Assembly (NCBI GenBank): GCA_030829545.1
Contig: JAURAI010000003.1
Span: 1-64,000 of the forward strand
Source of the DNA: Candidatus Poseidonia sp.
Lineage (GTDB): Archaea > Thermoplasmatota > Poseidoniia > Poseidoniales > Poseidoniaceae
Reading direction: 5' to 3'
Length of the DNA stretch: 64,000 nt
In this document: piece after piece, positions 1 to 64,000 of the stretch
Layout of the letters: each line of letters begins with the position of its first letter
Numbering within the stretch: the first letter of the stretch is position 1
The notes under the pieces: model-generated
What the model was told of the DNA's origin: nothing
Seen by the model: the letters and a program-made list of their open reading frames with translations, nothing else
Databases searched by the model: none
Made by a program: the position numbers and the translations under genes

Positions 1-231
1 AGGACCGCCAGGAGGACCACCGCTCTTCTTAGGACCGCCAGGAGGACCACCGCTCTTCTTAGGACCGCCAGGAGGACCGCCGCTCTTCTTAGGACCGCCA
101 GGAGGACCGCCGCTCTTCTTAGGACCGCCAGGAGGGCCGCCGCTCTTCTTCGGACCGGGAGGACCGCCGCTCTTCTTAGGACCGGGGGGACCGGCGCTCT
201 TCTTGGGACCGGGGGGGCCGCCGCTCTTCTT
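1..231 (-). repeat. In-frame coding tandem repeat: five 30-bp units (KKSGGPPGGP) then three 27-bp units (KKSGGPPGP / KKSAGPPGP)
   Basis: Units of aggaccgccaggaggaccRccgctcttctt at 1-150, then 27-bp units at 151-231; no spacers. Confidence 0.95.
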
Positions 232-1386
232 CGGACCGGGAGGGCCTGACCGAGATGGAGCGGGAGCTTGCTCTTCCTCTTCATCATCTTCAAACATAGC
301 GCCACAATGAGGGCACGTGGAATCGCTTTCTTTCACCAAACCGTCGCATATTTCGCATGCAAACATGTCTTCTTCTGGTTCTTCTTCACCGAGTTTCTCA
401 GTTTTCCCATCCTTCATTCGGAACATGGTGACCGCACATGAGAGGTCATATCCCTTGAGAGCCATTTCAGTTTGGATGGCATGTTCAAAGGCTTGGGTCA
501 AATCTTCGGGAGTGTCCAACACTCTTCCATCGTCGACATAGGTCACATTGACTTGAAATACATCGGATTCCAACTTGCACTGGGGGGCTTCAACGGCGAC
601 ACCACGTTTTCTGGCCACTCTTCGAATGGCTACTTCTGAGATTCTGCGTAGCAGGGCATCATTGGGTGCGTCGGCTTTGCTACCACCAAGTGCGCCTGCC
701 ATGATATCTGCAGCAGGGTTGGCCGAATCACCACCCCCTGCACGGAGATGTGCTGGGAGTTCTCCACCTCCAAGGTTCGCCAAGACATTTGAGGCAGGTG
801 ATTGATTCATCGAGAGCCATTGACTACGTCGCTCATCTTTGACTGCTCGCTCAGCTTCCGCCAATCGGTTGACCATGTCATCGGTTGGCGAATTAGCAGG
901 GTTGTGGGCAATTTTCGTCCCTCCTGGAGAAAGTGGAGAGACATTGCTGGTTGCAGGAAGTGCCCCGCTTGCGATGGATGGCCCTCGGGGGATGGTAGGC
1001 AAATCTGATGCAGGCGGCATGTTCGTGGGCTGAGGTTGAGGGGGAAATTGGTTATTTGGAGGATAGCCTCCGTGCAATGGTTGGTTGGGATATACGCCCG
1101 GTGGAAGGTTTTGTTGTTGTTGAAGCCCTTGTGCAATACCGTGCAACATTTCAGGGGGGACTTGCCCCATTTGGTTCATGTTGTGTTCTTGTTGCATTCG
1201 TTGGTCAGGCCCTGCGACGGGGTCGAAGGTACGTGGCTGCTGAGGGAAAGGTGGAAGGTTTTGAGGAATGTTTTGAGGGGGATTCGGCTGGAAGCCTCCG
1301 GCAACTGAATTATCTTGCCTTGCGCCACATTCCGGGCAGAACATACTGTCCGCTGGAATGACTTCTCCACAAGAACCGCAATTCAT
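1..1386 (-). CDS. Zinc-ribbon protein with Pro/Gln-rich linker, second CxxC...CPHC zinc ribbon and C-terminal KKSGGPPGGP/KKSGGPPGP tandem repeat; runs off the left edge
   Basis: Not in ORF track (no stop inside window). Reverse reading from ATG at 1386: MNCGSCGEVIPADSMFCPECGARQDNSVAGGFQPN... ...DMFACEICDGLVKESDSTCPHCGAMFEDDEEEEQAPAPSRSGPPGPKKSGGPPGPKKSAGPPGP..., open to base 1. Confidence 0.85.
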   Translation of the reverse strand, partial: MNCGSCGEVIPADSMFCPECGARQDNSVAGGFQPNPPQNIPQNLPPFPQQPRTFDPVAGPDQRMQQEHNMNQMGQVPPEMLHGIAQGLQQQQNLPPGVYPNQPLHGGYPPNNQFPPQPQPTNMPPASDLPTIPRGPSIASGALPATSNVSPLSPGGTKIAHNPANSPTDDMVNRLAEAERAVKDERRSQWLSMNQSPASNVLANLGGGELPAHLRAGGGDSANPAADIMAGALGGSKADAPNDALLRRISEVAIRRVARKRGVAVEAPQCKLESDVFQVNVTYVDDGRVLDTPEDLTQAFEHAIQTEMALKGYDLSCAVTMFRMKDGKTEKLGEEEPEEDMFACEICDGLVKESDSTCPHCGAMFEDDEEEEQAPAPSRSGPPGPKKSGGPPGPKKSAGPPGPKKSGGPPGPKKSGGPPGGPKKSGGPPGGPKKSGGPPGGPKKSGGPPGGPKKSGGPPGGP

Positions 1387-1547
1387 GGTGCCCTCTCCTG
1401 TAAGATACGCTTGGGTCACCCTTCCTAAAGCATTGTGTTAAAAAGCCATCAATTCTTACCACATCAGAGGAGATATTGCTTGGCAACAAAGACTTGACAC
1501 ATATCTTGATGGAGAGGAGGAATCTGGCGAAGACTGGAGGCCTTCGT

Positions 1548-2564
1548 ATGCCTGTACTCATGAATGCAGAAATTGATGGATTGCTTGAGCGTACATCACG
1601 CTCCTTCTACCCGACCCTGAAATATCTGCCAAAGAAAATTAGGGGACAAATCGGCCTGCTGTATCTGCTCGCCCGTGTTGCAGACACCATTGCAGATTCA
1701 AAGCACGGTGAGACTCAAGTGCTTCTGGACCTTCTGAGCGATTACAACGACGTTGCTCAAGGGCGATCTGAATCACTTCCCGACTTTACTCAAATAGCAG
1801 AGATTCAAACCAATCCACATGAATCTGAACTGCTTCGAAATGTGGAGCCCGTGATAGCAGGACTGCAGGATTATGACGCCGAAGATCAACAACGGATACT
1901 CGAATGCCTTGATGTGATTGTTGGCGGTCAAACGCTTGACCTCCAACGGTTCGGAACTGCGAAAGAAGGAGGCAATATCTCCGCACTATCAAACGAAGAA
2001 GAACTGGACGACTACGCCTTTAGGGTGGCGGGTTGTGTCGGTGTATTTTGGACAAAAATGTCACTTGCCCACTTGATGACACTCCCTCCCGAAAAAGAGA
2101 ACATGTTCATGGAAAACGGGATTCGTTTTGGCAAAGCCCTTCAAATGATCAACATTCTAAGAGACATCCCCGAAGACCTTCGATTTGGCCGTTGCTACAT
2201 TCCACTCAGCTCCTTAGAAGAGCATCATCTTGAGCCAACGAGCCTTCTTGACGAGGAAAACCTCGAGGCTTTTCGTCCTCTTTACGATTCATACCTTGAC
2301 CTCACGAATGAGCATCTCGAAGCCGCAACCGATTATATTCGAATGATTCCTGAGGGCCAATTTCGTCTCAAGGCTTCGGTGATGCTCCCCGTCCTTATCG
2401 GCCAACGCACTGTTACGCTGCTGCGAACAGGGAATATACTGAACTCAGATGAACGCATCAAGGTGACCCGAGATGAAATTAAATCCTACGCAAGAAAGTT
2501 GCTTCGAGCCCTTGTCATACCTGGTGGAGTACGAAGGTTACTGGAAAAGAACAAAGACCGTTAA
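1548..2564 (+). CDS. Squalene/phytoene synthase family, most like bacterial-type squalene synthase (farnesyl-diphosphate farnesyltransferase)
   Basis: SRSFYPTLKYLPKKIRGQIGLLYLLARVADTIADS and INILRDIPEDLRFGRCYIP; Asp-rich motifs of the family. ATG at 1548 preferred to the TTG at 1476. Confidence 0.85.
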   Translation: MPVLMNAEIDGLLERTSRSFYPTLKYLPKKIRGQIGLLYLLARVADTIADSKHGETQVLLDLLSDYNDVAQGRSESLPDFTQIAEIQTNPHESELLRNVEPVIAGLQDYDAEDQQRILECLDVIVGGQTLDLQRFGTAKEGGNISALSNEEELDDYAFRVAGCVGVFWTKMSLAHLMTLPPEKENMFMENGIRFGKALQMINILRDIPEDLRFGRCYIPLSSLEEHHLEPTSLLDEENLEAFRPLYDSYLDLTNEHLEAATDYIRMIPEGQFRLKASVMLPVLIGQRTVTLLRTGNILNSDERIKVTRDEIKSYARKLLRALVIPGGVRRLLEKNKDR

Positions 2565-2688
2565 TTTCATTCTATAGAAATTAAATAGTAAGTGATTTAT
2601 TGCTTACATTATCCGAAGGAATACCTTTCCATTCGCACTTACGAAGGGAGGTCTCTTAAACAAGGGACGCGAGGGATTGTCGGATAGG

Positions 2689-3987
2689 ATGTTGGAACGC
2701 CGCAAACCACTCGACCTTCTGTTCCCTCTCAAGGGGAACGCCTCATCCCGCTCGGAAGAGGAAGATGTTCGGCCTCCAACCACACTTGAACGTCTCCGAG
2801 CAGGTGTCACACTCGCTCGAGATGCGGTGAAGGCTGTCAGTGTTACGGCCATGGAAGCCCTCAGAGAAGGTGCATCATTTATCGGGATTGTTGGTGAGAC
2901 CAATGAACTGGTTGATCCCTTCGAGTATCTTGACGCACCGATTTGGTCCGAACACCCTCCGGCTGAATTGTACAAGTTAGCCTACCGGTACTGCGAAGAA
3001 CTCACACGACGAGAGGCTGGCAATTTTTATCATTCGTTCAAGTACTTGCCCGATGAACAGCGCATGGCCATGTGTGCCATCTATGCCTTCTGTCGACGAG
3101 CAGACGACATCGCCGACGGTGATTGGGCAGACCGATTCCCCGGTAGTAAAGGCGAGATGGACCCTGAGGCAGTGACCTACCGCAACAAATTGGAATCGCT
3201 TCAAAACCGAGGCACCATTCTCGATGAAGAAGCCTACCACAATAAAATCACACAATTGTTCTTCTTCCGCAAGAAGCTCTCAACCTGTTACAGCGATGTC
3301 TATTCCACTGACCCTGTCTTCTTGGCACTCAAAGACACTGTTGACCGATATGGAATCCAGCGCGATGTCTTTGACGACCTCATTTCTGGCATGGAAGATG
3401 ACCTCTACAACAACCGGTATCGAAGTTTTGACGAACTGTACGTATACTGCTACAGGGTCGCTTCTGTGGTTGGATTAATGTGCATCGAAGTCTATGGATA
3501 CGACGACCCAAGGGCGAAGAAATTTGCAGAGTCATGGGGCATCTTCATGCAATTAACCAATGTCTTGAGAGATGTTGGCGAAGATATCCAACGTGACCGT
3601 GTCTATCTTCCCCTTGATGAACTTGAACGTAATGAAATGCGTGAGGAAGAACTGAACGGTCGAATCGTACTGAACAAACATTGGGAACCTTATGTCCGCC
3701 AATATGCTGCACGAGCGCGCACCTATCTCGAAGAGGCACGGGCGCTTCTTCCACTCTTGCCTCGTCGTACACGGTATTCTCCAGCCGCCATGATCGCTTT
3801 TTATGACAAAATTTTGCGGCAAATCGAAAAACAGCAAGGCGATGTGTTCACTCGTCGTGTGAAACTGAACAAAATTCAGAAAATTTCTCTTGCAGCTGCA
3901 GTGTATTTGCGTCATCGATTCCTTCCCGCATTCCTTGACCCTGTATGGGGCGCTCTTGCCAAGGTTGGAATTCTTCCTGCTGTTTGA
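2689..3987 (+). CDS. Phytoene/squalene synthase family protein (CrtB/HpnD-like) with ~90-aa N-terminal extension
   Basis: FYHSFKYLPDEQRMAMCAIYAFCRRADDIADGDW; LTNVLRDVGEDIQRDRVYLPLDEL. Confidence 0.85.
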   Translation: MLERRKPLDLLFPLKGNASSRSEEEDVRPPTTLERLRAGVTLARDAVKAVSVTAMEALREGASFIGIVGETNELVDPFEYLDAPIWSEHPPAELYKLAYRYCEELTRREAGNFYHSFKYLPDEQRMAMCAIYAFCRRADDIADGDWADRFPGSKGEMDPEAVTYRNKLESLQNRGTILDEEAYHNKITQLFFFRKKLSTCYSDVYSTDPVFLALKDTVDRYGIQRDVFDDLISGMEDDLYNNRYRSFDELYVYCYRVASVVGLMCIEVYGYDDPRAKKFAESWGIFMQLTNVLRDVGEDIQRDRVYLPLDELERNEMREEELNGRIVLNKHWEPYVRQYAARARTYLEEARALLPLLPRRTRYSPAAMIAFYDKILRQIEKQQGDVFTRRVKLNKIQKISLAAAVYLRHRFLPAFLDPVWGALAKVGILPAV

Positions 3988-4032
3988 AGGCCCTTCACAT
4001 CATCTTATATGCCCTGTATCATTCGTGGATTT

Positions 4033-4380
4033 ATGTCCATCATCGATGCATACAACGAAGCCTGGAGAAACGGAAATATTGAAGCTCTAACTGAGATTCT
4101 TCACGACGATTTTGAATTCAATCCGCATGTTGGTGGAGTTGTGATGGGAAAGTCCGATATCATCGCTTTTGCGCAAATGGGAGCAGTCACTCCAGAAAAC
4201 CAACGCACCCTCTTTGAGAACAGCGAGGTCGGAGTAGCTCATTCAATCGCACATTTTGCAAACGGGTCAACCTCGGAGGCAGTTCTTTCCTTCCTTCGGT
4301 TCAAAGATGGGAAAATCCTTTCCATGGAAACGGGTGCAACACCACTTTCCGATGACTACAAACTCGTCGGAACTGATTGA
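4033..4380 (+). CDS. SnoaL/NTF2-like small protein
   Basis: MSIIDAYNEAWRNGNIEALTEILHDDFEFNPHVGGVVMGKSDIIAF; TATA-like ttatatg at ~4001 argues for start at 4033 rather than 4009. Confidence 0.6.
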   Translation: MSIIDAYNEAWRNGNIEALTEILHDDFEFNPHVGGVVMGKSDIIAFAQMGAVTPENQRTLFENSEVGVAHSIAHFANGSTSEAVLSFLRFKDGKILSMETGATPLSDDYKLVGTD

Positions 4381-4420
4381 GGATAATCGCCTTTTCCAAA
4401 GGCAAGTAAATCAAACAGTC

Positions 4421-5596
4421 TTAGGCGTTGCGAGTGAAAGCTTGGATACCTGTAATGTAGCGTCCGAGAATCAAATTATGGATGTCGTGTGTGCCCTCAT
4501 AGGTTTTCACCGATTCCAGGTTTGCCATGTGACGCATCACAGGGTACTCATCCAGAATACCATTGGCCCCGTGTATGTCTCGAGAGACCCGTGCGATTTC
4601 AAGTGCGATATCGACGTTGTTCATCTTTGCAAGTGATATCTGTTCGGGGAACCATGTTCCATCATCTTTCTTTTTACCGAGATGGTATGCAAGGAGTTGT
4701 CCTTTCGTAATTTCACGCAGCATCCATGCGAGTTTGTTTTGAATCAATTGATAGGATGCAATGGGATGGTCAAATTGGATTCTTGACAGGGAGTAGGTTT
4801 TGGCACTGTGGAAACAGGCCATAGCAGAACCAAGGACGCCCCATGAAATTCCATAGCGTGCATTGTTTAAGCACGAAAATGGACCACGCAGACCCTTGAC
4901 TCCTGGAAGGATACGGTCCTTTGGAATCTTACAGTCTTGGAAGACAAGTTCACTTGTTACACTGGCTTTGAGCGAATGCTTCCCTTTCATCTCTGGAGCA
5001 AAGAAGCCTTCGTCATCCTTTTCGACAATGAAACCACGAATGACGCCGTCTAATTTTGCCCAAACAACGGCAACTTGTGCAATGGTTCCGTTCGTGATCC
5101 ACATCTTGGCCCCGTTGAGCAGGTAGTGATCTCCCTTGTCTTCGGCCTTCGTGACCATGTCACCAGGATTGGAACCGTAGTCAGGCTCGGTAAGGCCGAA
5201 GCAACCGACCCATTCCCCTGATGCCATTTTTGGAAGATACTTTTCTTTTTGCTCCTCCGTACCGAAATCCCAAATTGGATACATGGCAAGGGAGCCTTGG
5301 ACGGAGGCAAAGGAGCGCAATCCACTGTCGCCACGCTCTAATTCTTGGCAAATCAAACCATAGGCAACATAGGACAATCCCGGGCAGCCATAGCCCTTGA
5401 GCGGAGCACCTAGAACACCCATCTCACCGAGAGCGACGCGCCATTCATCGTAGAATACACCATCTTCACAGGCTTGTTCAATTTTAGGAATAACGGCCTC
5501 GTCAACCCACTCACGAACCATGTCTCGAATCATGATTTCTTCTTCTGTCAAGAGACTTTCAATATCGTAGAAATCAAGACCTTCAAACGGTTCCAT
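4421..5596 (-). CDS. Acyl-CoA dehydrogenase (glutaryl-CoA dehydrogenase-like)
   Basis: Full-length family pattern: GCFGLTEPDYGSNPGDM, MWITNG, ARYGISWGVLGSAMAC, YEGTHDIHNLILGR. Confidence 0.85.
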   Translation of the reverse strand: MEPFEGLDFYDIESLLTEEEIMIRDMVREWVDEAVIPKIEQACEDGVFYDEWRVALGEMGVLGAPLKGYGCPGLSYVAYGLICQELERGDSGLRSFASVQGSLAMYPIWDFGTEEQKEKYLPKMASGEWVGCFGLTEPDYGSNPGDMVTKAEDKGDHYLLNGAKMWITNGTIAQVAVVWAKLDGVIRGFIVEKDDEGFFAPEMKGKHSLKASVTSELVFQDCKIPKDRILPGVKGLRGPFSCLNNARYGISWGVLGSAMACFHSAKTYSLSRIQFDHPIASYQLIQNKLAWMLREITKGQLLAYHLGKKKDDGTWFPEQISLAKMNNVDIALEIARVSRDIHGANGILDEYPVMRHMANLESVKTYEGTHDIHNLILGRYITGIQAFTRNA

Positions 5597-5668
5597 GGGC
5601 TTCCCTCATGTGGATGTCTTCGCCCGTGCTTCATCAACATAACTCTTGGGCCACAGGAAATCTAGAAC

Positions 5669-6865
5669 TCATTTGCCTTTGAATCGCCATTGATTGTATT
5701 TCTTTTGCAACCAAGGACTGTTCATGTAAATCAGTCCTATAATGACACCGGGAACCGAGATAGCCACTGCGCCGAGAACGAGGATGGTCATGATACCAGC
5801 TTCAACTTCTTCAACAAGTGGCGAGAAGGCGACGATGTTTCCGAACTCGGTGACCATGTACCCGTTGTTTGTACTCGTCTCCCAAACCACTGCGAGGGTT
5901 CGTCCTGCAATGATTTCGTCCCAGGCGGCGGCGTCCTCGGCAAGAAGAACGGTGTAGGCTTTGTTGAGCAGAGGGTTATGGCGAACGATGCTCATCGGCG
6001 CCATCTTGACCAACGTTGTACCGCTATGACCCGTATCTACACCGATTTGTTCGCCTGAGGGCAGGTCAAAAATCAGCGTTTCTTCAGCCTTTGACTGACT
6101 TGCATCGATGGTATTGATTCGAATCGCTTTGCTTTTCAATCCGCTGGCGAAGCCGACGCATTCGTTGAGAGTCGGGTCTGCACAATCCATGCCGACCCAT
6201 GTTTCACCCGATGTTTGGGCGATCCAAGTGACCGCATGACCTTGGTCAATAACGGCGATGCCTTCGTCGATGGTCGTCATGAAACAGACGTTGTAATTAC
6301 GGTGGCAATCCATGTCGGTGATTTCACTGACACCGTTGTTACCAAGCGCTTCGAAGCCCGTATGTTCGGCGAATTTCCACAATGAACCATCCTCAGCACC
6401 CACATAGGCAAAGTCGCCAGCAGGGCGCCAAGCGACGGCTGTGAGATTTTTCCCAAACACCGCAAAGGTTCCGTTAACGTTGGTTACCCCGTGGTCATAC
6501 GAGTCGTAGCGCATAGCAAGACCGTCGTCACCGACCAAAAGGGCGGTATTGCCGCGTGGATGCCAGTCAATATGGTGGATGGTTGAAGACCGCCCCGTCA
6601 ATAATTCTACATCCATTTCTCGATTGTCTGCCTCATCTGCTGACAGCAGGCGTGCGTAACCGTCCATACCTGCGATCAGAACATCCATCCCATCAGGTGA
6701 AACGGCTCCCGTCCTGATGCCTAAATCACGTTCCGCAAGAACGCCTCCATCTCTCAATTCAATGCGCGTTACCAGGTCGGCAGAAACAGACGGAAGAAGC
6801 ATGAGAGTGATGCAAACCATGGCCATAAGCACGCGTCGCATTGATTCCGCCACCGAACTCTGCAT
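5669..6865 (-). CDS. Secreted/membrane beta-propeller (WD40-like) protein with N-terminal signal and C-terminal TM helix
   Basis: MQSSVAESMRRVLMAMVCITLMLLPSVSA signal; repeats like HIDWHPRGNTALLVGDDGLAMRYD; C-terminal GIMTILVLGAVAISVPGVIIGLIY. Confidence 0.6.
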   Translation of the reverse strand: MQSSVAESMRRVLMAMVCITLMLLPSVSADLVTRIELRDGGVLAERDLGIRTGAVSPDGMDVLIAGMDGYARLLSADEADNREMDVELLTGRSSTIHHIDWHPRGNTALLVGDDGLAMRYDSYDHGVTNVNGTFAVFGKNLTAVAWRPAGDFAYVGAEDGSLWKFAEHTGFEALGNNGVSEITDMDCHRNYNVCFMTTIDEGIAVIDQGHAVTWIAQTSGETWVGMDCADPTLNECVGFASGLKSKAIRINTIDASQSKAEETLIFDLPSGEQIGVDTGHSGTTLVKMAPMSIVRHNPLLNKAYTVLLAEDAAAWDEIIAGRTLAVVWETSTNNGYMVTEFGNIVAFSPLVEEVEAGIMTILVLGAVAISVPGVIIGLIYMNSPWLQKKYNQWRFKGK

Positions 6866-6903
6866 GAAAACCCCTCCCCTCAGAACCTCTCGCTTTGATT
6901 GCG

Positions 6904-7470
6904 ATGAACGGTGAGCCTTATGGGGCGAAGTCGGCTGCCCCAAGCATGGAGCGATTTGCTGTAAAACGAGGCCTTGTGAAATCTACGGGTGGAAATGCTG
7001 GATTGGCGAAATTAGCGACCACCTATTTTGAAAACATCAACGTTGATTCTGAGGGCGTATTTACCGGCTCCTATGGACTGCTTGTCCAAGTTCAAGGATC
7101 GTATGATAGCGCAGGAAAATTGGCTGTTGAAGTCGAACAAATGAAAGGTGACGCTTTGGGTGAATTCCTCGAAAGCGACGGTGGTCGAGAGAAAGCAATG
7201 GAATCACGACGTCGTTGGTCCTCCTTCCTTGACGAAGCAACGGGATACAACGCCAAACAGCGCGGAGACAAAGCGAAGGAAGAAGCAAAGAAATTCTCCA
7301 AGGCTAAATCTGCGATCAAGATGGCTCATAAGTCAATGCAATTGATTTCAGGCCTCGACGAAAGCGTGATTGCAAAAGCCAACGAACTCATCCAAGCCCT
7401 CGAAGAAAAAATTGAGGCAGGAGAACCACCTTCTGAAACGCAGGTGAAAAAGCTCAACGATTTATTCTGA
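6904..7470 (+). CDS. Conserved hypothetical protein (possibly DUF5611-like N-terminus, charged helical C-terminus)
   Basis: MERFAVKRGLVKSTGGNAGLAKLATTYFENINVDSEGVFTGSYGLLVQVQGSYDSAGKLAVEV. Start is ambiguous (6895/6904/6949). Confidence 0.5.
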   Translation: MNGEPYGAKSAAPSMERFAVKRGLVKSTGGNAGLAKLATTYFENINVDSEGVFTGSYGLLVQVQGSYDSAGKLAVEVEQMKGDALGEFLESDGGREKAMESRRRWSSFLDEATGYNAKQRGDKAKEEAKKFSKAKSAIKMAHKSMQLISGLDESVIAKANELIQALEEKIEAGEPPSETQVKKLNDLF

Positions 7471-7479
7471 GGAACACCT

Positions 7480-8625
7480 ATGTCATCAACACAGGATATC
7501 ACTGCGTTGATGGAGGCTACCGACGGCGTGAGCAATCTAAACGAGATGCAAAGACAGCGCCTTGAAGCCATGATTGGTACGGTGCAAGAAGTCGTTGGAA
7601 TGGACCACCTCGTCCATTGCCTCGAGAATGGCACATCCCATTCAGGCAACGATGTCATTCAGTGCTATGTTGGCTTTGAACCGAGCGGAAAGGCCCACAT
7701 CGGTTGGAAGGTCTTGTCTCTGCAACTTCGCCGAATGTTGGACGCTGGAGCCAATGTCATGATTTTCCTCGCTGATTGGCACGCATGGGTAAACGACAAA
7801 TTCAACGGAAATATGGATGCAATTCAGCGAACTGCCGAATACATGGAAGATACATTTCGTGCATTGCTTCACCACCCACCAGAAGGAGAAGGTGCTGGGG
7901 AGTTGCAATTCAAGTGGGCCTCCGAATTGATGGAGTCGGGTGATTACTGGGCCCGAGTGCTCCGCTGCTCAAAGGGTGCCACGCTCGCTATGGTTCGCAA
8001 AACCTTCACCATCATGGGTCGTGATGAGGCATCATCAGACCATGACCTTTCCAAATTCTATTACCCTGCCATGCAAGCATCTGATATCTTCGAAATGGAC
8101 ATTGACGTAGCCTTGGGCGGCATGGATCAGCGTAAAGCACACATGTTCATGCGTGACGTTGCCTCAAAGTATGGGTGGCCAAAGGCGACATGTCTGCATA
8201 CACCGATCATCTCTTCGCTCAAAGCGTCGGGAAGCAGAATGGAATCTTTTGACCATAAGATGTCAAAATCTGACCCCGGCGGTGCCCTTTTACTGCATGA
8301 TACACATGAACATATCCGGAAAAAGATGAGGAAGGCCTACATCTCTCCCGATGATGAACAATCGCCTGTTTACGAACTCGCTGAGCATATCGTGCTCGCC
8401 GAATTTGGGGAAATTTGTGTGACGCCAGACCCACGTTTTGGTGAGCCAAGTGTTTGGACCTCCCTCGACGACTTCCGTGCTGCAGTCATGGACGGAAGCC
8501 TCCATCCTCTTGATGCGAAATTTGGAGTTGCGGACGGGTTGGCCAAAGGCCTCGAGTCGGTTCATGCTCACTTTTCAGAACACCCAGATAAGCTGGACAT
8601 CGTTACTGAATTGATGAATTCATGA
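7480..8625 (+). CDS. tyrS: Tyrosyl-tRNA synthetase
   Basis: YVGFEPSGKAHIGWKVLSLQLRRMLDAGANVMIFLADWHAWVN; DHKMSKSDPGGALLL. Confidence 0.9.
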   Translation: MSSTQDITALMEATDGVSNLNEMQRQRLEAMIGTVQEVVGMDHLVHCLENGTSHSGNDVIQCYVGFEPSGKAHIGWKVLSLQLRRMLDAGANVMIFLADWHAWVNDKFNGNMDAIQRTAEYMEDTFRALLHHPPEGEGAGELQFKWASELMESGDYWARVLRCSKGATLAMVRKTFTIMGRDEASSDHDLSKFYYPAMQASDIFEMDIDVALGGMDQRKAHMFMRDVASKYGWPKATCLHTPIISSLKASGSRMESFDHKMSKSDPGGALLLHDTHEHIRKKMRKAYISPDDEQSPVYELAEHIVLAEFGEICVTPDPRFGEPSVWTSLDDFRAAVMDGSLHPLDAKFGVADGLAKGLESVHAHFSEHPDKLDIVTELMNS

Positions 8626-8631
8626 AGAAAG

Positions 8632-9483
8632 TCATTCGCTGATGGGTAATTCTTCCACGCTCAAGACATCAATGGACAAGACGCGACGGGTATCCTTGCT
8701 GAAATTACGGCTTGGAATCGGCTGAACACGAACGATGCCGTTCACGCGCACGTAAGCCGGTGCAGTCAAATCGCCAACTAGATCATCACTCACGGTACCA
8801 ATAATTTCGTTTTTTGCTGAACAGTGAATCAGATGGTGGTCCTTGTTATAGGTGATTTGACGCATGCTGATGTCTTGTATATCCTCATATTTGCATTCCT
8901 CAAGAATCATTTTGAAATTCGGACGTGGCGAAAATAGACCCCATGGAACCTCATCATCTCTCATGTAATCTACCGCTTTGAGCAGACAAGGTCGGCACGT
9001 AGACGGGCTTTCTCGCTCGCGTGCACGACGCTGCATTTTCACGACACCCGTGCCACAGTCTTTGCATTCATAGACTGCTTTTTTCAGCCACCCGTACGGA
9101 TGGCTGATATCATTCAATTTGACATCAAGACATACCAAATAATTGCGGTCCCTCATGCGGAGATCATCGACCTGTCTGAGATATTCATCTCCAAACTCGA
9201 TGACGCGTATGACCGGACGCATTCGTACGCCGTATTTGTCAAATTGCTCTTGAAGAACCTGCGTCCCTAGTTGGAGCGTATGGGTTGGGTTTTCGTGGAA
9301 TTCAAGCCCGAGAATCCCTTCCTTTGTAATCAGTGACTGGTGGATGGTGAATCCAAATACCGCATCCGAGGTTCCTTTCAGGTGTTTGATATCGTCGACG
9401 TAATTCGAAGTGATCAGTGTATTCCAACAAGCAAGGACTTGCTGGTCTGTTTCTGTGGGGGCAACTTCATCCTTTGGCGACAT
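8632..9483 (-). CDS. MCM N-terminal-domain-like protein (zinc finger/OB fold) without AAA+ ATPase domain
   Basis: YECKDCGTGVVKMQRRARERESPSTCRPC zinc motif and IIGTVSDDLVGDLTAPAYVRVNGIVRVQPI OB-like strand pattern, then the ORF ends. Start at MSPKDEV (9483). Confidence 0.55.
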   Translation of the reverse strand: MSPKDEVAPTETDQQVLACWNTLITSNYVDDIKHLKGTSDAVFGFTIHQSLITKEGILGLEFHENPTHTLQLGTQVLQEQFDKYGVRMRPVIRVIEFGDEYLRQVDDLRMRDRNYLVCLDVKLNDISHPYGWLKKAVYECKDCGTGVVKMQRRARERESPSTCRPCLLKAVDYMRDDEVPWGLFSPRPNFKMILEECKYEDIQDISMRQITYNKDHHLIHCSAKNEIIGTVSDDLVGDLTAPAYVRVNGIVRVQPIPSRNFSKDTRRVLSIDVLSVEELPISE

Positions 9484-9634
9484 GGAATTCTCCCGCTGGT
9501 TGGACGGTTCATAAACATGACCGTTATGACGGTTTCTTGGCATCACAGCCTGGTGGTTTCGGCCATATGATGAAGTGACAAGGTTCATGAATCGAAGGGC
9601 GGTGGTTGGGTTTACTACAACGGAGTTGCTATTC

Positions 9635-10372
9635 ATGACCAACATCATCGTCCTCGTTAAACAAGTTCCCGATACCAATGCAAAGATCACCGTCAACAAC
9701 GGACGAGTGGATTTATCTGCGGTAAAAATGGTCATGAGCCCTTACGACGAATTCGCTGTTGAAACCGCCCTGCGTCACAAAGAAGCGGTTGGTGGCGAGG
9801 TGACTGCCCTAACCGTTGGTGGTCCTGCCACAGAGAAAATTCTCAAGGATGCAAAAGCCATTGGCGTTGACCGTATTGTACGCATCGATTCGAGCGAAGG
9901 TATGGATTCAAACGCCCTCCAAACCGTGCTCTCAAAAGCTGTTCAAGACCTTGGAGCCACCACGGTTTACTGTGGAAAATCTGCTGCAGATACTGGGGCT
10001 GGTTCAACCGGTCCAGGGTTGGCTGAACGACTCGGATGGGCATCGGTTTCAAACATCATTTCTGCTACTTTTGCAGACGTAATTTCAGCTGTCGCCCCAG
10101 GCAGTGGGGGTAATGTGAAACTCAATGTGCCACTTCCCGCAGTGATTTCGTGCGACAAAGGTGATTTCAAGGTCAGAAAACCAAATGTGAAGGGCATCAT
10201 GCAGGCAAAGAAAGCAAGTGTAGAAGTCCATTCTATAGAGGCGCCCGCTTCTTCAGTGACCGTTGTTGAGCAATCCCTTCCTCCTGCCAAACCTGCTGGC
10301 AAATCCTACCAGGGCGGGGCTGCTGCAGCAGAAGTTGCACAACTACTTCGAGACGAAGCCAATGTACTATGA
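9635..10372 (+). CDS. etfB: Electron transfer flavoprotein beta subunit
   Basis: MTNIIVLVKQVPDTNAKITV... AVETALRHKEAVGGEVTALTVG; followed by etfA. Confidence 0.9.
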   Translation: MTNIIVLVKQVPDTNAKITVNNGRVDLSAVKMVMSPYDEFAVETALRHKEAVGGEVTALTVGGPATEKILKDAKAIGVDRIVRIDSSEGMDSNALQTVLSKAVQDLGATTVYCGKSAADTGAGSTGPGLAERLGWASVSNIISATFADVISAVAPGSGGNVKLNVPLPAVISCDKGDFKVRKPNVKGIMQAKKASVEVHSIEAPASSVTVVEQSLPPAKPAGKSYQGGAAAAEVAQLLRDEANVL

Positions 10373-10383
10373 GGTGATGAAAG

Positions 10384-11310
10384 ATGACAGAAACAATTGT
10401 AATTGCAGAAATGACGACAAATGGAGTACACCCCAGCACAGCAGAGCTGATTTCGGCTGCCATGACCTTCGGAGGCGAACCAACACTTGTTGTGCCTTGC
10501 ACCGATGCAGCACATGCCGATTCGGCTGCTGATATGGGTGCTGGAAGTATCCTTGCGGCAAAATCCGATGTCTTCGCCAACTACGATGCTGCAGCTTGGG
10601 CTGCGGCAATCGATGGCGTAGCACCAGCAGGAACGATCATCACCGCAGCCAGCCCTCAATCCAAGGACCTTGCAGCCCGTATCGCTGCAAAGCGTAACAT
10701 CTCGGTCGTTCAAGACGCCGTAAGCATTCAGAACAACACGGTGACGTCTCCCGTTTATTCAGGAAAGGCAATGCAAAGCGTCGCCATCAATGGACCCACT
10801 GTGATTTCCGTGCGTTCAAACATTTTCCCCGCTGCAACTGGAGGGGCAACCAGCGCATCGGTCCTAGATACAACGGGTAACATCGCAACATCCGTTCAAG
10901 AATTCATGGCACGTGCCTCTCAACGCCTCGACGTCTCTGAAGCGAACATCATCATTTCGGGAGGGCGTGGAATGGGCAACCCTGATAATTTCAGCCATCT
11001 CGAAGCGATTGCAGACACAATTGGGGCTGCAGTCGGAGCATCTCGTGCTGCTGTTGACACGTGGGAACAGATTCCCCACTCCATGCAAGTTGGACAAACT
11101 GGGAAAACCGTCAATCCGAACCTCTACATCGCAGTCGGTATATCTGGCGCCATTCAGCACCTTGCTGGCATGCGCTCATCAAAATACATCGTGGCCATCA
11201 ACAAGGATGCAGACGCTCCAATTTTCCAACATGCAGATTATGGAATCGTTGCGACATGGGAAGAAGCGCTTCCAGTGCTTCATGAATCCCTCAAAGCAAT
11301 GATGGGATAA
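10384..11310 (+). CDS. etfA: Electron transfer flavoprotein alpha subunit
   Basis: IISGGRGMGNPDNFSHLEAIADTIGAAVGASRAAVDTWEQIPHSMQVGQTGKTVNPNLYIAVGISGAIQHLAGMRSSKYIVAINKDADAPIFQHADYGIV. Confidence 0.9.
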   Translation: MTETIVIAEMTTNGVHPSTAELISAAMTFGGEPTLVVPCTDAAHADSAADMGAGSILAAKSDVFANYDAAAWAAAIDGVAPAGTIITAASPQSKDLAARIAAKRNISVVQDAVSIQNNTVTSPVYSGKAMQSVAINGPTVISVRSNIFPAATGGATSASVLDTTGNIATSVQEFMARASQRLDVSEANIIISGGRGMGNPDNFSHLEAIADTIGAAVGASRAAVDTWEQIPHSMQVGQTGKTVNPNLYIAVGISGAIQHLAGMRSSKYIVAINKDADAPIFQHADYGIVATWEEALPVLHESLKAMMG

Positions 11311-12105
11311 TCAAGCGTACTTACCAAAACCATAGATGCCAGAACCTGCATCGTCGCCAACGAATGGATTTGTTTTCCGTTCCTGTCCAATGGTCGTGAG
11401 GGGGCCGTGCCCGGGATGTACGACTGTTTCAAGGTCAAGAGGCCATAACTGTTCATGGATTGAGGAGGCGAGAAGTTCAAAGTCTCCTCCTGATTGTTCA
11501 ATATCAGTTCGCCCAACAGAACCAGCAAAGAGTGTATCACCAACAAAAACATGGTCTGGACCTTCCTCACATCGCACAAGAAGGCAACATCCGCCCAAGG
11601 TATGTCCTGGTGTATGCAATACATCGAGTTGAATGCTACCGAAATCGTAGGTTTTGCCACCTTCAAAGGCAACATCTGCTTTCGCCGGCTCGGGCAGTGC
11701 CATACCGTACCTCAACGCAGACGTTTTGGCCAAAGTTTGGAGAAAGTTGTCATCAGCGTGGAGGTACCAGTCAACCCCATAATGCTCTTTGAGGGAGGGG
11801 ATGAAGCCGCTGTGGTCAAAATGGGCGTGGGTATTGACGAGGGCCACGACTCGGCGTTTTGGGAGTTCACTTCCCTCGCCCGAATCAACCGATTTCGGAC
11901 CGGTTGACCAATCAGGTCCTCTTCCTTCATGTCGGTCAACCCAAGCAATAATTCGTTCGGGTTCATCTCCACCGTCGATGATAATTGTATCTCCAGTTGA
12001 ACGGTCGGTCACCACAGAACAGCGCATTTGGAGAGGCCCAACAAAAAAATGGTCAATCCATGGATTGGTGAGCCCCATAGAGGATGCGAGAAGAGCATCC
12101 TTCAT
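11311..12105 (-). CDS. Metallo-beta-lactamase-fold hydrolase (glyoxalase II-like)
   Basis: NTHAHFDHSGFIPSL (HxHxDH), HTPGHTLGGCCLLV, VFVGDTLFAGSVGRTD, VHPGHGPLTTIGQE. Confidence 0.85.
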   Translation of the reverse strand: MKDALLASSMGLTNPWIDHFFVGPLQMRCSVVTDRSTGDTIIIDGGDEPERIIAWVDRHEGRGPDWSTGPKSVDSGEGSELPKRRVVALVNTHAHFDHSGFIPSLKEHYGVDWYLHADDNFLQTLAKTSALRYGMALPEPAKADVAFEGGKTYDFGSIQLDVLHTPGHTLGGCCLLVRCEEGPDHVFVGDTLFAGSVGRTDIEQSGGDFELLASSIHEQLWPLDLETVVHPGHGPLTTIGQERKTNPFVGDDAGSGIYGFGKYA

Positions 12106-13784
12106 GAGGTTGAGCCTTGGATGATGTTCACCGTCAATTGATCGGTCGTCCAAGCGCCTTCTTTGTCAACAACACGTAATTCAAACCGATGCGACCCGAT
12201 GGGAAGTTTCAATTTGAGCTGAGGCGAACGAGCAAGTTCCTGTCCACGGTCGTCCAACCATGTCCACGATACGATTTGATTGTGCGGGTCTGATGTGCCA
12301 CGCGCATCGAGCAATACAATGGCAGTTCCATGTTCATCGGCAACGTGCCGTTGGTCATCACCTGCCAGGGCCTGTGGACGATATACATCTTGAACCGGCG
12401 ATGCCATTGAATTCAAGATCATCTCATGAATCCCATCATCTTCAAGAGAATCGTTGGTTAATTCATCGAACAGTTGTTCTGATGATTCAGAAGGTGATTC
12501 TTCGGATGAATCTGTGACATTCTCCTCCATCGCAGCCAATAAGTACGCGAGGTCGTCTCCCGATTCATCTTCATGAGTCATAGCATCTCGTTCATCTTGG
12601 GTGAGATGTGCATAAACATCGGATTGATCATTTGAGTACAGAACCTCAGCACTGACATGCTCGGTATCAGGAGCACTTTCAAACCAGAGGGATAATTCTG
12701 TTTGGTCAACCTCTAACAAATCCGAGCCAAGAGAAAGACGGCCAATAGGTTCCGCATCGGTGTAGTCGTTTTGGTCCTCACCTGCAAAAAAGAGAGTTGA
12801 ATCCCCTTCTTTGAGAGCCAAGTGCGACGGCATGCCTTGATGTTCAACTTTCCAGATGACGCCGTCCAATTTCCCATGGATGTAGAACCATGAAGCAGCC
12901 AAAGTTTGGCCCTGGTGGTGAAGGAGGGAGGTCACTGGATGATTGGTGGCCATAACCAATTCCATTTGGCCACTTTCGAGCAATTCGTAAACTTCGCCAT
13001 TGTCAAAACCAAGGACTGCCCCCAAGGGGTGGTGGCTTGAAGTAAGCATCCGCATACGTAGGTCGCTGCGTTGTATTAATTCTTCACCACTCCATAATTC
13101 AAATTCAATTGCTTCCTCTTCACCAGCAACCAATGCATGCCCTTCTCGTGTCAAAAAGAACAAACCTTGAACAGTTGTACCAATTGAGGTAATGCGTTCG
13201 CCAATCTCGCCTCGTTGTGGGCGTGTCCAAAGTAAATTTGATTCATTAACAGCCACAATCGTTCCATTATGCTGGACGATGTAGAGATGGCTTTTCCCAA
13301 CATGGACCATCGAGCAGTCTTCAAGATGGTGGAGGCGAGTCAGTGATTCAAGTGGACGCTGGTATTGACCAACCAACACAGAACCCATTCCATCGACGAT
13401 AACAATGCGGATACCCCATGAATAGCAAGCCTGAACACCAGCATCTACCGCTTGATGCTCGAGGAATTCACCCCCAACGTCGTGGATTGAAAAACCTTCA
13501 ATCTCATCAGCAATAATAAGTTGGGAACGATGAAAATGAACAGTACTGACCGGATGGGGGTGGTCGATGACCTTGATCGTTTCAAGGCTGTTCTCTTCTG
13601 TGATTGAAGCAAGGATTACCTTTCCCTTGCCTTCACTCCACGCAAGATATTCTCCCTCTTCGCTGATGACGAGGTGGTGGATTTTTTCATCTGGCCGAAC
13701 AAGTGGAGTTACTTGTCGGGTGAAGGTCATACTCCTTCTTGTGGGCCTATGGTTGAAAAGCACTCCCCGTAAGTGCGTATTCAA
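12102..13784 (-). CDS. Beta-propeller-like protein with acidic linker and C-terminal PKD-like domain
   Basis: C-terminus LDARGTSDPHNQIVSWTWLDDRGQELARSPQLKLKLPIGSHRFELRVVDKEGAWTTDQLTVNI is PKD-like; N-terminal region has repeated beta-blade pattern. Confidence 0.6.
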   Translation of the reverse strand: MNTHLRGVLFNHRPTRRSMTFTRQVTPLVRPDEKIHHLVISEEGEYLAWSEGKGKVILASITEENSLETIKVIDHPHPVSTVHFHRSQLIIADEIEGFSIHDVGGEFLEHQAVDAGVQACYSWGIRIVIVDGMGSVLVGQYQRPLESLTRLHHLEDCSMVHVGKSHLYIVQHNGTIVAVNESNLLWTRPQRGEIGERITSIGTTVQGLFFLTREGHALVAGEEEAIEFELWSGEELIQRSDLRMRMLTSSHHPLGAVLGFDNGEVYELLESGQMELVMATNHPVTSLLHHQGQTLAASWFYIHGKLDGVIWKVEHQGMPSHLALKEGDSTLFFAGEDQNDYTDAEPIGRLSLGSDLLEVDQTELSLWFESAPDTEHVSAEVLYSNDQSDVYAHLTQDERDAMTHEDESGDDLAYLLAAMEENVTDSSEESPSESSEQLFDELTNDSLEDDGIHEMILNSMASPVQDVYRPQALAGDDQRHVADEHGTAIVLLDARGTSDPHNQIVSWTWLDDRGQELARSPQLKLKLPIGSHRFELRVVDKEGAWTTDQLTVNIIQGSTS

Positions 13785-13790
13785 AATGAA

Positions 13791-15332
13791 TCAATTTTCT
13801 TCATCGTTGTGCATGCCGATGACGTCATCGTCCATGTGATTCATTCCTTTTGCACCATCATTGCGCGCCTCATTGAGCCGTTGAAGGTAGGCTGCATCGA
13901 TATCTCCGGTGATGTACTCTCCATCAAAACAACTTGAATCAAATACTGTAATTTCGGGATTTTCCATACGGGTGACATCCACCAAATCCTCAAGTGACTG
14001 GTAGAATAATTTGTCACTTCCAATGGTGGCGCTGATTTCATCGATCGTTTTGCCATCTGCGATGAATTCCTTGACGGCTGGCATATCAATACCGTAGACA
14101 TTGGGGTGGCGAACAGGGGGTGCTGCAGATGCAAAGTAAACCTTGGAGGCTCCAACATCGCGTGCCATCTCAATGATCTGTGCACTAGTTGTGCCACGCA
14201 CAATCGAATCGTCAACGAGGAGAACGTTTTTTCCGAGGAATTCATGTTCAATGGCGTTGAGTTTACGACGTACTGATTTTTCTCGCAATGCCTGTCCTGG
14301 CATGATAAAGGTACGGCCGACGTAGCGGTTTTTCACGAAACCTTCTCGGTAGGGTAAGTCCAGAGCTTTCGCCATCTGTAAGGCCGCTATGCGTCCTGAA
14401 TCTGGGATGGGTATGACCACATCGATGTCATGATCGGGCCATGACTCCAGCAACCGTTCTGCAAGACGTTGTCCTTGATTCCTGCGAGCTTGGTAAACGG
14501 AGATGCCGTCAATGACCGAATCAGGACGAGCAAAATAGACATGTTCAAAGATACACGGTGAGTAAGCGGAAGCTACTGCACATTGACGTGTAAAAAGATG
14601 GCCTGAAGAACTGATGAAAATCGCTTCACCAGGAGCAACATCCCTCACAACTTCAAAGCCGAGCGCAGTGATGGCAACCGATTCACTCGCCACAATGTAT
14701 TCAGTTCCTTCATCGGTGATGCGCTGCCCGTAGATCAGCGGACGAATCCCGTTGGGGTCTCGAAACGCCAACAACCCGTAACCCGCAACAACTGAAACAC
14801 ATGCATAGCCACCTCGAATGTGGTCGTGAACGGCTGAAACCGCTCCAAATACAGTCTCGATATTCATGTGAGGGTCGCCTTCAATCTTCAGCGCCTTGGA
14901 ACGCTGACCGAGTTCAACGGCGAGAATATTAAGCAGCAATTCAGAATCACTTGAGGTGTTGATATGTCGCATGTACTCGTCTCGTAACATCAAAGAGAGT
15001 TCATCAGCATTGGTGAGATTGCCATTATGAGCCAAAGCAATGCCGTAGGGGGAATTCACGTAGAAGGGTTGAGCCTCGGCTCGAGATGATGAACCAGCAG
15101 TTGGGTAGCGGACATGCCCAATACCGACATTTCCTTCTAAACGCATCATGTGGCGCTTGAAAAAAACGTCCGAAACAAGTCCATTGGATTTCCTGAGGCG
15201 GAAATTTCCTCCGGTGTCGGTGAGTATTCCTGCTGCATCTTGACCTCTGTGCTGCAGGACGGTGAGACCGTCATAGAGCAGTTGGTTGACATGATGTCCT
15301 TGACGACCTACAATGCCGATAATGCCGCACAT
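13791..15332 (-). CDS. purF: Amidophosphoribosyltransferase
   Basis: [10 protein letters not shown]-terminal Cys glutaminase; [30 protein letters not shown]-binding motif. Confidence 0.95.
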
Positions 15333-15390
15333 AGGTTCGCCTCATGTTCACGAGAAGGTGATGCCTTCTTATCGTTGCGATGCCGAAGCG

Positions 15391-15570
15391 TCAGGCCTTG
15401 GGTCGGTGAGACTTCTTTGACCAGTTGTACTTGCGAATGCGAGATGTTTCCCCGTATCCACAGGAGGAGCACACACTTTTTTGCTTGTGATATGCATTAC
15501 GGCCACAGCGTCGGCATCGAATGTGCGTGGTCTTTTGACGTCGACCCATTGATGGAGTACCCTTTGACAT
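15391..15570 (-). CDS. rpl37e: Ribosomal protein eL37 (L37e)
   Basis: Below ORF-track length cutoff. Reverse reading: [59 protein letters not shown]; CxxC...CxxC zinc motif. Confidence 0.92.
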
Positions 15571-15642
15571 GATATCACCTGAACGACTTGGCCACCGACC
15601 ACCCCCTTATGAAATAAGCGGCACGGTTCAAGGGACCAAAAT

Positions 15643-16110
15643 TCACTCTTCCTCAAATTCAAGGCGTGCAGGAGGAGTGTGCATGAGCGATGCGAAAAGC
15701 ATGCCGAGGACGATCAGTGCTGCGATAGCACAGGCAATCACGGTTGTTGAAAAGCGTATGATGTTGGACAATGCTTGAGCGCGCACCGAACCGTTGTCCT
15801 CCATCAGCAAATCGCCCTGCGAAAGGAAAAAGAGAGAGAGAGCGGTTCCAAATAATCCGCAAAGAAGCATGCCAAAGAAGGGCGTCATCGGTCGCTTTCT
15901 CGCATCGCCATAAACAAAGAGAGTGAGCAAAAGAAGGAAGGAAATCATGGTGAAAGAGGTTAACATCGAATTTGCAAATCGAACCAAGGTTCCTTCCCCA
16001 ACACCTGGATGAAGAACGAAGGTCAGGGCGAGGAAAGCGCTTGGAATAACAAGGCTAGCAAGCAAAAGATTGCTGAGCTTGCTGACACCGGTGGGTTCAC
16101 TCATCTTCAT
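15643..16110 (-). CDS. Small multi-pass membrane protein (about 4 TM)
   Basis: Hydrophobic segments LSNLLLASLVIPSAFLALTFVL, MISFLLLLTLFVYG, GMLLCGLFGTALSLFFL, VIACAIAALIVLGMLFA. Confidence 0.5.
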   Translation of the reverse strand: MKMSEPTGVSKLSNLLLASLVIPSAFLALTFVLHPGVGEGTLVRFANSMLTSFTMISFLLLLTLFVYGDARKRPMTPFFGMLLCGLFGTALSLFFLSQGDLLMEDNGSVRAQALSNIIRFSTTVIACAIAALIVLGMLFASLMHTPPARLEFEEE

Positions 16111-16900
16111 TCACCCCCCCTACATGCTTGGCGATGTGCTTTGCAGCCTCCTCCAATTGGTGAGTTGTCGGAGGGTCCAGTTGTTTTGGAAGCGGTTGTT
16201 GTGCTTCATAGATGCTTAAAACCAAAGCGAAAAGGAGGATTGCAAGAGCCGCTCCTACCATCAACCCGAACACATCTGCTCCAGCGAGCCAAAACTCCTC
16301 AGCGAAGTGGGTTGATTCCACATGAGGACCGTCTCGTAGTAGGCCGAGAATAATCAGGAGCGACGTAAACGCAAAGAGCGTCAAAAGAAGACGTTGTTCC
16401 TGGTAACGCTCATCGCCAACGGTCTTGACGATGTAATAGACAACGAAGGATGCAAAGGCTGTAACGACGAGGAGGGTTGGCCAGAAAATGAGCCAGTAAC
16501 GATTGATATCATCTGGATAGGTAGGTGTCAACACCCACCAGTGCATTCCCTCGAACCACAGCATTGCAATCAATACCATGACGAAACCTGCCCGTTTGTC
16601 GCTCTCGGAAAGGCGACCGACCGGCACATGCCCGGAAAAGGCGATGTTGTACAGGCCAACGCCAAGAAGGACCGAAGGACCTAAGATGCTGCCGAGAAAA
16701 TGACCGAAGGAGCTTGAGGGCGAGAACGAGAGCGTCCAGGGAGTAGCGAGAATCGAAAGTGTCCCGACGGTCAGTAAGACCATGCCGAAACGGCGTATGG
16801 GGCTCTGTTTAGAGAAAAACCCGAGCATCAACCCAACAATGATTGCGAGCCCTGCTAACCAGAAGAGGAAGAAGGCTTGGAGGGACTCTTCCATAGCCAA
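16097..16900 (-). CDS. Multi-pass membrane protein (about 7 TM)
   Basis: Repeated ~20-aa hydrophobic segments over 267 aa; overlaps the downstream gene by 14 bp. Confidence 0.5.
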   Translation of the reverse strand: MAMEESLQAFFLFWLAGLAIIVGLMLGFFSKQSPIRRFGMVLLTVGTLSILATPWTLSFSPSSSFGHFLGSILGPSVLLGVGLYNIAFSGHVPVGRLSESDKRAGFVMVLIAMLWFEGMHWWVLTPTYPDDINRYWLIFWPTLLVVTAFASFVVYYIVKTVGDERYQEQRLLLTLFAFTSLLIILGLLRDGPHVESTHFAEEFWLAGADVFGLMVGAALAILLFALVLSIYEAQQPLPKQLDPPTTHQLEEAAKHIAKHVGGVNEDE

Positions 16901-16981
16901 TGCAGTTCGAAAGGACTTATAGAGAATCCCTTAAACATGAACGCAGTGCTCCATTTACTGACGCAACCATCTGCGGAGGGC

Positions 16982-16989
16982 ATAAATAC
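16982..16989 (+). promoter_or_regulatory. Putative TATA box (ataaatac) for the eL42-eS27-aIF2alpha-Nop10 operon
   Basis: gggcataaatacccgacc ~40 bp upstream of the eL42 ATG at 17024. Confidence 0.5.
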
Positions 16990-17023
16990 CCGACCCTAGT
17001 GGGCTGAATGCTTAGGTGTTCAC

Positions 17024-17308
17024 ATGGTCAAGCGTCCTCGTCAAGTCAAGCGTTACAGCCCTTCAGCGGGCAAGCACACAATGCATACCGTTGAGCGTGT
17101 CAAGAAGAGGCGAGCCTCTGAACTGCGCTGGGGTCAACGACGATTCCGTCGTGTCATGGCTGGATACCGTGGTTTCCCACGTCCAAAACCCGACGGTCGT
17201 GAAAAACCTACCAAGCGTGTGAACATTCTTTACCGATGCACCGAAACCGGAAAGGCGCATTATGCACCGTGCAAGCGGGCAAAGAAGTTCGAACTGGTTG
17301 ACAAGTGA
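17024..17308 (+). CDS. rpl44e: Ribosomal protein eL42 (L44e)
   Basis: MVKRPRQVKRYSPSAGKHTMHTVERVKKRRASELRWGQRRFRRVMAGYRGFPRPKPDGREKPTKRVNILYRCTETGKAHYAPCKRAKKFELVD. Confidence 0.93.
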   Translation: MVKRPRQVKRYSPSAGKHTMHTVERVKKRRASELRWGQRRFRRVMAGYRGFPRPKPDGREKPTKRVNILYRCTETGKAHYAPCKRAKKFELVDK

Positions 17309-17318
17309 GGTGTGAAAG

Positions 17319-17489
17319 ATGAAAAACAATTTTCTCAAAGTAAATTGCCGTGACTGTGGCAGCGAATCAATGATTTATTCCCGCGCCACCACTGTGATCA
17401 CCTGCGATGTTTGCAGTGCAACCCTCACCAAACCATCAGGTGGAAAGGCTGAACTGATCGGCTGCACAGTTGTTGAAACACTCGAATAA
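17319..17489 (+). CDS. rps27e: Ribosomal protein eS27 (S27e)
   Basis: Below ORF-track cutoff. MKNNFLKVNCRDCGSESMIYSRATTVITCDVCSATLTKPSGGKAELIGCTVVETLE*; zinc ribbon, lies between eL42 and aIF2alpha. Confidence 0.92.
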   Translation: MKNNFLKVNCRDCGSESMIYSRATTVITCDVCSATLTKPSGGKAELIGCTVVETLE

Positions 17490-17504
17490 GGAGGCTGAGC
17501 CTCC

Positions 17505-18293
17505 ATGACGAACGACATCAAAAACACCCCAGACGAGGGTGAATTGGTTGTTGCCACCATCAAGACCGTCAAGCAAAACGGCGCCTATGTCGACCTTGAC
17601 GAATACGAAGGCGTTGAAGGCTTCATTTTCATTGGTGAAATCGCAAGCGGGTGGGTCAAAAACATCCGTGGAATTGTCCGAGAAGGGCAACGTGTGATCT
17701 GCAAGGTCATGCGCACACGTCGTGACGGCACATCGATGGAATTGTCACTCAAATCCGTCTCAGAAGAACGTCGTCGTGCTCGCCTTCAGGAATGGAAAAA
17801 TGAACAACGTGCTCAACAACTTCTGAAAGTCTTGAGTGAAAAATCGTCCTGGAGTGAAGAGGACCTCGCCGAGCAAAAGGAAGAGCTCATCGAAGCCTTC
17901 GGAACACTTTACACCGCTTTTGAAGAGGCTGCTATGAAAGAAGGAGCGTTGGAAAACGCTGGATTTGAAGGCGATTGGCTTCAAGCCTTTATCGAATTAG
18001 CCGTTGAGAATATCATCCCCCCATTCGTTGAAGTGCGAGGCATCCTTACACTCAGCATCAACGCAATTGATGGCGTCAAAACCATCCAAGAGGCACTCTC
18101 TGCTGCAGAAGAACTTGCGAATGCGGAGGAAGAAACTGAAGTGAAGTGTTTCTACGACGGTGCCCCCAGTTATCGCCTTGAACTTCGGGCTCCTGATTTC
18201 AAAATCGCTGAATCCCTTTGGGAAAAAGCAACATCAATGGTCGTAGACCATATGACCAAAGCAGGTGGAGAAGCATCCGCCCAAAGAGAGTGA
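17505..18293 (+). CDS. Translation initiation factor 2 subunit alpha
   Basis: N-terminal S1 domain GELVVATIKTVKQNGAYVDLDEYEGVEGFIFIGEIASGWVKNIRGIVREGQRVICKVM and C-terminal alpha-subunit fold; conserved neighbourhood. Confidence 0.92.
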   Translation: MTNDIKNTPDEGELVVATIKTVKQNGAYVDLDEYEGVEGFIFIGEIASGWVKNIRGIVREGQRVICKVMRTRRDGTSMELSLKSVSEERRRARLQEWKNEQRAQQLLKVLSEKSSWSEEDLAEQKEELIEAFGTLYTAFEEAAMKEGALENAGFEGDWLQAFIELAVENIIPPFVEVRGILTLSINAIDGVKTIQEALSAAEELANAEEETEVKCFYDGAPSYRLELRAPDFKIAESLWEKATSMVVDHMTKAGGEASAQRE

Positions 18294-18297
18294 TTCC

Positions 18298-18531
18298 ATG
18301 GTTCGACAGCGTATGCAACAATGCCTCTCATGTGGCAAATTCTCTCTTAAAATCGAATGTCCGTCCTGTGGTGAACGTGCTCAGGCTGCTGCCCCACTCA
18401 AGTGGTCGCCTGAAGACCATCGAGCAGGCCTTCGTCGAAAGATGAAGCAAGTCGAAGTGAAGCAATGGGCTGAATCACTCCCCACACTGCCATCTCTTGA
18501 AACCATGCAGAATATGGAAGAAGAGGAATGA
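18298..18531 (+). CDS. Nop10-like H/ACA RNP protein
   Basis: MVRQRMQQCLSCGKFSLKIECPSCGERAQAAAPLKWSPEDHRAGLRRKMKQ; zinc ribbon plus P..WSPEDH..RR pattern, directly after aIF2alpha. Confidence 0.8.
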   Translation: MVRQRMQQCLSCGKFSLKIECPSCGERAQAAAPLKWSPEDHRAGLRRKMKQVEVKQWAESLPTLPSLETMQNMEEEE

Positions 18532-18621
18532 GACGGTATCACCATTAACATCCCAAATAGCCCTCCTTCCTCTTGCGTGAACGTCAAACATTATAACGCG
18601 TCTTGCTACGATTTTGAGTTC

Positions 18622-19377
18622 ATGGCCCTGCATGTAGAATGGCGTGGAAAGCATCAGCACCTGCCCGATCACAACGTACTCTTGATCGCTTTTCCCGGAA
18701 TTGGAAATATCGGAAAGGTAGCCATAGAAACAATTCGTAAATTGGATGGAACCACTGAAGTCGCTCGACTCCATCCAACTGGACTTCCACCCCTCGCCTC
18801 ACTTGATGATGATGGATTGCTCGCCCCGCCCCATCTCTCGCTCAACCAAACTATCACTCAAGACGGTGTCAGCATTTTGACACTTGTCGGCTCTGCCCAG
18901 CCGAATGAACCAAGCCAACAATCTGGAATGGCCACAGAATTAATGCAGTTCTTCAAGGCACAAAACGTCCACGACCTTCTTGTTTTAGCTGGTATGATCG
19001 ACGCCCCAGAACGGAAAGTGACCTTTGCAGTTGCAAGTTCAGCAAGCCATCGAATCGACTTGGAACAAATGGGCGTGGACGTGCGAAGAGATGAACCAAG
19101 TTCAGGGGCTATTGGAGTGACTGCACTTCTGGCCTCAATGGGCCCTCTTTACGGCATGAATTCAACCTGCATCATCACCACAACCGTTGGCTCAAGTGGA
19201 GATATTCTGGCATCTCAGCGAATGATTGAGCGAATTGATGATTGGTTCAATCTCGGCCTTACATTGCCCAAGGAAGGCAACGAATGGCTGAAAAAGAAAC
19301 TCGAGGCCATCGCACCGAAGAACAGCGAAGACCTCGTTGGCGAAATAACAGCATCTCATGATGCATTCTACATGTAA
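18622..19377 (+). CDS. PAC2 / proteasome assembly chaperone family protein
   Basis: VLLIAFPGIGNIGKVAIETI...; PLYGMNSTCIITTTVGSSGD; position after Nop10 matches the known archaeal neighbourhood. Confidence 0.75.
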   Translation: MALHVEWRGKHQHLPDHNVLLIAFPGIGNIGKVAIETIRKLDGTTEVARLHPTGLPPLASLDDDGLLAPPHLSLNQTITQDGVSILTLVGSAQPNEPSQQSGMATELMQFFKAQNVHDLLVLAGMIDAPERKVTFAVASSASHRIDLEQMGVDVRRDEPSSGAIGVTALLASMGPLYGMNSTCIITTTVGSSGDILASQRMIERIDDWFNLGLTLPKEGNEWLKKKLEAIAPKNSEDLVGEITASHDAFYM

Positions 19378-19381
19378 AGAG

Positions 19382-19464
19382 CGCCGAGAGAGGGATTTGA
19401 ACCCCCGCGTCCAAGGGACAGTGGATTTCGAATCCACCGCAATACCGGGCTATGCGACCTCGGC
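19382..19464 (-). tRNA. tRNA-Ser, anticodon CGA, class II variable arm, no encoded CCA
   Basis: Reverse reading GCCGAGGTCGCATAGCCCGGTATTGCGGTGGATTCGAAATCCACTGTCCCTTGGACGCGGGGGTTCAAATCCCTCTCTCGGCG: acceptor GCCGAGG/TCTCGGC, anticodon arm GTGGA-TTCGAAA-TCCAC, variable arm GTCC-CTT-GGAC, T-loop GTTCAAATC. Confidence 0.93.
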
Positions 19465-19519
19465 TCTGTGACTGGGCTCATACGCGACGGTCATAAGGAT
19501 GATGTCGTGTCGCAATCAC

Positions 19520-19720
19520 ATGGAGATACGCTTCCATGGCCGTGATGTTGAGATGACCGTTGAGGTTGATGAAGGTACGACAGTACGCCAAGCCCTTCTG
19601 AAAGCAGATGTTCTACCTTCGATGGTTATTGTGAGTTTTGAAGGAACGATTCTCCCTCATGGAACCCCGCTGCAGCAATCTGTTGAATTGCTCGTCACTA
19701 CGATTTCATCAGGCGGCTGA
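19520..19720 (+). CDS. Ubiquitin-like beta-grasp protein (SAMP/MoaD/ThiS/Urm1 type) with C-terminal Gly-Gly
   Basis: MEIRFHGRDVEMTVEVDEGTTVRQALLKADVLPSMVIVSFEGTILPHGTPLQQSVELLVTTISSGG*. ORF track starts 7 codons earlier (19499). Confidence 0.8.
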   Translation: MEIRFHGRDVEMTVEVDEGTTVRQALLKADVLPSMVIVSFEGTILPHGTPLQQSVELLVTTISSGG

Positions 19721-21562
19721 CCGATCGACCCGGTTGATGATCTGCAACCTGGAATTTCGGGTGTAATCTCCACGCACTTCAGTTGCCCATGCATCAAGGC
19801 CGATGTTCGTAACAACGACATCATCCCCGACTTCCACCATTTCAAATTGAGCATTCCAATCATCAGCCCAACCTTCAATTTTCATCGCACCCGTGTGGTC
19901 GAGCAACATCATGCCGCGGCGGCGCCAGACCTTTCCATTGCGGCCAACACCACTTTTCTGATAGGTGTAGACAACCTTTCCACCCACGCTGTGTTTTGCT
20001 TGATAATCCATCAAATTAAAGGATTCAGTTTCAGGTGATTCATCAAGACTGAGGCGGGCAAAGGGATCGAATTTGAGGACGATTTCACCCTTCCAATTCA
20101 CGGTGAAAATCGCATCTTCGACAAGGACATTTTGACCTTTTTTAGGCAAGGAGTGCCATGTTGAACCACCGAGGTGATGTTCATTTGAAACGAAATAAAG
20201 TTGAGCGAAATACTCATCTTGTTTGAGAACCATTTTCAAGGGAGATTTTTCGCGAATAAGGCCGACTGAAAACAATTCGCCGCGAACTGTAGCCCTCGCA
20301 TTGAGATGTCCGATTTCCTCCAACATGGTGGCATTAAGCGAGCCGGGCAATTGCAATCGTGAAGGCAATACCTCTTCATCAGTACCTGAGCCGTTGGGAC
20401 ACATTGCCTTCCAGTCACATCGGTCGCAACGTGACATGTTAGGTGGGTCTGCAGGCTTCCCCCCGGGAGCGAACCCTCGCATTGGAGCAGGTGCAGGTTG
20501 ACAATCCTCTCGAGCAGGCTTTTCTTGCTTCAATTCACTCCACAAACTTTTCAATTCCCGCTCCATTTCATCCATTTCATCAACAGAAGGGCAAGGAATT
20601 TCTTTGATACTTGCATGTCCAAGATACCAAATCTGGAGTGATTTGACCTGTGAAGTACGCCCGTGAGTGACATACCACAGCATGGCATACATTCGTAATT
20701 GCTCAACATAATCGGCGGAACGGTCGTTGGCTCCAACGCTTGCTTTGAGGTCGACGATGGTGATGTCACCGTCCCAACGGTATACCAAATCGTATTCACC
20801 TTGGAACCAATGTTCGGGGTGAATAGCATTCATGGTGAAGGGTTTTGCATCTGGATGAACAAACCAGGGCCTTGAGATTTCCCAAGCCTCCAACCATGTG
20901 ACGTCTCCCTGTGCCGCCAGTGGATGGTGGCGTGCAAAATCCGTCTGCTGATAGCCATCTGGTGCTGGCCATTCCTCTCGTTTTCCAGAGCGCCATTGAC
21001 CCAAATACGGTCCACCACCCGCTTCGAAGCATCGTTCAACTTCGCGTAGATGGAAGGTCAAACCCTCAAAGACCATGCGAAGGACTTCTTCCTCCTCGAC
21101 ATCTAGCCAATCACCAGCCTTGCGTTCATCTTTTTCCCATTCTTTTCTGCATCGTTCAAATACAAGTGGGAAATGATGTTCTGCCCGAGTCAAGGTCCAC
21201 TCACGCAAATCGTGGGGATTATCGGGAATCATTGATTCATCCAATGGAAGAAGTATTGATGCGGGCCAGGAACGACCGTCCTCTCGAGTCGGACGACCTT
21301 CGTCGTCCAAAGGAGGTTGACCGTATGTTTCAACCGGAGCCTCACCAATGATCAATCCCGGCGATTCGCGAAGGACACGACAAATGGTTTCCTCAACCGC
21401 CCTGCCAACAAAAAGAACTGGAATCTGTGGCATCTTGAAACGGAGGACTTTTTCATAATACCAAAGGCGAGGGCAGGCCTTGTAGGTGTTGAATTGGCTG
21501 GCAGAGAGGCGCGCGTATGGCCCGATTGTATCGGTGTCGCTATCAGCAAGTTGAACGGGCAT
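19709..21562 (-). CDS. PD-(D/E)XK (RecB/Cas4-like) nuclease with probable Fe-S cysteines and C-terminal OB-fold-like region
   Basis: RLSASQFNTYKACPRLWYYEKVL; GEYDLVYRWDGDITIVDLKASV; EQLRMYAMLWY; CDRCDWKAMCP; C-terminal KVWRRRGMMLLDHTGAMKIEGWADDW. Confidence 0.75.
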   Translation of the reverse strand: MPVQLADSDTDTIGPYARLSASQFNTYKACPRLWYYEKVLRFKMPQIPVLFVGRAVEETICRVLRESPGLIIGEAPVETYGQPPLDDEGRPTREDGRSWPASILLPLDESMIPDNPHDLREWTLTRAEHHFPLVFERCRKEWEKDERKAGDWLDVEEEEVLRMVFEGLTFHLREVERCFEAGGGPYLGQWRSGKREEWPAPDGYQQTDFARHHPLAAQGDVTWLEAWEISRPWFVHPDAKPFTMNAIHPEHWFQGEYDLVYRWDGDITIVDLKASVGANDRSADYVEQLRMYAMLWYVTHGRTSQVKSLQIWYLGHASIKEIPCPSVDEMDEMERELKSLWSELKQEKPAREDCQPAPAPMRGFAPGGKPADPPNMSRCDRCDWKAMCPNGSGTDEEVLPSRLQLPGSLNATMLEEIGHLNARATVRGELFSVGLIREKSPLKMVLKQDEYFAQLYFVSNEHHLGGSTWHSLPKKGQNVLVEDAIFTVNWKGEIVLKFDPFARLSLDESPETESFNLMDYQAKHSVGGKVVYTYQKSGVGRNGKVWRRRGMMLLDHTGAMKIEGWADDWNAQFEMVEVGDDVVVTNIGLDAWATEVRGDYTRNSRLQIINRVDRSAA

Positions 21563-21603
21563 AGTAGAACGAAAGGAACCACCCCTTTTGAAGGCTCACC
21601 AAT

Positions 21604-23337
21604 TCAGTTCTTGAAAGACGGTTGTGTCGAGGTTTCAAAGCGTGTTTTACGATTGTCAATGCGCAGTTGAAGAATGCCTGAGCGCCAACCGATTTCCACT
21701 CCAGTCATCGAAACCAAATCACCAGGTCGAAGGTTGAGGAGGCGCTGGTTGATGCTGGATCCAAAGGCGACAACTTCAGCGACATGCGCTCCATCCCACA
21801 GAATGAAGGTCAGCATCGTCCAAGGTTTGCCATCGAGACGAACTCCGGAGCGTTTGCGCAAAGACAAGACATGTCCGCTGACATTTGCACGTGTTCGCAA
21901 CAAACCGAGTCGGGTAAATTCAGTCGTGCTCTCTTCATTCTTATCTGAGGCTGGAATGATGGTCGTTTGTTCATCAAGGTAGACTCTCGGCTGGTCCCTC
22001 CATACCCCAGGCATGGCGTTGTGAATCTCTACTTCCCCACCGAGTTTGTGGAGGTCAGCAAAGGCTCCGGGCTCACTCTCCTCAACCGTAACATGCTTCT
22101 GTCCGGAGACCAAAACGGCGCCCAGGACCTGCTCTCCAAAATGATTGGCTAAGGACCATTCACCACCCAATGAGCCACGGACAGAAACGCGACCTTGTAT
22201 GGATGCCAGTGGCTGGTAGGGCATTCGCAGGGAAACGGAGGGAATGGATTCTATCCAAGCGGTCGTCTGAGTTGTATTCCAACCTGAATCATCGTTCGAA
22301 ACCGAGCACCAAACACAACCTGCTGCAGAACCATCACAAGCCTGCTGCGGCGTTTTCGGGAAGGCGAGGACTGCTTCGCCTTCGGCTTGCATCAATTCAT
22401 GTTGTGTTCGATAAAATTCGGTGAGGTCTTCAATCTCTTGTGAATCTGGAGCATCGTACATGATACGCTCGCCTCCGTTGAGATACCAACCTTCCATGGA
22501 GGCAACCAATTCACCATCGTGGGTTTGATTCCATAGCCATGAATAAAATCGAAGTTGATGCTCAAGGGAAGAAGAAAAAGCAGAACCTGAACGCCCGGAT
22601 TTGATATCGACCAATCGAATTCTTCCATCCCATCGTAGCACAAGGTCCAATTCACCTGAAGCCCAACCATCGGGATGATAGAGACGTTGGGGTTGATGAA
22701 CACGGGGATCTTTGACCCACGGGCGAGCGCATTCCCATGCTTCATGCCATGTTAAGGCGGCGCCATCCTCACTCCATGTCGCATGGTCCTCTGTATCCCA
22801 TTTCATTTTGTCAATATCTGGAACTTTTTCAGGCCGAGGGAAGAAGGGTGTTGACCCCCATGAGGGAGATGGAACGGAGAAGGTTTGAACGCCTTTTCTG
22901 TTCGCCTCCAAGTAAGGGCCACCTCCAGCATGAAAACACGCTTGAACCTCCTCCAAAAAAAGGCTTAAACCATCAGAGATTCGTTGTTCAAAGGAAGAAA
23001 GAAGAACGTCATTCCAATGGGTTCCCTCTTCAGTCCAGAGTGATTCTTCCCATTCTTCTGCACCTCGTTCGTGAGCTTTCTTAGCCAAAGCAGGAATGGC
23101 TGATTGTGCCCATTGTTTGAGTGAGTCATAGGAATCCATGGTAGGCGGGTGCATCATCAACAATTCACAGAGGACATCCTCCAAGACTACACCAACAATC
23201 TGTGAGGGGCGTGTAGGACCTTGGAGGCCTACTTGGTAGGCGAGCAGCCATTGCCGTGGGCATCGCAGATAGGTGGTCAATGAACTCGCAGAAAGACGGC
23301 CTCGTGAGCGACCCAATGGGCCTCCAAGTGGAGGCAA
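21604..23337 (-). CDS. Second PD-(D/E)XK (RecB/Cas4-like) nuclease, tandem paralogue of 19709-21562
   Basis: RLSASSLTTYLRCPRQWLLAYQVGL; SGELDLVLRWDGRIRLVDIKSGRSG; HQLRFYSWLW; CDGSAAGCVWCSV; C-terminal KPWTMLTFILWDGAHVAEVVAFGSSIN. Confidence 0.75.
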   Translation of the reverse strand: MPPLGGPLGRSRGRLSASSLTTYLRCPRQWLLAYQVGLQGPTRPSQIVGVVLEDVLCELLMMHPPTMDSYDSLKQWAQSAIPALAKKAHERGAEEWEESLWTEEGTHWNDVLLSSFEQRISDGLSLFLEEVQACFHAGGGPYLEANRKGVQTFSVPSPSWGSTPFFPRPEKVPDIDKMKWDTEDHATWSEDGAALTWHEAWECARPWVKDPRVHQPQRLYHPDGWASGELDLVLRWDGRIRLVDIKSGRSGSAFSSSLEHQLRFYSWLWNQTHDGELVASMEGWYLNGGERIMYDAPDSQEIEDLTEFYRTQHELMQAEGEAVLAFPKTPQQACDGSAAGCVWCSVSNDDSGWNTTQTTAWIESIPSVSLRMPYQPLASIQGRVSVRGSLGGEWSLANHFGEQVLGAVLVSGQKHVTVEESEPGAFADLHKLGGEVEIHNAMPGVWRDQPRVYLDEQTTIIPASDKNEESTTEFTRLGLLRTRANVSGHVLSLRKRSGVRLDGKPWTMLTFILWDGAHVAEVVAFGSSINQRLLNLRPGDLVSMTGVEIGWRSGILQLRIDNRKTRFETSTQPSFKN

Positions 23338-23388
23338 ACCTACAGGTATGTCAAGACCTCCATCTTGGCAAGAACGCCAATACTGACA

Positions 23389-25167
23389 TCATGCATCATA
23401 GGAATAGTAGTCACCACTGTTTCGTTGTTCTCGGTCTTTGCGACTTTCTGATTTGTTGATGCGTGGCCTGCGTGAATCATGGTCACGGCGGAATGTTACA
23501 TCGACGCTTGACAAAAATTTGTTCATTCCTTCTCGTAGGTCAAATGGACCGGTTGCACGACCTTCAATACCACCTTTCCCTTCGAAAACAAGGAGTGAGT
23601 CGGCAACGATATCGATGAAGTAAACGTCGTGGTCGATGACAAAGGCTGATTTTTCATTCGCTTCCATGGTTCTACGGATGGCCTTAGCGGCTTCCATTCG
23701 AGCATTTGCATCCAAGTGGGCAGAGGGTTCGTCAAGCAAATACAAATCCGCATCTCTCCCTAAGCATACCGCAATCGAAACGGCTTGTCGCTCACCACCA
23801 GAGAGTTTCTTCACACGCTTTGAAAGAAGTTGGTCAACGCCAAGTGCTCGAATGACGTTCACGTTAAATTCACCACTGCGCCATTTTGGACCCAATTCAC
23901 TGTCGAGCCACAATTGAACAGAGCCGTCTATGTCAACATCGATATGCTGTGGTTTGTAGGAAATCGTTGCGTCGGCTGTGACCCATCCTTCGTCGTATTC
24001 ATGTTCGCCGGCAAGCAATTTGATCATGGTAGATTTACCAGTTCCGTTTGAACCTACAACACCCACAACCTCTGCTCGATGAACGGCGCCCTCACCCGAA
24101 GTAAGTGAAAACTCACCGAGTTGTTTCTTCAGTCCACCCCAACTTACAACCGGGGTGCCAATCTCTGCTTTCCGGTCACGATGTCGAAGGAATTTAATCG
24201 GTTTGTCGCGAATTCGCACGTTCTCTTCGGGAAGGAAGCCATCGAGGTAACTGTTGATGGCCTGGCGGGTGGAGCGAGCAGGTGTAAAGATACCAAAAGC
24301 CCCTTTCTTTCCGTAGACGATATGGACCAGGTCTGCGAGTACATCGAGAACGGCGATGTCGTGTTCAATCACAATGACACGCTTGGTTTCAGAAAGGCGT
24401 TGAATGATTCCGACGATTCGCATGCGTTCGTGAATGTCAAGATATGATGATGGTTCGTCAAAGAAATAGACGTCAACGTCACGAAGAATGGTGGCGCAAA
24501 TGGCCATACGTTGCAATTCCCCACCAGAAAGTTGCTGAATCGTTCTGTCAAGAAGATGGTCAATGCCCAAATCTTTGGTCATCTGTTCCATGATCTTGCG
24601 TTCATCCACCTTGGTGAGCAGTTCCCTCACGGTACCCTCCACTCGTTTTGGCAAGCGGTCGACGTTTTGCGGTTTGACAGCAACACGAATCTTGCCGTCC
24701 TGTACAGCGATAAAGAAATCCCTCAATTCACCCCGTGGGAGGGATTCGATGACGTTTGACCAAATTGGTTCAGTATCAAGCCAATCGCCGAGGTTGGGGA
24801 TAATCCGCCCTGAGAGCGCGCTGATGGCAGTCGATTTCCCCATACCGTTGGGGCCAAGGATACCTACAACGCTTTCTTTGGATGGAGTGGGAAGACGGAA
24901 CAGACGAAAGCCATTCATGGAATAACGGTGGATCATATCCGTTTCAAGTTCACTTGGGAGGTTCTCAATGATGAGTGCGTCATGCGGACATTTGTTGATG
25001 CAGATACCGCATCCGATGCACAAGCTCTCAGAGATGTGGGGCTTTCCTGTTTTGTCATCCATGATGATGCATTCTTGTCCGTTTCGTACGGGTGGACAAA
25101 AATCATGACATTCGTCATTGCATTTCTTAGGCTGACAATTGTCTTCCTTCAGAACTGCAACACGCAT
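23389..25167 (-). CDS. ABCE1/Rli1 ribosome-recycling ATPase
   Basis: N-terminal CNDECHDFCPPVRNGQECI and CIGCGICINKCPHDAL ferredoxin motifs; GPNGMGKST and GSNGTGKST Walker A; QLSGGELQR and KLSGGERQA signatures. Confidence 0.95.
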   Translation of the reverse strand: MRVAVLKEDNCQPKKCNDECHDFCPPVRNGQECIIMDDKTGKPHISESLCIGCGICINKCPHDALIIENLPSELETDMIHRYSMNGFRLFRLPTPSKESVVGILGPNGMGKSTAISALSGRIIPNLGDWLDTEPIWSNVIESLPRGELRDFFIAVQDGKIRVAVKPQNVDRLPKRVEGTVRELLTKVDERKIMEQMTKDLGIDHLLDRTIQQLSGGELQRMAICATILRDVDVYFFDEPSSYLDIHERMRIVGIIQRLSETKRVIVIEHDIAVLDVLADLVHIVYGKKGAFGIFTPARSTRQAINSYLDGFLPEENVRIRDKPIKFLRHRDRKAEIGTPVVSWGGLKKQLGEFSLTSGEGAVHRAEVVGVVGSNGTGKSTMIKLLAGEHEYDEGWVTADATISYKPQHIDVDIDGSVQLWLDSELGPKWRSGEFNVNVIRALGVDQLLSKRVKKLSGGERQAVSIAVCLGRDADLYLLDEPSAHLDANARMEAAKAIRRTMEANEKSAFVIDHDVYFIDIVADSLLVFEGKGGIEGRATGPFDLREGMNKFLSSVDVTFRRDHDSRRPRINKSESRKDREQRNSGDYYSYDA

Positions 25168-25260
25168 GCCCTCACCTCTCCAAGCCTCTCTGCCGTGTTA
25201 TTTTGTTTCACCTGTTCAACACTGGGATAAACCCAGCGATTGATGGGTCGTGCGTCGTTC

Positions 25261-25800
25261 TCAAATGAGCCCTTTGAGTTGATCGTGTCCACGAATCAAG
25301 CGGACCGTGCAGGGCGTTGGGAACTTCATACTGGCCTTGCGCAATGCATCACGAGCGGTGAGGTAGTGCTGAGGGTGGACTTGAATGGAGATCACACGTT
25401 GTCCACGCTTGACACGAGCAGCCGTTCCAACATTCTTACCAAATGCACACCGCATGCCTTGTGAAACACGGTCTGCACCGGCGCCGGTTGCTTGCTTGTT
25501 CTCACGGAGCACGTGGTGAGGGAAGGTGTGAATGCGAAGGGCATATCCTTGTGCGCCAGCGTCCTTACGGATGGTGGAGTTGGAAACAACACGAGCTGCT
25601 TCAAGAGCCGTGTGACGGATTTGCACATCGTTGTCTGCACGCAATTCGAGCACGACTGGGAACTGCCCAGTCTCCGCAGCACGGCGGTTACCGACGTGGA
25701 ATTGGTGGATACGGTTGTTGGGAACACCACCGATATACTTGCGGCGAGTATAAGCAGGACCCTTCAAACGACGGTACATCACAGCTGGTTTACGTGCCAT
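25261..25800 (-). CDS. rpl10e: Ribosomal protein uL16 (archaeal L10e)
   Basis: MARKPAVMYRRLKGPAYTRRKYIGGVPNNRIHQFHVGNR... RKASMKFPTPCTVRL; start at 25800. Confidence 0.93.
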   Translation of the reverse strand: MARKPAVMYRRLKGPAYTRRKYIGGVPNNRIHQFHVGNRRAAETGQFPVVLELRADNDVQIRHTALEAARVVSNSTIRKDAGAQGYALRIHTFPHHVLRENKQATGAGADRVSQGMRCAFGKNVGTAARVKRGQRVISIQVHPQHYLTARDALRKASMKFPTPCTVRLIRGHDQLKGLI

Positions 25801-25853
25801 AGGTAATCCTCCAAGCGTCCTTGCCACCGATGCTCCCTTTATCATATCTCCGC

Positions 25854-27149
25854 ATGGCTCTTTCTGACATCAGTATTGAGGAGAGAGAGATTCCACATCA
25901 ACAAAGCCTTCATGGACTGATGGACCCACCTCACAGCATGGCCGGTGGATGGAGGGGACTTCTCCGTGAAGAATCCGAACATCAATGGCTTGCTATCGCC
26001 GTGTTCTTCCTTTTTATCTTGGTTGGTGCTTTTGCCTTAGAAGGGACACAGCACTTCGTTGGTGACACCGTTAAACCCCTGGATGCTCAACACAACGGAG
26101 GGCTGGTCCTCGATATCGAGTATCATCAAGACAATTCGTCCTATACCGCACTGGTGTATTCACCCGGAGCAGGCTATCATTTCTTCACCGAACATGTTGA
26201 TGACGGAACAACATCAGTGATTTACACACCGGATACCAATGACTTGGGCAGAGAGGTGAACTTCGTGAAAACCATGCCTGACGGGGAAATCGTGTTTTCA
26301 GTTTCAGACAACCAACTGATCGGATTGCAATCAAATCTCATGGTCAGTTATGAATACAGCACGAATAATGGCGAATTTGCTATCCTCGATGTAGCTGAAC
26401 AAACCATTGAGGGTGCAACACAGCGCATTCTCTTGACCCAAGAAGGACAGAACAAGTCCTTCCGTGGAGTTTCAAGTTTGATTCCAACCCCTGCAATGTC
26501 GATGACGGCAGGCATTCAATGGCATTCTGTTGAAGCACATTCTGCTGGAATGTGGTTGGCAATAGGGTCGCACAGCACGACGGCTGGCGGAGATGGTTCA
26601 AGTCCAGCATCCCCGAAAACCAGAGCCGCCCTCGGCTGGATTGCGTGGGACGGAACTGAGAGCACACCTGTACTCGCTCAGCTCGATGTCGTGACCTATC
26701 CCGGCCAATTCCACAGTATCTCATCCATGCCCACAGGACTGGTTGTTGGAGGTACTGAGACCAGCCTTCATGTCGGATTCGACCAGGAAATCTTGGATCT
26801 CGAAATCCCATGCAGTGTTTCAGTAGCAGATAGCGATGGCACGGTTTGGTTCATCGGCGAACGAGGCACCGATACAATCACGACTTGGGGCGGGGAAAAC
26901 CTCGAAGTTCATCTGCTCAGTCGGGACATACCACTCGATACCACCGCTGTTGGGGTCAATGGAGATCACATACACGTTCACGGAACCAATGCAGACGGAT
27001 TGCCCATTGTCTGGAGTGTTGATGTGACTGCCAATGGCTCTATAGAAAGCGGCAGAGGATTCCTTAGCCTCCTCTTTATTATCGGTGGCGGCACCCTCTT
27101 AGCCATCATGGGTAAGTATGCCTTTGAACAACGGAAGATTCTGAACTAA
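25854..27149 (+). CDS. Membrane-anchored beta-propeller-like protein, N- and C-terminal TM helices
   Basis: WLAIAVFFLFILVGAFAL near N-terminus and FLSLLFIIGGGTLLAIMGKYAF at C-terminus with a beta-rich middle. Confidence 0.5.
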   Translation: MALSDISIEEREIPHQQSLHGLMDPPHSMAGGWRGLLREESEHQWLAIAVFFLFILVGAFALEGTQHFVGDTVKPLDAQHNGGLVLDIEYHQDNSSYTALVYSPGAGYHFFTEHVDDGTTSVIYTPDTNDLGREVNFVKTMPDGEIVFSVSDNQLIGLQSNLMVSYEYSTNNGEFAILDVAEQTIEGATQRILLTQEGQNKSFRGVSSLIPTPAMSMTAGIQWHSVEAHSAGMWLAIGSHSTTAGGDGSSPASPKTRAALGWIAWDGTESTPVLAQLDVVTYPGQFHSISSMPTGLVVGGTETSLHVGFDQEILDLEIPCSVSVADSDGTVWFIGERGTDTITTWGGENLEVHLLSRDIPLDTTAVGVNGDHIHVHGTNADGLPIVWSVDVTANGSIESGRGFLSLLFIIGGGTLLAIMGKYAFEQRKILN

Positions 27150-27260
27150 CTTCCAACTCTCTTGCAATACAATGAGGGTCTCGCCAAGAATGAGGCGAGA
27201 ACCTTCATGTGCCCTCGTCAACTTCCTCAAACTCCAGCGTAAGCCATGGAGGTGATGATC

Positions 27261-29909
27261 ATGACAAAAAGGGGCATGATGGACCAGTTCTTTGATCTCA
27301 AAGAAGCACATCCCGATACCATCCTTTTCTTTCGCATGGGCGACTTTTACGAACTCTTTCATGAAGATGCTGAAATTGCCGCCGATGTTCTCGGCTTGGC
27401 TTTAACGTCCAGAGACAAAAAGGCCGCCGAGCCAATTCCCATGGCTGGATTCCCCTGGCATGGTCTGGAAGAGCATCTGCGAAGCATGCTTCGAGCAGGC
27501 TACAAAGTAACGGTTGCAGAGCAGGAAGAGGAGTTGCGAGAGGGTGCGAAATTACTCGAACGTGTAGCAACCCGAGTCTATACGCCCGGAAGCCTCTACG
27601 AAGAAAATTTGCTTGACGGAGATGAACGCTCCATGCTCGCCGCAGTGGCGCTATCGAACGACAGCCTCGGCTTAGCCGTCATCGATGCGTCAACGGGTCA
27701 GGCATGGGCCAGCACGCACGATGGTTCCGACCGCTTTCTCCGCTTGACCGATGACCTGCAACGATGGCAGCCAACCGAATTGGTTCTCTCATCAAAGGAT
27801 GCTGAAGACCCACAGATGGGAACATTATTCCTCCACTTGGACGGGGTAATGGTGAGCCACCATCAACTGAATAAACAACGCCGAGAGGACCGATTACGAG
27901 ACATGCTCAACGTCGCAGATTTGGGACACTTGGACCTCGATAGTGCCCCGTTAGCACTCTCCGCAACCGGCTTGGCTGCAGATTATTTGGCCACCGTTCA
28001 TTTGCGCACGGAAATACCACTCCGTGACGTCGAAGTCATCGAAGAGCAAGGGCACTTACTTCTTGACCAAACCACCCTCAAGAATCTTGAATTGACCTCC
28101 ACACTCGCAGGGGAATACGAAGGAAGCCTTCTTTCCACCTTGAACCGTTGTCGCACTGCCATGGGGCGCAGGCTGCTTAAAACTTGGATTCTTCATCCTC
28201 TTGCGACAACGGACGCCATTGCAGCACGTCACCAAGCAGTTGGATCACTGAGTCGCTCGTCAAGACGTTTGGACGGTCTACGTGAATCACTCAAGGGCAT
28301 CCGAGATATGGAACGACTGGCTACACAACTGTCCTACGGACGAAGCAATGCAAGAGATATTCTCGCTACTGCATTAGCGCTTGAGCGCATGCCCGCTATC
28401 ATGCAGTGGTGTGGAGACACCAAAGATCCACTCTTGCAACATCTTGCATATGACCTTGATGCCCTTAGTGAAATGGGCGCACTCATTCAACAGACCTTGG
28501 ACCAATCTCCCCCACTCAGCCTTCGGGACGGAGGCCTGTTGCGGCAAGGAGTGGATGAAGAAATCGACCGTCTTCGAGACATTACCTCCAAGGGAAAGGC
28601 GTGGTTTTCAGAATTGGAAGCCGACTTACGCACTGAATTGGAGATCCCTTCGCTTAAAGTTCGTATGAATCGACAAATAGGTTGGTTCATTGAGGTCACC
28701 CAATCTCATGAGGACAAGGTTCCAGAGGCTTGGCGAAGAAAGCAGCAAATGACCAATGGTTCGAGATACATTACTGATGAATTGGTTGAACGGGATGATT
28801 TGCTTCTTGGAGCAGATACCAAATTGAAGGAATTAGAATACAGAAAATTCCTGGAATTGCGAACATATTGCCTCCAGCATGCCCCTGCACTTGCCGATAT
28901 CGCAAGGCACATTGCAGCCATTGATGTTTTGCAATGCTTTGCAACAGTAAGTCGCGAACGTCAATGGGTCCGTCCAGAAATGGTCGATAACGACACCCTC
29001 GTTTTGGAAGGAGCACGACACCCTGTCCTCGAACTGCAATCAGGCTTCGTGCCCAACGATTTGAACATGAATAAAAAACGCAATTTCTTGCTCATCACGG
29101 GTCCAAACATGGGAGGTAAATCGACCTATTTGAGAACGGTAGCCCTTCTCACCGTGTTGGCACAAGCTGGCTGTTATGTCCCTGCCAAGAAGGCAAAGAT
29201 TGGGATGGTTGACCGAATTTTTACTCGCGTGGGTGCGAGTGATGATCTTCGCAGAGGCCGCTCAACATTCATGATGGAGATGATTGAAGTCGCTCATATC
29301 TTGAAGCGTGCCAGTGCCCGTTCCCTTCTCCTGCTTGACGAAATTGGCCGTGGAACATCGACCTTTGACGGGCTCTCTATCGCTTGGGCAGTGACCGAAG
29401 ATGTGTGCCAGCGCATAGGAGCACGCACTCTCTTTGCCACCCACTATCACCAACTTATCGGCCTTGAGGGAGAAATTCATGGCCTTCACAACGTTCACGT
29501 TCAAGTGGTTCAGGACGAGGGAACGTTGCGATTCTTGCACACAGTGGCAGACGGTCCTTGCGATGAGTCCTACGGTGTCCAGGTTGCTGCACTCGCTGGG
29601 TTACCTCGTAATGTCGTTGAGCGAGCAACCGACTTGCTGGCTTTCTTGGAACGCCAGGCGCACGGGGCAAAGGCAGGAGAACAAGGAGCACCGGGCAGCA
29701 GGGACCTCGGCCAATCAAGCCTGATGGGTTACTTTGCAGCAGCAGCCATGACCGACCAAGGCCAACATCAACCACCACAAGAACAGCCTCAACATCACCG
29801 AGATGTCATCGAACGTCTGTTGGAAGCGAACGTTGATGAATTAACACCAAAACAGGCACTCGATTTACTCTACACACTCAAATCAACGGTAGGGGGTGAA
29901 GACTCATGA
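27261..29909 (+). CDS. mutS: DNA mismatch repair protein MutS
   Basis: MMDQFFDLKEAHPDTILFFRMGDFYELFHEDA; ITGPNMGGKSTYLRTVALL; DEIGRGTSTFDGLSIAWA. GGAGGTGAT precedes ATG at 27261. Confidence 0.95.
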   Translation: MTKRGMMDQFFDLKEAHPDTILFFRMGDFYELFHEDAEIAADVLGLALTSRDKKAAEPIPMAGFPWHGLEEHLRSMLRAGYKVTVAEQEEELREGAKLLERVATRVYTPGSLYEENLLDGDERSMLAAVALSNDSLGLAVIDASTGQAWASTHDGSDRFLRLTDDLQRWQPTELVLSSKDAEDPQMGTLFLHLDGVMVSHHQLNKQRREDRLRDMLNVADLGHLDLDSAPLALSATGLAADYLATVHLRTEIPLRDVEVIEEQGHLLLDQTTLKNLELTSTLAGEYEGSLLSTLNRCRTAMGRRLLKTWILHPLATTDAIAARHQAVGSLSRSSRRLDGLRESLKGIRDMERLATQLSYGRSNARDILATALALERMPAIMQWCGDTKDPLLQHLAYDLDALSEMGALIQQTLDQSPPLSLRDGGLLRQGVDEEIDRLRDITSKGKAWFSELEADLRTELEIPSLKVRMNRQIGWFIEVTQSHEDKVPEAWRRKQQMTNGSRYITDELVERDDLLLGADTKLKELEYRKFLELRTYCLQHAPALADIARHIAAIDVLQCFATVSRERQWVRPEMVDNDTLVLEGARHPVLELQSGFVPNDLNMNKKRNFLLITGPNMGGKSTYLRTVALLTVLAQAGCYVPAKKAKIGMVDRIFTRVGASDDLRRGRSTFMMEMIEVAHILKRASARSLLLLDEIGRGTSTFDGLSIAWAVTEDVCQRIGARTLFATHYHQLIGLEGEIHGLHNVHVQVVQDEGTLRFLHTVADGPCDESYGVQVAALAGLPRNVVERATDLLAFLERQAHGAKAGEQGAPGSRDLGQSSLMGYFAAAAMTDQGQHQPPQEQPQHHRDVIERLLEANVDELTPKQALDLLYTLKSTVGGEDS

Positions 29910-31918
29910 CGAAAAGAATCCAACAATTGGATGATACCACCATCGGTCACATCGCGGCTGGCGAGGTCGTTGAACGCCCTGCACAAGTGGTCAAGGAATT
30001 GGTCGAAAACAGTCTTGACGCAGGTTCCACAAGCGTTTCAATCACCGTTGAAAACGGTGGTTTTGATGCATTGGTCGTTGAGGACAATGGATCTGGCATT
30101 GTCGCCGAAGACTTACCACTGGCCCTTGACCGCCATGCAACCTCTAAATTAACCAACAAAAACGACCTCGCATCCATTGCATCCCTTGGATTTCGTGGTG
30201 AGGCGTTAGCGAGTATCGGCATGGTCTCTCGGTTGACCATCGCAAGTCGCCCGGCTTCTTCAGATGGTGCAAGTATCGTCATGGAAGACGGGGTCAAGAA
30301 TGACCCAAAGCCAACGGGAATGCCTGAGGGCACCAGAATCTCTGTTGAGCACCTCTTCCAAAATACACCTGCAAGGCTGGCATTCCAACGTCGCCCGGAA
30401 ACCGAAACAGCCCGTATTGTGGATGTTGTCGTAAGCCATGCTCTCGCCCACCCAGAGTGTGCATTCCACCTGAAAACAGAACGAAGAACCCTGCTCAACG
30501 TTCCAGCAACTGATGATATGCTCGATCGGCTTTACGACATCATGGGATCTCAAGCCACAGATTTGATCGAACTAAAACTACCACCGGATGATGAAGAAGC
30601 ACCCGGTAGCGAGCGATGGGAAGGCTGGATCAGTACCCCTGACATTACCCGAGGAAAGGGCGATGATATCCACATCCTCATCAACGACCGTCCGGTTGCT
30701 GCTGGCCCATTCCTACAGGCCATTCGTCGTGGTTACAAGACTCGTCTGATGCACGGGAGACATCCCGTTGCAGTGCTCAATCTCACATGCCCTCCAAATG
30801 AAGTCGACGTGAATGTTCACCCTACCAAGCGTGAAGTGCGATTGAGGCATTCCTGGCGTGTCCTTGAGCGTTTGGAACGGGCCATTGCATATTCCCTTGA
30901 ACAAACACCAACTGAACCTGACGCAACCGGTGGCATACCAGCCCTCCAAGGATTGAAACAGAGTAAATCTCCCACGTTAGTAGAAACTCACTTAGCACCT
31001 CAAAAACAAGTTCAGGAAATAAATCAGACGTTGAGTTCAGCGGCTGGTTTGAATGAACAACGAGCATCGCAACCCACAGAAGCCATCGCTCCGCCAGCAT
31101 GGGCAGTTGCAGCTGGTCGCCAACTCAATCTCGTTGGGGATGAGGCGCTTGAAGAGAGTGACAATCCCAAAGCAAGGCCAATCTCATCATCACCATTGGG
31201 CCAGGCAACGCTACCAGACATGGACGAGATTGTGATTTCACCAGCATTATCCTCAGGAGAACGCCAACTCCACCGACTTTCTGGAAGCATTCAAAGCCAT
31301 TCACCAGAACATGAAACACCCCTTGAAGGAGTGCTCAATGAGCTTCCCGAGATGGAGCCACTCGCTCAATTTGCAGATTCATACATCCTCGTTCAAGCGG
31401 AGGATGAACTTCTTTTGGTAGACCAACATGCCCTTCATGAGCGTATCCGATACGAACGTTTGAGGTATTCAGGGCAAGCATGGGAGCCTCAGCAACGACT
31501 GACTCCACTTTCACTCGAACTCGATGTGCGACAGGCTGCTGTGGTTGACGCCCAACAGGAACGATTGATTTCGCTTGGGTTCCACCTTGAGCGAATTGAT
31601 GATGATTGGTGCCTCACTGCATCACCCCAATTGCTGGATGGAGAATCGCTTCGTTCCTTTTTCCTCGATGTGCTTCAAGATGTTGCAGAAGATGGGGCTC
31701 CACTTGAAACGATTGAAGAACGCAAGGATCACATCGCGTTCATGAATGCCTGTCGTGGCGCTGTTAAGGCGAATCAATCCTTGACCTTGCCCGAAATGCG
31801 CCGTTTGTTAGAGGACATGAGGCGCATTCCCAACCCGTGGGCTTGCGTCCACGGACGCCCAACTTCGCTACGAATTCCGGTCGACAGCCTCGACCACCAT
31901 TTTGGCAGACACGGCTGA
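29906..31918 (+). CDS. mutL: DNA mismatch repair protein MutL
   Basis: IAAGEVVERPAQVVKELVENSLDAGS; LGFRGEALASI; C-terminal DQHALHERIRYE and CVHGRPTS. Starts inside the mutS stop (ATGA). Confidence 0.95.
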   Translation: MTKRIQQLDDTTIGHIAAGEVVERPAQVVKELVENSLDAGSTSVSITVENGGFDALVVEDNGSGIVAEDLPLALDRHATSKLTNKNDLASIASLGFRGEALASIGMVSRLTIASRPASSDGASIVMEDGVKNDPKPTGMPEGTRISVEHLFQNTPARLAFQRRPETETARIVDVVVSHALAHPECAFHLKTERRTLLNVPATDDMLDRLYDIMGSQATDLIELKLPPDDEEAPGSERWEGWISTPDITRGKGDDIHILINDRPVAAGPFLQAIRRGYKTRLMHGRHPVAVLNLTCPPNEVDVNVHPTKREVRLRHSWRVLERLERAIAYSLEQTPTEPDATGGIPALQGLKQSKSPTLVETHLAPQKQVQEINQTLSSAAGLNEQRASQPTEAIAPPAWAVAAGRQLNLVGDEALEESDNPKARPISSSPLGQATLPDMDEIVISPALSSGERQLHRLSGSIQSHSPEHETPLEGVLNELPEMEPLAQFADSYILVQAEDELLLVDQHALHERIRYERLRYSGQAWEPQQRLTPLSLELDVRQAAVVDAQQERLISLGFHLERIDDDWCLTASPQLLDGESLRSFFLDVLQDVAEDGAPLETIEERKDHIAFMNACRGAVKANQSLTLPEMRRLLEDMRRIPNPWACVHGRPTSLRIPVDSLDHHFGRHG

Positions 31919-31919
31919 T

Positions 31920-33239
31920 TCACCAGTGTTGATGCAAGGCAACCTTTGCCTCAACGCCGATGTCAACCCATCGCTGCACGGCATATGGATCAGCCACTGC
32001 GTGAAGATTGGCACCTTCAATGACCACCTTTTCATCACAACCCATTGCTAAGACAATGGCCGTCATTTGCATTCGATGGTCGTGATAGGTCTCCACCAAT
32101 CCCTCTGGAGAGGTCAATGATTGGCCTCCGGGAATGGACAAACCCCCTTCGATGGACGTGGTTTTGATACCGAAGGCTGCGAGAAGTGTTTGAGTGTGCT
32201 TGAGGCGATTGGTTTCCTTGTATGCGGCATGTGCTGCACCTGTTATTTCACCACCTCCACTCAAAGCGAGAAGAGCGGAGAGGGGCGTAATGAGGTCGTT
32301 CGCATCTCTGAGGTCGTAGGTGGAGGACTCATGTGCATCAATGGAGGAGATGGTATTCCTATCGAAATGAATGCCGAGGTCTTTTGCCCGATGCATCAAC
32401 ACTTCATGTCCAAGACTGTCCTCTTCCTGCGGTAGCATCGCCACATCAACTGATGCGGCTAGAACCTTTGAGGCAAGCATGGGGAATGCAAGCATGGAGC
32501 AGTCTGCGGGCACGTGGAGGTCTGTTTGAGAGAATACTGGCTCCCAAGGTTTGAGAATTCCCTGACCCAAAGAATCGCATCCGAGCGATTCACACATCTC
32601 ACGGGTTAATGAGGCATGGCGACGAGAAACTGCATCCCCCTCAAGAGAGAGAGTAAGGTCAGAAGGTAAAGCAGGTGATGCAACCAGCCATGCAGAAGTT
32701 GGTTGACTGGATTTTTCAGCATTGATATTCAGTCCTTCGGGGCATTTCCAAGGACCTTGAATTAGCAGAGGCAGCATCTCAGCATCCTCTCCGTGAGAAG
32801 TCTCTACCTGAAATTGATGCAGTGTGTCGATCATACTTGAGTAGTCTCTTGAGCGAAGTGAAGCATCACCGTCGAGCATGATGGGTACGTCAAAACGTGC
32901 ACAAAGTGCCATGAGAAGGCGAAGCGCCGTGCCGGAATTACCTGCATGCAGAACACTGATTGGAGGCTTCAATCCGTTTGGTCCGCACCCTTGGACCTGC
33001 CAAGCCACGCTTTCAGGATGCGGGTTGAGATCGACGTTTGGAAGGTTTGGGAGTGCTTCGCCCTTGCCATTCAGATCGGTGATGGCAACGCCCATTTGAA
33101 CCAAACATCGGCGCATGGAGCATACATCTTCTCCAGCATGCTGCATATTATGGAAGGTGACCTGTTGATTGCTTTGTGCTGCGAGAGCAAGCCAACGGAT
33201 GGCGTGGCTTTTTGAGGGTGAAAGGCTCCATTGAATCAT
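31920..33239 (-). CDS. aroA: 3-phosphoshikimate 1-carboxyvinyltransferase (EPSP synthase)
   Basis: MIQWSLSPSKSHAIRWLALAA; LHAGNSGTALRLLMAL; ...RLKHTQTLLAAFG; DHRMQMTAIVLAM. Confidence 0.9.
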   Translation of the reverse strand: MIQWSLSPSKSHAIRWLALAAQSNQQVTFHNMQHAGEDVCSMRRCLVQMGVAITDLNGKGEALPNLPNVDLNPHPESVAWQVQGCGPNGLKPPISVLHAGNSGTALRLLMALCARFDVPIMLDGDASLRSRDYSSMIDTLHQFQVETSHGEDAEMLPLLIQGPWKCPEGLNINAEKSSQPTSAWLVASPALPSDLTLSLEGDAVSRRHASLTREMCESLGCDSLGQGILKPWEPVFSQTDLHVPADCSMLAFPMLASKVLAASVDVAMLPQEEDSLGHEVLMHRAKDLGIHFDRNTISSIDAHESSTYDLRDANDLITPLSALLALSGGGEITGAAHAAYKETNRLKHTQTLLAAFGIKTTSIEGGLSIPGGQSLTSPEGLVETYHDHRMQMTAIVLAMGCDEKVVIEGANLHAVADPYAVQRWVDIGVEAKVALHQHW

Positions 33240-33412
33240 TTCTATAGAGGTATTTTGTTCAACTTCAAGAACCTCGATGAGACTTCCTTTTTCTCCACGG
33301 CCCGAGGGTTTCCAACGCTTCACCCAAGCCCTGCCCATGAATCCCCGTCAGCCTGTGTCCATCATGAACCCTTGCAATACAGATTCAAGAACCGCCACAC
33401 GGTGCAGGGAGT

Positions 33413-34420
33413 ATGACGCTGGTGGACGCAAGGAACCGTCCTCTGCGCGACCTTCGCATTTCGGTCACCGACCGCTGTAATTTCCGTTGCACATACTGCA
33501 TGCCCCGGGAACATTTTGGACCGCAGCATCCCTTTTTACCTCGTGATGAATTGTTGACGTACGAAGAAATGACCTTTGTCACAGCATCACTTCTGCCTCT
33601 CGGACTTGAAAAAATACGACTGACCGGTGGAGAACCACTCCTGCGCAAGAACATCACGACGCTGATTGAACAATTACGAGGGTTGGACTCATCCCTCGAC
33701 ATCGCTCTTACCACCAACGGTGCTCTCCTTTTTGATCATGCAGCATCTCTCAAGAAAGCGGGACTCAACCGTGTGACGGTAAGCCTTGATGCGCTGGACA
33801 TAGATACATTCCACTCCCTTGCAGATACGACCAACCACACACCGGAATTGATTCTCAAGGGTATTGAAAAGGCCACATCCATCGGCCTTGGCGTCAAGGT
33901 CAACACCGTCGTCAAAAAGGGCCTAAACGATGCAGAGATGCTACCGCTCGCTGAGAAATTTGAATCCATGGGAGTCCCGCTTCGATTTATCGAATTCATG
34001 GACGTAGGCAATACAAATGCCTGGCACATGGAAGATGTGGTGAGTGGAGCTGACATTCGAAGACTCCTTACTCACCGGTTCGGGCCGCTAACTCCCGTTC
34101 AAGGGCAACAGGTAAGCGAGGTCGCAAAACGCTACAAAACGCCCACAGGGTATGAGTTTGGGTTCATAGAATCCGTCACCTCTCCTTTTTGTGGAGATTG
34201 TACACGAGCCCGCTTGTCTGCTAACGGACAAATCTACACCTGCCTTTTTGCAACAAAGGGGCATGATGTCAAGTCAATTCTGAGAATGGGCGGTTCAACC
34301 CAAGACATCGGAGACGCCATTGCATCAATTTGGACCAAGAGAAATGACCGCTATTCGGAAGAACGCGGTGCACGAGAACCTTCGGATACCAAGGTCGAGA
34401 TGTCCTTTATTGGTGGCTAA
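33413..34420 (+). CDS. moaA: GTP 3',8-cyclase (MoaA)
   Basis: LRDLRISVTDRCNFRCTYCMP; KIRLTGGEPLLR; FIESVTSPFCGDCTRARLSANGQIYTCLF; ends ...MSFIGG with the C-terminal GG expected of MoaA. Confidence 0.94.
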   Translation: MTLVDARNRPLRDLRISVTDRCNFRCTYCMPREHFGPQHPFLPRDELLTYEEMTFVTASLLPLGLEKIRLTGGEPLLRKNITTLIEQLRGLDSSLDIALTTNGALLFDHAASLKKAGLNRVTVSLDALDIDTFHSLADTTNHTPELILKGIEKATSIGLGVKVNTVVKKGLNDAEMLPLAEKFESMGVPLRFIEFMDVGNTNAWHMEDVVSGADIRRLLTHRFGPLTPVQGQQVSEVAKRYKTPTGYEFGFIESVTSPFCGDCTRARLSANGQIYTCLFATKGHDVKSILRMGGSTQDIGDAIASIWTKRNDRYSEERGAREPSDTKVEMSFIGG

Positions 34421-34912
34421 TCACCGCATCGCAGGAAGCGACACGTCGATCAACAAAACACCTGCGGATTCTTCAATCAGACGAAATCGCCAGGTTCCAT
34501 CGTCTGAACCAATGGTTTGTGAATCGATGACAAAATAATCTCCTTGTGTCACTGAATATCCAGCATCCCGGTCATGGAAGGACACGTTTGAACCGACCAC
34601 ACCATACACGTCGTCACCCGAAACCTGCCCTCGTATGGGCACGGATTCGGTCAGGTTTGATGGTTGAAGGTCAAACTTGAGCCGTGCGGGGTCGATGGAT
34701 TGGTCAAGACTGGTGATTCGGACAACGTGGAAGCCGTTATCGAGGGCTCGTACACTCACTGTTGCTTGTGGGGGGGCTTTTTCTACGGTCGTCAAGGCTC
34801 CTTGCATCAAGACGAAAACCATGCTTGACAGCATCACTGTGATGGCGAGAAGCAAGACTGTTGCGATGACGGGGCTGACGGCTTCACCATCCCGTCGTAG
34901 TGTGCCTCGCAT
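34421..34912 (-). CDS. Archaeal type IV pilin-like protein
   Basis: MRGTLRRDGEAVSPVIATVLLLAITVMLSSMVFVLM: short basic leader, then the AVSPVIATVLLLAITV hydrophobic core typical of archaeal pilins. Confidence 0.8.
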   Translation of the reverse strand: MRGTLRRDGEAVSPVIATVLLLAITVMLSSMVFVLMQGALTTVEKAPPQATVSVRALDNGFHVVRITSLDQSIDPARLKFDLQPSNLTESVPIRGQVSGDDVYGVVGSNVSFHDRDAGYSVTQGDYFVIDSQTIGSDDGTWRFRLIEESAGVLLIDVSLPAMR

Positions 34913-34980
34913 GCTTACACCACACGGTCAAATCACTTGAACCAACCGATGAGTCAATCGGCAGAAAGATGCATTTCAGG

Positions 34981-36126
34981 TCATAAAATCCAAACTGGAC
35001 GCTCGCATTCCATGGCGCGTTTGATGCCCCCTATCGGGCCGAGAACACGAAGGATGAGTTCGGTGATAACATCGCCACGCATGAAGGCGTATCCCATGTT
35101 TTTACTTCGTAGAGAATTCTTCAAGGCTCTGCCCATACTTGCACGTACTTTGTCTTCATAGGAACTAAGTGGCGTGCCCTTGTTGATGTTGTCAAGGATT
35201 GATTCAGCCGCAAAGCATCCCGATATAATCGCTTGACTGATGCCACCGCCATTGCTTGGCATGACCAAGCCAGCAGCATCCCCAACAGCAAGGGTATTGC
35301 CATCAACCATACAACGAACAGGCCCTCCCATCGGAATCCAACCTCCACCAATGGACAAAATTTCCAAGTCAAGGTCCTTGCAAAACTGCTCGAGATGGTC
35401 TTTCAGTGATCCTTTCAGTTTCCCTGCCCGAACGCCCAAACCAACATTGGCAAAGTTGGGCCCTTTCGGAATGATCCAAGCATATCCTGAAGGGGCGACT
35501 GAGCCGAGAAATACATCAAAGGTCTCGGGAACATTGCCCTTGACCTGCGCGTAGATTGTTGGCACCTGATCGTCGGGGCGTACCGCTGGGTCTTGTCCGT
35601 GTCGTAAGCGCCCGACGTGAGCGAGACTCCCCGAGGCGTCAATGAGGTAATCGCAAGAAAATCTACCTTCTGAAGTCACAAGCAAGTCCCGATTCTTCTT
35701 TCGCTGATGTTGAATCCGTTTGAGAGGGGTATTGACCCGTATTTCAGCACCTGCATGGACCGCTTTATCTGCCAAGTATCCGTCGAATTGCAACCGGTGA
35801 CCGGAAAAGGCATCAAGAGCGAAATCATAGGACTTGCCTGATGGAAGGAAGACACGCATATTATCCAGTCGGTGGAGGCGAAGGCGATCTGGAAAATCAA
35901 AATAGGTCTCCAACCAATCATGATCTTCGAGATGTTTGAAGGTCCCAATCACCTCACCCCAATTTGGAATACATTCACCGCATTGAGCAGGATTCCCGAT
36001 GATCGTTCGTCGTTCGAGAACCAAAACGTCGACTCCATCTTCGGCGAGGCGTTGGGCGCATGCAGCACCGGCAGGGCCTGCTCCAATCACAATGACTTGC
36101 CGATGTTCAACAGATTTGACCGCCAT
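34981..36126 (-). CDS. Geranylgeranyl reductase family flavoprotein
   Basis: VIVIGAGPAGAACAQRLAEDGVDVLVLERR; GNPAQCGECIPNW; GDAAGLVMPSNGGGISQAIISGCFAAE. Confidence 0.88.
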   Translation of the reverse strand: MAVKSVEHRQVIVIGAGPAGAACAQRLAEDGVDVLVLERRTIIGNPAQCGECIPNWGEVIGTFKHLEDHDWLETYFDFPDRLRLHRLDNMRVFLPSGKSYDFALDAFSGHRLQFDGYLADKAVHAGAEIRVNTPLKRIQHQRKKNRDLLVTSEGRFSCDYLIDASGSLAHVGRLRHGQDPAVRPDDQVPTIYAQVKGNVPETFDVFLGSVAPSGYAWIIPKGPNFANVGLGVRAGKLKGSLKDHLEQFCKDLDLEILSIGGGWIPMGGPVRCMVDGNTLAVGDAAGLVMPSNGGGISQAIISGCFAAESILDNINKGTPLSSYEDKVRASMGRALKNSLRSKNMGYAFMRGDVITELILRVLGPIGGIKRAMECERPVWIL

Positions 36127-36135
36127 AAATCCACC

Positions 36136-37119
36136 TCATGTGTGGCGTTGCATCACGAAATCTGTAATGAGGAGAAGGACCTCTTTGGCTTGGGAATCTG
36201 GAAATTTGTCCAGTTCGCTGCGAGCACGTTCCAAATGCGTTCGAACGAGGATTTCAGCATATTCCATGCTGTCTGAGCGGTTGAGGAGCGCCATCAATTC
36301 ATCAAAGTGTTCATCGCTGAATGTTTCAATAAGATTTGCGAGGCGTTGCCGATGAGGCCCGTGCGATAGGGTGAGGGCATGGATAAGGGGGAGGGTCATC
36401 TTCCCTTCATAGACGTCAGCACCTCGTGGCTTGCCCATGCGTTCATCGCCTCGAAGATCGAGGAGATCATCGACGAGTTGGAAAGCGATTCCCAATTCCA
36501 TTCCGAACCGTTCGAGACCGAGAGCCTGGTCGGGAGGAAGACCTGCAGTTAATCCAGCTGCATGGCAGCCTGCAGCAAAGGGGCCCGCAGTTTTTCCACG
36601 TACGATTGCCAAGTAATCCTCGGGAGAGGTGGCGAGGTTGTGAACATGGTCAAGTTGGAGGAATTCTGAGACCGCCATGTTAGCACAACTCCTTGCAATG
36701 ATGTCAACCACTTCCTCGCTTTGCCGTGCTGCAAGGGAAAACCCTTGAACAAAGAGCCAATCCCCAGCGATCACTGCTTTCGCTTGGCCAAATTGAGTGT
36801 GAATGGTGGGGATTCCACGGCGTTCAAGCGCATTGTCGTTGATATCATCGTGAACCAATGTCGCAGTGTGAATTAATTCAAAGCCCAAGGCGAGTGGCAT
36901 GACCTTCGATTCATCTTGCCCACCAGCCAGTTGGTAGGCGAGCAGGAGAAGAAGCGGACGTAATCGCTTTCCACCTGCATTGAGGATACGACCAGCTTCC
37001 CGCGCAACCTCGCCAGCACCGTGCTCAAGTTCTGTCTCGATGAGCGAATGGAGGGCTTTGTTGACGCGTTCGCGCATGGACTCCAACGCCAATTGAAGGG
37101 TGTCAACATCGCTGCGCAC
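36136..37119 (-). CDS. Polyprenyl synthetase (short-chain isoprenyl diphosphate synthase)
   Basis: AGGKRLRPLLLLLAYQLAGG; FELIHTATLVHDDINDNALERRG; FQLVDDLLDLRGD. Confidence 0.9.
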   Translation of the reverse strand: MRSDVDTLQLALESMRERVNKALHSLIETELEHGAGEVAREAGRILNAGGKRLRPLLLLLAYQLAGGQDESKVMPLALGFELIHTATLVHDDINDNALERRGIPTIHTQFGQAKAVIAGDWLFVQGFSLAARQSEEVVDIIARSCANMAVSEFLQLDHVHNLATSPEDYLAIVRGKTAGPFAAGCHAAGLTAGLPPDQALGLERFGMELGIAFQLVDDLLDLRGDERMGKPRGADVYEGKMTLPLIHALTLSHGPHRQRLANLIETFSDEHFDELMALLNRSDSMEYAEILVRTHLERARSELDKFPDSQAKEVLLLITDFVMQRHT

Positions 37120-37197
37120 AAACTACGGATGACGGTGGGCTTCTTAACCAGTCGTCACCGCCCATAACCTGCGAGGGCTTGCTCTCGCCGAGGTTTT

Positions 37198-38310
37198 TTG
37201 ATGGAAAATAGGGAGCGTTTGGTGATTCTAACGACGCCGTCCCGCGGCGACGGCGTTCGACTTCATGTTGAGCGCGCAGTTGATACCCACGGCAAAAAAA
37301 TGGACCTCTTGATGAAGCAATTGCCTCACATGGAAACAGCCATCGAAACATTGCGAGACGGCACTGGAGATATCCTCGCCATGAGTGCCTTTGATTGGCA
37401 ACACTTCGACACCTCTACATTGAGCATTGCTGGGCTTTTGTCGCGCAAGGAGCCCACGTGGGTTTTGGTTGCGGACGATAAACCAGAATATCTCGAAAAG
37501 GACTCCGTCGTGGTCTGTGACCACGAACTCCTTCGTCGTCAAATGAGACGAATGCGACCCGACGTGCTTCTGAAAACGAGTGCTGGCATTGCATCTGCTG
37601 CGGGTGACTTGCAGATGTTTCAATCCCTTGAAGAGAGCGAACGTTGGTCGTGGTTGGAAGAACAACGTAAGAAGGGAGTCATTGACGGATTTATCGCACC
37701 AAGGGCCATTCATTCGGATTATCGTTTCAAGGGCCGACGCCACACGCTTGGGCTTCAACGAGACAGTTCAGAGCAAAACAGAGAGCGCTTTATTCCTCCA
37801 CCACTGCATGGTTTTACGCTCTTGGTAGCGCGTGAAGGTTTCAATGCTTCAAAAATTCAGGGGATGTTGGACCCGAGTGCCCATCTCGCCTACCGTCTTG
37901 AATCAGCCATGATGGAGAGCCTTGATGATGACCTCCGAGCCATCACGGGCATTTTTGTGGAACAACGGAAGATATCAACCATCCTCAAAAAAGCCAGAGA
38001 AAATCAGGATGAGATTGTCCTCGGTGCCCTCACGGACCCCGAAAAACCTACCAAAAAGGCTCTTCGCCCCGGACCCCGTGTTGAAATGATGGTCGAAACA
38101 TTGAACGCGTCTGGGACTGTAACTGCCGCCTGTGAACGAATGGTCGTCACAGAGGACAGCCATGTTGGCATGGTGAACTTGCTTCGGGAATTCATGCACC
38201 TCATCACCATCATGACTTCAGACCACGAAGCCACGAAACGTAAAATTCCAGGGATGCCCGACGCCTTCAGCGAGGCTGCAGCAAGACTTTTGGACTTCGA
38301 CGAAAATTAA
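37198..38310 (+). CDS. Divergent hydroxymethylbilane synthase (HemC)-like protein, function uncertain
   Basis: Order of motif-like segments resembles HemC: AMSAFDWQHFDTSTLSIAGLLSRKEPTWVLV / CDHELLRRQMRRMRPDVLLK / VIDGFIAPRAI / IPPPLHGFTLLVAREG / AYRLESAMMESLDDDLRAITGIF. Confidence 0.4.
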   Translation: MMENRERLVILTTPSRGDGVRLHVERAVDTHGKKMDLLMKQLPHMETAIETLRDGTGDILAMSAFDWQHFDTSTLSIAGLLSRKEPTWVLVADDKPEYLEKDSVVVCDHELLRRQMRRMRPDVLLKTSAGIASAAGDLQMFQSLEESERWSWLEEQRKKGVIDGFIAPRAIHSDYRFKGRRHTLGLQRDSSEQNRERFIPPPLHGFTLLVAREGFNASKIQGMLDPSAHLAYRLESAMMESLDDDLRAITGIFVEQRKISTILKKARENQDEIVLGALTDPEKPTKKALRPGPRVEMMVETLNASGTVTAACERMVVTEDSHVGMVNLLREFMHLITIMTSDHEATKRKIPGMPDAFSEAAARLLDFDEN

Positions 38311-38417
38311 GCGACCGGTTCCTCCCTTATCATTGGAAAATCGGCCTTCATAGCATAAGGTCACTGCGAAGACATATATGCTTTCAACGCGGCAAATCGT
38401 GCATAGGTGAGTTCCGA

Positions 38418-40157
38418 ATGGACAAATCAGCATTGCTTGCGACCCTCTATCAGGCTCGCTTTGATGATTTGAAGGCCACTGCGGGAGAGCATAATTTACC
38501 TAAATCTGGTTCAGTTGAAATGCTGCGTGCTCGGTTGATTCGCAACCTCATTTTGAGCGATTGGGATTTCTCAACTGAAGGCTTGAAGACGATTAGTAAT
38601 GCTGACCTTGGAGAACTTCTGGGCATCTTTGGAATCAAGAAATCGGGTTCAATCAAAGCTCGTCGTCAACGCTTGTACCTCCACCTTCACCACGATCCTA
38701 AACAACTCACCACAGATAAATTGGATGAGAAAACAAAAGAAGAGATTCATGCCTTGTGCAAGGACCTTGAATTACCTCTTTCTGGCAATAAGCAGACGCT
38801 CCTTGTGAGAGTCGCAGGGGTGTTAGCCTCACAAGAAAGTGCCTGGGGCAAGGTCAAGAAAAGCCTCAGAAGGCCTCGCAATGCAGCCAACCTTCCTGAG
38901 ATCCCCAGGTGGGAAGAGGAACGGGTTGAGACAGCCGAGGTTGAAGAAGCAGTGAATCATTTTGTTGAAGACCATGACGATGGTTGGACCTTTGAGGAAG
39001 AAACCAATCTTCGCGAAGAACTTGCCCAAATGGGTCACGATATTTCTCAAGCATCGGTCGCATCAAGTGTTGATGAGGAACTGCGTGTGCAGCAGAGCAA
39101 AGATGAGCGAAGTATTCCCCCGATGATTCAAGAAACAGATTCACACGAAACCTACAGCCTCGAAATTGAGACGGCACTGCTTGAGATGCGAGAGCGAATG
39201 GCAGAAGTTCACGCTCTTGCCCGTGATTTCCTTATGGTCAGTTCAACCACGAACGAAGACGACATGCGAGCCTTCATCGATTCGATGCGGCACCACGGGT
39301 TTTCAACCGACTTGGCACCGGTTCACCAAGCAATCCATCAGGCCATCATGGAATTGGACTATCAAATTCAACAGGAGAGTACTGCTGCTGTCGCCATGCC
39401 ACAATCGTGGAGCGAACGGGAGGCTTTACGTTTCTTTGAGCAGGTGCGAAGCACGCTTCGTGACCGATTGGAAAACATGCTTGCACTCCATCCAAATGAC
39501 CCAGTGAAAGCCAGAATGGCGTTTGAAGGTGAAGCCAGGGAACTCGGCCTTGACCTCCGCATCCCAAGTATTTCTGGACGAGTTCATGCATTGTTCGACC
39601 TCCATGTAGAAATCGCTGAGACACAGGCTCTGCACGACCCTACCGTTCAACGAAGGCAACGAATGATGCGCATCCTGCATCGAGGAGCGATTCACATGAA
39701 TGAACGCGAGCGCATGACAATTGAGCGACTTGAGAGAAACATTGGGTCCTTCGAAGAACTTGTTCAGACCATTCTTGAAAGCGGCGAGAATGGCTTTGAT
39801 GAAGCCCAACAAGCACTTGTCATTCGCTTCCTTGAATCAAAAGGCTACGACGTCAATACCGCTGATTTGAGGCCGCGCGTCCTCGCATGCGCTGGTATTC
39901 TTGGAGCAGAATTAGGCTTCCTTTCACCCAGCGAAATCCCCAGAATCGCCCCGGGCGTATTGGTCAGTGAGACCGAAGTTGACGCAATCGTGAGCGAACT
40001 CAAAGCCTTGGCATCAAGTTTCAAGACCAAAGAGACTGAGGTTGTTGATCTTGATGAAGAAATCGCAGAATCCGTCGCTGATGCTTCGCACAACATTACC
40101 AGAGTCAAGAGTAAAATCGACCGCGTGGACGACTTATTGAACCGCCTTCGTGGCTAA
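38418..40157 (+). CDS. SAP-like-repeat and helical protein
   Basis: Repeated SAP-like helix-turn-helix text: LKATAGEHNLPKSGSVEMLRARLIRNL / LGELLGIFGIKKSGSIKARRQRLYLHL / IHALCKDLELPLSGNKQTLLVRVAGVL; then a long charged helical region. Confidence 0.6.
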   Translation: MDKSALLATLYQARFDDLKATAGEHNLPKSGSVEMLRARLIRNLILSDWDFSTEGLKTISNADLGELLGIFGIKKSGSIKARRQRLYLHLHHDPKQLTTDKLDEKTKEEIHALCKDLELPLSGNKQTLLVRVAGVLASQESAWGKVKKSLRRPRNAANLPEIPRWEEERVETAEVEEAVNHFVEDHDDGWTFEEETNLREELAQMGHDISQASVASSVDEELRVQQSKDERSIPPMIQETDSHETYSLEIETALLEMRERMAEVHALARDFLMVSSTTNEDDMRAFIDSMRHHGFSTDLAPVHQAIHQAIMELDYQIQQESTAAVAMPQSWSEREALRFFEQVRSTLRDRLENMLALHPNDPVKARMAFEGEARELGLDLRIPSISGRVHALFDLHVEIAETQALHDPTVQRRQRMMRILHRGAIHMNERERMTIERLERNIGSFEELVQTILESGENGFDEAQQALVIRFLESKGYDVNTADLRPRVLACAGILGAELGFLSPSEIPRIAPGVLVSETEVDAIVSELKALASSFKTKETEVVDLDEEIAESVADASHNITRVKSKIDRVDDLLNRLRG

Positions 40158-40159
40158 TT

Positions 40160-41401
40160 TCAATGCTGTTGAGCGTAGAAATTTTGAACCACTGAAGTCA
40201 CTGTTTGAATGTCAGAAATACCTCGCTCAGCCAAGTCTTCGATAATGGCTTGGCGTTGGGCGACATGGCGTTCAAAGACATCTGGCGTCACACCTGCGGC
40301 ATTGCAAATGGTTTCACGCAATTTCGATGGAATTCCCGTTTCTTCAATTTGATCGGTTGCCGCATTGTACTTCCAAATGGCATTCAATCGGGGCTTGTCC
40401 CCTTCCATTCCGGCAACTTCTGCAACTTCAGTAATTTTACGCGCAGTCTTGCCGTTCACGTGAAGGCGTGCTTGGATGATAATCAAATCAAGCCCGCTGA
40501 GCATGATGGGAGGTACGCTCATGGGCGGGTTGATCATACGAGTCACCGTTTCTTGAGCGGTATTAGCGTGCAGGGAACCAAAGGAACCGTCGTGGCCAGT
40601 GTTCATTGCGGTGAGCAGGGTAGCACATTCAGGACCACGTACTTCACCGACAATGATACGGTCAGGGCGCATACGGAGGCTCGATTTCAGACAATCATTC
40701 ATGTCGACCTCTTGTGTTCCATCAGGACGCTCTCGACGGGTTTCCATTCGCAGCCAGTGGTCGTGGTAGACTTGCAATTCAGCAGTGTCTTCCACAGTGA
40801 GCAAACGACGTGACCAAGGAATGTACATTCCGAGGCAGTTCAGCGTGGTGGTTTTACCAGACCCAGTCCCACCCGCAATGACGAAGTTCGCAGGGCGGCT
40901 GTCAAGACCTTCAATCCAAACCCACATCATAGCGGCGAGACGAGCATTGACCGTTCCAAAGTTAACGAGGTCGATCATCGTCAGAGGATCTTCCTTGAAT
41001 TTACGAATCGTCAAGGTTGGCCCGTCGGGAGAGACTGGAGGGATGGTCCCGTTAACACGGGAACCATCAGGCAAACGGCCGTCAAAGATGGGAACAAGCC
41101 CGGGCCCGTCACCAAGAGGTACGTTGGTGAAGGATGCGATATTCTTTGCAATCTGGAGTCCTGATTCATCATCGATCCAAATATTTGTTCTGCACATACC
41201 GTGGTTGCGATGAGCTACTTTGACACATTGAACGCCCCCGTTATACATCACTTCTTCCAAATTGTCATCTTCAAAAAGCGCTGCAAGGTCACCATATGGA
41301 TTGGCTTGTATGTCGCCATCGACATGGTAAATTGGCGAGGGATGATTGGGCTCTGTGTAAATGGTGACTCGTCCGTATTGTTCTAAAATCTGTTCTGACA
41401 T
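40160..41401 (-). CDS. Type II/IV secretion system ATPase (FlaI/TadA/CpaF-like)
   Basis: VIAGGTGSGKTTTLNCLGMYIP; LTVEDTAELQ; LRMRPDRIIVGEVRGPECATLLTAMNTGHDGSFGSLHANT. Confidence 0.9.
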   Translation of the reverse strand: MSEQILEQYGRVTIYTEPNHPSPIYHVDGDIQANPYGDLAALFEDDNLEEVMYNGGVQCVKVAHRNHGMCRTNIWIDDESGLQIAKNIASFTNVPLGDGPGLVPIFDGRLPDGSRVNGTIPPVSPDGPTLTIRKFKEDPLTMIDLVNFGTVNARLAAMMWVWIEGLDSRPANFVIAGGTGSGKTTTLNCLGMYIPWSRRLLTVEDTAELQVYHDHWLRMETRRERPDGTQEVDMNDCLKSSLRMRPDRIIVGEVRGPECATLLTAMNTGHDGSFGSLHANTAQETVTRMINPPMSVPPIMLSGLDLIIIQARLHVNGKTARKITEVAEVAGMEGDKPRLNAIWKYNAATDQIEETGIPSKLRETICNAAGVTPDVFERHVAQRQAIIEDLAERGISDIQTVTSVVQNFYAQQH

Positions 41402-41404
41402 GCA

Positions 41405-42136
41405 TTAACCTCCAACAACTTTGACGGCTCCGAGATACAGACCCATCGAAACAGCCATCCACATTGGTAGCCACCAGAGGGTATCTTTGAACCGCCCCAT
41501 CATTCTTCCAGAAACACTGACGCCAACCGCCGATGCTGCTGCAAAGAAATAACTGAATGTCTGATTGAATGAACTGATTTGAAAGCCTTTGCTTGCGGGA
41601 GCAAATAAGCCGACGATGAAGGCGATGAGCACGGGTAAGCCAACACTTACAAAGAGGATGATGAGGATGCCACGGCCCTGCAATTCACTTTCTCGACGAT
41701 TCATCAGGTCGTTCAGACGCTCATAATCTCGGCTAAGATCTGCGAGAATATCCCTCAAGGACGAGTCCTGTTGAATGGCCGTTTCAATCAAGACCATCAC
41801 TCGCTGGACTTGACTTGAACGAGTCTTTGCTGCAAAGGCCCCAAGACTTGCTTCAAAGGAAGAGGCATGTCCTTCTTTGAGCGTTTCACCGAGAAGAGCA
41901 GCCAAGGGCCCATCGTTTGCCTCGGATTGTTCCATCATTGCCTCTTGAAGGCCACGTCCTGCTCCCACAGAGTCGGAAAGGGCCTCAAGGAAGGTGGGCA
42001 ACTCGTTCTCAATAGCACGGCGACGGCGACGTTCAAGCATGGGAGGAATGCCTCCACCTGCGCATGCAATGGCGATGACGCCGATGTAGAGTAAAAGAGC
42101 GGAGTCATTGAATGATTCGAGGAAGCCAAATATCAC
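41405..42136 (-). CDS. Type II secretion F (T2SF) domain membrane protein
   Basis: LPTFLEALSDSVGAGRGLQEAMMEQSEANDGPLAALLGETLKEGHASSFEASLGAFAAKTRSSQVQRVMVLIETAIQQDSSLRDIL; several TM segments. Confidence 0.75.
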   Translation of the reverse strand: MIFGFLESFNDSALLLYIGVIAIACAGGGIPPMLERRRRRAIENELPTFLEALSDSVGAGRGLQEAMMEQSEANDGPLAALLGETLKEGHASSFEASLGAFAAKTRSSQVQRVMVLIETAIQQDSSLRDILADLSRDYERLNDLMNRRESELQGRGILIILFVSVGLPVLIAFIVGLFAPASKGFQISSFNQTFSYFFAAASAVGVSVSGRMMGRFKDTLWWLPMWMAVSMGLYLGAVKVVGG

Positions 42137-42145
42137 GAAACCACC

Positions 42146-42733
42146 TCACAAACCCGGATCTTTTGTATGCGCCTTAAGGCCAATGAGCGCCATGCCCATA
42201 AGAGTGACAACAAGCCCGATATTGACAACTGAATTGATGACTGCAGGCTCTGGCAGGGACATGAAGGCCCCGAGATCACCCGACATAAGTTGGGGGACCA
42301 GACCGACGATGGCCAAGATGATTGGACCGATCATGCCGATGGACAGAAGCGTTTCGGGGACTCCCCCTAATTCTTCAATGTATTTTTCGACTTCTTCGCT
42401 ACGATCCTCTTCCATCCGAGTGCCCTGTTTCTTGAGTGTTTCAACCAGGTCTGTATTCTGCGTGACGTTCGTGTACAATGTATTGAGCAAGCGTTTGTAA
42501 CCGGCCGATTCAGCGATTTTCATTTGGGATTTAAGTTCAGGACCGAGCCCCCCACTGTTTCCTTTTCGCAATCGCTTCATCATCGCTGAAAAATCTTCAG
42601 AGATGATGCCATAGCCACCCTTTCCAATGGTGTGAAGGGCCGCTTCCAATCCAACACCCGATGACATCAGAACATCCATGGTACGAATAACATAGAGCAA
42701 TTCTCTCTTTTCATCGAGTTTGCGCATGGTCAT
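42146..42733 (-). CDS. Second T2SF-domain membrane protein
   Basis: LLYVIRTMDVLMSSGVGLEAALHTIGKGGYGIISEDFSAMMKRLRKG...; TM segments SIGMIGPIILAIVGLVPQLM and VVNIGLVVTLMGMALIGL. Confidence 0.7.
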   Translation of the reverse strand: MTMRKLDEKRELLYVIRTMDVLMSSGVGLEAALHTIGKGGYGIISEDFSAMMKRLRKGNSGGLGPELKSQMKIAESAGYKRLLNTLYTNVTQNTDLVETLKKQGTRMEEDRSEEVEKYIEELGGVPETLLSIGMIGPIILAIVGLVPQLMSGDLGAFMSLPEPAVINSVVNIGLVVTLMGMALIGLKAHTKDPGL

Positions 42734-42740
42734 CGGCCTC

Positions 42741-43094
42741 TCAAATCACGTCTTCTAGCAACTCAAAATGGAAGGTCTCATTCGAACTGTCATACTCCAT
42801 CACTGCGAAAATAACTTTGACATCTCGTTCTTCAAAGGGGTCGTGAATGTAGGGTTGCCCTGTGCGGAACATTGCAACAATTCGCTTGTAGTCTTCCATT
42901 GAAAGTTCTCCATTCACGGTGTAGAGCGTGGATTCAGAACCCTCGTCATGGAGGTCATCGCCCTCTTGGCCGCGAATGACGGTTCGTGTCAAACGCCGCG
43001 TCATTCGAATTTTGATATCTGCATTGGGTATGCGAACCCAGTCTGAACTTGATGTCCCAGAAGCGGGACGAATGAAGAAATCCATTCCTGACAT
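42741..43094 (-). CDS. Uncharacterised 117-aa protein in the secretion-ATPase operon
   Basis: ORF in operon-like spacing (8 bp) upstream of the T2SF genes; MSGMDFFIRPASGTSSSDWVRIPNADIKIRMTRRL... Confidence 0.55.
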   Translation of the reverse strand: MSGMDFFIRPASGTSSSDWVRIPNADIKIRMTRRLTRTVIRGQEGDDLHDEGSESTLYTVNGELSMEDYKRIVAMFRTGQPYIHDPFEERDVKVIFAVMEYDSSNETFHFELLEDVI

Positions 43095-43148
43095 GTTGAC
43101 CCCTACTCACTCCACAGCATGAGAGGAACTTCAATGTGTTGGATTGAT

Positions 43149-44060
43149 TTAATCGTTTGATGCAAGTCTGAACCAGCCAAATCTTGGTTCTTCAAGTTGC
43201 CCGGACTCAAGCATTTCTTCGAGGTGGGACTCTGCTTGTTCACGAATATGGCCTCGTGCTGCGGCGTTCTTCAAGAGTGTATCAAAATCGACGCCTTCGC
43301 CCTGGTCCAATTGCTGTATCGCTTGCCTTAGGAAGGATGTGAGTTCTTCGCCTGCGTCTCCTGACTCTTCATCACCAGTTGGCAGTGACATCACCGGTGG
43401 CGCAGTAGTGGCCGCTTCAATTCGTCCTTCTGCTATATCGAGTGCTTGCATGAGGTTCAGTTTGAAGGGTTCAAGATCGATTTCACCGTAGTGGTTTCTG
43501 GCTGCCAACAGGCTCGTGTCAAGTTTCTGTCGCCCATATGCTTCCATGGTTGGCTCTATTTCAAGCGAGGCCGTGTAGGCATTCATTCTCTGCATCGTAC
43601 TTTCACAAGCATCGAGCAACCAGTTTGCGTAAACCTCTCGAGAGACAACACAAGCTTCCTCTGGACGAAGCGAAGTATAGACTGCGCCTTCATCGGTTTG
43701 ATACCAACGGGACTTTGCAGTCATCATGACCAGCAGGGGTTCACCATCATCAATTCGTTCAACCCATTGATGAGATAATTCCCTCATCATCTCAGAGTTG
43801 TAATCACCCACTGAGAAGTAATGAAGACCGGTTGGGTCGCGTAATTGCCCCTGAAACAGTGTCGAACCGTTGCTTGTCTCGCGCAACTCAAGCCGCTCAA
43901 GAAGGCCAGCTGCCACGACGCGATTGACCTTGGCACCCAACTTCGTAATGACAAAGGATGGGTCATACTCCCCCGAACCTTTCTCGTGAAGCGTTGAACT
44001 GCCAAATTCAGATGCGAGGAGAAGATGTGCAGGTTGGCGTTGAATTCGTCGAGACTCCAT
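43149..44060 (-). CDS. RPA-associated protein-like OB-fold protein (RPAP/COG3390-like)
   Basis: ESRRIQRQPAHLLLASEFGSSTLHEKGSGEYDPSFVITKLGAKVNRVVAAGLLERLE...LFQGQLRDPTGLHYFSVGDYN; immediately downstream of RPA, ATG overlapping the RPA stop. Confidence 0.75.
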   Translation of the reverse strand: MESRRIQRQPAHLLLASEFGSSTLHEKGSGEYDPSFVITKLGAKVNRVVAAGLLERLELRETSNGSTLFQGQLRDPTGLHYFSVGDYNSEMMRELSHQWVERIDDGEPLLVMMTAKSRWYQTDEGAVYTSLRPEEACVVSREVYANWLLDACESTMQRMNAYTASLEIEPTMEAYGRQKLDTSLLAARNHYGEIDLEPFKLNLMQALDIAEGRIEAATTAPPVMSLPTGDEESGDAGEELTSFLRQAIQQLDQGEGVDFDTLLKNAAARGHIREQAESHLEEMLESGQLEEPRFGWFRLASND

Positions 44061-45748
44061 CAAGCCCACCCCCAAAGAACTCTCAATTCAGAGGAACGCA
44101 TTTGAGCGTCCGATTCTAAAATTTCTATGCCATCTGATAGAACCATAGCCCCTTGATCGTCTACGATACTACGTCCAGAGATGCTGACGGTGCGCCCCAG
44201 CATCTGTTCGCGCAGGTGCTGGACAAAGCCGAGATCTCCTTTGTCATCCACCATCTCGTGCATGGCTTGTTCGGTCATACTGAGCAACGAGAGCGTCGCT
44301 GCTTTGTTGACCAAAACTGCTGTGGTAGCGCCTGCATGGTCTACAACAAGGCGGAGGCGAATGTCTTCATTGCCTTCATTGGCACCGTGATCTGCACAAC
44401 TCCCCTCGCGCAGAACGCGACGGCATTCGGTACAGCGAAGGATGAATCCTGAATCTTCACGAACACTAACAACCATGCCCGTTGATTGAATACCGACACG
44501 GCTGGGGCCTTCAACCAAGTCCGATAGGCTCACTTCAACAGCGTGATTTGTCAAATCAAGTCCTTCGTCCCATGGTGTGGAATCCAAGATCTCGACTTGG
44601 TCTGCTTTGTCAACCGTGATGTCGGGAATACCCTGCCACGCACGGATGCGAACACCCCTCAGTTTGACAGTCATTGGAAGAGCGCCTTCATCAAAGGGAA
44701 GTTCTTCCCAAGCACTCATTCGGCATCGCCCAGAGGGGTCTGCAACTTGCCCGGACCAGAGGAATTTCTCTTCTCCATCACGGGTGAAACTACGCTTGGT
44801 CCATTCAGTAATTTGAACGACAGCATCGACGTCCCTTGAACCATCTCGGAACGATGAAACCGTTTGCATCGTCGTTTGGGAGAGTGTATCAAGGTCCGAA
44901 AATTGGGCATCGTGGTAAATCTCAATACGGGTGGTACGGCCAAAGTTCAATTCAGGTGTATCACGGAAGCTGCGTACTTGTGCACCATCAATTTTCAGAA
45001 GCGTTCCAACTTCGTGGTCAAAGGGCTCCCAAGAGAGAAATCCAATGGTTCCCGTTTCATCAGCGATACGGCCACGAACGACGTCAATAGAGCCAGAGCC
45101 ATCCTTACGATGAATTTGGTCGGGGCGGCTTGCTAAGACACGACCAACCACGCAAATGTATCCGTCCGATGGCACATCATTGATGTCGATGGGGTCGTTT
45201 GAGGATACTTGTGTAGGAACGCCTTCTTTGAGAACGACAATTCGAGTTGATTGGTTGATGTTAAGAGACATCTTTCCGTTGTACTCGTTGACGCTTGCAC
45301 CCTCGATACGAACGATGCTACCTGCGGCGAGGTTGGCGTGGGGACCCCAATCTTTGAAGTCCCAGCGAGTTCGGGTTCCGTTCTCTTCCCAGGGGTTATC
45401 TTCGAGGAATCCGAAGGCGATTTGTTTTTCTTCACCTCTGATCAGTTGGTCACGCACATTATGAGTCATGATGGCAACTTCAATCTCCACATCACGGTCG
45501 TCACCACTCAATTCTGTAAGCAGGGCGACCTTTTTCGTTTCGCGTTGTGCGGTGGTGCCTGTGGACCTTGAGGGCGTGGGGCTTGTACCGCTCTTAAATC
45601 GGCGGAGCACCGAACGCATGGCATCTTGAGGCGGGATGTAAAATTCCTGCTCATACTTTGCAAATGCTTCCGCTACTTCAGCAGGTGCTGCATCGGGACA
45701 TTCCTTGATGACAGCCTCGATATAATCTGCGTATTTTTCTTCAGACAT
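44060..45748 (-). CDS. Replication protein A (multi-OB single-strand DNA-binding protein with zinc finger)
   Basis: Several OB segments (GTRTRWDFKDWGPHANLAAGSIVRIEGASVNEYNGKMSLNINQSTRI; VVGRVLASRPDQIHRKDGSGSIDVVRGRIADETGTIGFLSWEP) and zinc motif CTECRRVLREGSCADH. Confidence 0.85.
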   Translation of the reverse strand: MSEEKYADYIEAVIKECPDAAPAEVAEAFAKYEQEFYIPPQDAMRSVLRRFKSGTSPTPSRSTGTTAQRETKKVALLTELSGDDRDVEIEVAIMTHNVRDQLIRGEEKQIAFGFLEDNPWEENGTRTRWDFKDWGPHANLAAGSIVRIEGASVNEYNGKMSLNINQSTRIVVLKEGVPTQVSSNDPIDINDVPSDGYICVVGRVLASRPDQIHRKDGSGSIDVVRGRIADETGTIGFLSWEPFDHEVGTLLKIDGAQVRSFRDTPELNFGRTTRIEIYHDAQFSDLDTLSQTTMQTVSSFRDGSRDVDAVVQITEWTKRSFTRDGEEKFLWSGQVADPSGRCRMSAWEELPFDEGALPMTVKLRGVRIRAWQGIPDITVDKADQVEILDSTPWDEGLDLTNHAVEVSLSDLVEGPSRVGIQSTGMVVSVREDSGFILRCTECRRVLREGSCADHGANEGNEDIRLRLVVDHAGATTAVLVNKAATLSLLSMTEQAMHEMVDDKGDLGFVQHLREQMLGRTVSISGRSIVDDQGAMVLSDGIEILESDAQMRSSELRVLWGWA

Positions 45749-45912
45749 GCCTGTGACCTCCGCTCGACTTTGTGTTTCTTTCAAGCCTGTGCGGAGAACA
45801 GGCGGCGGGCTTTCGTGCGTTTTGGTTGAGTTTGGACACTCCCTTGACCTCCATGGGTCCCCTCACCACTGACGACAGGTCATAAAGAATACCTTCGCAT
45901 CCTACGGTGAGA

Positions 45913-47322
45913 TCAAGCAGGATTGATACGCAAACCGTATGACAGCAATACATCAGGCAGGTGCATGCTGCCCGAAGAATAGGAGCCTTGACGGCGTACG
46001 TCAACCCCGAGTTCGACCGATTCACACAGGGAACGTGCTAGATTTCCTGACAAACCCGCTTGCTTCAGTGGCCCGATGATTTCACCGCCTTCCACTTTCA
46101 ATATTGAACTGGTTGTCACTGAAAAGTCACCGCTTGAAGGATTGGCTGTATGTGCGCCCATGACACCATTGACGACATAGCCATCGCCCATTTGTTGCAG
46201 TAATTCATCCCATGATTTGCCCTTTTTTGAGGAGGTGAGGAATAATTCAGTACAGCCAGTCGAAGGCGGACTTTGATGACCACCGCTCACTGCGGAGCCC
46301 GTTGATGAGGCGGCATCAATCCTTCCTTCTGCAACTTGTTGGGCTGCATCGCGGGTTGACCATAGGGTCTTGACCAAACGACCGTTTTCAATCAGTTGTT
46401 GTGTTCTGCGTGGCACTCCTTCCCCATCTCTGGAACCCGACGCCATCCCACCTGCTAGCAATCCATTATCGGTGATGCTCAAACTTTCATGAAGGACTTG
46501 TTGTTCCATTTTCTCAGACCAAAATGATTCATTGCGAACCATTTTTTCACCCGTAAGAGCGGGTGGTACGACCATTGAAAAGAGTGGTGAAAAACCCTCG
46601 CTAGTGAACAAAACCGGAGCTTCTTCTGCTCCAGATTCAACTCGTAGCGGGTTTTGCGTGACCTGGGCCCAGTGTACCGCTCGCTCAACACATGAAGGCA
46701 CATCCTCCATCTTGGTTCGGCTGGATTGACCCTGGTAGGAACTTGTGAGTTCGCCATCAACGTCGATGGTCACTTGCAATCCAATGCCGTGGGAGGTCGT
46801 AATGCCGGTTGAAAGAATCCCTTCGCTGGTCATGAAGCATGCTGCTGTAGCCGAGACACCAACACCACCTCCGGTGACGATAGCACGCTCATCGAGTCCT
46901 TTGACCGCAGAGAGAACCCCGTCGGCTTGTTCGAGAAGGTCTTCGGGGTGAACATTGAGGATTTCTGCGTCAAAGCGCCCCGGAACATCCTGTGCTTCTT
47001 GTTCGCTTGGAAGCAAGAAGCCTGCAATCTTTGGAGACTTACGAGCAATGCTGAGTGCTTGCTGAACCGCACGTTCTGCCCCGCTGACATCGACCAAGTG
47101 AGCAAAGCCAAAGCGGCCGTCTTCAACAACCCGTATGCCGAAACCTCCCTCGCCACCACCACCTGCCATGGTGATCTTTCCTGCCTCGATGTCGAGTTGG
47201 TGTCCGTAGGCTTGGAAACCGATGATATCCCATTGCTGGACGTTGTTCTCACGACAGACATTGGCCAATTGGTCCGCGTTTGAGAGAAGCCTATCTTCGG
47301 CGCCATCAGGTAGCATCTTCAT
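45913..47322 (-). CDS. tldE: TldE/PmbA-like protein
   Basis: GGGEGGFGIRVVEDGRFGFAHLVD; C-terminal NGVMGAHTANPSSGDFSVTTSSILKVEGGEIIGPLKQAGLSGN; partner of adjacent TldD. Confidence 0.85.
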   Translation of the reverse strand: MKMLPDGAEDRLLSNADQLANVCRENNVQQWDIIGFQAYGHQLDIEAGKITMAGGGGEGGFGIRVVEDGRFGFAHLVDVSGAERAVQQALSIARKSPKIAGFLLPSEQEAQDVPGRFDAEILNVHPEDLLEQADGVLSAVKGLDERAIVTGGGVGVSATAACFMTSEGILSTGITTSHGIGLQVTIDVDGELTSSYQGQSSRTKMEDVPSCVERAVHWAQVTQNPLRVESGAEEAPVLFTSEGFSPLFSMVVPPALTGEKMVRNESFWSEKMEQQVLHESLSITDNGLLAGGMASGSRDGEGVPRRTQQLIENGRLVKTLWSTRDAAQQVAEGRIDAASSTGSAVSGGHQSPPSTGCTELFLTSSKKGKSWDELLQQMGDGYVVNGVMGAHTANPSSGDFSVTTSSILKVEGGEIIGPLKQAGLSGNLARSLCESVELGVDVRRQGSYSSGSMHLPDVLLSYGLRINPA

Positions 47323-48761
47323 CCCACCAATGCTTCACGGATTCGCATGACTGGTCCGCCGTCCCCTACAGGAACTGTTTGTCCTTTGCCGCAGAAACCT
47401 GGTGAAGCGAGTGAAGCGTCGCGTGTGAGTCCGTCTACGTTCTTCAAAATTTCAAGCGTGAGTCCGCTCACACTCACATCTTTGAGTGGGCGAGTCAATT
47501 CTCCATTCTCAATGAGCCACGCTTCTTGTGCTGCAAATTGGAAGGAACCACGGCCGGTATCAACCTGACCGCCACGGGTGCCACATGCATAGACTCCATA
47601 CTCGATGTCTTCCATCAATGCATCCATGTCCTTATGCTTACCACCGTGAATCATGGTGTTTGACATTCTGACGAGGGGATGGTGCAAACCGTCTTGAGCA
47701 CGTGCTCCACCGTTCGGGTCAACATCAAAATGGTGCGCTGTCTCCCTGTGATTGAGGTACTCGGTTAGCACGCCGTTCTTGATGAGGACTTTGGGACGGG
47801 TGTTCACACCCTCATCATCAATGGGGTAGGCTCCATAGCCGCCCATCATGGTCGGGTCGTCAACAACAGTGACCAATTCATTGCCGATTTTGTGGCCTAA
47901 TTTTCCATCGAGGCATGAGTCTCCTGCTGCGACAAGGTCTGCTTCACATGGATGGCCCAATGCCTCATGGATGTAGACGCCCGTCAAATCCTTATCAGCG
48001 ATAAGTGGCATCTTACCCGAGGGTGCACGTTCCGCTTCCAAGAGCCTCAAGGCTGCTTTTTGAGCCTGTTCGCCGAGTTCTACGAGGTCGCAGGCTTGAA
48101 TGACTTCAAGTCCTCCCTGACCTCCGTGACGTGTCCTGTATGATACGACTTCACCATTGCGCCGTGCAGTCACCATCCCGTGGATAAGAGAGCGTTGGAA
48201 GGACCAGACTCTGTCCATCCCTTCGGTGGTCATCAATTCTGTGTGAATGTGTTCATCGCTCCAACCCGTACGGACGGACACGATGTCGTCATGTCCCGTA
48301 GCTCCGCGGTAAAGGTCGTTCATGTGCTCGATTTTTGCATCCAATTCAGTGTGCCGAACGTCAAGGGTTGATTTCCAATGATGTTCGTCTTCAAAGATGG
48401 GGACCTCAGCGAGACCGATTGGCCTCTCACCTTTTGCCCGTCGGGAGGCCACTGCCTTTGCAAGGCGAGTCGTGGATTCGATTTGGTCGTTCAGAGAGGC
48501 GAGGTCTGTGGTGGAATGAACGCCCCACGAACCGTTGGCCAAAACACGAAGTGTCATCCCCAATTCTTGGCCAGGAATGGCACGTTCAAGTTGCCCGTCA
48601 CGCATGGCAACCGTTGATTCGGTGAGCGAAACGACTCTGACTTCTGCGTAGGTAGCGCCGTAGTCCGTTGCCGCTTCAAGGGCTTCACGCACTCGTTCTG
48701 TCTCAAGATATCGCCCTGTGGAGGGCGTGTGAGCCTCGCCACGCTTGGATGCCATCACCAT
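47319..48761 (-). CDS. tldD: TldD-like metalloprotease
   Basis: GVYIHEALGHPCEADLVAAGDSCLDG (HExxxH-type motif); TRGGQVDTGRGSFQFAAQEAWLIENGE. Confidence 0.9.
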   Translation of the reverse strand: MVMASKRGEAHTPSTGRYLETERVREALEAATDYGATYAEVRVVSLTESTVAMRDGQLERAIPGQELGMTLRVLANGSWGVHSTTDLASLNDQIESTTRLAKAVASRRAKGERPIGLAEVPIFEDEHHWKSTLDVRHTELDAKIEHMNDLYRGATGHDDIVSVRTGWSDEHIHTELMTTEGMDRVWSFQRSLIHGMVTARRNGEVVSYRTRHGGQGGLEVIQACDLVELGEQAQKAALRLLEAERAPSGKMPLIADKDLTGVYIHEALGHPCEADLVAAGDSCLDGKLGHKIGNELVTVVDDPTMMGGYGAYPIDDEGVNTRPKVLIKNGVLTEYLNHRETAHHFDVDPNGGARAQDGLHHPLVRMSNTMIHGGKHKDMDALMEDIEYGVYACGTRGGQVDTGRGSFQFAAQEAWLIENGELTRPLKDVSVSGLTLEILKNVDGLTRDASLASPGFCGKGQTVPVGDGGPVMRIREALVG

Positions 48762-48799
48762 GACAAGAAAGGAAAGGCGGTAGCCTTTGAACTCTCCCC

Positions 48800-49450
48800 T
48801 TATCGGTGGGATGAACTTTGATCGTCAGCCATGAGAATGTGAGCGATGAGAGCTTCTTCAATCCGTGACTCAGGCCAAGCACTTCCATCGATACCAAGAT
48901 GTTTCATGCCCTCTATAGAAAGGTCCATGTGTTTTGATTGAGTCGTCCAACCTAAACCCTTGGTCAGCGAATCCAGATCTTTTTCAAATGAAGGCGAGGA
49001 TTGTGCAACGGGCTGAAGATGCCCAAGACTGTTTTCCACAGCATCACCATGAGGGAGATAGAGAATCCAAGCCTCTTCTTGACCCGCTTTCAATCCGGCT
49101 CGGCTGAAGGCTTCTGAAATGTGATGTGTCCCTGCAAGGTAGCGAATGTATTCTGCATCAACGCTGCGAGCGACCATTGAGCCACGAAGTTCATGACGAA
49201 CTGCTTGAACCCATGCGGTCCACAATTGTGCTTCCCCTTGGACTGCGTGGGCGCCCAACAAAACCCAACGTTCGTTTTGACGTTGCTCCAAGAAAGCCGC
49301 AACATGGGCCTCATTATCCGAGGAAGGCAGGCCGACTGAAACACACGGGAAGAAAGGTGCCTCCATGAAGGGGCGAAGTGCCCACGGGTTTTCAATCATC
49401 CTCAGACCGTTCGCCGTCCAAGGGTAAATCATCTCGCCGTGCTTGCTCAA
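48800..49450 (-). CDS. Cgi121-like KEOPS subunit
   Basis: VRHELRGSMVARSVDAEYIRYLAGTHHISEAFSRAGLKAGQEEAWILYLP; overlaps the 3' end of Hel308, a known archaeal linkage. Confidence 0.7.
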   Translation of the reverse strand: MSKHGEMIYPWTANGLRMIENPWALRPFMEAPFFPCVSVGLPSSDNEAHVAAFLEQRQNERWVLLGAHAVQGEAQLWTAWVQAVRHELRGSMVARSVDAEYIRYLAGTHHISEAFSRAGLKAGQEEAWILYLPHGDAVENSLGHLQPVAQSSPSFEKDLDSLTKGLGWTTQSKHMDLSIEGMKHLGIDGSAWPESRIEEALIAHILMADDQSSSHR

Positions 49451-52001
49451 ATGACCCAGATGAGGCCTTGGACTTCCGCACCACCTTGTTGACCTCTACG
49501 TTGATTTTATCGAGCAAAAGAGGACCCCATCCACGTTTTGCGAGGAGGTCCTGCCTGGTTTTTTCGCTCATGTTGAGAACGTCCTGCGGTTGGCGTAATC
49601 CCAACGCTGCAAGTTCACGAGCACGCTGTCTGCCAACATGTCGAATGTTGACGAGTTGGAGTAAATCAACCTTGCAACCGTGACGAACTCGCTGTTGGAG
49701 CGTGCTCATTTGTTGAACCAAATCAGCAATGACGCCCATGTGATCTTCCGAAAAGACATCGTCAGTCAACACGATGTGTTGGGCTCCTGCCAACAGCCAA
49801 CCCATCAAATCAACGCGGTGGTGGACATCACCCGGCGATACATCAAGGCGCCCTTCAAGGTCGCGCAAGGTGGTTTCCTCCGTCCATTCCTCAAGCAACC
49901 ATGCGCTCTTGATATCGCCCAACATCGCCTCAGCATATCCTGGTTCAATCAACAATTCGTCATCTGTTGCGTTTGCTTTGAGCCAGGTTGGTGAATTCAG
50001 CTCGAGATCAGCAGATTTCGCCCAAAGCGAGACGAAATCAGGGGTCGAAACCGCCAAGTGAAGAAGTCCAAAATCCGTGACTGGCCCGTTTTGTCTCACC
50101 GCTCGGCGTACTGCTCGCCGTAGGCCAGTTCGCATGATCGATGCTGAAAGAGGGTCGAGGTAGAGTTGAGTCACCCGCTCACCCATCACAGTTGCTTCAA
50201 AACGCATGTTCAGAGGGTCTTCTGCGGTAGGTTGAACCCATCCTCCCACGGAGCCAAGGGATGAAGCAGAGGTAAATCCAAGCCGCGGTTCGTCATGGGC
50301 AGAATGTTGTTTACGCTGAGGGGAAGAGGAGGATGGCTCTGGATTCCATGTCACCCCGTCAGTTGAATGGGCAGGTGTTGCCCAAAGTGGAAGCGAGTCA
50401 TTCCACGCTTCTTCCCCATCTTCGCTGACTTCGCTGTCCAACCAGTGCGGGGTAAAGTGTTCATCAAGGCCACATTTTCTGATAAAACGTTCCTCAACCA
50501 ACCAATCCAGCATCGTAGAAATTCGCTCTTTTAATTGGGAAGTCGGCATCGTAGAACCCAAGAAAGTCGACGAGAAGAAATGCTCAATCGTTCCTTTGTG
50601 CGTAAGGCCACCGGTTGCAATACTTGCCAGCAAATGCATGCGCATGGCGGGCTCTGATGCTAATTTTGAGGTGATGTCTTCGATGGGTCCGAAGAAGTAT
50701 CGGTCTGAAACCGCATCGGCTACTTCCCAACCGTCCGTGCCTTTGCAATACACCCACGCCTCACCACGTGTGTCGTATTTTGGACGCCCGGCTCGACCGA
50801 GCATTTGACGCACCTCCATGACTGGAAGGGGCCTGCTCATTCCATCGCCCCACCGCTTCAGGTCTCGTACCAAGACACGGCGGGCTGGAAGGTTCACTCC
50901 GGCAGCGAGGGTTGGGGTTGCGGTAAGAGCCACCAATAATCCTGATTTGAAGGCAGATTCAACGTCCTTTCGTTGAGCGGATGTGAGCCCTGCATGGTGA
51001 AAGCCCACGCCTCCAGAAAGGCAATGCGCTAGTTGCTCAGCAAGATTGGACTGGCTGCGCCCGGCAAGTTTTCCTGCGAGTGCTTCAAGTTGATTCAACC
51101 GTTCGGGGTCTTCATTTTGGAGGCGCTTTTTCACTCGTTTTGCAAGATTCTTCGCTTCGGATTGAGCACTCCTTCGGGTGCCGACGAACATCAGTACTTG
51201 GCTGGATTGGTTGAGACCATCGTCGACAACACTCCAAACAGGATGGCTCTTTAGACCTTCTAAGCGACGAGGCAAACTCAGTTCGTTCAGTTTTTCCTTT
51301 CCCCCCGAGGATTGAATTTTCCTCGGTTCAACATGAAAATCATGGAAGGTCGCATATTCGAGTGCGACGGGTCGCCAATCGGACTGAATTAAATCGGCCT
51401 TAAGCCAATCAGCAAGGGCTTGACAGTTTCCAACGGTAGCGGAGAGAGCTACGATTTGTGCATCTGGTTTGATGTGCCTGAGTCGAGTAAGATTAATTTC
51501 AAGGGTTGGACCTCGGGTTGAATCGTTCATAAGATGGAACTCATCGGCGACGACGCAGGTTAGATCTGTGACGAGTTCCGAACGATGTCGCAGCAAAGAA
51601 TCCAATTTTTCAGAGGTGCAAATCAAGATATTGCATTCGTCAATATTCTTTGCTTCAACGGTCGAATCTCCGATGCCCAATCCGATTTGGAGCCCCATGT
51701 GTTCAGCAATTTCTGAAAGTTCCTCGTACTTCTCCATGGCTAAGGCCTTCAGCGGGACGATGTAAATGGCCTTGGAACGTTGATGGCCTTCGCTCAGGCG
51801 TTGAACCATTGCCATGTAAGCAAGTAGCGACTTACCCGATGCAGTCGGAATAGCAACCAGTGTATTGCGTCCCGAAAGAATACTCGGTGCGGCCTCCGCT
51901 TGTGGTGGATGGAGTTGTTGAATTCCCCAGTTATCTTTCAGGAATGAGGTGAACAGAGGAGGCATTGAGAGCGAGTCAAGATCACGATTCACCCCGTCCA
52001 T
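49392..52001 (-). CDS. hel308: Hel308-type Ski2-like DNA helicase
   Basis: VAIPTASGKSLLAYMAMVQ; VVADEFHLMND; ALSATVGN; TPTLAAGVNLPARRVLVRDL; QMLGRAGRPKYD; C-terminal HhH VNIRHVGRQRARELAALGL. Confidence 0.92.
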   Translation of the reverse strand: MDGVNRDLDSLSMPPLFTSFLKDNWGIQQLHPPQAEAAPSILSGRNTLVAIPTASGKSLLAYMAMVQRLSEGHQRSKAIYIVPLKALAMEKYEELSEIAEHMGLQIGLGIGDSTVEAKNIDECNILICTSEKLDSLLRHRSELVTDLTCVVADEFHLMNDSTRGPTLEINLTRLRHIKPDAQIVALSATVGNCQALADWLKADLIQSDWRPVALEYATFHDFHVEPRKIQSSGGKEKLNELSLPRRLEGLKSHPVWSVVDDGLNQSSQVLMFVGTRRSAQSEAKNLAKRVKKRLQNEDPERLNQLEALAGKLAGRSQSNLAEQLAHCLSGGVGFHHAGLTSAQRKDVESAFKSGLLVALTATPTLAAGVNLPARRVLVRDLKRWGDGMSRPLPVMEVRQMLGRAGRPKYDTRGEAWVYCKGTDGWEVADAVSDRYFFGPIEDITSKLASEPAMRMHLLASIATGGLTHKGTIEHFFSSTFLGSTMPTSQLKERISTMLDWLVEERFIRKCGLDEHFTPHWLDSEVSEDGEEAWNDSLPLWATPAHSTDGVTWNPEPSSSSPQRKQHSAHDEPRLGFTSASSLGSVGGWVQPTAEDPLNMRFEATVMGERVTQLYLDPLSASIMRTGLRRAVRRAVRQNGPVTDFGLLHLAVSTPDFVSLWAKSADLELNSPTWLKANATDDELLIEPGYAEAMLGDIKSAWLLEEWTEETTLRDLEGRLDVSPGDVHHRVDLMGWLLAGAQHIVLTDDVFSEDHMGVIADLVQQMSTLQQRVRHGCKVDLLQLVNIRHVGRQRARELAALGLRQPQDVLNMSEKTRQDLLAKRGWGPLLLDKINVEVNKVVRKSKASSGSFEQARRDDLPLDGERSEDD

Positions 52002-52089
52002 GACCCTTCATTGGCGGCAACGGTTCAAAAGGACAACGGCATGGATTCAAGGCCGACATCCCTAAGTCCCACCTCCTCATGGTTACGCC

Positions 52090-52704
52090 ATGAGCGACGA
52101 CATTGAAGCAATGGTCGAAGAACGCCTTGCCGTCTTTGAAGACGAGCCTGACCTCAATGACTGGGTCGAAGTCATGTGCGGCGCAGCCATGGCTGTACTG
52201 GGAATTTTTCACCTCATTGAACCGGGTGAACTCGTTAACCCAGATGTGATGCGATGGTTTGCAGCAGCAGTTACTGCAGCAGGGGCTGTTTGGGCCGGGC
52301 ACGGACTCAAAGACATGGCAGTGAAGGAGGTTCGCCGCTCCATTGCTCTTCTTGAAATGGCAAACTCAGACGATGGCGTCGACACTGGATTGATTCGTGA
52401 CGTCCTGATGAACCAAGAAGCCTACCAGGAGTTCCTTGTCCACGCTTACGACGCCGCATGGGAAGACGGCGTGATTACCGAAGAGGAGCTCAAAGAACTC
52501 AAATCATTCCAGAGAGCATTGGGCATCTCCGACGAAGAAGCGGCAGAGTTGAACGTCAAGGCAGCGATCAAGTCAGCAGCAGCAGACGGAGAAATCACCA
52601 AGGAAGAAGCAAAATCGATTGACAGGGCAGCGCAGGATGCGAAAATGACACCTGATGAAGTCACTGAAGCGGTGAGCGAAGAACTCGAGAAGAAAAAGAA
52701 GTGA
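52090..52704 (+). CDS. Membrane protein with C-terminal TerB-like helical domain
   Basis: TM-like VMCGAAMAVLGIFHLI and FAAAVTAAGAVWAG; then AAWEDGVITEEELKELKSFQRALGISDEEAAELNVKAAIKSAAADGEITKEEAKSI. Confidence 0.5.
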   Translation: MSDDIEAMVEERLAVFEDEPDLNDWVEVMCGAAMAVLGIFHLIEPGELVNPDVMRWFAAAVTAAGAVWAGHGLKDMAVKEVRRSIALLEMANSDDGVDTGLIRDVLMNQEAYQEFLVHAYDAAWEDGVITEEELKELKSFQRALGISDEEAAELNVKAAIKSAAADGEITKEEAKSIDRAAQDAKMTPDEVTEAVSEELEKKKK

Positions 52705-54759
52705 TTAGTTCCACTTCCCTGATTGACGAGCGAAGGATTCCGCAAGTCGTTGTGCTTGAGTAAAACGGCGGACTTCGAAACTTGTTGCAACAATGCCGAG
52801 GATGAGACCGAGCCACATGAGAAGGGGCCCATAGGGCGTGAGACCTTCTGCGTTCTTGATATCCCATTCTCCCACGAGGTCACCAGAATCAAAGCCGTTC
52901 GATGGCAAGAATGTAACGTCCAATAAATCAAGGTCACAATCACAAAGGCTGATTGAAATACGTTCTGGGAACAAGGAACCTTGCAAGAGCACCCAATCAT
53001 TTTCATCAATGGAGGCCGGTCGAGTTGCCCAAGCAGGAGCATTCACTGACCCCGTGGATTGTGTAGAGACCATCTCTGCATTGAGATGGAATACCGATGA
53101 TTGTGGCAATTCATCAACCACCAGTAAGGCTTCGAGCATCAAGAGGTCAAGAAGCAAGGAACGCCCTGCAAGGAGAATGAAACGAATCGTTTGGTCCTCC
53201 AACATTCCAGTATTCGTCCCTTGGGTTTGACCCACTGCAACTTGGCTGAAAATAACTTGATCCAAACGGAGGTCTTCCAGTTCAGGTACAATCAGTTGCC
53301 AACGACCATCATCAAGCGGTATTGCTTTTTCTATAGAGAGCCTCATCTTCAAGGTCTCACCTGGCAACATGCCCCAAGTAGACCCGGTGTGAGTGAGGAG
53401 CGTTTGGTCTGGAACGCCTGGCGATGAAACATCCCAGAGTTGTTGAAGACGCATTTCAATGAGGTCATCGAGCGTAATTTCATTGTCGTATTGAGCCTCA
53501 TCTGCCATGGCAAAGATCGGGTGTAAGATACCACCAATGAGTAACATGATGACACCGGGAACGAACAATCCGAACCGAAGACCGTAGGATGTTGTAGGAC
53601 GTGCTGCAACAAAAAGGAAGACTCCGAACATGATGACTGCAAGGATGAGCAGCGCTAAGCCTTGCTCGTGAAGGACATAGGGTCGGTCGACATCTCCGAG
53701 TAAAGCAACTCCATGCGGATAATAACTCTCGGATGCAAAGCCACTTGGATCAGTTGGCCCGAGACTCTCATAGCCAAATACGCCCGACCAAGTGTAGGAT
53801 TGGAATTTATCGGTAGAACCGTGGAGACAAAGCGAGTAATCTCCGGTTGGTAATGCCCTCCATCTGTAGGTCATTTTCACCGAATCACCGTCATCTTCAA
53901 CGATGACATCCGGCTGTGGGGAAAGACGACCAGCAGAGGTAATGAGGTCTGGAACAGGATGTGGTTGTTCCAATTCAAGAGGGACATTTTGCCATTCAAT
54001 CATGAGGCGGAGCACCTCATGGGTCTCAATTTCAAACGACCAGCAGTCATAATCATCGCCAACCAAAGCACCTGCATGAATGTCTTCAAAGAGCGTTGAT
54101 ACGGGCTGTGTTCTTGAAGATGGTTCGTCGCTATTCGCGTTTTGTGGATCAATTGACCAAGGTATATCCATCTTCAAAAAGGAGCCCCCGCGCATGTTTA
54201 ACTCCCATGTTCCCGGGCGGTCAATGGTTGCGGTGATAATCAGGCGAATGGGGTCATCTAACCACATGACTCGGCCAGATGATTGAGAAAGGGATTCATC
54301 GCTCAGAGTATAGGGCTCGTAAGTATTGGAGGGAAGGAGAGTTTGGTCGAAGGACCAGACATTGACGTTTTGACCGAGAATAAGGCGTACTTCCATAGCG
54401 GGGCGGAACAAAGCACCAGCCTCGGTTTGGTGACGGAAATCCAATTCAAATTCGCCCAACAACTCAGGCAGCACTGCGATATGGTCCTGCCCGGGGTCTG
54501 CATCAAATTCAAAGGTCACTTGTTCGGTCTGAAAGGTGTTAGCAAAGGACTGTTCAGAGACTTTCTCCTCACCTACTGGCGTGGGCGTCAATACACAATC
54601 GTTGTCGGAACGGCAAGAAAGGTAGAGATCTCCGCCCTCGCTGGCCATCACGAGACCTGCCGAAGCAGGTGTGACAGCGGCGTAAGAGACCGTTGAGAGT
54701 ATGAAAACCACGACCAGAAAAAAGGAATGACTCCAAAATGGCTTCATTGACATGCTCAC
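52705..54759 (-). CDS. Large secreted/membrane protein with signal peptide and several TM segments
   Basis: FWSHSFFLVVVFILSTVSYAAVTPASA N-terminus; internal LALLILAVIMFGVFLFVAA; C-terminal GPLLMWLGLILGIVATSFEV. Confidence 0.5.
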   Translation of the reverse strand: MSMSMKPFWSHSFFLVVVFILSTVSYAAVTPASAGLVMASEGGDLYLSCRSDNDCVLTPTPVGEEKVSEQSFANTFQTEQVTFEFDADPGQDHIAVLPELLGEFELDFRHQTEAGALFRPAMEVRLILGQNVNVWSFDQTLLPSNTYEPYTLSDESLSQSSGRVMWLDDPIRLIITATIDRPGTWELNMRGGSFLKMDIPWSIDPQNANSDEPSSRTQPVSTLFEDIHAGALVGDDYDCWSFEIETHEVLRLMIEWQNVPLELEQPHPVPDLITSAGRLSPQPDVIVEDDGDSVKMTYRWRALPTGDYSLCLHGSTDKFQSYTWSGVFGYESLGPTDPSGFASESYYPHGVALLGDVDRPYVLHEQGLALLILAVIMFGVFLFVAARPTTSYGLRFGLFVPGVIMLLIGGILHPIFAMADEAQYDNEITLDDLIEMRLQQLWDVSSPGVPDQTLLTHTGSTWGMLPGETLKMRLSIEKAIPLDDGRWQLIVPELEDLRLDQVIFSQVAVGQTQGTNTGMLEDQTIRFILLAGRSLLLDLLMLEALLVVDELPQSSVFHLNAEMVSTQSTGSVNAPAWATRPASIDENDWVLLQGSLFPERISISLCDCDLDLLDVTFLPSNGFDSGDLVGEWDIKNAEGLTPYGPLLMWLGLILGIVATSFEVRRFTQAQRLAESFARQSGKWN

Positions 54760-54800
54760 CTCTCTTTTTTCGAGTCGGTCATGCTATTTCATTGAGAGTC

Positions 54801-55328
54801 CTACATGGGCCGGTCTTCGAGCAATTTACGGCATTTTCGGCACTGGAACTTTCCGTTACTTTTTCGCTGGCGGGGGTAGGATTCTTCGCATGACGGGCAA
54901 TACCAAAGCCATCGAGCACGACCGAGCCGCATCGCATGGGTAAAAGATTGGCCCATTCCTGCAGCAGTACGATTTGGCCATTGTGCTTCAAGTGCACGGA
55001 AGGTACGATCGTGTGCCCTGAAACCAAGGACATGGAGAAATTCATGGAACAGAACAAATGCCCCATAATCGCCCCATGCTTCGTCAAAAAGGCGCGGGTG
55101 TAATTCTACAACCTCAACCTTGAGATTGCCGTCATCAGCACGTATCCATCGAGTTACACCATGACGTTGAGTTGCACTTTTTCGAAGGAGGCCAAGCGGC
55201 ACGGTTAGAAGTTCTCGTGTATCGGTTAATGCGAAGGTGTCCATCGTTTCAAGAACTGAGATGACTCGAAGTCTCAATTGCTCGAGACCTTCCCGTTGTT
55301 CTCGACTTGGCTGAACCATGCATGTCAC
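54801..55328 (-). CDS. SprT/Spartan-like zinc metalloprotease with C-terminal zinc ribbon
   Basis: FVLFHEFLHVLGFRAHDRTFRALEAQWP (HExxH) and WYCPSCEESYPRQRKSNGKFQCRKCRKLL. Confidence 0.75.
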   Translation of the reverse strand: MTCMVQPSREQREGLEQLRLRVISVLETMDTFALTDTRELLTVPLGLLRKSATQRHGVTRWIRADDGNLKVEVVELHPRLFDEAWGDYGAFVLFHEFLHVLGFRAHDRTFRALEAQWPNRTAAGMGQSFTHAMRLGRARWLWYCPSCEESYPRQRKSNGKFQCRKCRKLLEDRPM

Positions 55329-55853
55329 CTAAGACCAGCGATGATAGGCAGGGTGGCCTTTTTTCACCGCTACAAAGAGACCTTTGCCGGTCGCACACAG
55401 TTTCCCTTCGGCTTCTAGGGTTAGATTCACTTCTGCACGGTCATCGCTTAAGGATTCAATTTGACTCACGATTGTTAGTGGTACCCCCAGGGGTGTTGGG
55501 CGGCGTAATTGAACGGTGTAAGAAGCCGTGACGGTGCAGGGTGGTTCAGATTCCTCTGAGGCATCCATCAAAGCAACAGCTGCAGTCCAATTCCCGTGGC
55601 AGTCGAGCAATGTCCCGATGATGCCACCGTTGATCATTCCGGGGAAGGCTTGGTGATGGATTTCAGGCGTAAATTCCATCCGCAAGCCATTCTCAATACG
55701 GTAGGATTCGATTTGCAAGCCCTCTTCATTAGCCGGCCCACAACCGAAACATATCGATGAAGGAGCAAAGGCCTGTTGTACACTCACTCGGTCCATAGAG
55801 AACCGAGATGGAGGGCGCTTGATGATTCTTCCCACCTCAGGAAGCGTGCGCAT
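55329..55853 (-). CDS. PaaI-like hotdog thioesterase family protein
   Basis: SICFGCGPANEEGLQIESYRI...FPGMINGGIIGTLLDCHGNWTAAVALMD...ASYTVQLRRPTPLG. Confidence 0.75.
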   Translation of the reverse strand: MRTLPEVGRIIKRPPSRFSMDRVSVQQAFAPSSICFGCGPANEEGLQIESYRIENGLRMEFTPEIHHQAFPGMINGGIIGTLLDCHGNWTAAVALMDASEESEPPCTVTASYTVQLRRPTPLGVPLTIVSQIESLSDDRAEVNLTLEAEGKLCATGKGLFVAVKKGHPAYHRWS

Positions 55854-55884
55854 GGTTCTTGAATCGGGTGAACCTCCCACCACC

Positions 55885-57195
55885 ATGGCCAAGCGGAAAA
55901 AGAAGACCATCCGCAAGGTTCGCGTGGCTCACGAATTACCGGAACGGAGGAAAATCGCCATTGAAGAGGCGATGAAGGCACACAAAACAGAAGACCGTCC
56001 GGAATGGGATCGAGGTTCAGATTGGGGCGAAATCCGCTTTTATCGAAAGCGAATCAAGCCCGGCACATTGCGAACAGTCAAGATGCCGCTGCTCAACGTC
56101 AACCTCGGAGATAGTTGGCCCGTTCCAGTAACGGTCATCCACGGGGCACGTCCTGGACCGTGTATCACGATCCTTGGAGGAATTCACGGCGATGAACTCA
56201 CGGGCCCATCCGCATGCACCCATCTTCTCAGCAATCCATTTACCGACGAGGGTCGACCTCTTGACCCCAAAACAATGGCTGGTACCCTTCGCATCGTCCC
56301 CGTTGTCAACCTGCCCGGATACCGTGGCAAGTCACGTTATTTCCCAGACGGCCGAGACCTGAACCGTCAATTCCCTGGAAATGCAGGAGGCTCGACGACC
56401 AAACGAGTTGCAGCCCAAGTTTGGAACCACCTGGTTGAAGACAGCGATGCGATTATCGACCTGCACAGCGCTGCGAAGGGAAGAACAAATATGCCGCAAA
56501 TACGCGTTGATATGACGCATACAAGTTCATACTTACTTGCGAAATCCTTCGGTATTGAAATCCTCCTAGACTCCATCGCACCAAAGGGAACGTTGCGCCG
56601 TTCTGCAAATGCCATAGACATCCCAGTCATCACCTACGAAGGCGGTGGAGCTGATTTCCTCGGAGACCAATCTGTCAAAGTAGCCGTTCACGGCGTGATG
56701 AATGCACTTCGTTCATTGCGCATGATTCCAGGAAACCCTCAGCGACCTAAATTCCGCATCATGGCAAGCGGCTCAATTTGGTTGAGAGCCGGGGAAGGCG
56801 GTCTTTTGGACATGTTTGTTACCGCTGGAAACGTCATGCGAGAAGGTGAGGTTGTAGCGACCATCTCAGACCCGGCGACTCCCGGGATGACCGTTGATAT
56901 CGTTGCCCCAGAGGACGGTCTTATCATCGGAGCAGCGACCAATCCTTTTACTTCAGCAGGAATGCCAGTTGGGCATTTCCTTCCAATCTCCAAGCATTTC
57001 TCACTCCTTGAAGAACAGATTGATAAAAACGGCCGTTTTATCATCAATGGAAGTCAAGAACACCCCGTCTGGCGTGAAGAACATGAAATTAACGAAATTT
57101 CACTTGAAGGCGAATGGAGTGGAGGCGTGATCGACTCAGAATGGATCAACTCTAACTTGACCAATGAGGAAAGTGAGGCTGAAGAAGCCTCTTGA
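55885..57195 (+). CDS. Succinylglutamate desuccinylase/aspartoacylase (AstE/AspA) family zinc hydrolase
   Basis: ITILGGIHGDELTGPSACTHLL; GRDLNRQFPGNAGG; AIIDLHSAAKGR; start MAKRKKKTIRK at 55885. Confidence 0.8.
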   Translation: MAKRKKKTIRKVRVAHELPERRKIAIEEAMKAHKTEDRPEWDRGSDWGEIRFYRKRIKPGTLRTVKMPLLNVNLGDSWPVPVTVIHGARPGPCITILGGIHGDELTGPSACTHLLSNPFTDEGRPLDPKTMAGTLRIVPVVNLPGYRGKSRYFPDGRDLNRQFPGNAGGSTTKRVAAQVWNHLVEDSDAIIDLHSAAKGRTNMPQIRVDMTHTSSYLLAKSFGIEILLDSIAPKGTLRRSANAIDIPVITYEGGGADFLGDQSVKVAVHGVMNALRSLRMIPGNPQRPKFRIMASGSIWLRAGEGGLLDMFVTAGNVMREGEVVATISDPATPGMTVDIVAPEDGLIIGAATNPFTSAGMPVGHFLPISKHFSLLEEQIDKNGRFIINGSQEHPVWREEHEINEISLEGEWSGGVIDSEWINSNLTNEESEAEEAS

Positions 57196-57253
57196 CCAAT
57201 TGGAAGGGAAAAGATTGAACCGCGCGGTCAAATTACATAGGAATTGAATCCCT

Positions 57254-57415
57254 ATGCCAGTTGATCTAATACCCGACCAAGTGATCGAAAATCTTCTCGA
57301 GGATGTTGGCAACAAACTTGATGAAAAGTACGGAAAAAAGGACTGGGTGAAGCGAGGGTATTGGCTTCTCGTGGTCGTCTTCCTCTCAGTACCAGTGGTC
57401 TACTTTTTTTGGTGA
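57254..57415 (+). CDS. 53-aa protein with a C-terminal transmembrane segment
   Basis: Below ORF-track cutoff. MPVDLIPDQVIENLLEDVGNKLDEKYGKKDWVKRGYWLLVVVFLSVPVVYFFW*. Confidence 0.5.
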   Translation: MPVDLIPDQVIENLLEDVGNKLDEKYGKKDWVKRGYWLLVVVFLSVPVVYFFW

Positions 57416-57424
57416 AAACCGCTG

Positions 57425-58690
57425 TTACTGGCTGGCAAAGGCTGAAACAACTGCGTGAATTTCCTCATCCTGCATGTTTCGCTTCTGGCTCTTCGCCACC
57501 TCAAAGAGATGGGCTACTAATTCATCTTCAGCCTCAATTCCATGTTGCTCAAGCCACCAAACGATGTTTGACCTACCGGACATATGGCCGATACGGATGA
57601 CCTGCTTGAGACCGAAATCACCTGCAGGGACGCCGGAATAAACGCGGTCTGCTAACCAATCATCGCCCTTTCTCATGGCTTTGATGACGGCCGAGGCGTG
57701 AACGCCCGTTCCTGTTTCAAAGGCATCCTCGCCAAAGACCGGGTAATTTCGAGGCAGTGGGACTTCGATGTATTCATTCGCTTTTTGCATGTAAGCATCG
57801 AGCAGTGTCAGGTCGTTGTCAATAACGCCCATGAGTTTGAGGTTCACGAGAGTTTGGTCAAGTGGTGCATTGCCAGCACGTTCACCAACGCCAAGGGCTG
57901 TTCCGTGGATAACGTCAGCCCCTGCTTCAACCGCAGCGATGTTGTTAGCCACGCCAAGGCCACGATCTTGGTGACCGTGCCAGTTGACCTCAATGTCCCT
58001 GCGTTGATAGCCTGCATCTTTGATGACTTCCTCATCGATAAAGGCCAAGAGGCGTTTCACACCATTGGGAGTTACATGCCCGCACGTGTCACATATACAG
58101 AGACGACGCACGCCCAATTCCATGGCACGTTGATAGATTTTCTTGACATCTTCGGGATTCGAACGGGTGGTATCTTCTGTTACGAACATAACTGGTACGT
58201 CATTTTCAACAGCGTAGGATACCGCACCTTCCATGGTCGTCATCAACTTGTCCATGGTCCAGCCTTCGGTATATTGCCGAATGGGACTTGTGCCAAGGAA
58301 TGCTGATGCTTGGATTTCCATCTCGTGCTTGGCTTGCATTTCAACCAAAGGTTCAATGTCACCCATCAGGGTACGAACTGCCGCACCTGGACGGATGGAG
58401 TATCCATTTTCACGGATGTGAGTCAACATGGCATCGATGTGATTGCGATGGAAGGGTCCTGCACCTGGTAGGCCCAAATCGACTTTTTGAATGCCGAGTT
58501 GTTCCATGTAGCCAAGAAGTTCAATCTTCTGCTCAATGGTTGGGTTTCGTGCACTTGGGCTTTGAAGTCCGTCACGCAACGTTTCGTCATCAAACCATAC
58601 GCCATGAGGATGATTTGCAGGTTGGCGATTGAATTCATAATCGACTTCGTTCCAATCGTATATGAGAGACCGTTCATCCATGAGATTCAC
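57425..58690 (-). CDS. Isopropylmalate/homocitrate synthase family protein
   Basis: GVWFDDETLRDGLQSPSARN; ICDTCGHVTPNGVKRLLAFI; EVNWHGHQDRGLGVANNIAAVEAGADVIHGTALGVGERAGNAPLDQTLVNL. Confidence 0.82.
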   Translation of the reverse strand: MNLMDERSLIYDWNEVDYEFNRQPANHPHGVWFDDETLRDGLQSPSARNPTIEQKIELLGYMEQLGIQKVDLGLPGAGPFHRNHIDAMLTHIRENGYSIRPGAAVRTLMGDIEPLVEMQAKHEMEIQASAFLGTSPIRQYTEGWTMDKLMTTMEGAVSYAVENDVPVMFVTEDTTRSNPEDVKKIYQRAMELGVRRLCICDTCGHVTPNGVKRLLAFIDEEVIKDAGYQRRDIEVNWHGHQDRGLGVANNIAAVEAGADVIHGTALGVGERAGNAPLDQTLVNLKLMGVIDNDLTLLDAYMQKANEYIEVPLPRNYPVFGEDAFETGTGVHASAVIKAMRKGDDWLADRVYSGVPAGDFGLKQVIRIGHMSGRSNIVWWLEQHGIEAEDELVAHLFEVAKSQKRNMQDEEIHAVVSAFASQ

Positions 58691-58770
58691 CTGCCGGACA
58701 GAAGGGTGCCGACTAATCCACTATGGGGTGGCTTCCCGTTTGAATGCGTCGCTTGAAGGCTATGGCTTCT

Positions 58771-63496
<4,726 letters not shown>

Positions 63497-63556
63497 TCAA
63501 AATTCACATCCCCCCCTATAAATTCTACTTACCATGAAGGGGTATAAACCTACCTC

Positions 63557-63617
63557 TTTTTCACCATCAAAAACGACGCATTGAAAGCGAATTTGTGGCG
63601 TCGGAGAAGGTGAAAAA
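63557..63617. other. Two-tier inverted repeat in the gyrB/aroD divergent intergenic region
   Basis: tttttcacc (63557-63565) pairs with ggtgaaaaa (63609-63617); inner cgacgc (63574-63579) pairs with gcgtcg (63598-63603). Confidence 0.55.
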
Positions 63618-63738
63618 ACCATGATTTCTAAGAATCCAAAAGAGCATCACAATATTCCAATGTTTGAACTCCAAAATCCCCGAGCTTTGGCTACTATTTG
63701 ATACGAGAGCGTTAAGAAGAGGACACGGGTGGGCAATG

Positions 63739-64000
63739 CATGGCTGAACCGCAGATTTGTGCATCCCTTGAAGGTACAACTGTCAAAGAGATGGCTGACG
63801 AAGCAGCGCGTGCAAACATTGCAGGCGCAGATTTAGTTGAAGTCCGATTTGATCGACTCTACCTCAAGAAGCCCGAACCCAACAAGGTTGAAGATGAAAA
63901 TGGAGAAATCCGACACGTCATGCCTCCAGAGGATGAATGGCATGTTCGAGACATGTCTGACGTGGATGTCAGCGCAGCCCTCTCGTCAATCAAGGAAAGT
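63739..64000 (+). CDS. aroD: Type I 3-dehydroquinate dehydratase, 3' end outside window
   Basis: Not in ORF track (no stop in window). MAEPQICASLEGTTVKEMADEAARANIAGADLVEVRFDRLYLKKPEPN... Confidence 0.75.

Follow-up and report, generated by a model that had tools for sequence, protein, structure and literature searches.

Two adjacent genes of Candidatus Poseidonia sp., here called nucA and nucB, almost certainly encode conserved proteins under selection, in which a nuclease domain of the RecB/Cas4 type is followed by RPA-type OB folds. Both lie on the minus strand of the window, i.e. the whole stretch of 64,000 nucleotides that was analysed (positions 1 to 64,000 of contig JAURAI010000003.1, assembly GCA_030829545.1), with nucB preceding nucA (19709..21562; 617 aa) at a distance of 41 nt. 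An earlier note on this DNA had described a tandem pair of RecB/Cas4-like nucleases at 19709-23337. The pair is borne out as tandem paralogs of 27% identity, and both reading frames are as given there, but NucB probably extends from 21604 to 23349 instead of starting at the TTG at 23337.

Domain architecture and active sites

The nuclease domain, which covers about residues 17-390 in NucA, matches the Pfam family PDDEXK_1 (PF12705) with 54.5 bits for NucA and 63.1 bits for NucB against a cut-off of 22, and this match is present in all aligned orthologs (33/33 and 29/29, respectively). In a library of viral models, RecB-family and PD-(D/E)XK exonucleases were matched across about 400 columns, and by profile the nuclease part resembles Cas4 (4r5q, E 3.1e-4). 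Profiles were required for such comparisons, as single-sequence searches of the PDB with NucA and NucB gave nothing usable. Since full-model fold searches of the PDB were swamped by OB folds, the nuclease fold rests on Pfam, the viral models and the Cas4 profile match.

The C-terminal regions, which the earlier note had called OB-fold-like, proved to be genuine OB folds. NucA contains a first OB fold at about residues 410-510 and an RPA-type second one at about 520-612; its profile matches archaeal RPA from Pyrococcus (E 3.7e-7, residues 523-608) and gives a second, weaker OB match at residues 414-510. In NucB, the two OB folds are found at about 384-462 and 483-570, with a likeness to RPA/SSB that is weak by profile (E 0.028) and clear by fold. 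The OB family PF01336 was matched in 19/33 NucA and 15/29 NucB members. Modelled separately with AlphaFold2, both proteins display a nuclease domain of mixed alpha/beta structure and, C-terminal to it, two units rich in beta strands (mean pLDDT 91.1 for NucA and 89.2 for NucB, pTM 0.87 for both), and the top PDB fold matches of these models are the double OB folds of RPA and HIN-200 proteins (E 2e-8 and 3.8e-9, the latter for NucB).

Conservation was read from alignments of 117 NucA and 107 NucB sequences, drawn from 40 fetched loci and 80 named genome loci. The GExD, D-x-K and QxxxY nuclease core recognized in the earlier note is invariant, i.e. E256, D258, D271, K273, Q288 and Y292 are identical in 117/117 rows of NucA, as are E229, D231, D244, K246, Q261 and Y265 (counted from TTG 23337) in 107/107 rows of NucB. 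With these complete motif sets, nuclease activity is predicted for both copies. Measured against a relative of 91% identity, dN/dS is 0.078 for NucA and 0.070 for NucB; where present, neither copy is decaying, as judged from these values of 0.07-0.08 and the intact motifs, and a decayed copy in relatives, which the earlier note had considered, was not what we found. No helicase family was detected by Pfam in either protein or in any of the 33 NucA and 29 NucB orthologs.

The assignment of the NucB start is based on a 5′ end that reads GGAGGT-CTTGAC-ATA-CCT-GTA-GGT-TTG, in which an ATA codon (23347-23349, minus strand) follows the Shine-Dalgarno sequence GGAGGT at a distance of 6 nt. Because the orthologous N-terminus MPV(G/x)xPP begins at this position, where relatives use other start codons, the true start is probably ATA 23349, with TTG 23337 being four codons late.

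Canonical, re-wired and absent cysteine clusters

In the nucleases AddB, Dna2 and the bacterial, Dna2-like Bad, an iron staple is formed by four cysteines that span the nuclease domain, one N-terminal and three C-terminal (PMC7430649). NucA has such a set in C30, C379, C382 and C388. C379 and C382 are found in 117/117 rows, C30 in 116 plus one with an unreadable X, and C388 in 116 plus one with a gap, so that every readable ortholog has the order C...CxxCx5C; we take the exact spacing CxxCx5C to be that of AddB, Dna2 and Cas4.

NucB is more diverse. All NucB sequences of family f2 have Cx2Cx5C as in NucA. In family f1, the cysteine that should follow the CxxC has disappeared, and another one precedes this pair, which results in Cx6Cx2C, Cx5Cx2C, Cx4Cx2C or Cx1Cx2C. 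NucB of the window (C26, C334, C341 and C344, again counted from TTG 23337) belongs to the Cx6Cx2C type and therefore does not have the canonical CxxCx5C order. Finally, both NucB sequences of genus g9 are without the whole set, with the N-terminal cysteine replaced by glycine and the catalytic residues kept. Thus, a CxxC...C cluster in NucA and an altered one in NucB, as first noticed in this single stretch, are found throughout the order.

Non-canonical spacing in f1, the loss of all cysteines in g9 and the absence of the gene from seven f2 genera could be taken to mean that the Fe-S cluster of NucB is broken and the gene copy in decay. This has become highly improbable and is largely refuted by a dN/dS of 0.07, the same as for NucA, by motif residues retained in every aligned row and by the three distal cysteines, which occur in all full-length NucB proteins except for the two g9 sequences. 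Rather, as the altered pattern is systematic by lineage and full loss is limited to g9, the f1 cluster has probably been re-wired instead of lost, and the order shared by NucA and f2 NucB is likely to be ancestral, with the f1 order being derived. Retention of four cysteines through relocation and their joint loss in g9 are what would be expected for a functional cluster, putatively of the 4Fe-4S type. With canonical, permuted and absent cysteines occurring next to intact catalytic residues in a single family, these proteins represent a natural experiment on the purpose of the Fe-S staple.

Distribution and history of the pair

A NucA/NucB match was obtained in 120/125 sampled Poseidoniales genomes, and none of 21 genomes of Marine Group III has these proteins, apart from one marginal match. 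A profile search for full-length relatives elsewhere in the Thermoplasmatota gave only weak matches, and the one match outside of the Poseidoniales that was examined in detail is confined to the OB half (423-610); therefore, we claim no full-length homologue outside of this order. Among the best 80 of 306 confirmed loci in the genome collection, all come from Poseidoniales or marine euryarchaeal assemblies, with the closest named relatives of NucA in Poseidonia sp. and Candidatus Poseidoniales assemblies (Marine Group II). A scan of viral contigs yielded no confirmed relative of either protein.

In a phylogenetic tree, NucA and NucB each form a monophyletic clade with 100% support. Since both clades include f1 and f2 sequences, duplication took place before these two families diverged, and the two genes appear to be ancient in-place duplicates. 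Most f1 genomes have retained both. Seven f2 genera (g11, g12, g13, g15, g17, g19 and g20) lack NucB, and there is no NucA in g9, in genome G132 (g3) or at the G143 locus (g4). Although genes may go unseen in draft assemblies, the intact neighbours in L074 and in L050/L051 argue for the missing copies being really absent. In NucB-only loci, searches for remnants of NucA matched NucB alone, and in NucA-only genera, candidates for a remnant of NucB upstream of nucA were rejected because they coincide with NucA itself; in the NucA-only locus L063, the next gene upstream of nucA encodes a radical-SAM protein. In g9, a gene for a DEDD-type exonuclease directly follows nucB at the usual position of nucA (L050:8601-9455, L051:6559-7413).

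These patterns bear on the proposal of the earlier note that divergent cysteines in a tandem pair reflect a heteromer with split roles. A heterodimeric nuclease, in which the active sites or clusters of NucA and NucB have different jobs, would be in line with the old duplication, with both copies being kept in most f1 genomes and with the different cysteine arrangements, as well as with genes that, wherever both occur in the loci read, are always adjacent and in constant order, about 40 nt apart here. However, the existence of NucA-only and NucB-only genomes, i.e. the seven f2 genera on the one hand and g9 with some g3 and g4 genomes on the other, makes an obligate heteromer unlikely across the order. 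Furthermore, both active sites are complete, which means that roles are not split by catalytic loss, and the NucB cysteines are mostly relocated. The argument from cysteines to split roles is thus not supported, and a heterodimer of this kind appears doubtful.

Genomic neighbourhood

In every nucB-bearing locus read, in f1 and f2 alike, the gene directly 5′ of nucB encodes ABCE1, the RNase L inhibitor or ribosome recycling ATPase (23389..25167, minus strand, in the window), and in most f1 genomes the gene for ribosomal protein L10e/L16 (25261..25845, minus strand) precedes that of ABCE1 in the same orientation. The resulting order rpL10e-ABCE1-nucB-nucA is opposed by COG2047/PAC2-Nop10-aIF2alpha-S27e-L44e, i.e. 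the LSIN cluster (17024..19377, plus strand), which converges on nucA and consists of L44e (17024-17308), S27e (17319-17489), aIF2-alpha (17505-18293), Nop10 (18265-18531) and COG2047/PAC2 (18577-19377). Between this cluster and nucA, a ThiS-like small ORF of 73 aa ending in Gly-Gly (19499..19720, plus strand; ThiS E 0.0075, below the curated cut-off) overlaps nucA at its 3′ end in antisense orientation and could encode a SAMP or ubiquitin-like modifier. Further away, genes named by inspection as MutS- and MutL-like are adjacent at 27246-31918 (plus strand), an arrangement that is unusual in archaea.

The same-strand linkage to rpL10e and ABCE1, together with the nearby LSIN cluster, could point to an RNA-processing nuclease tied to ribosome biogenesis or recycling. 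We consider this quite improbable, since in NucA-only genera nucA persists without the linkage to ABCE1, and the known cases of the RecB/Cas4/Dna2 subfamily and of RPA-type OB folds have DNA as their target. Moreover, LSIN genes in many archaea adjoin those for PCNA, primase and GINS (PMC2643942), and for this reason the locus fits a role in replication or repair. With the LSIN side being convergent, this neighbourhood is compatible with such a role but no proof of it.

The conserved housekeeping position between ABCE1 and the LSIN cluster also speaks against a chromosomal defence nuclease that would act on viral DNA in the manner of solo-Cas4 or of Druantia DruK. Such a function is suggested by a weak likeness to the Cas4 and DruK profiles and by the over-representation of solo-Cas4 in small-genome archaea, for which a role in defence or repair has been proposed (PMC5704561). 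Strong purifying selection and presence in nearly the entire order do not agree with this idea; no defence genes were noticed alongside, and no relative was confirmed in viral contigs. Mobility and a patchy distribution are the rule for defence genes, and a defence function seems improbable here. As the earlier note had remarked, the pair stands outside of any CRISPR or AddAB context: Cas1 was found in 0/39 Poseidoniales genomes, and neither protein showed a helicase domain. Among 60 Poseidoniia genomes, the sole Cas1 match (E 3.4e-19) occurs in the Marine Group III genome G023 (L180).

A candidate for DNA end processing

A survey of end-processing enzymes points to a gap in which such nucleases might operate. 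With a Thermoplasmatota Mre11 as the query, Mre11 was detected in 0/20 Poseidoniales genomes, which are mostly drafts, as opposed to 75/83 Thermoplasmatota outside of the class Poseidoniia; both Mre11 and Rad50 are common in the rest of this phylum. A query with the Thermoplasmatota Rad50 ATPase domain matched only stretches of 50-65 residues with ATPase motifs in Poseidoniales, mostly in ORFs of SMC size, and a search for the Rad50 zinc hook was too insensitive, with controls positive in 3/14. NurA was found in 0/39 Poseidoniales genomes, with its detection being patchy across the phylum. HerA-like hits in f1, which match at 24-26% and for the most part fall in ORFs of about 830 aa, probably represent another ATPase. 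Within our partial coverage of the literature, no published work on Mre11/Rad50 in Marine Group II was found.

With Mre11, Rad50 and NurA undetected in Poseidoniales, it is reasonable to regard NucA and NucB as candidates for the end-processing nuclease that is missing. However, the correlation between the presence of these nucleases and the absence of Mre11 comes from a single lineage, and in part Marine Group III runs counter to it: its genomes lack NucA and NucB, and two of the three sampled are also without Mre11, so that simple replacement is insufficient as a full explanation.

A helicase-free nuclease of replication or repair that processes DNA ends or flaps guided by single-stranded DNA is a function to which we give about an even chance. 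The iron-staple PD-(D/E)XK domain of the RecB/Cas4/Dna2 type would cut DNA, presumably with a divalent metal. The C-terminal tandem OB folds would hold single-stranded DNA, with a putative preference for ssDNA or flap substrates, and thereby direct cutting to single-stranded tails or to flaps; any helicase that is required would be supplied in trans. The most likely cellular job would then be the trimming of DNA ends or flaps, i.e. break resection or fork and flap processing, in an order in which neither Mre11-Rad50 nor NurA was detected. Of this picture, the data establish the folds, the intact motif residues, the action of purifying selection, the conservation across the order, the age of the duplication and the conserved position. 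What speaks against this reading is that the neighbouring genes serve translation and that the LSIN cluster is convergent, not co-transcribed.

A more far-reaching version, which we put forward only tentatively, is that NucA and NucB are the main end-resection nucleases of Poseidoniales and have replaced a lost Mre11-Rad50 (and HerA-NurA), with the Fe-S staple of NucB re-wired by moving a ligand across the CxxC and discarded in one genus. If true, this would amount to an ssDNA-guided, helicase-free resection enzyme, for which NucA and NucB provide a concrete and conserved candidate.

Comparison with known systems

NucA fits the pattern of AddB, Dna2 and Bad (PMC7430649), with a RecB-type core and one N-terminal and three C-terminal cysteines. 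In contrast to these enzymes, NucA and NucB do not have an SF1 helicase in the same chain and instead end in tandem OB folds, and the cysteine order is permuted in f1 NucB, with none of these cysteines in g9 NucB. With solo-Cas4 (COG1468 / TIGR00372 / PF01930), they share the nuclease superfamily, the cysteine layout, a non-CRISPR location and a weak profile similarity, but they are about three times longer and contain a Trp-rich insert (EAWExxRPW) as well as the OB folds; their cas4 equivalog scores of 20.9 and 15.6 bits are far below the cut-off of 65 for CRISPR-associated Cas4. Many of these genomes also encode another protein with a Cas4 domain, about 390-430 aa long, e.g. one of 391 aa (L177:4047-5222, minus strand) whose nuclease domain is apparently interrupted by membrane segments. 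The likeness to NurA-HerA and Mre11-Rad50 is in the proposed job of DNA end processing only, whereas the proteins and their architecture differ. With archaeal RPA/SSB, finally, NucA has in common an RPA-type last OB domain, which here, however, is fused behind a nuclease.
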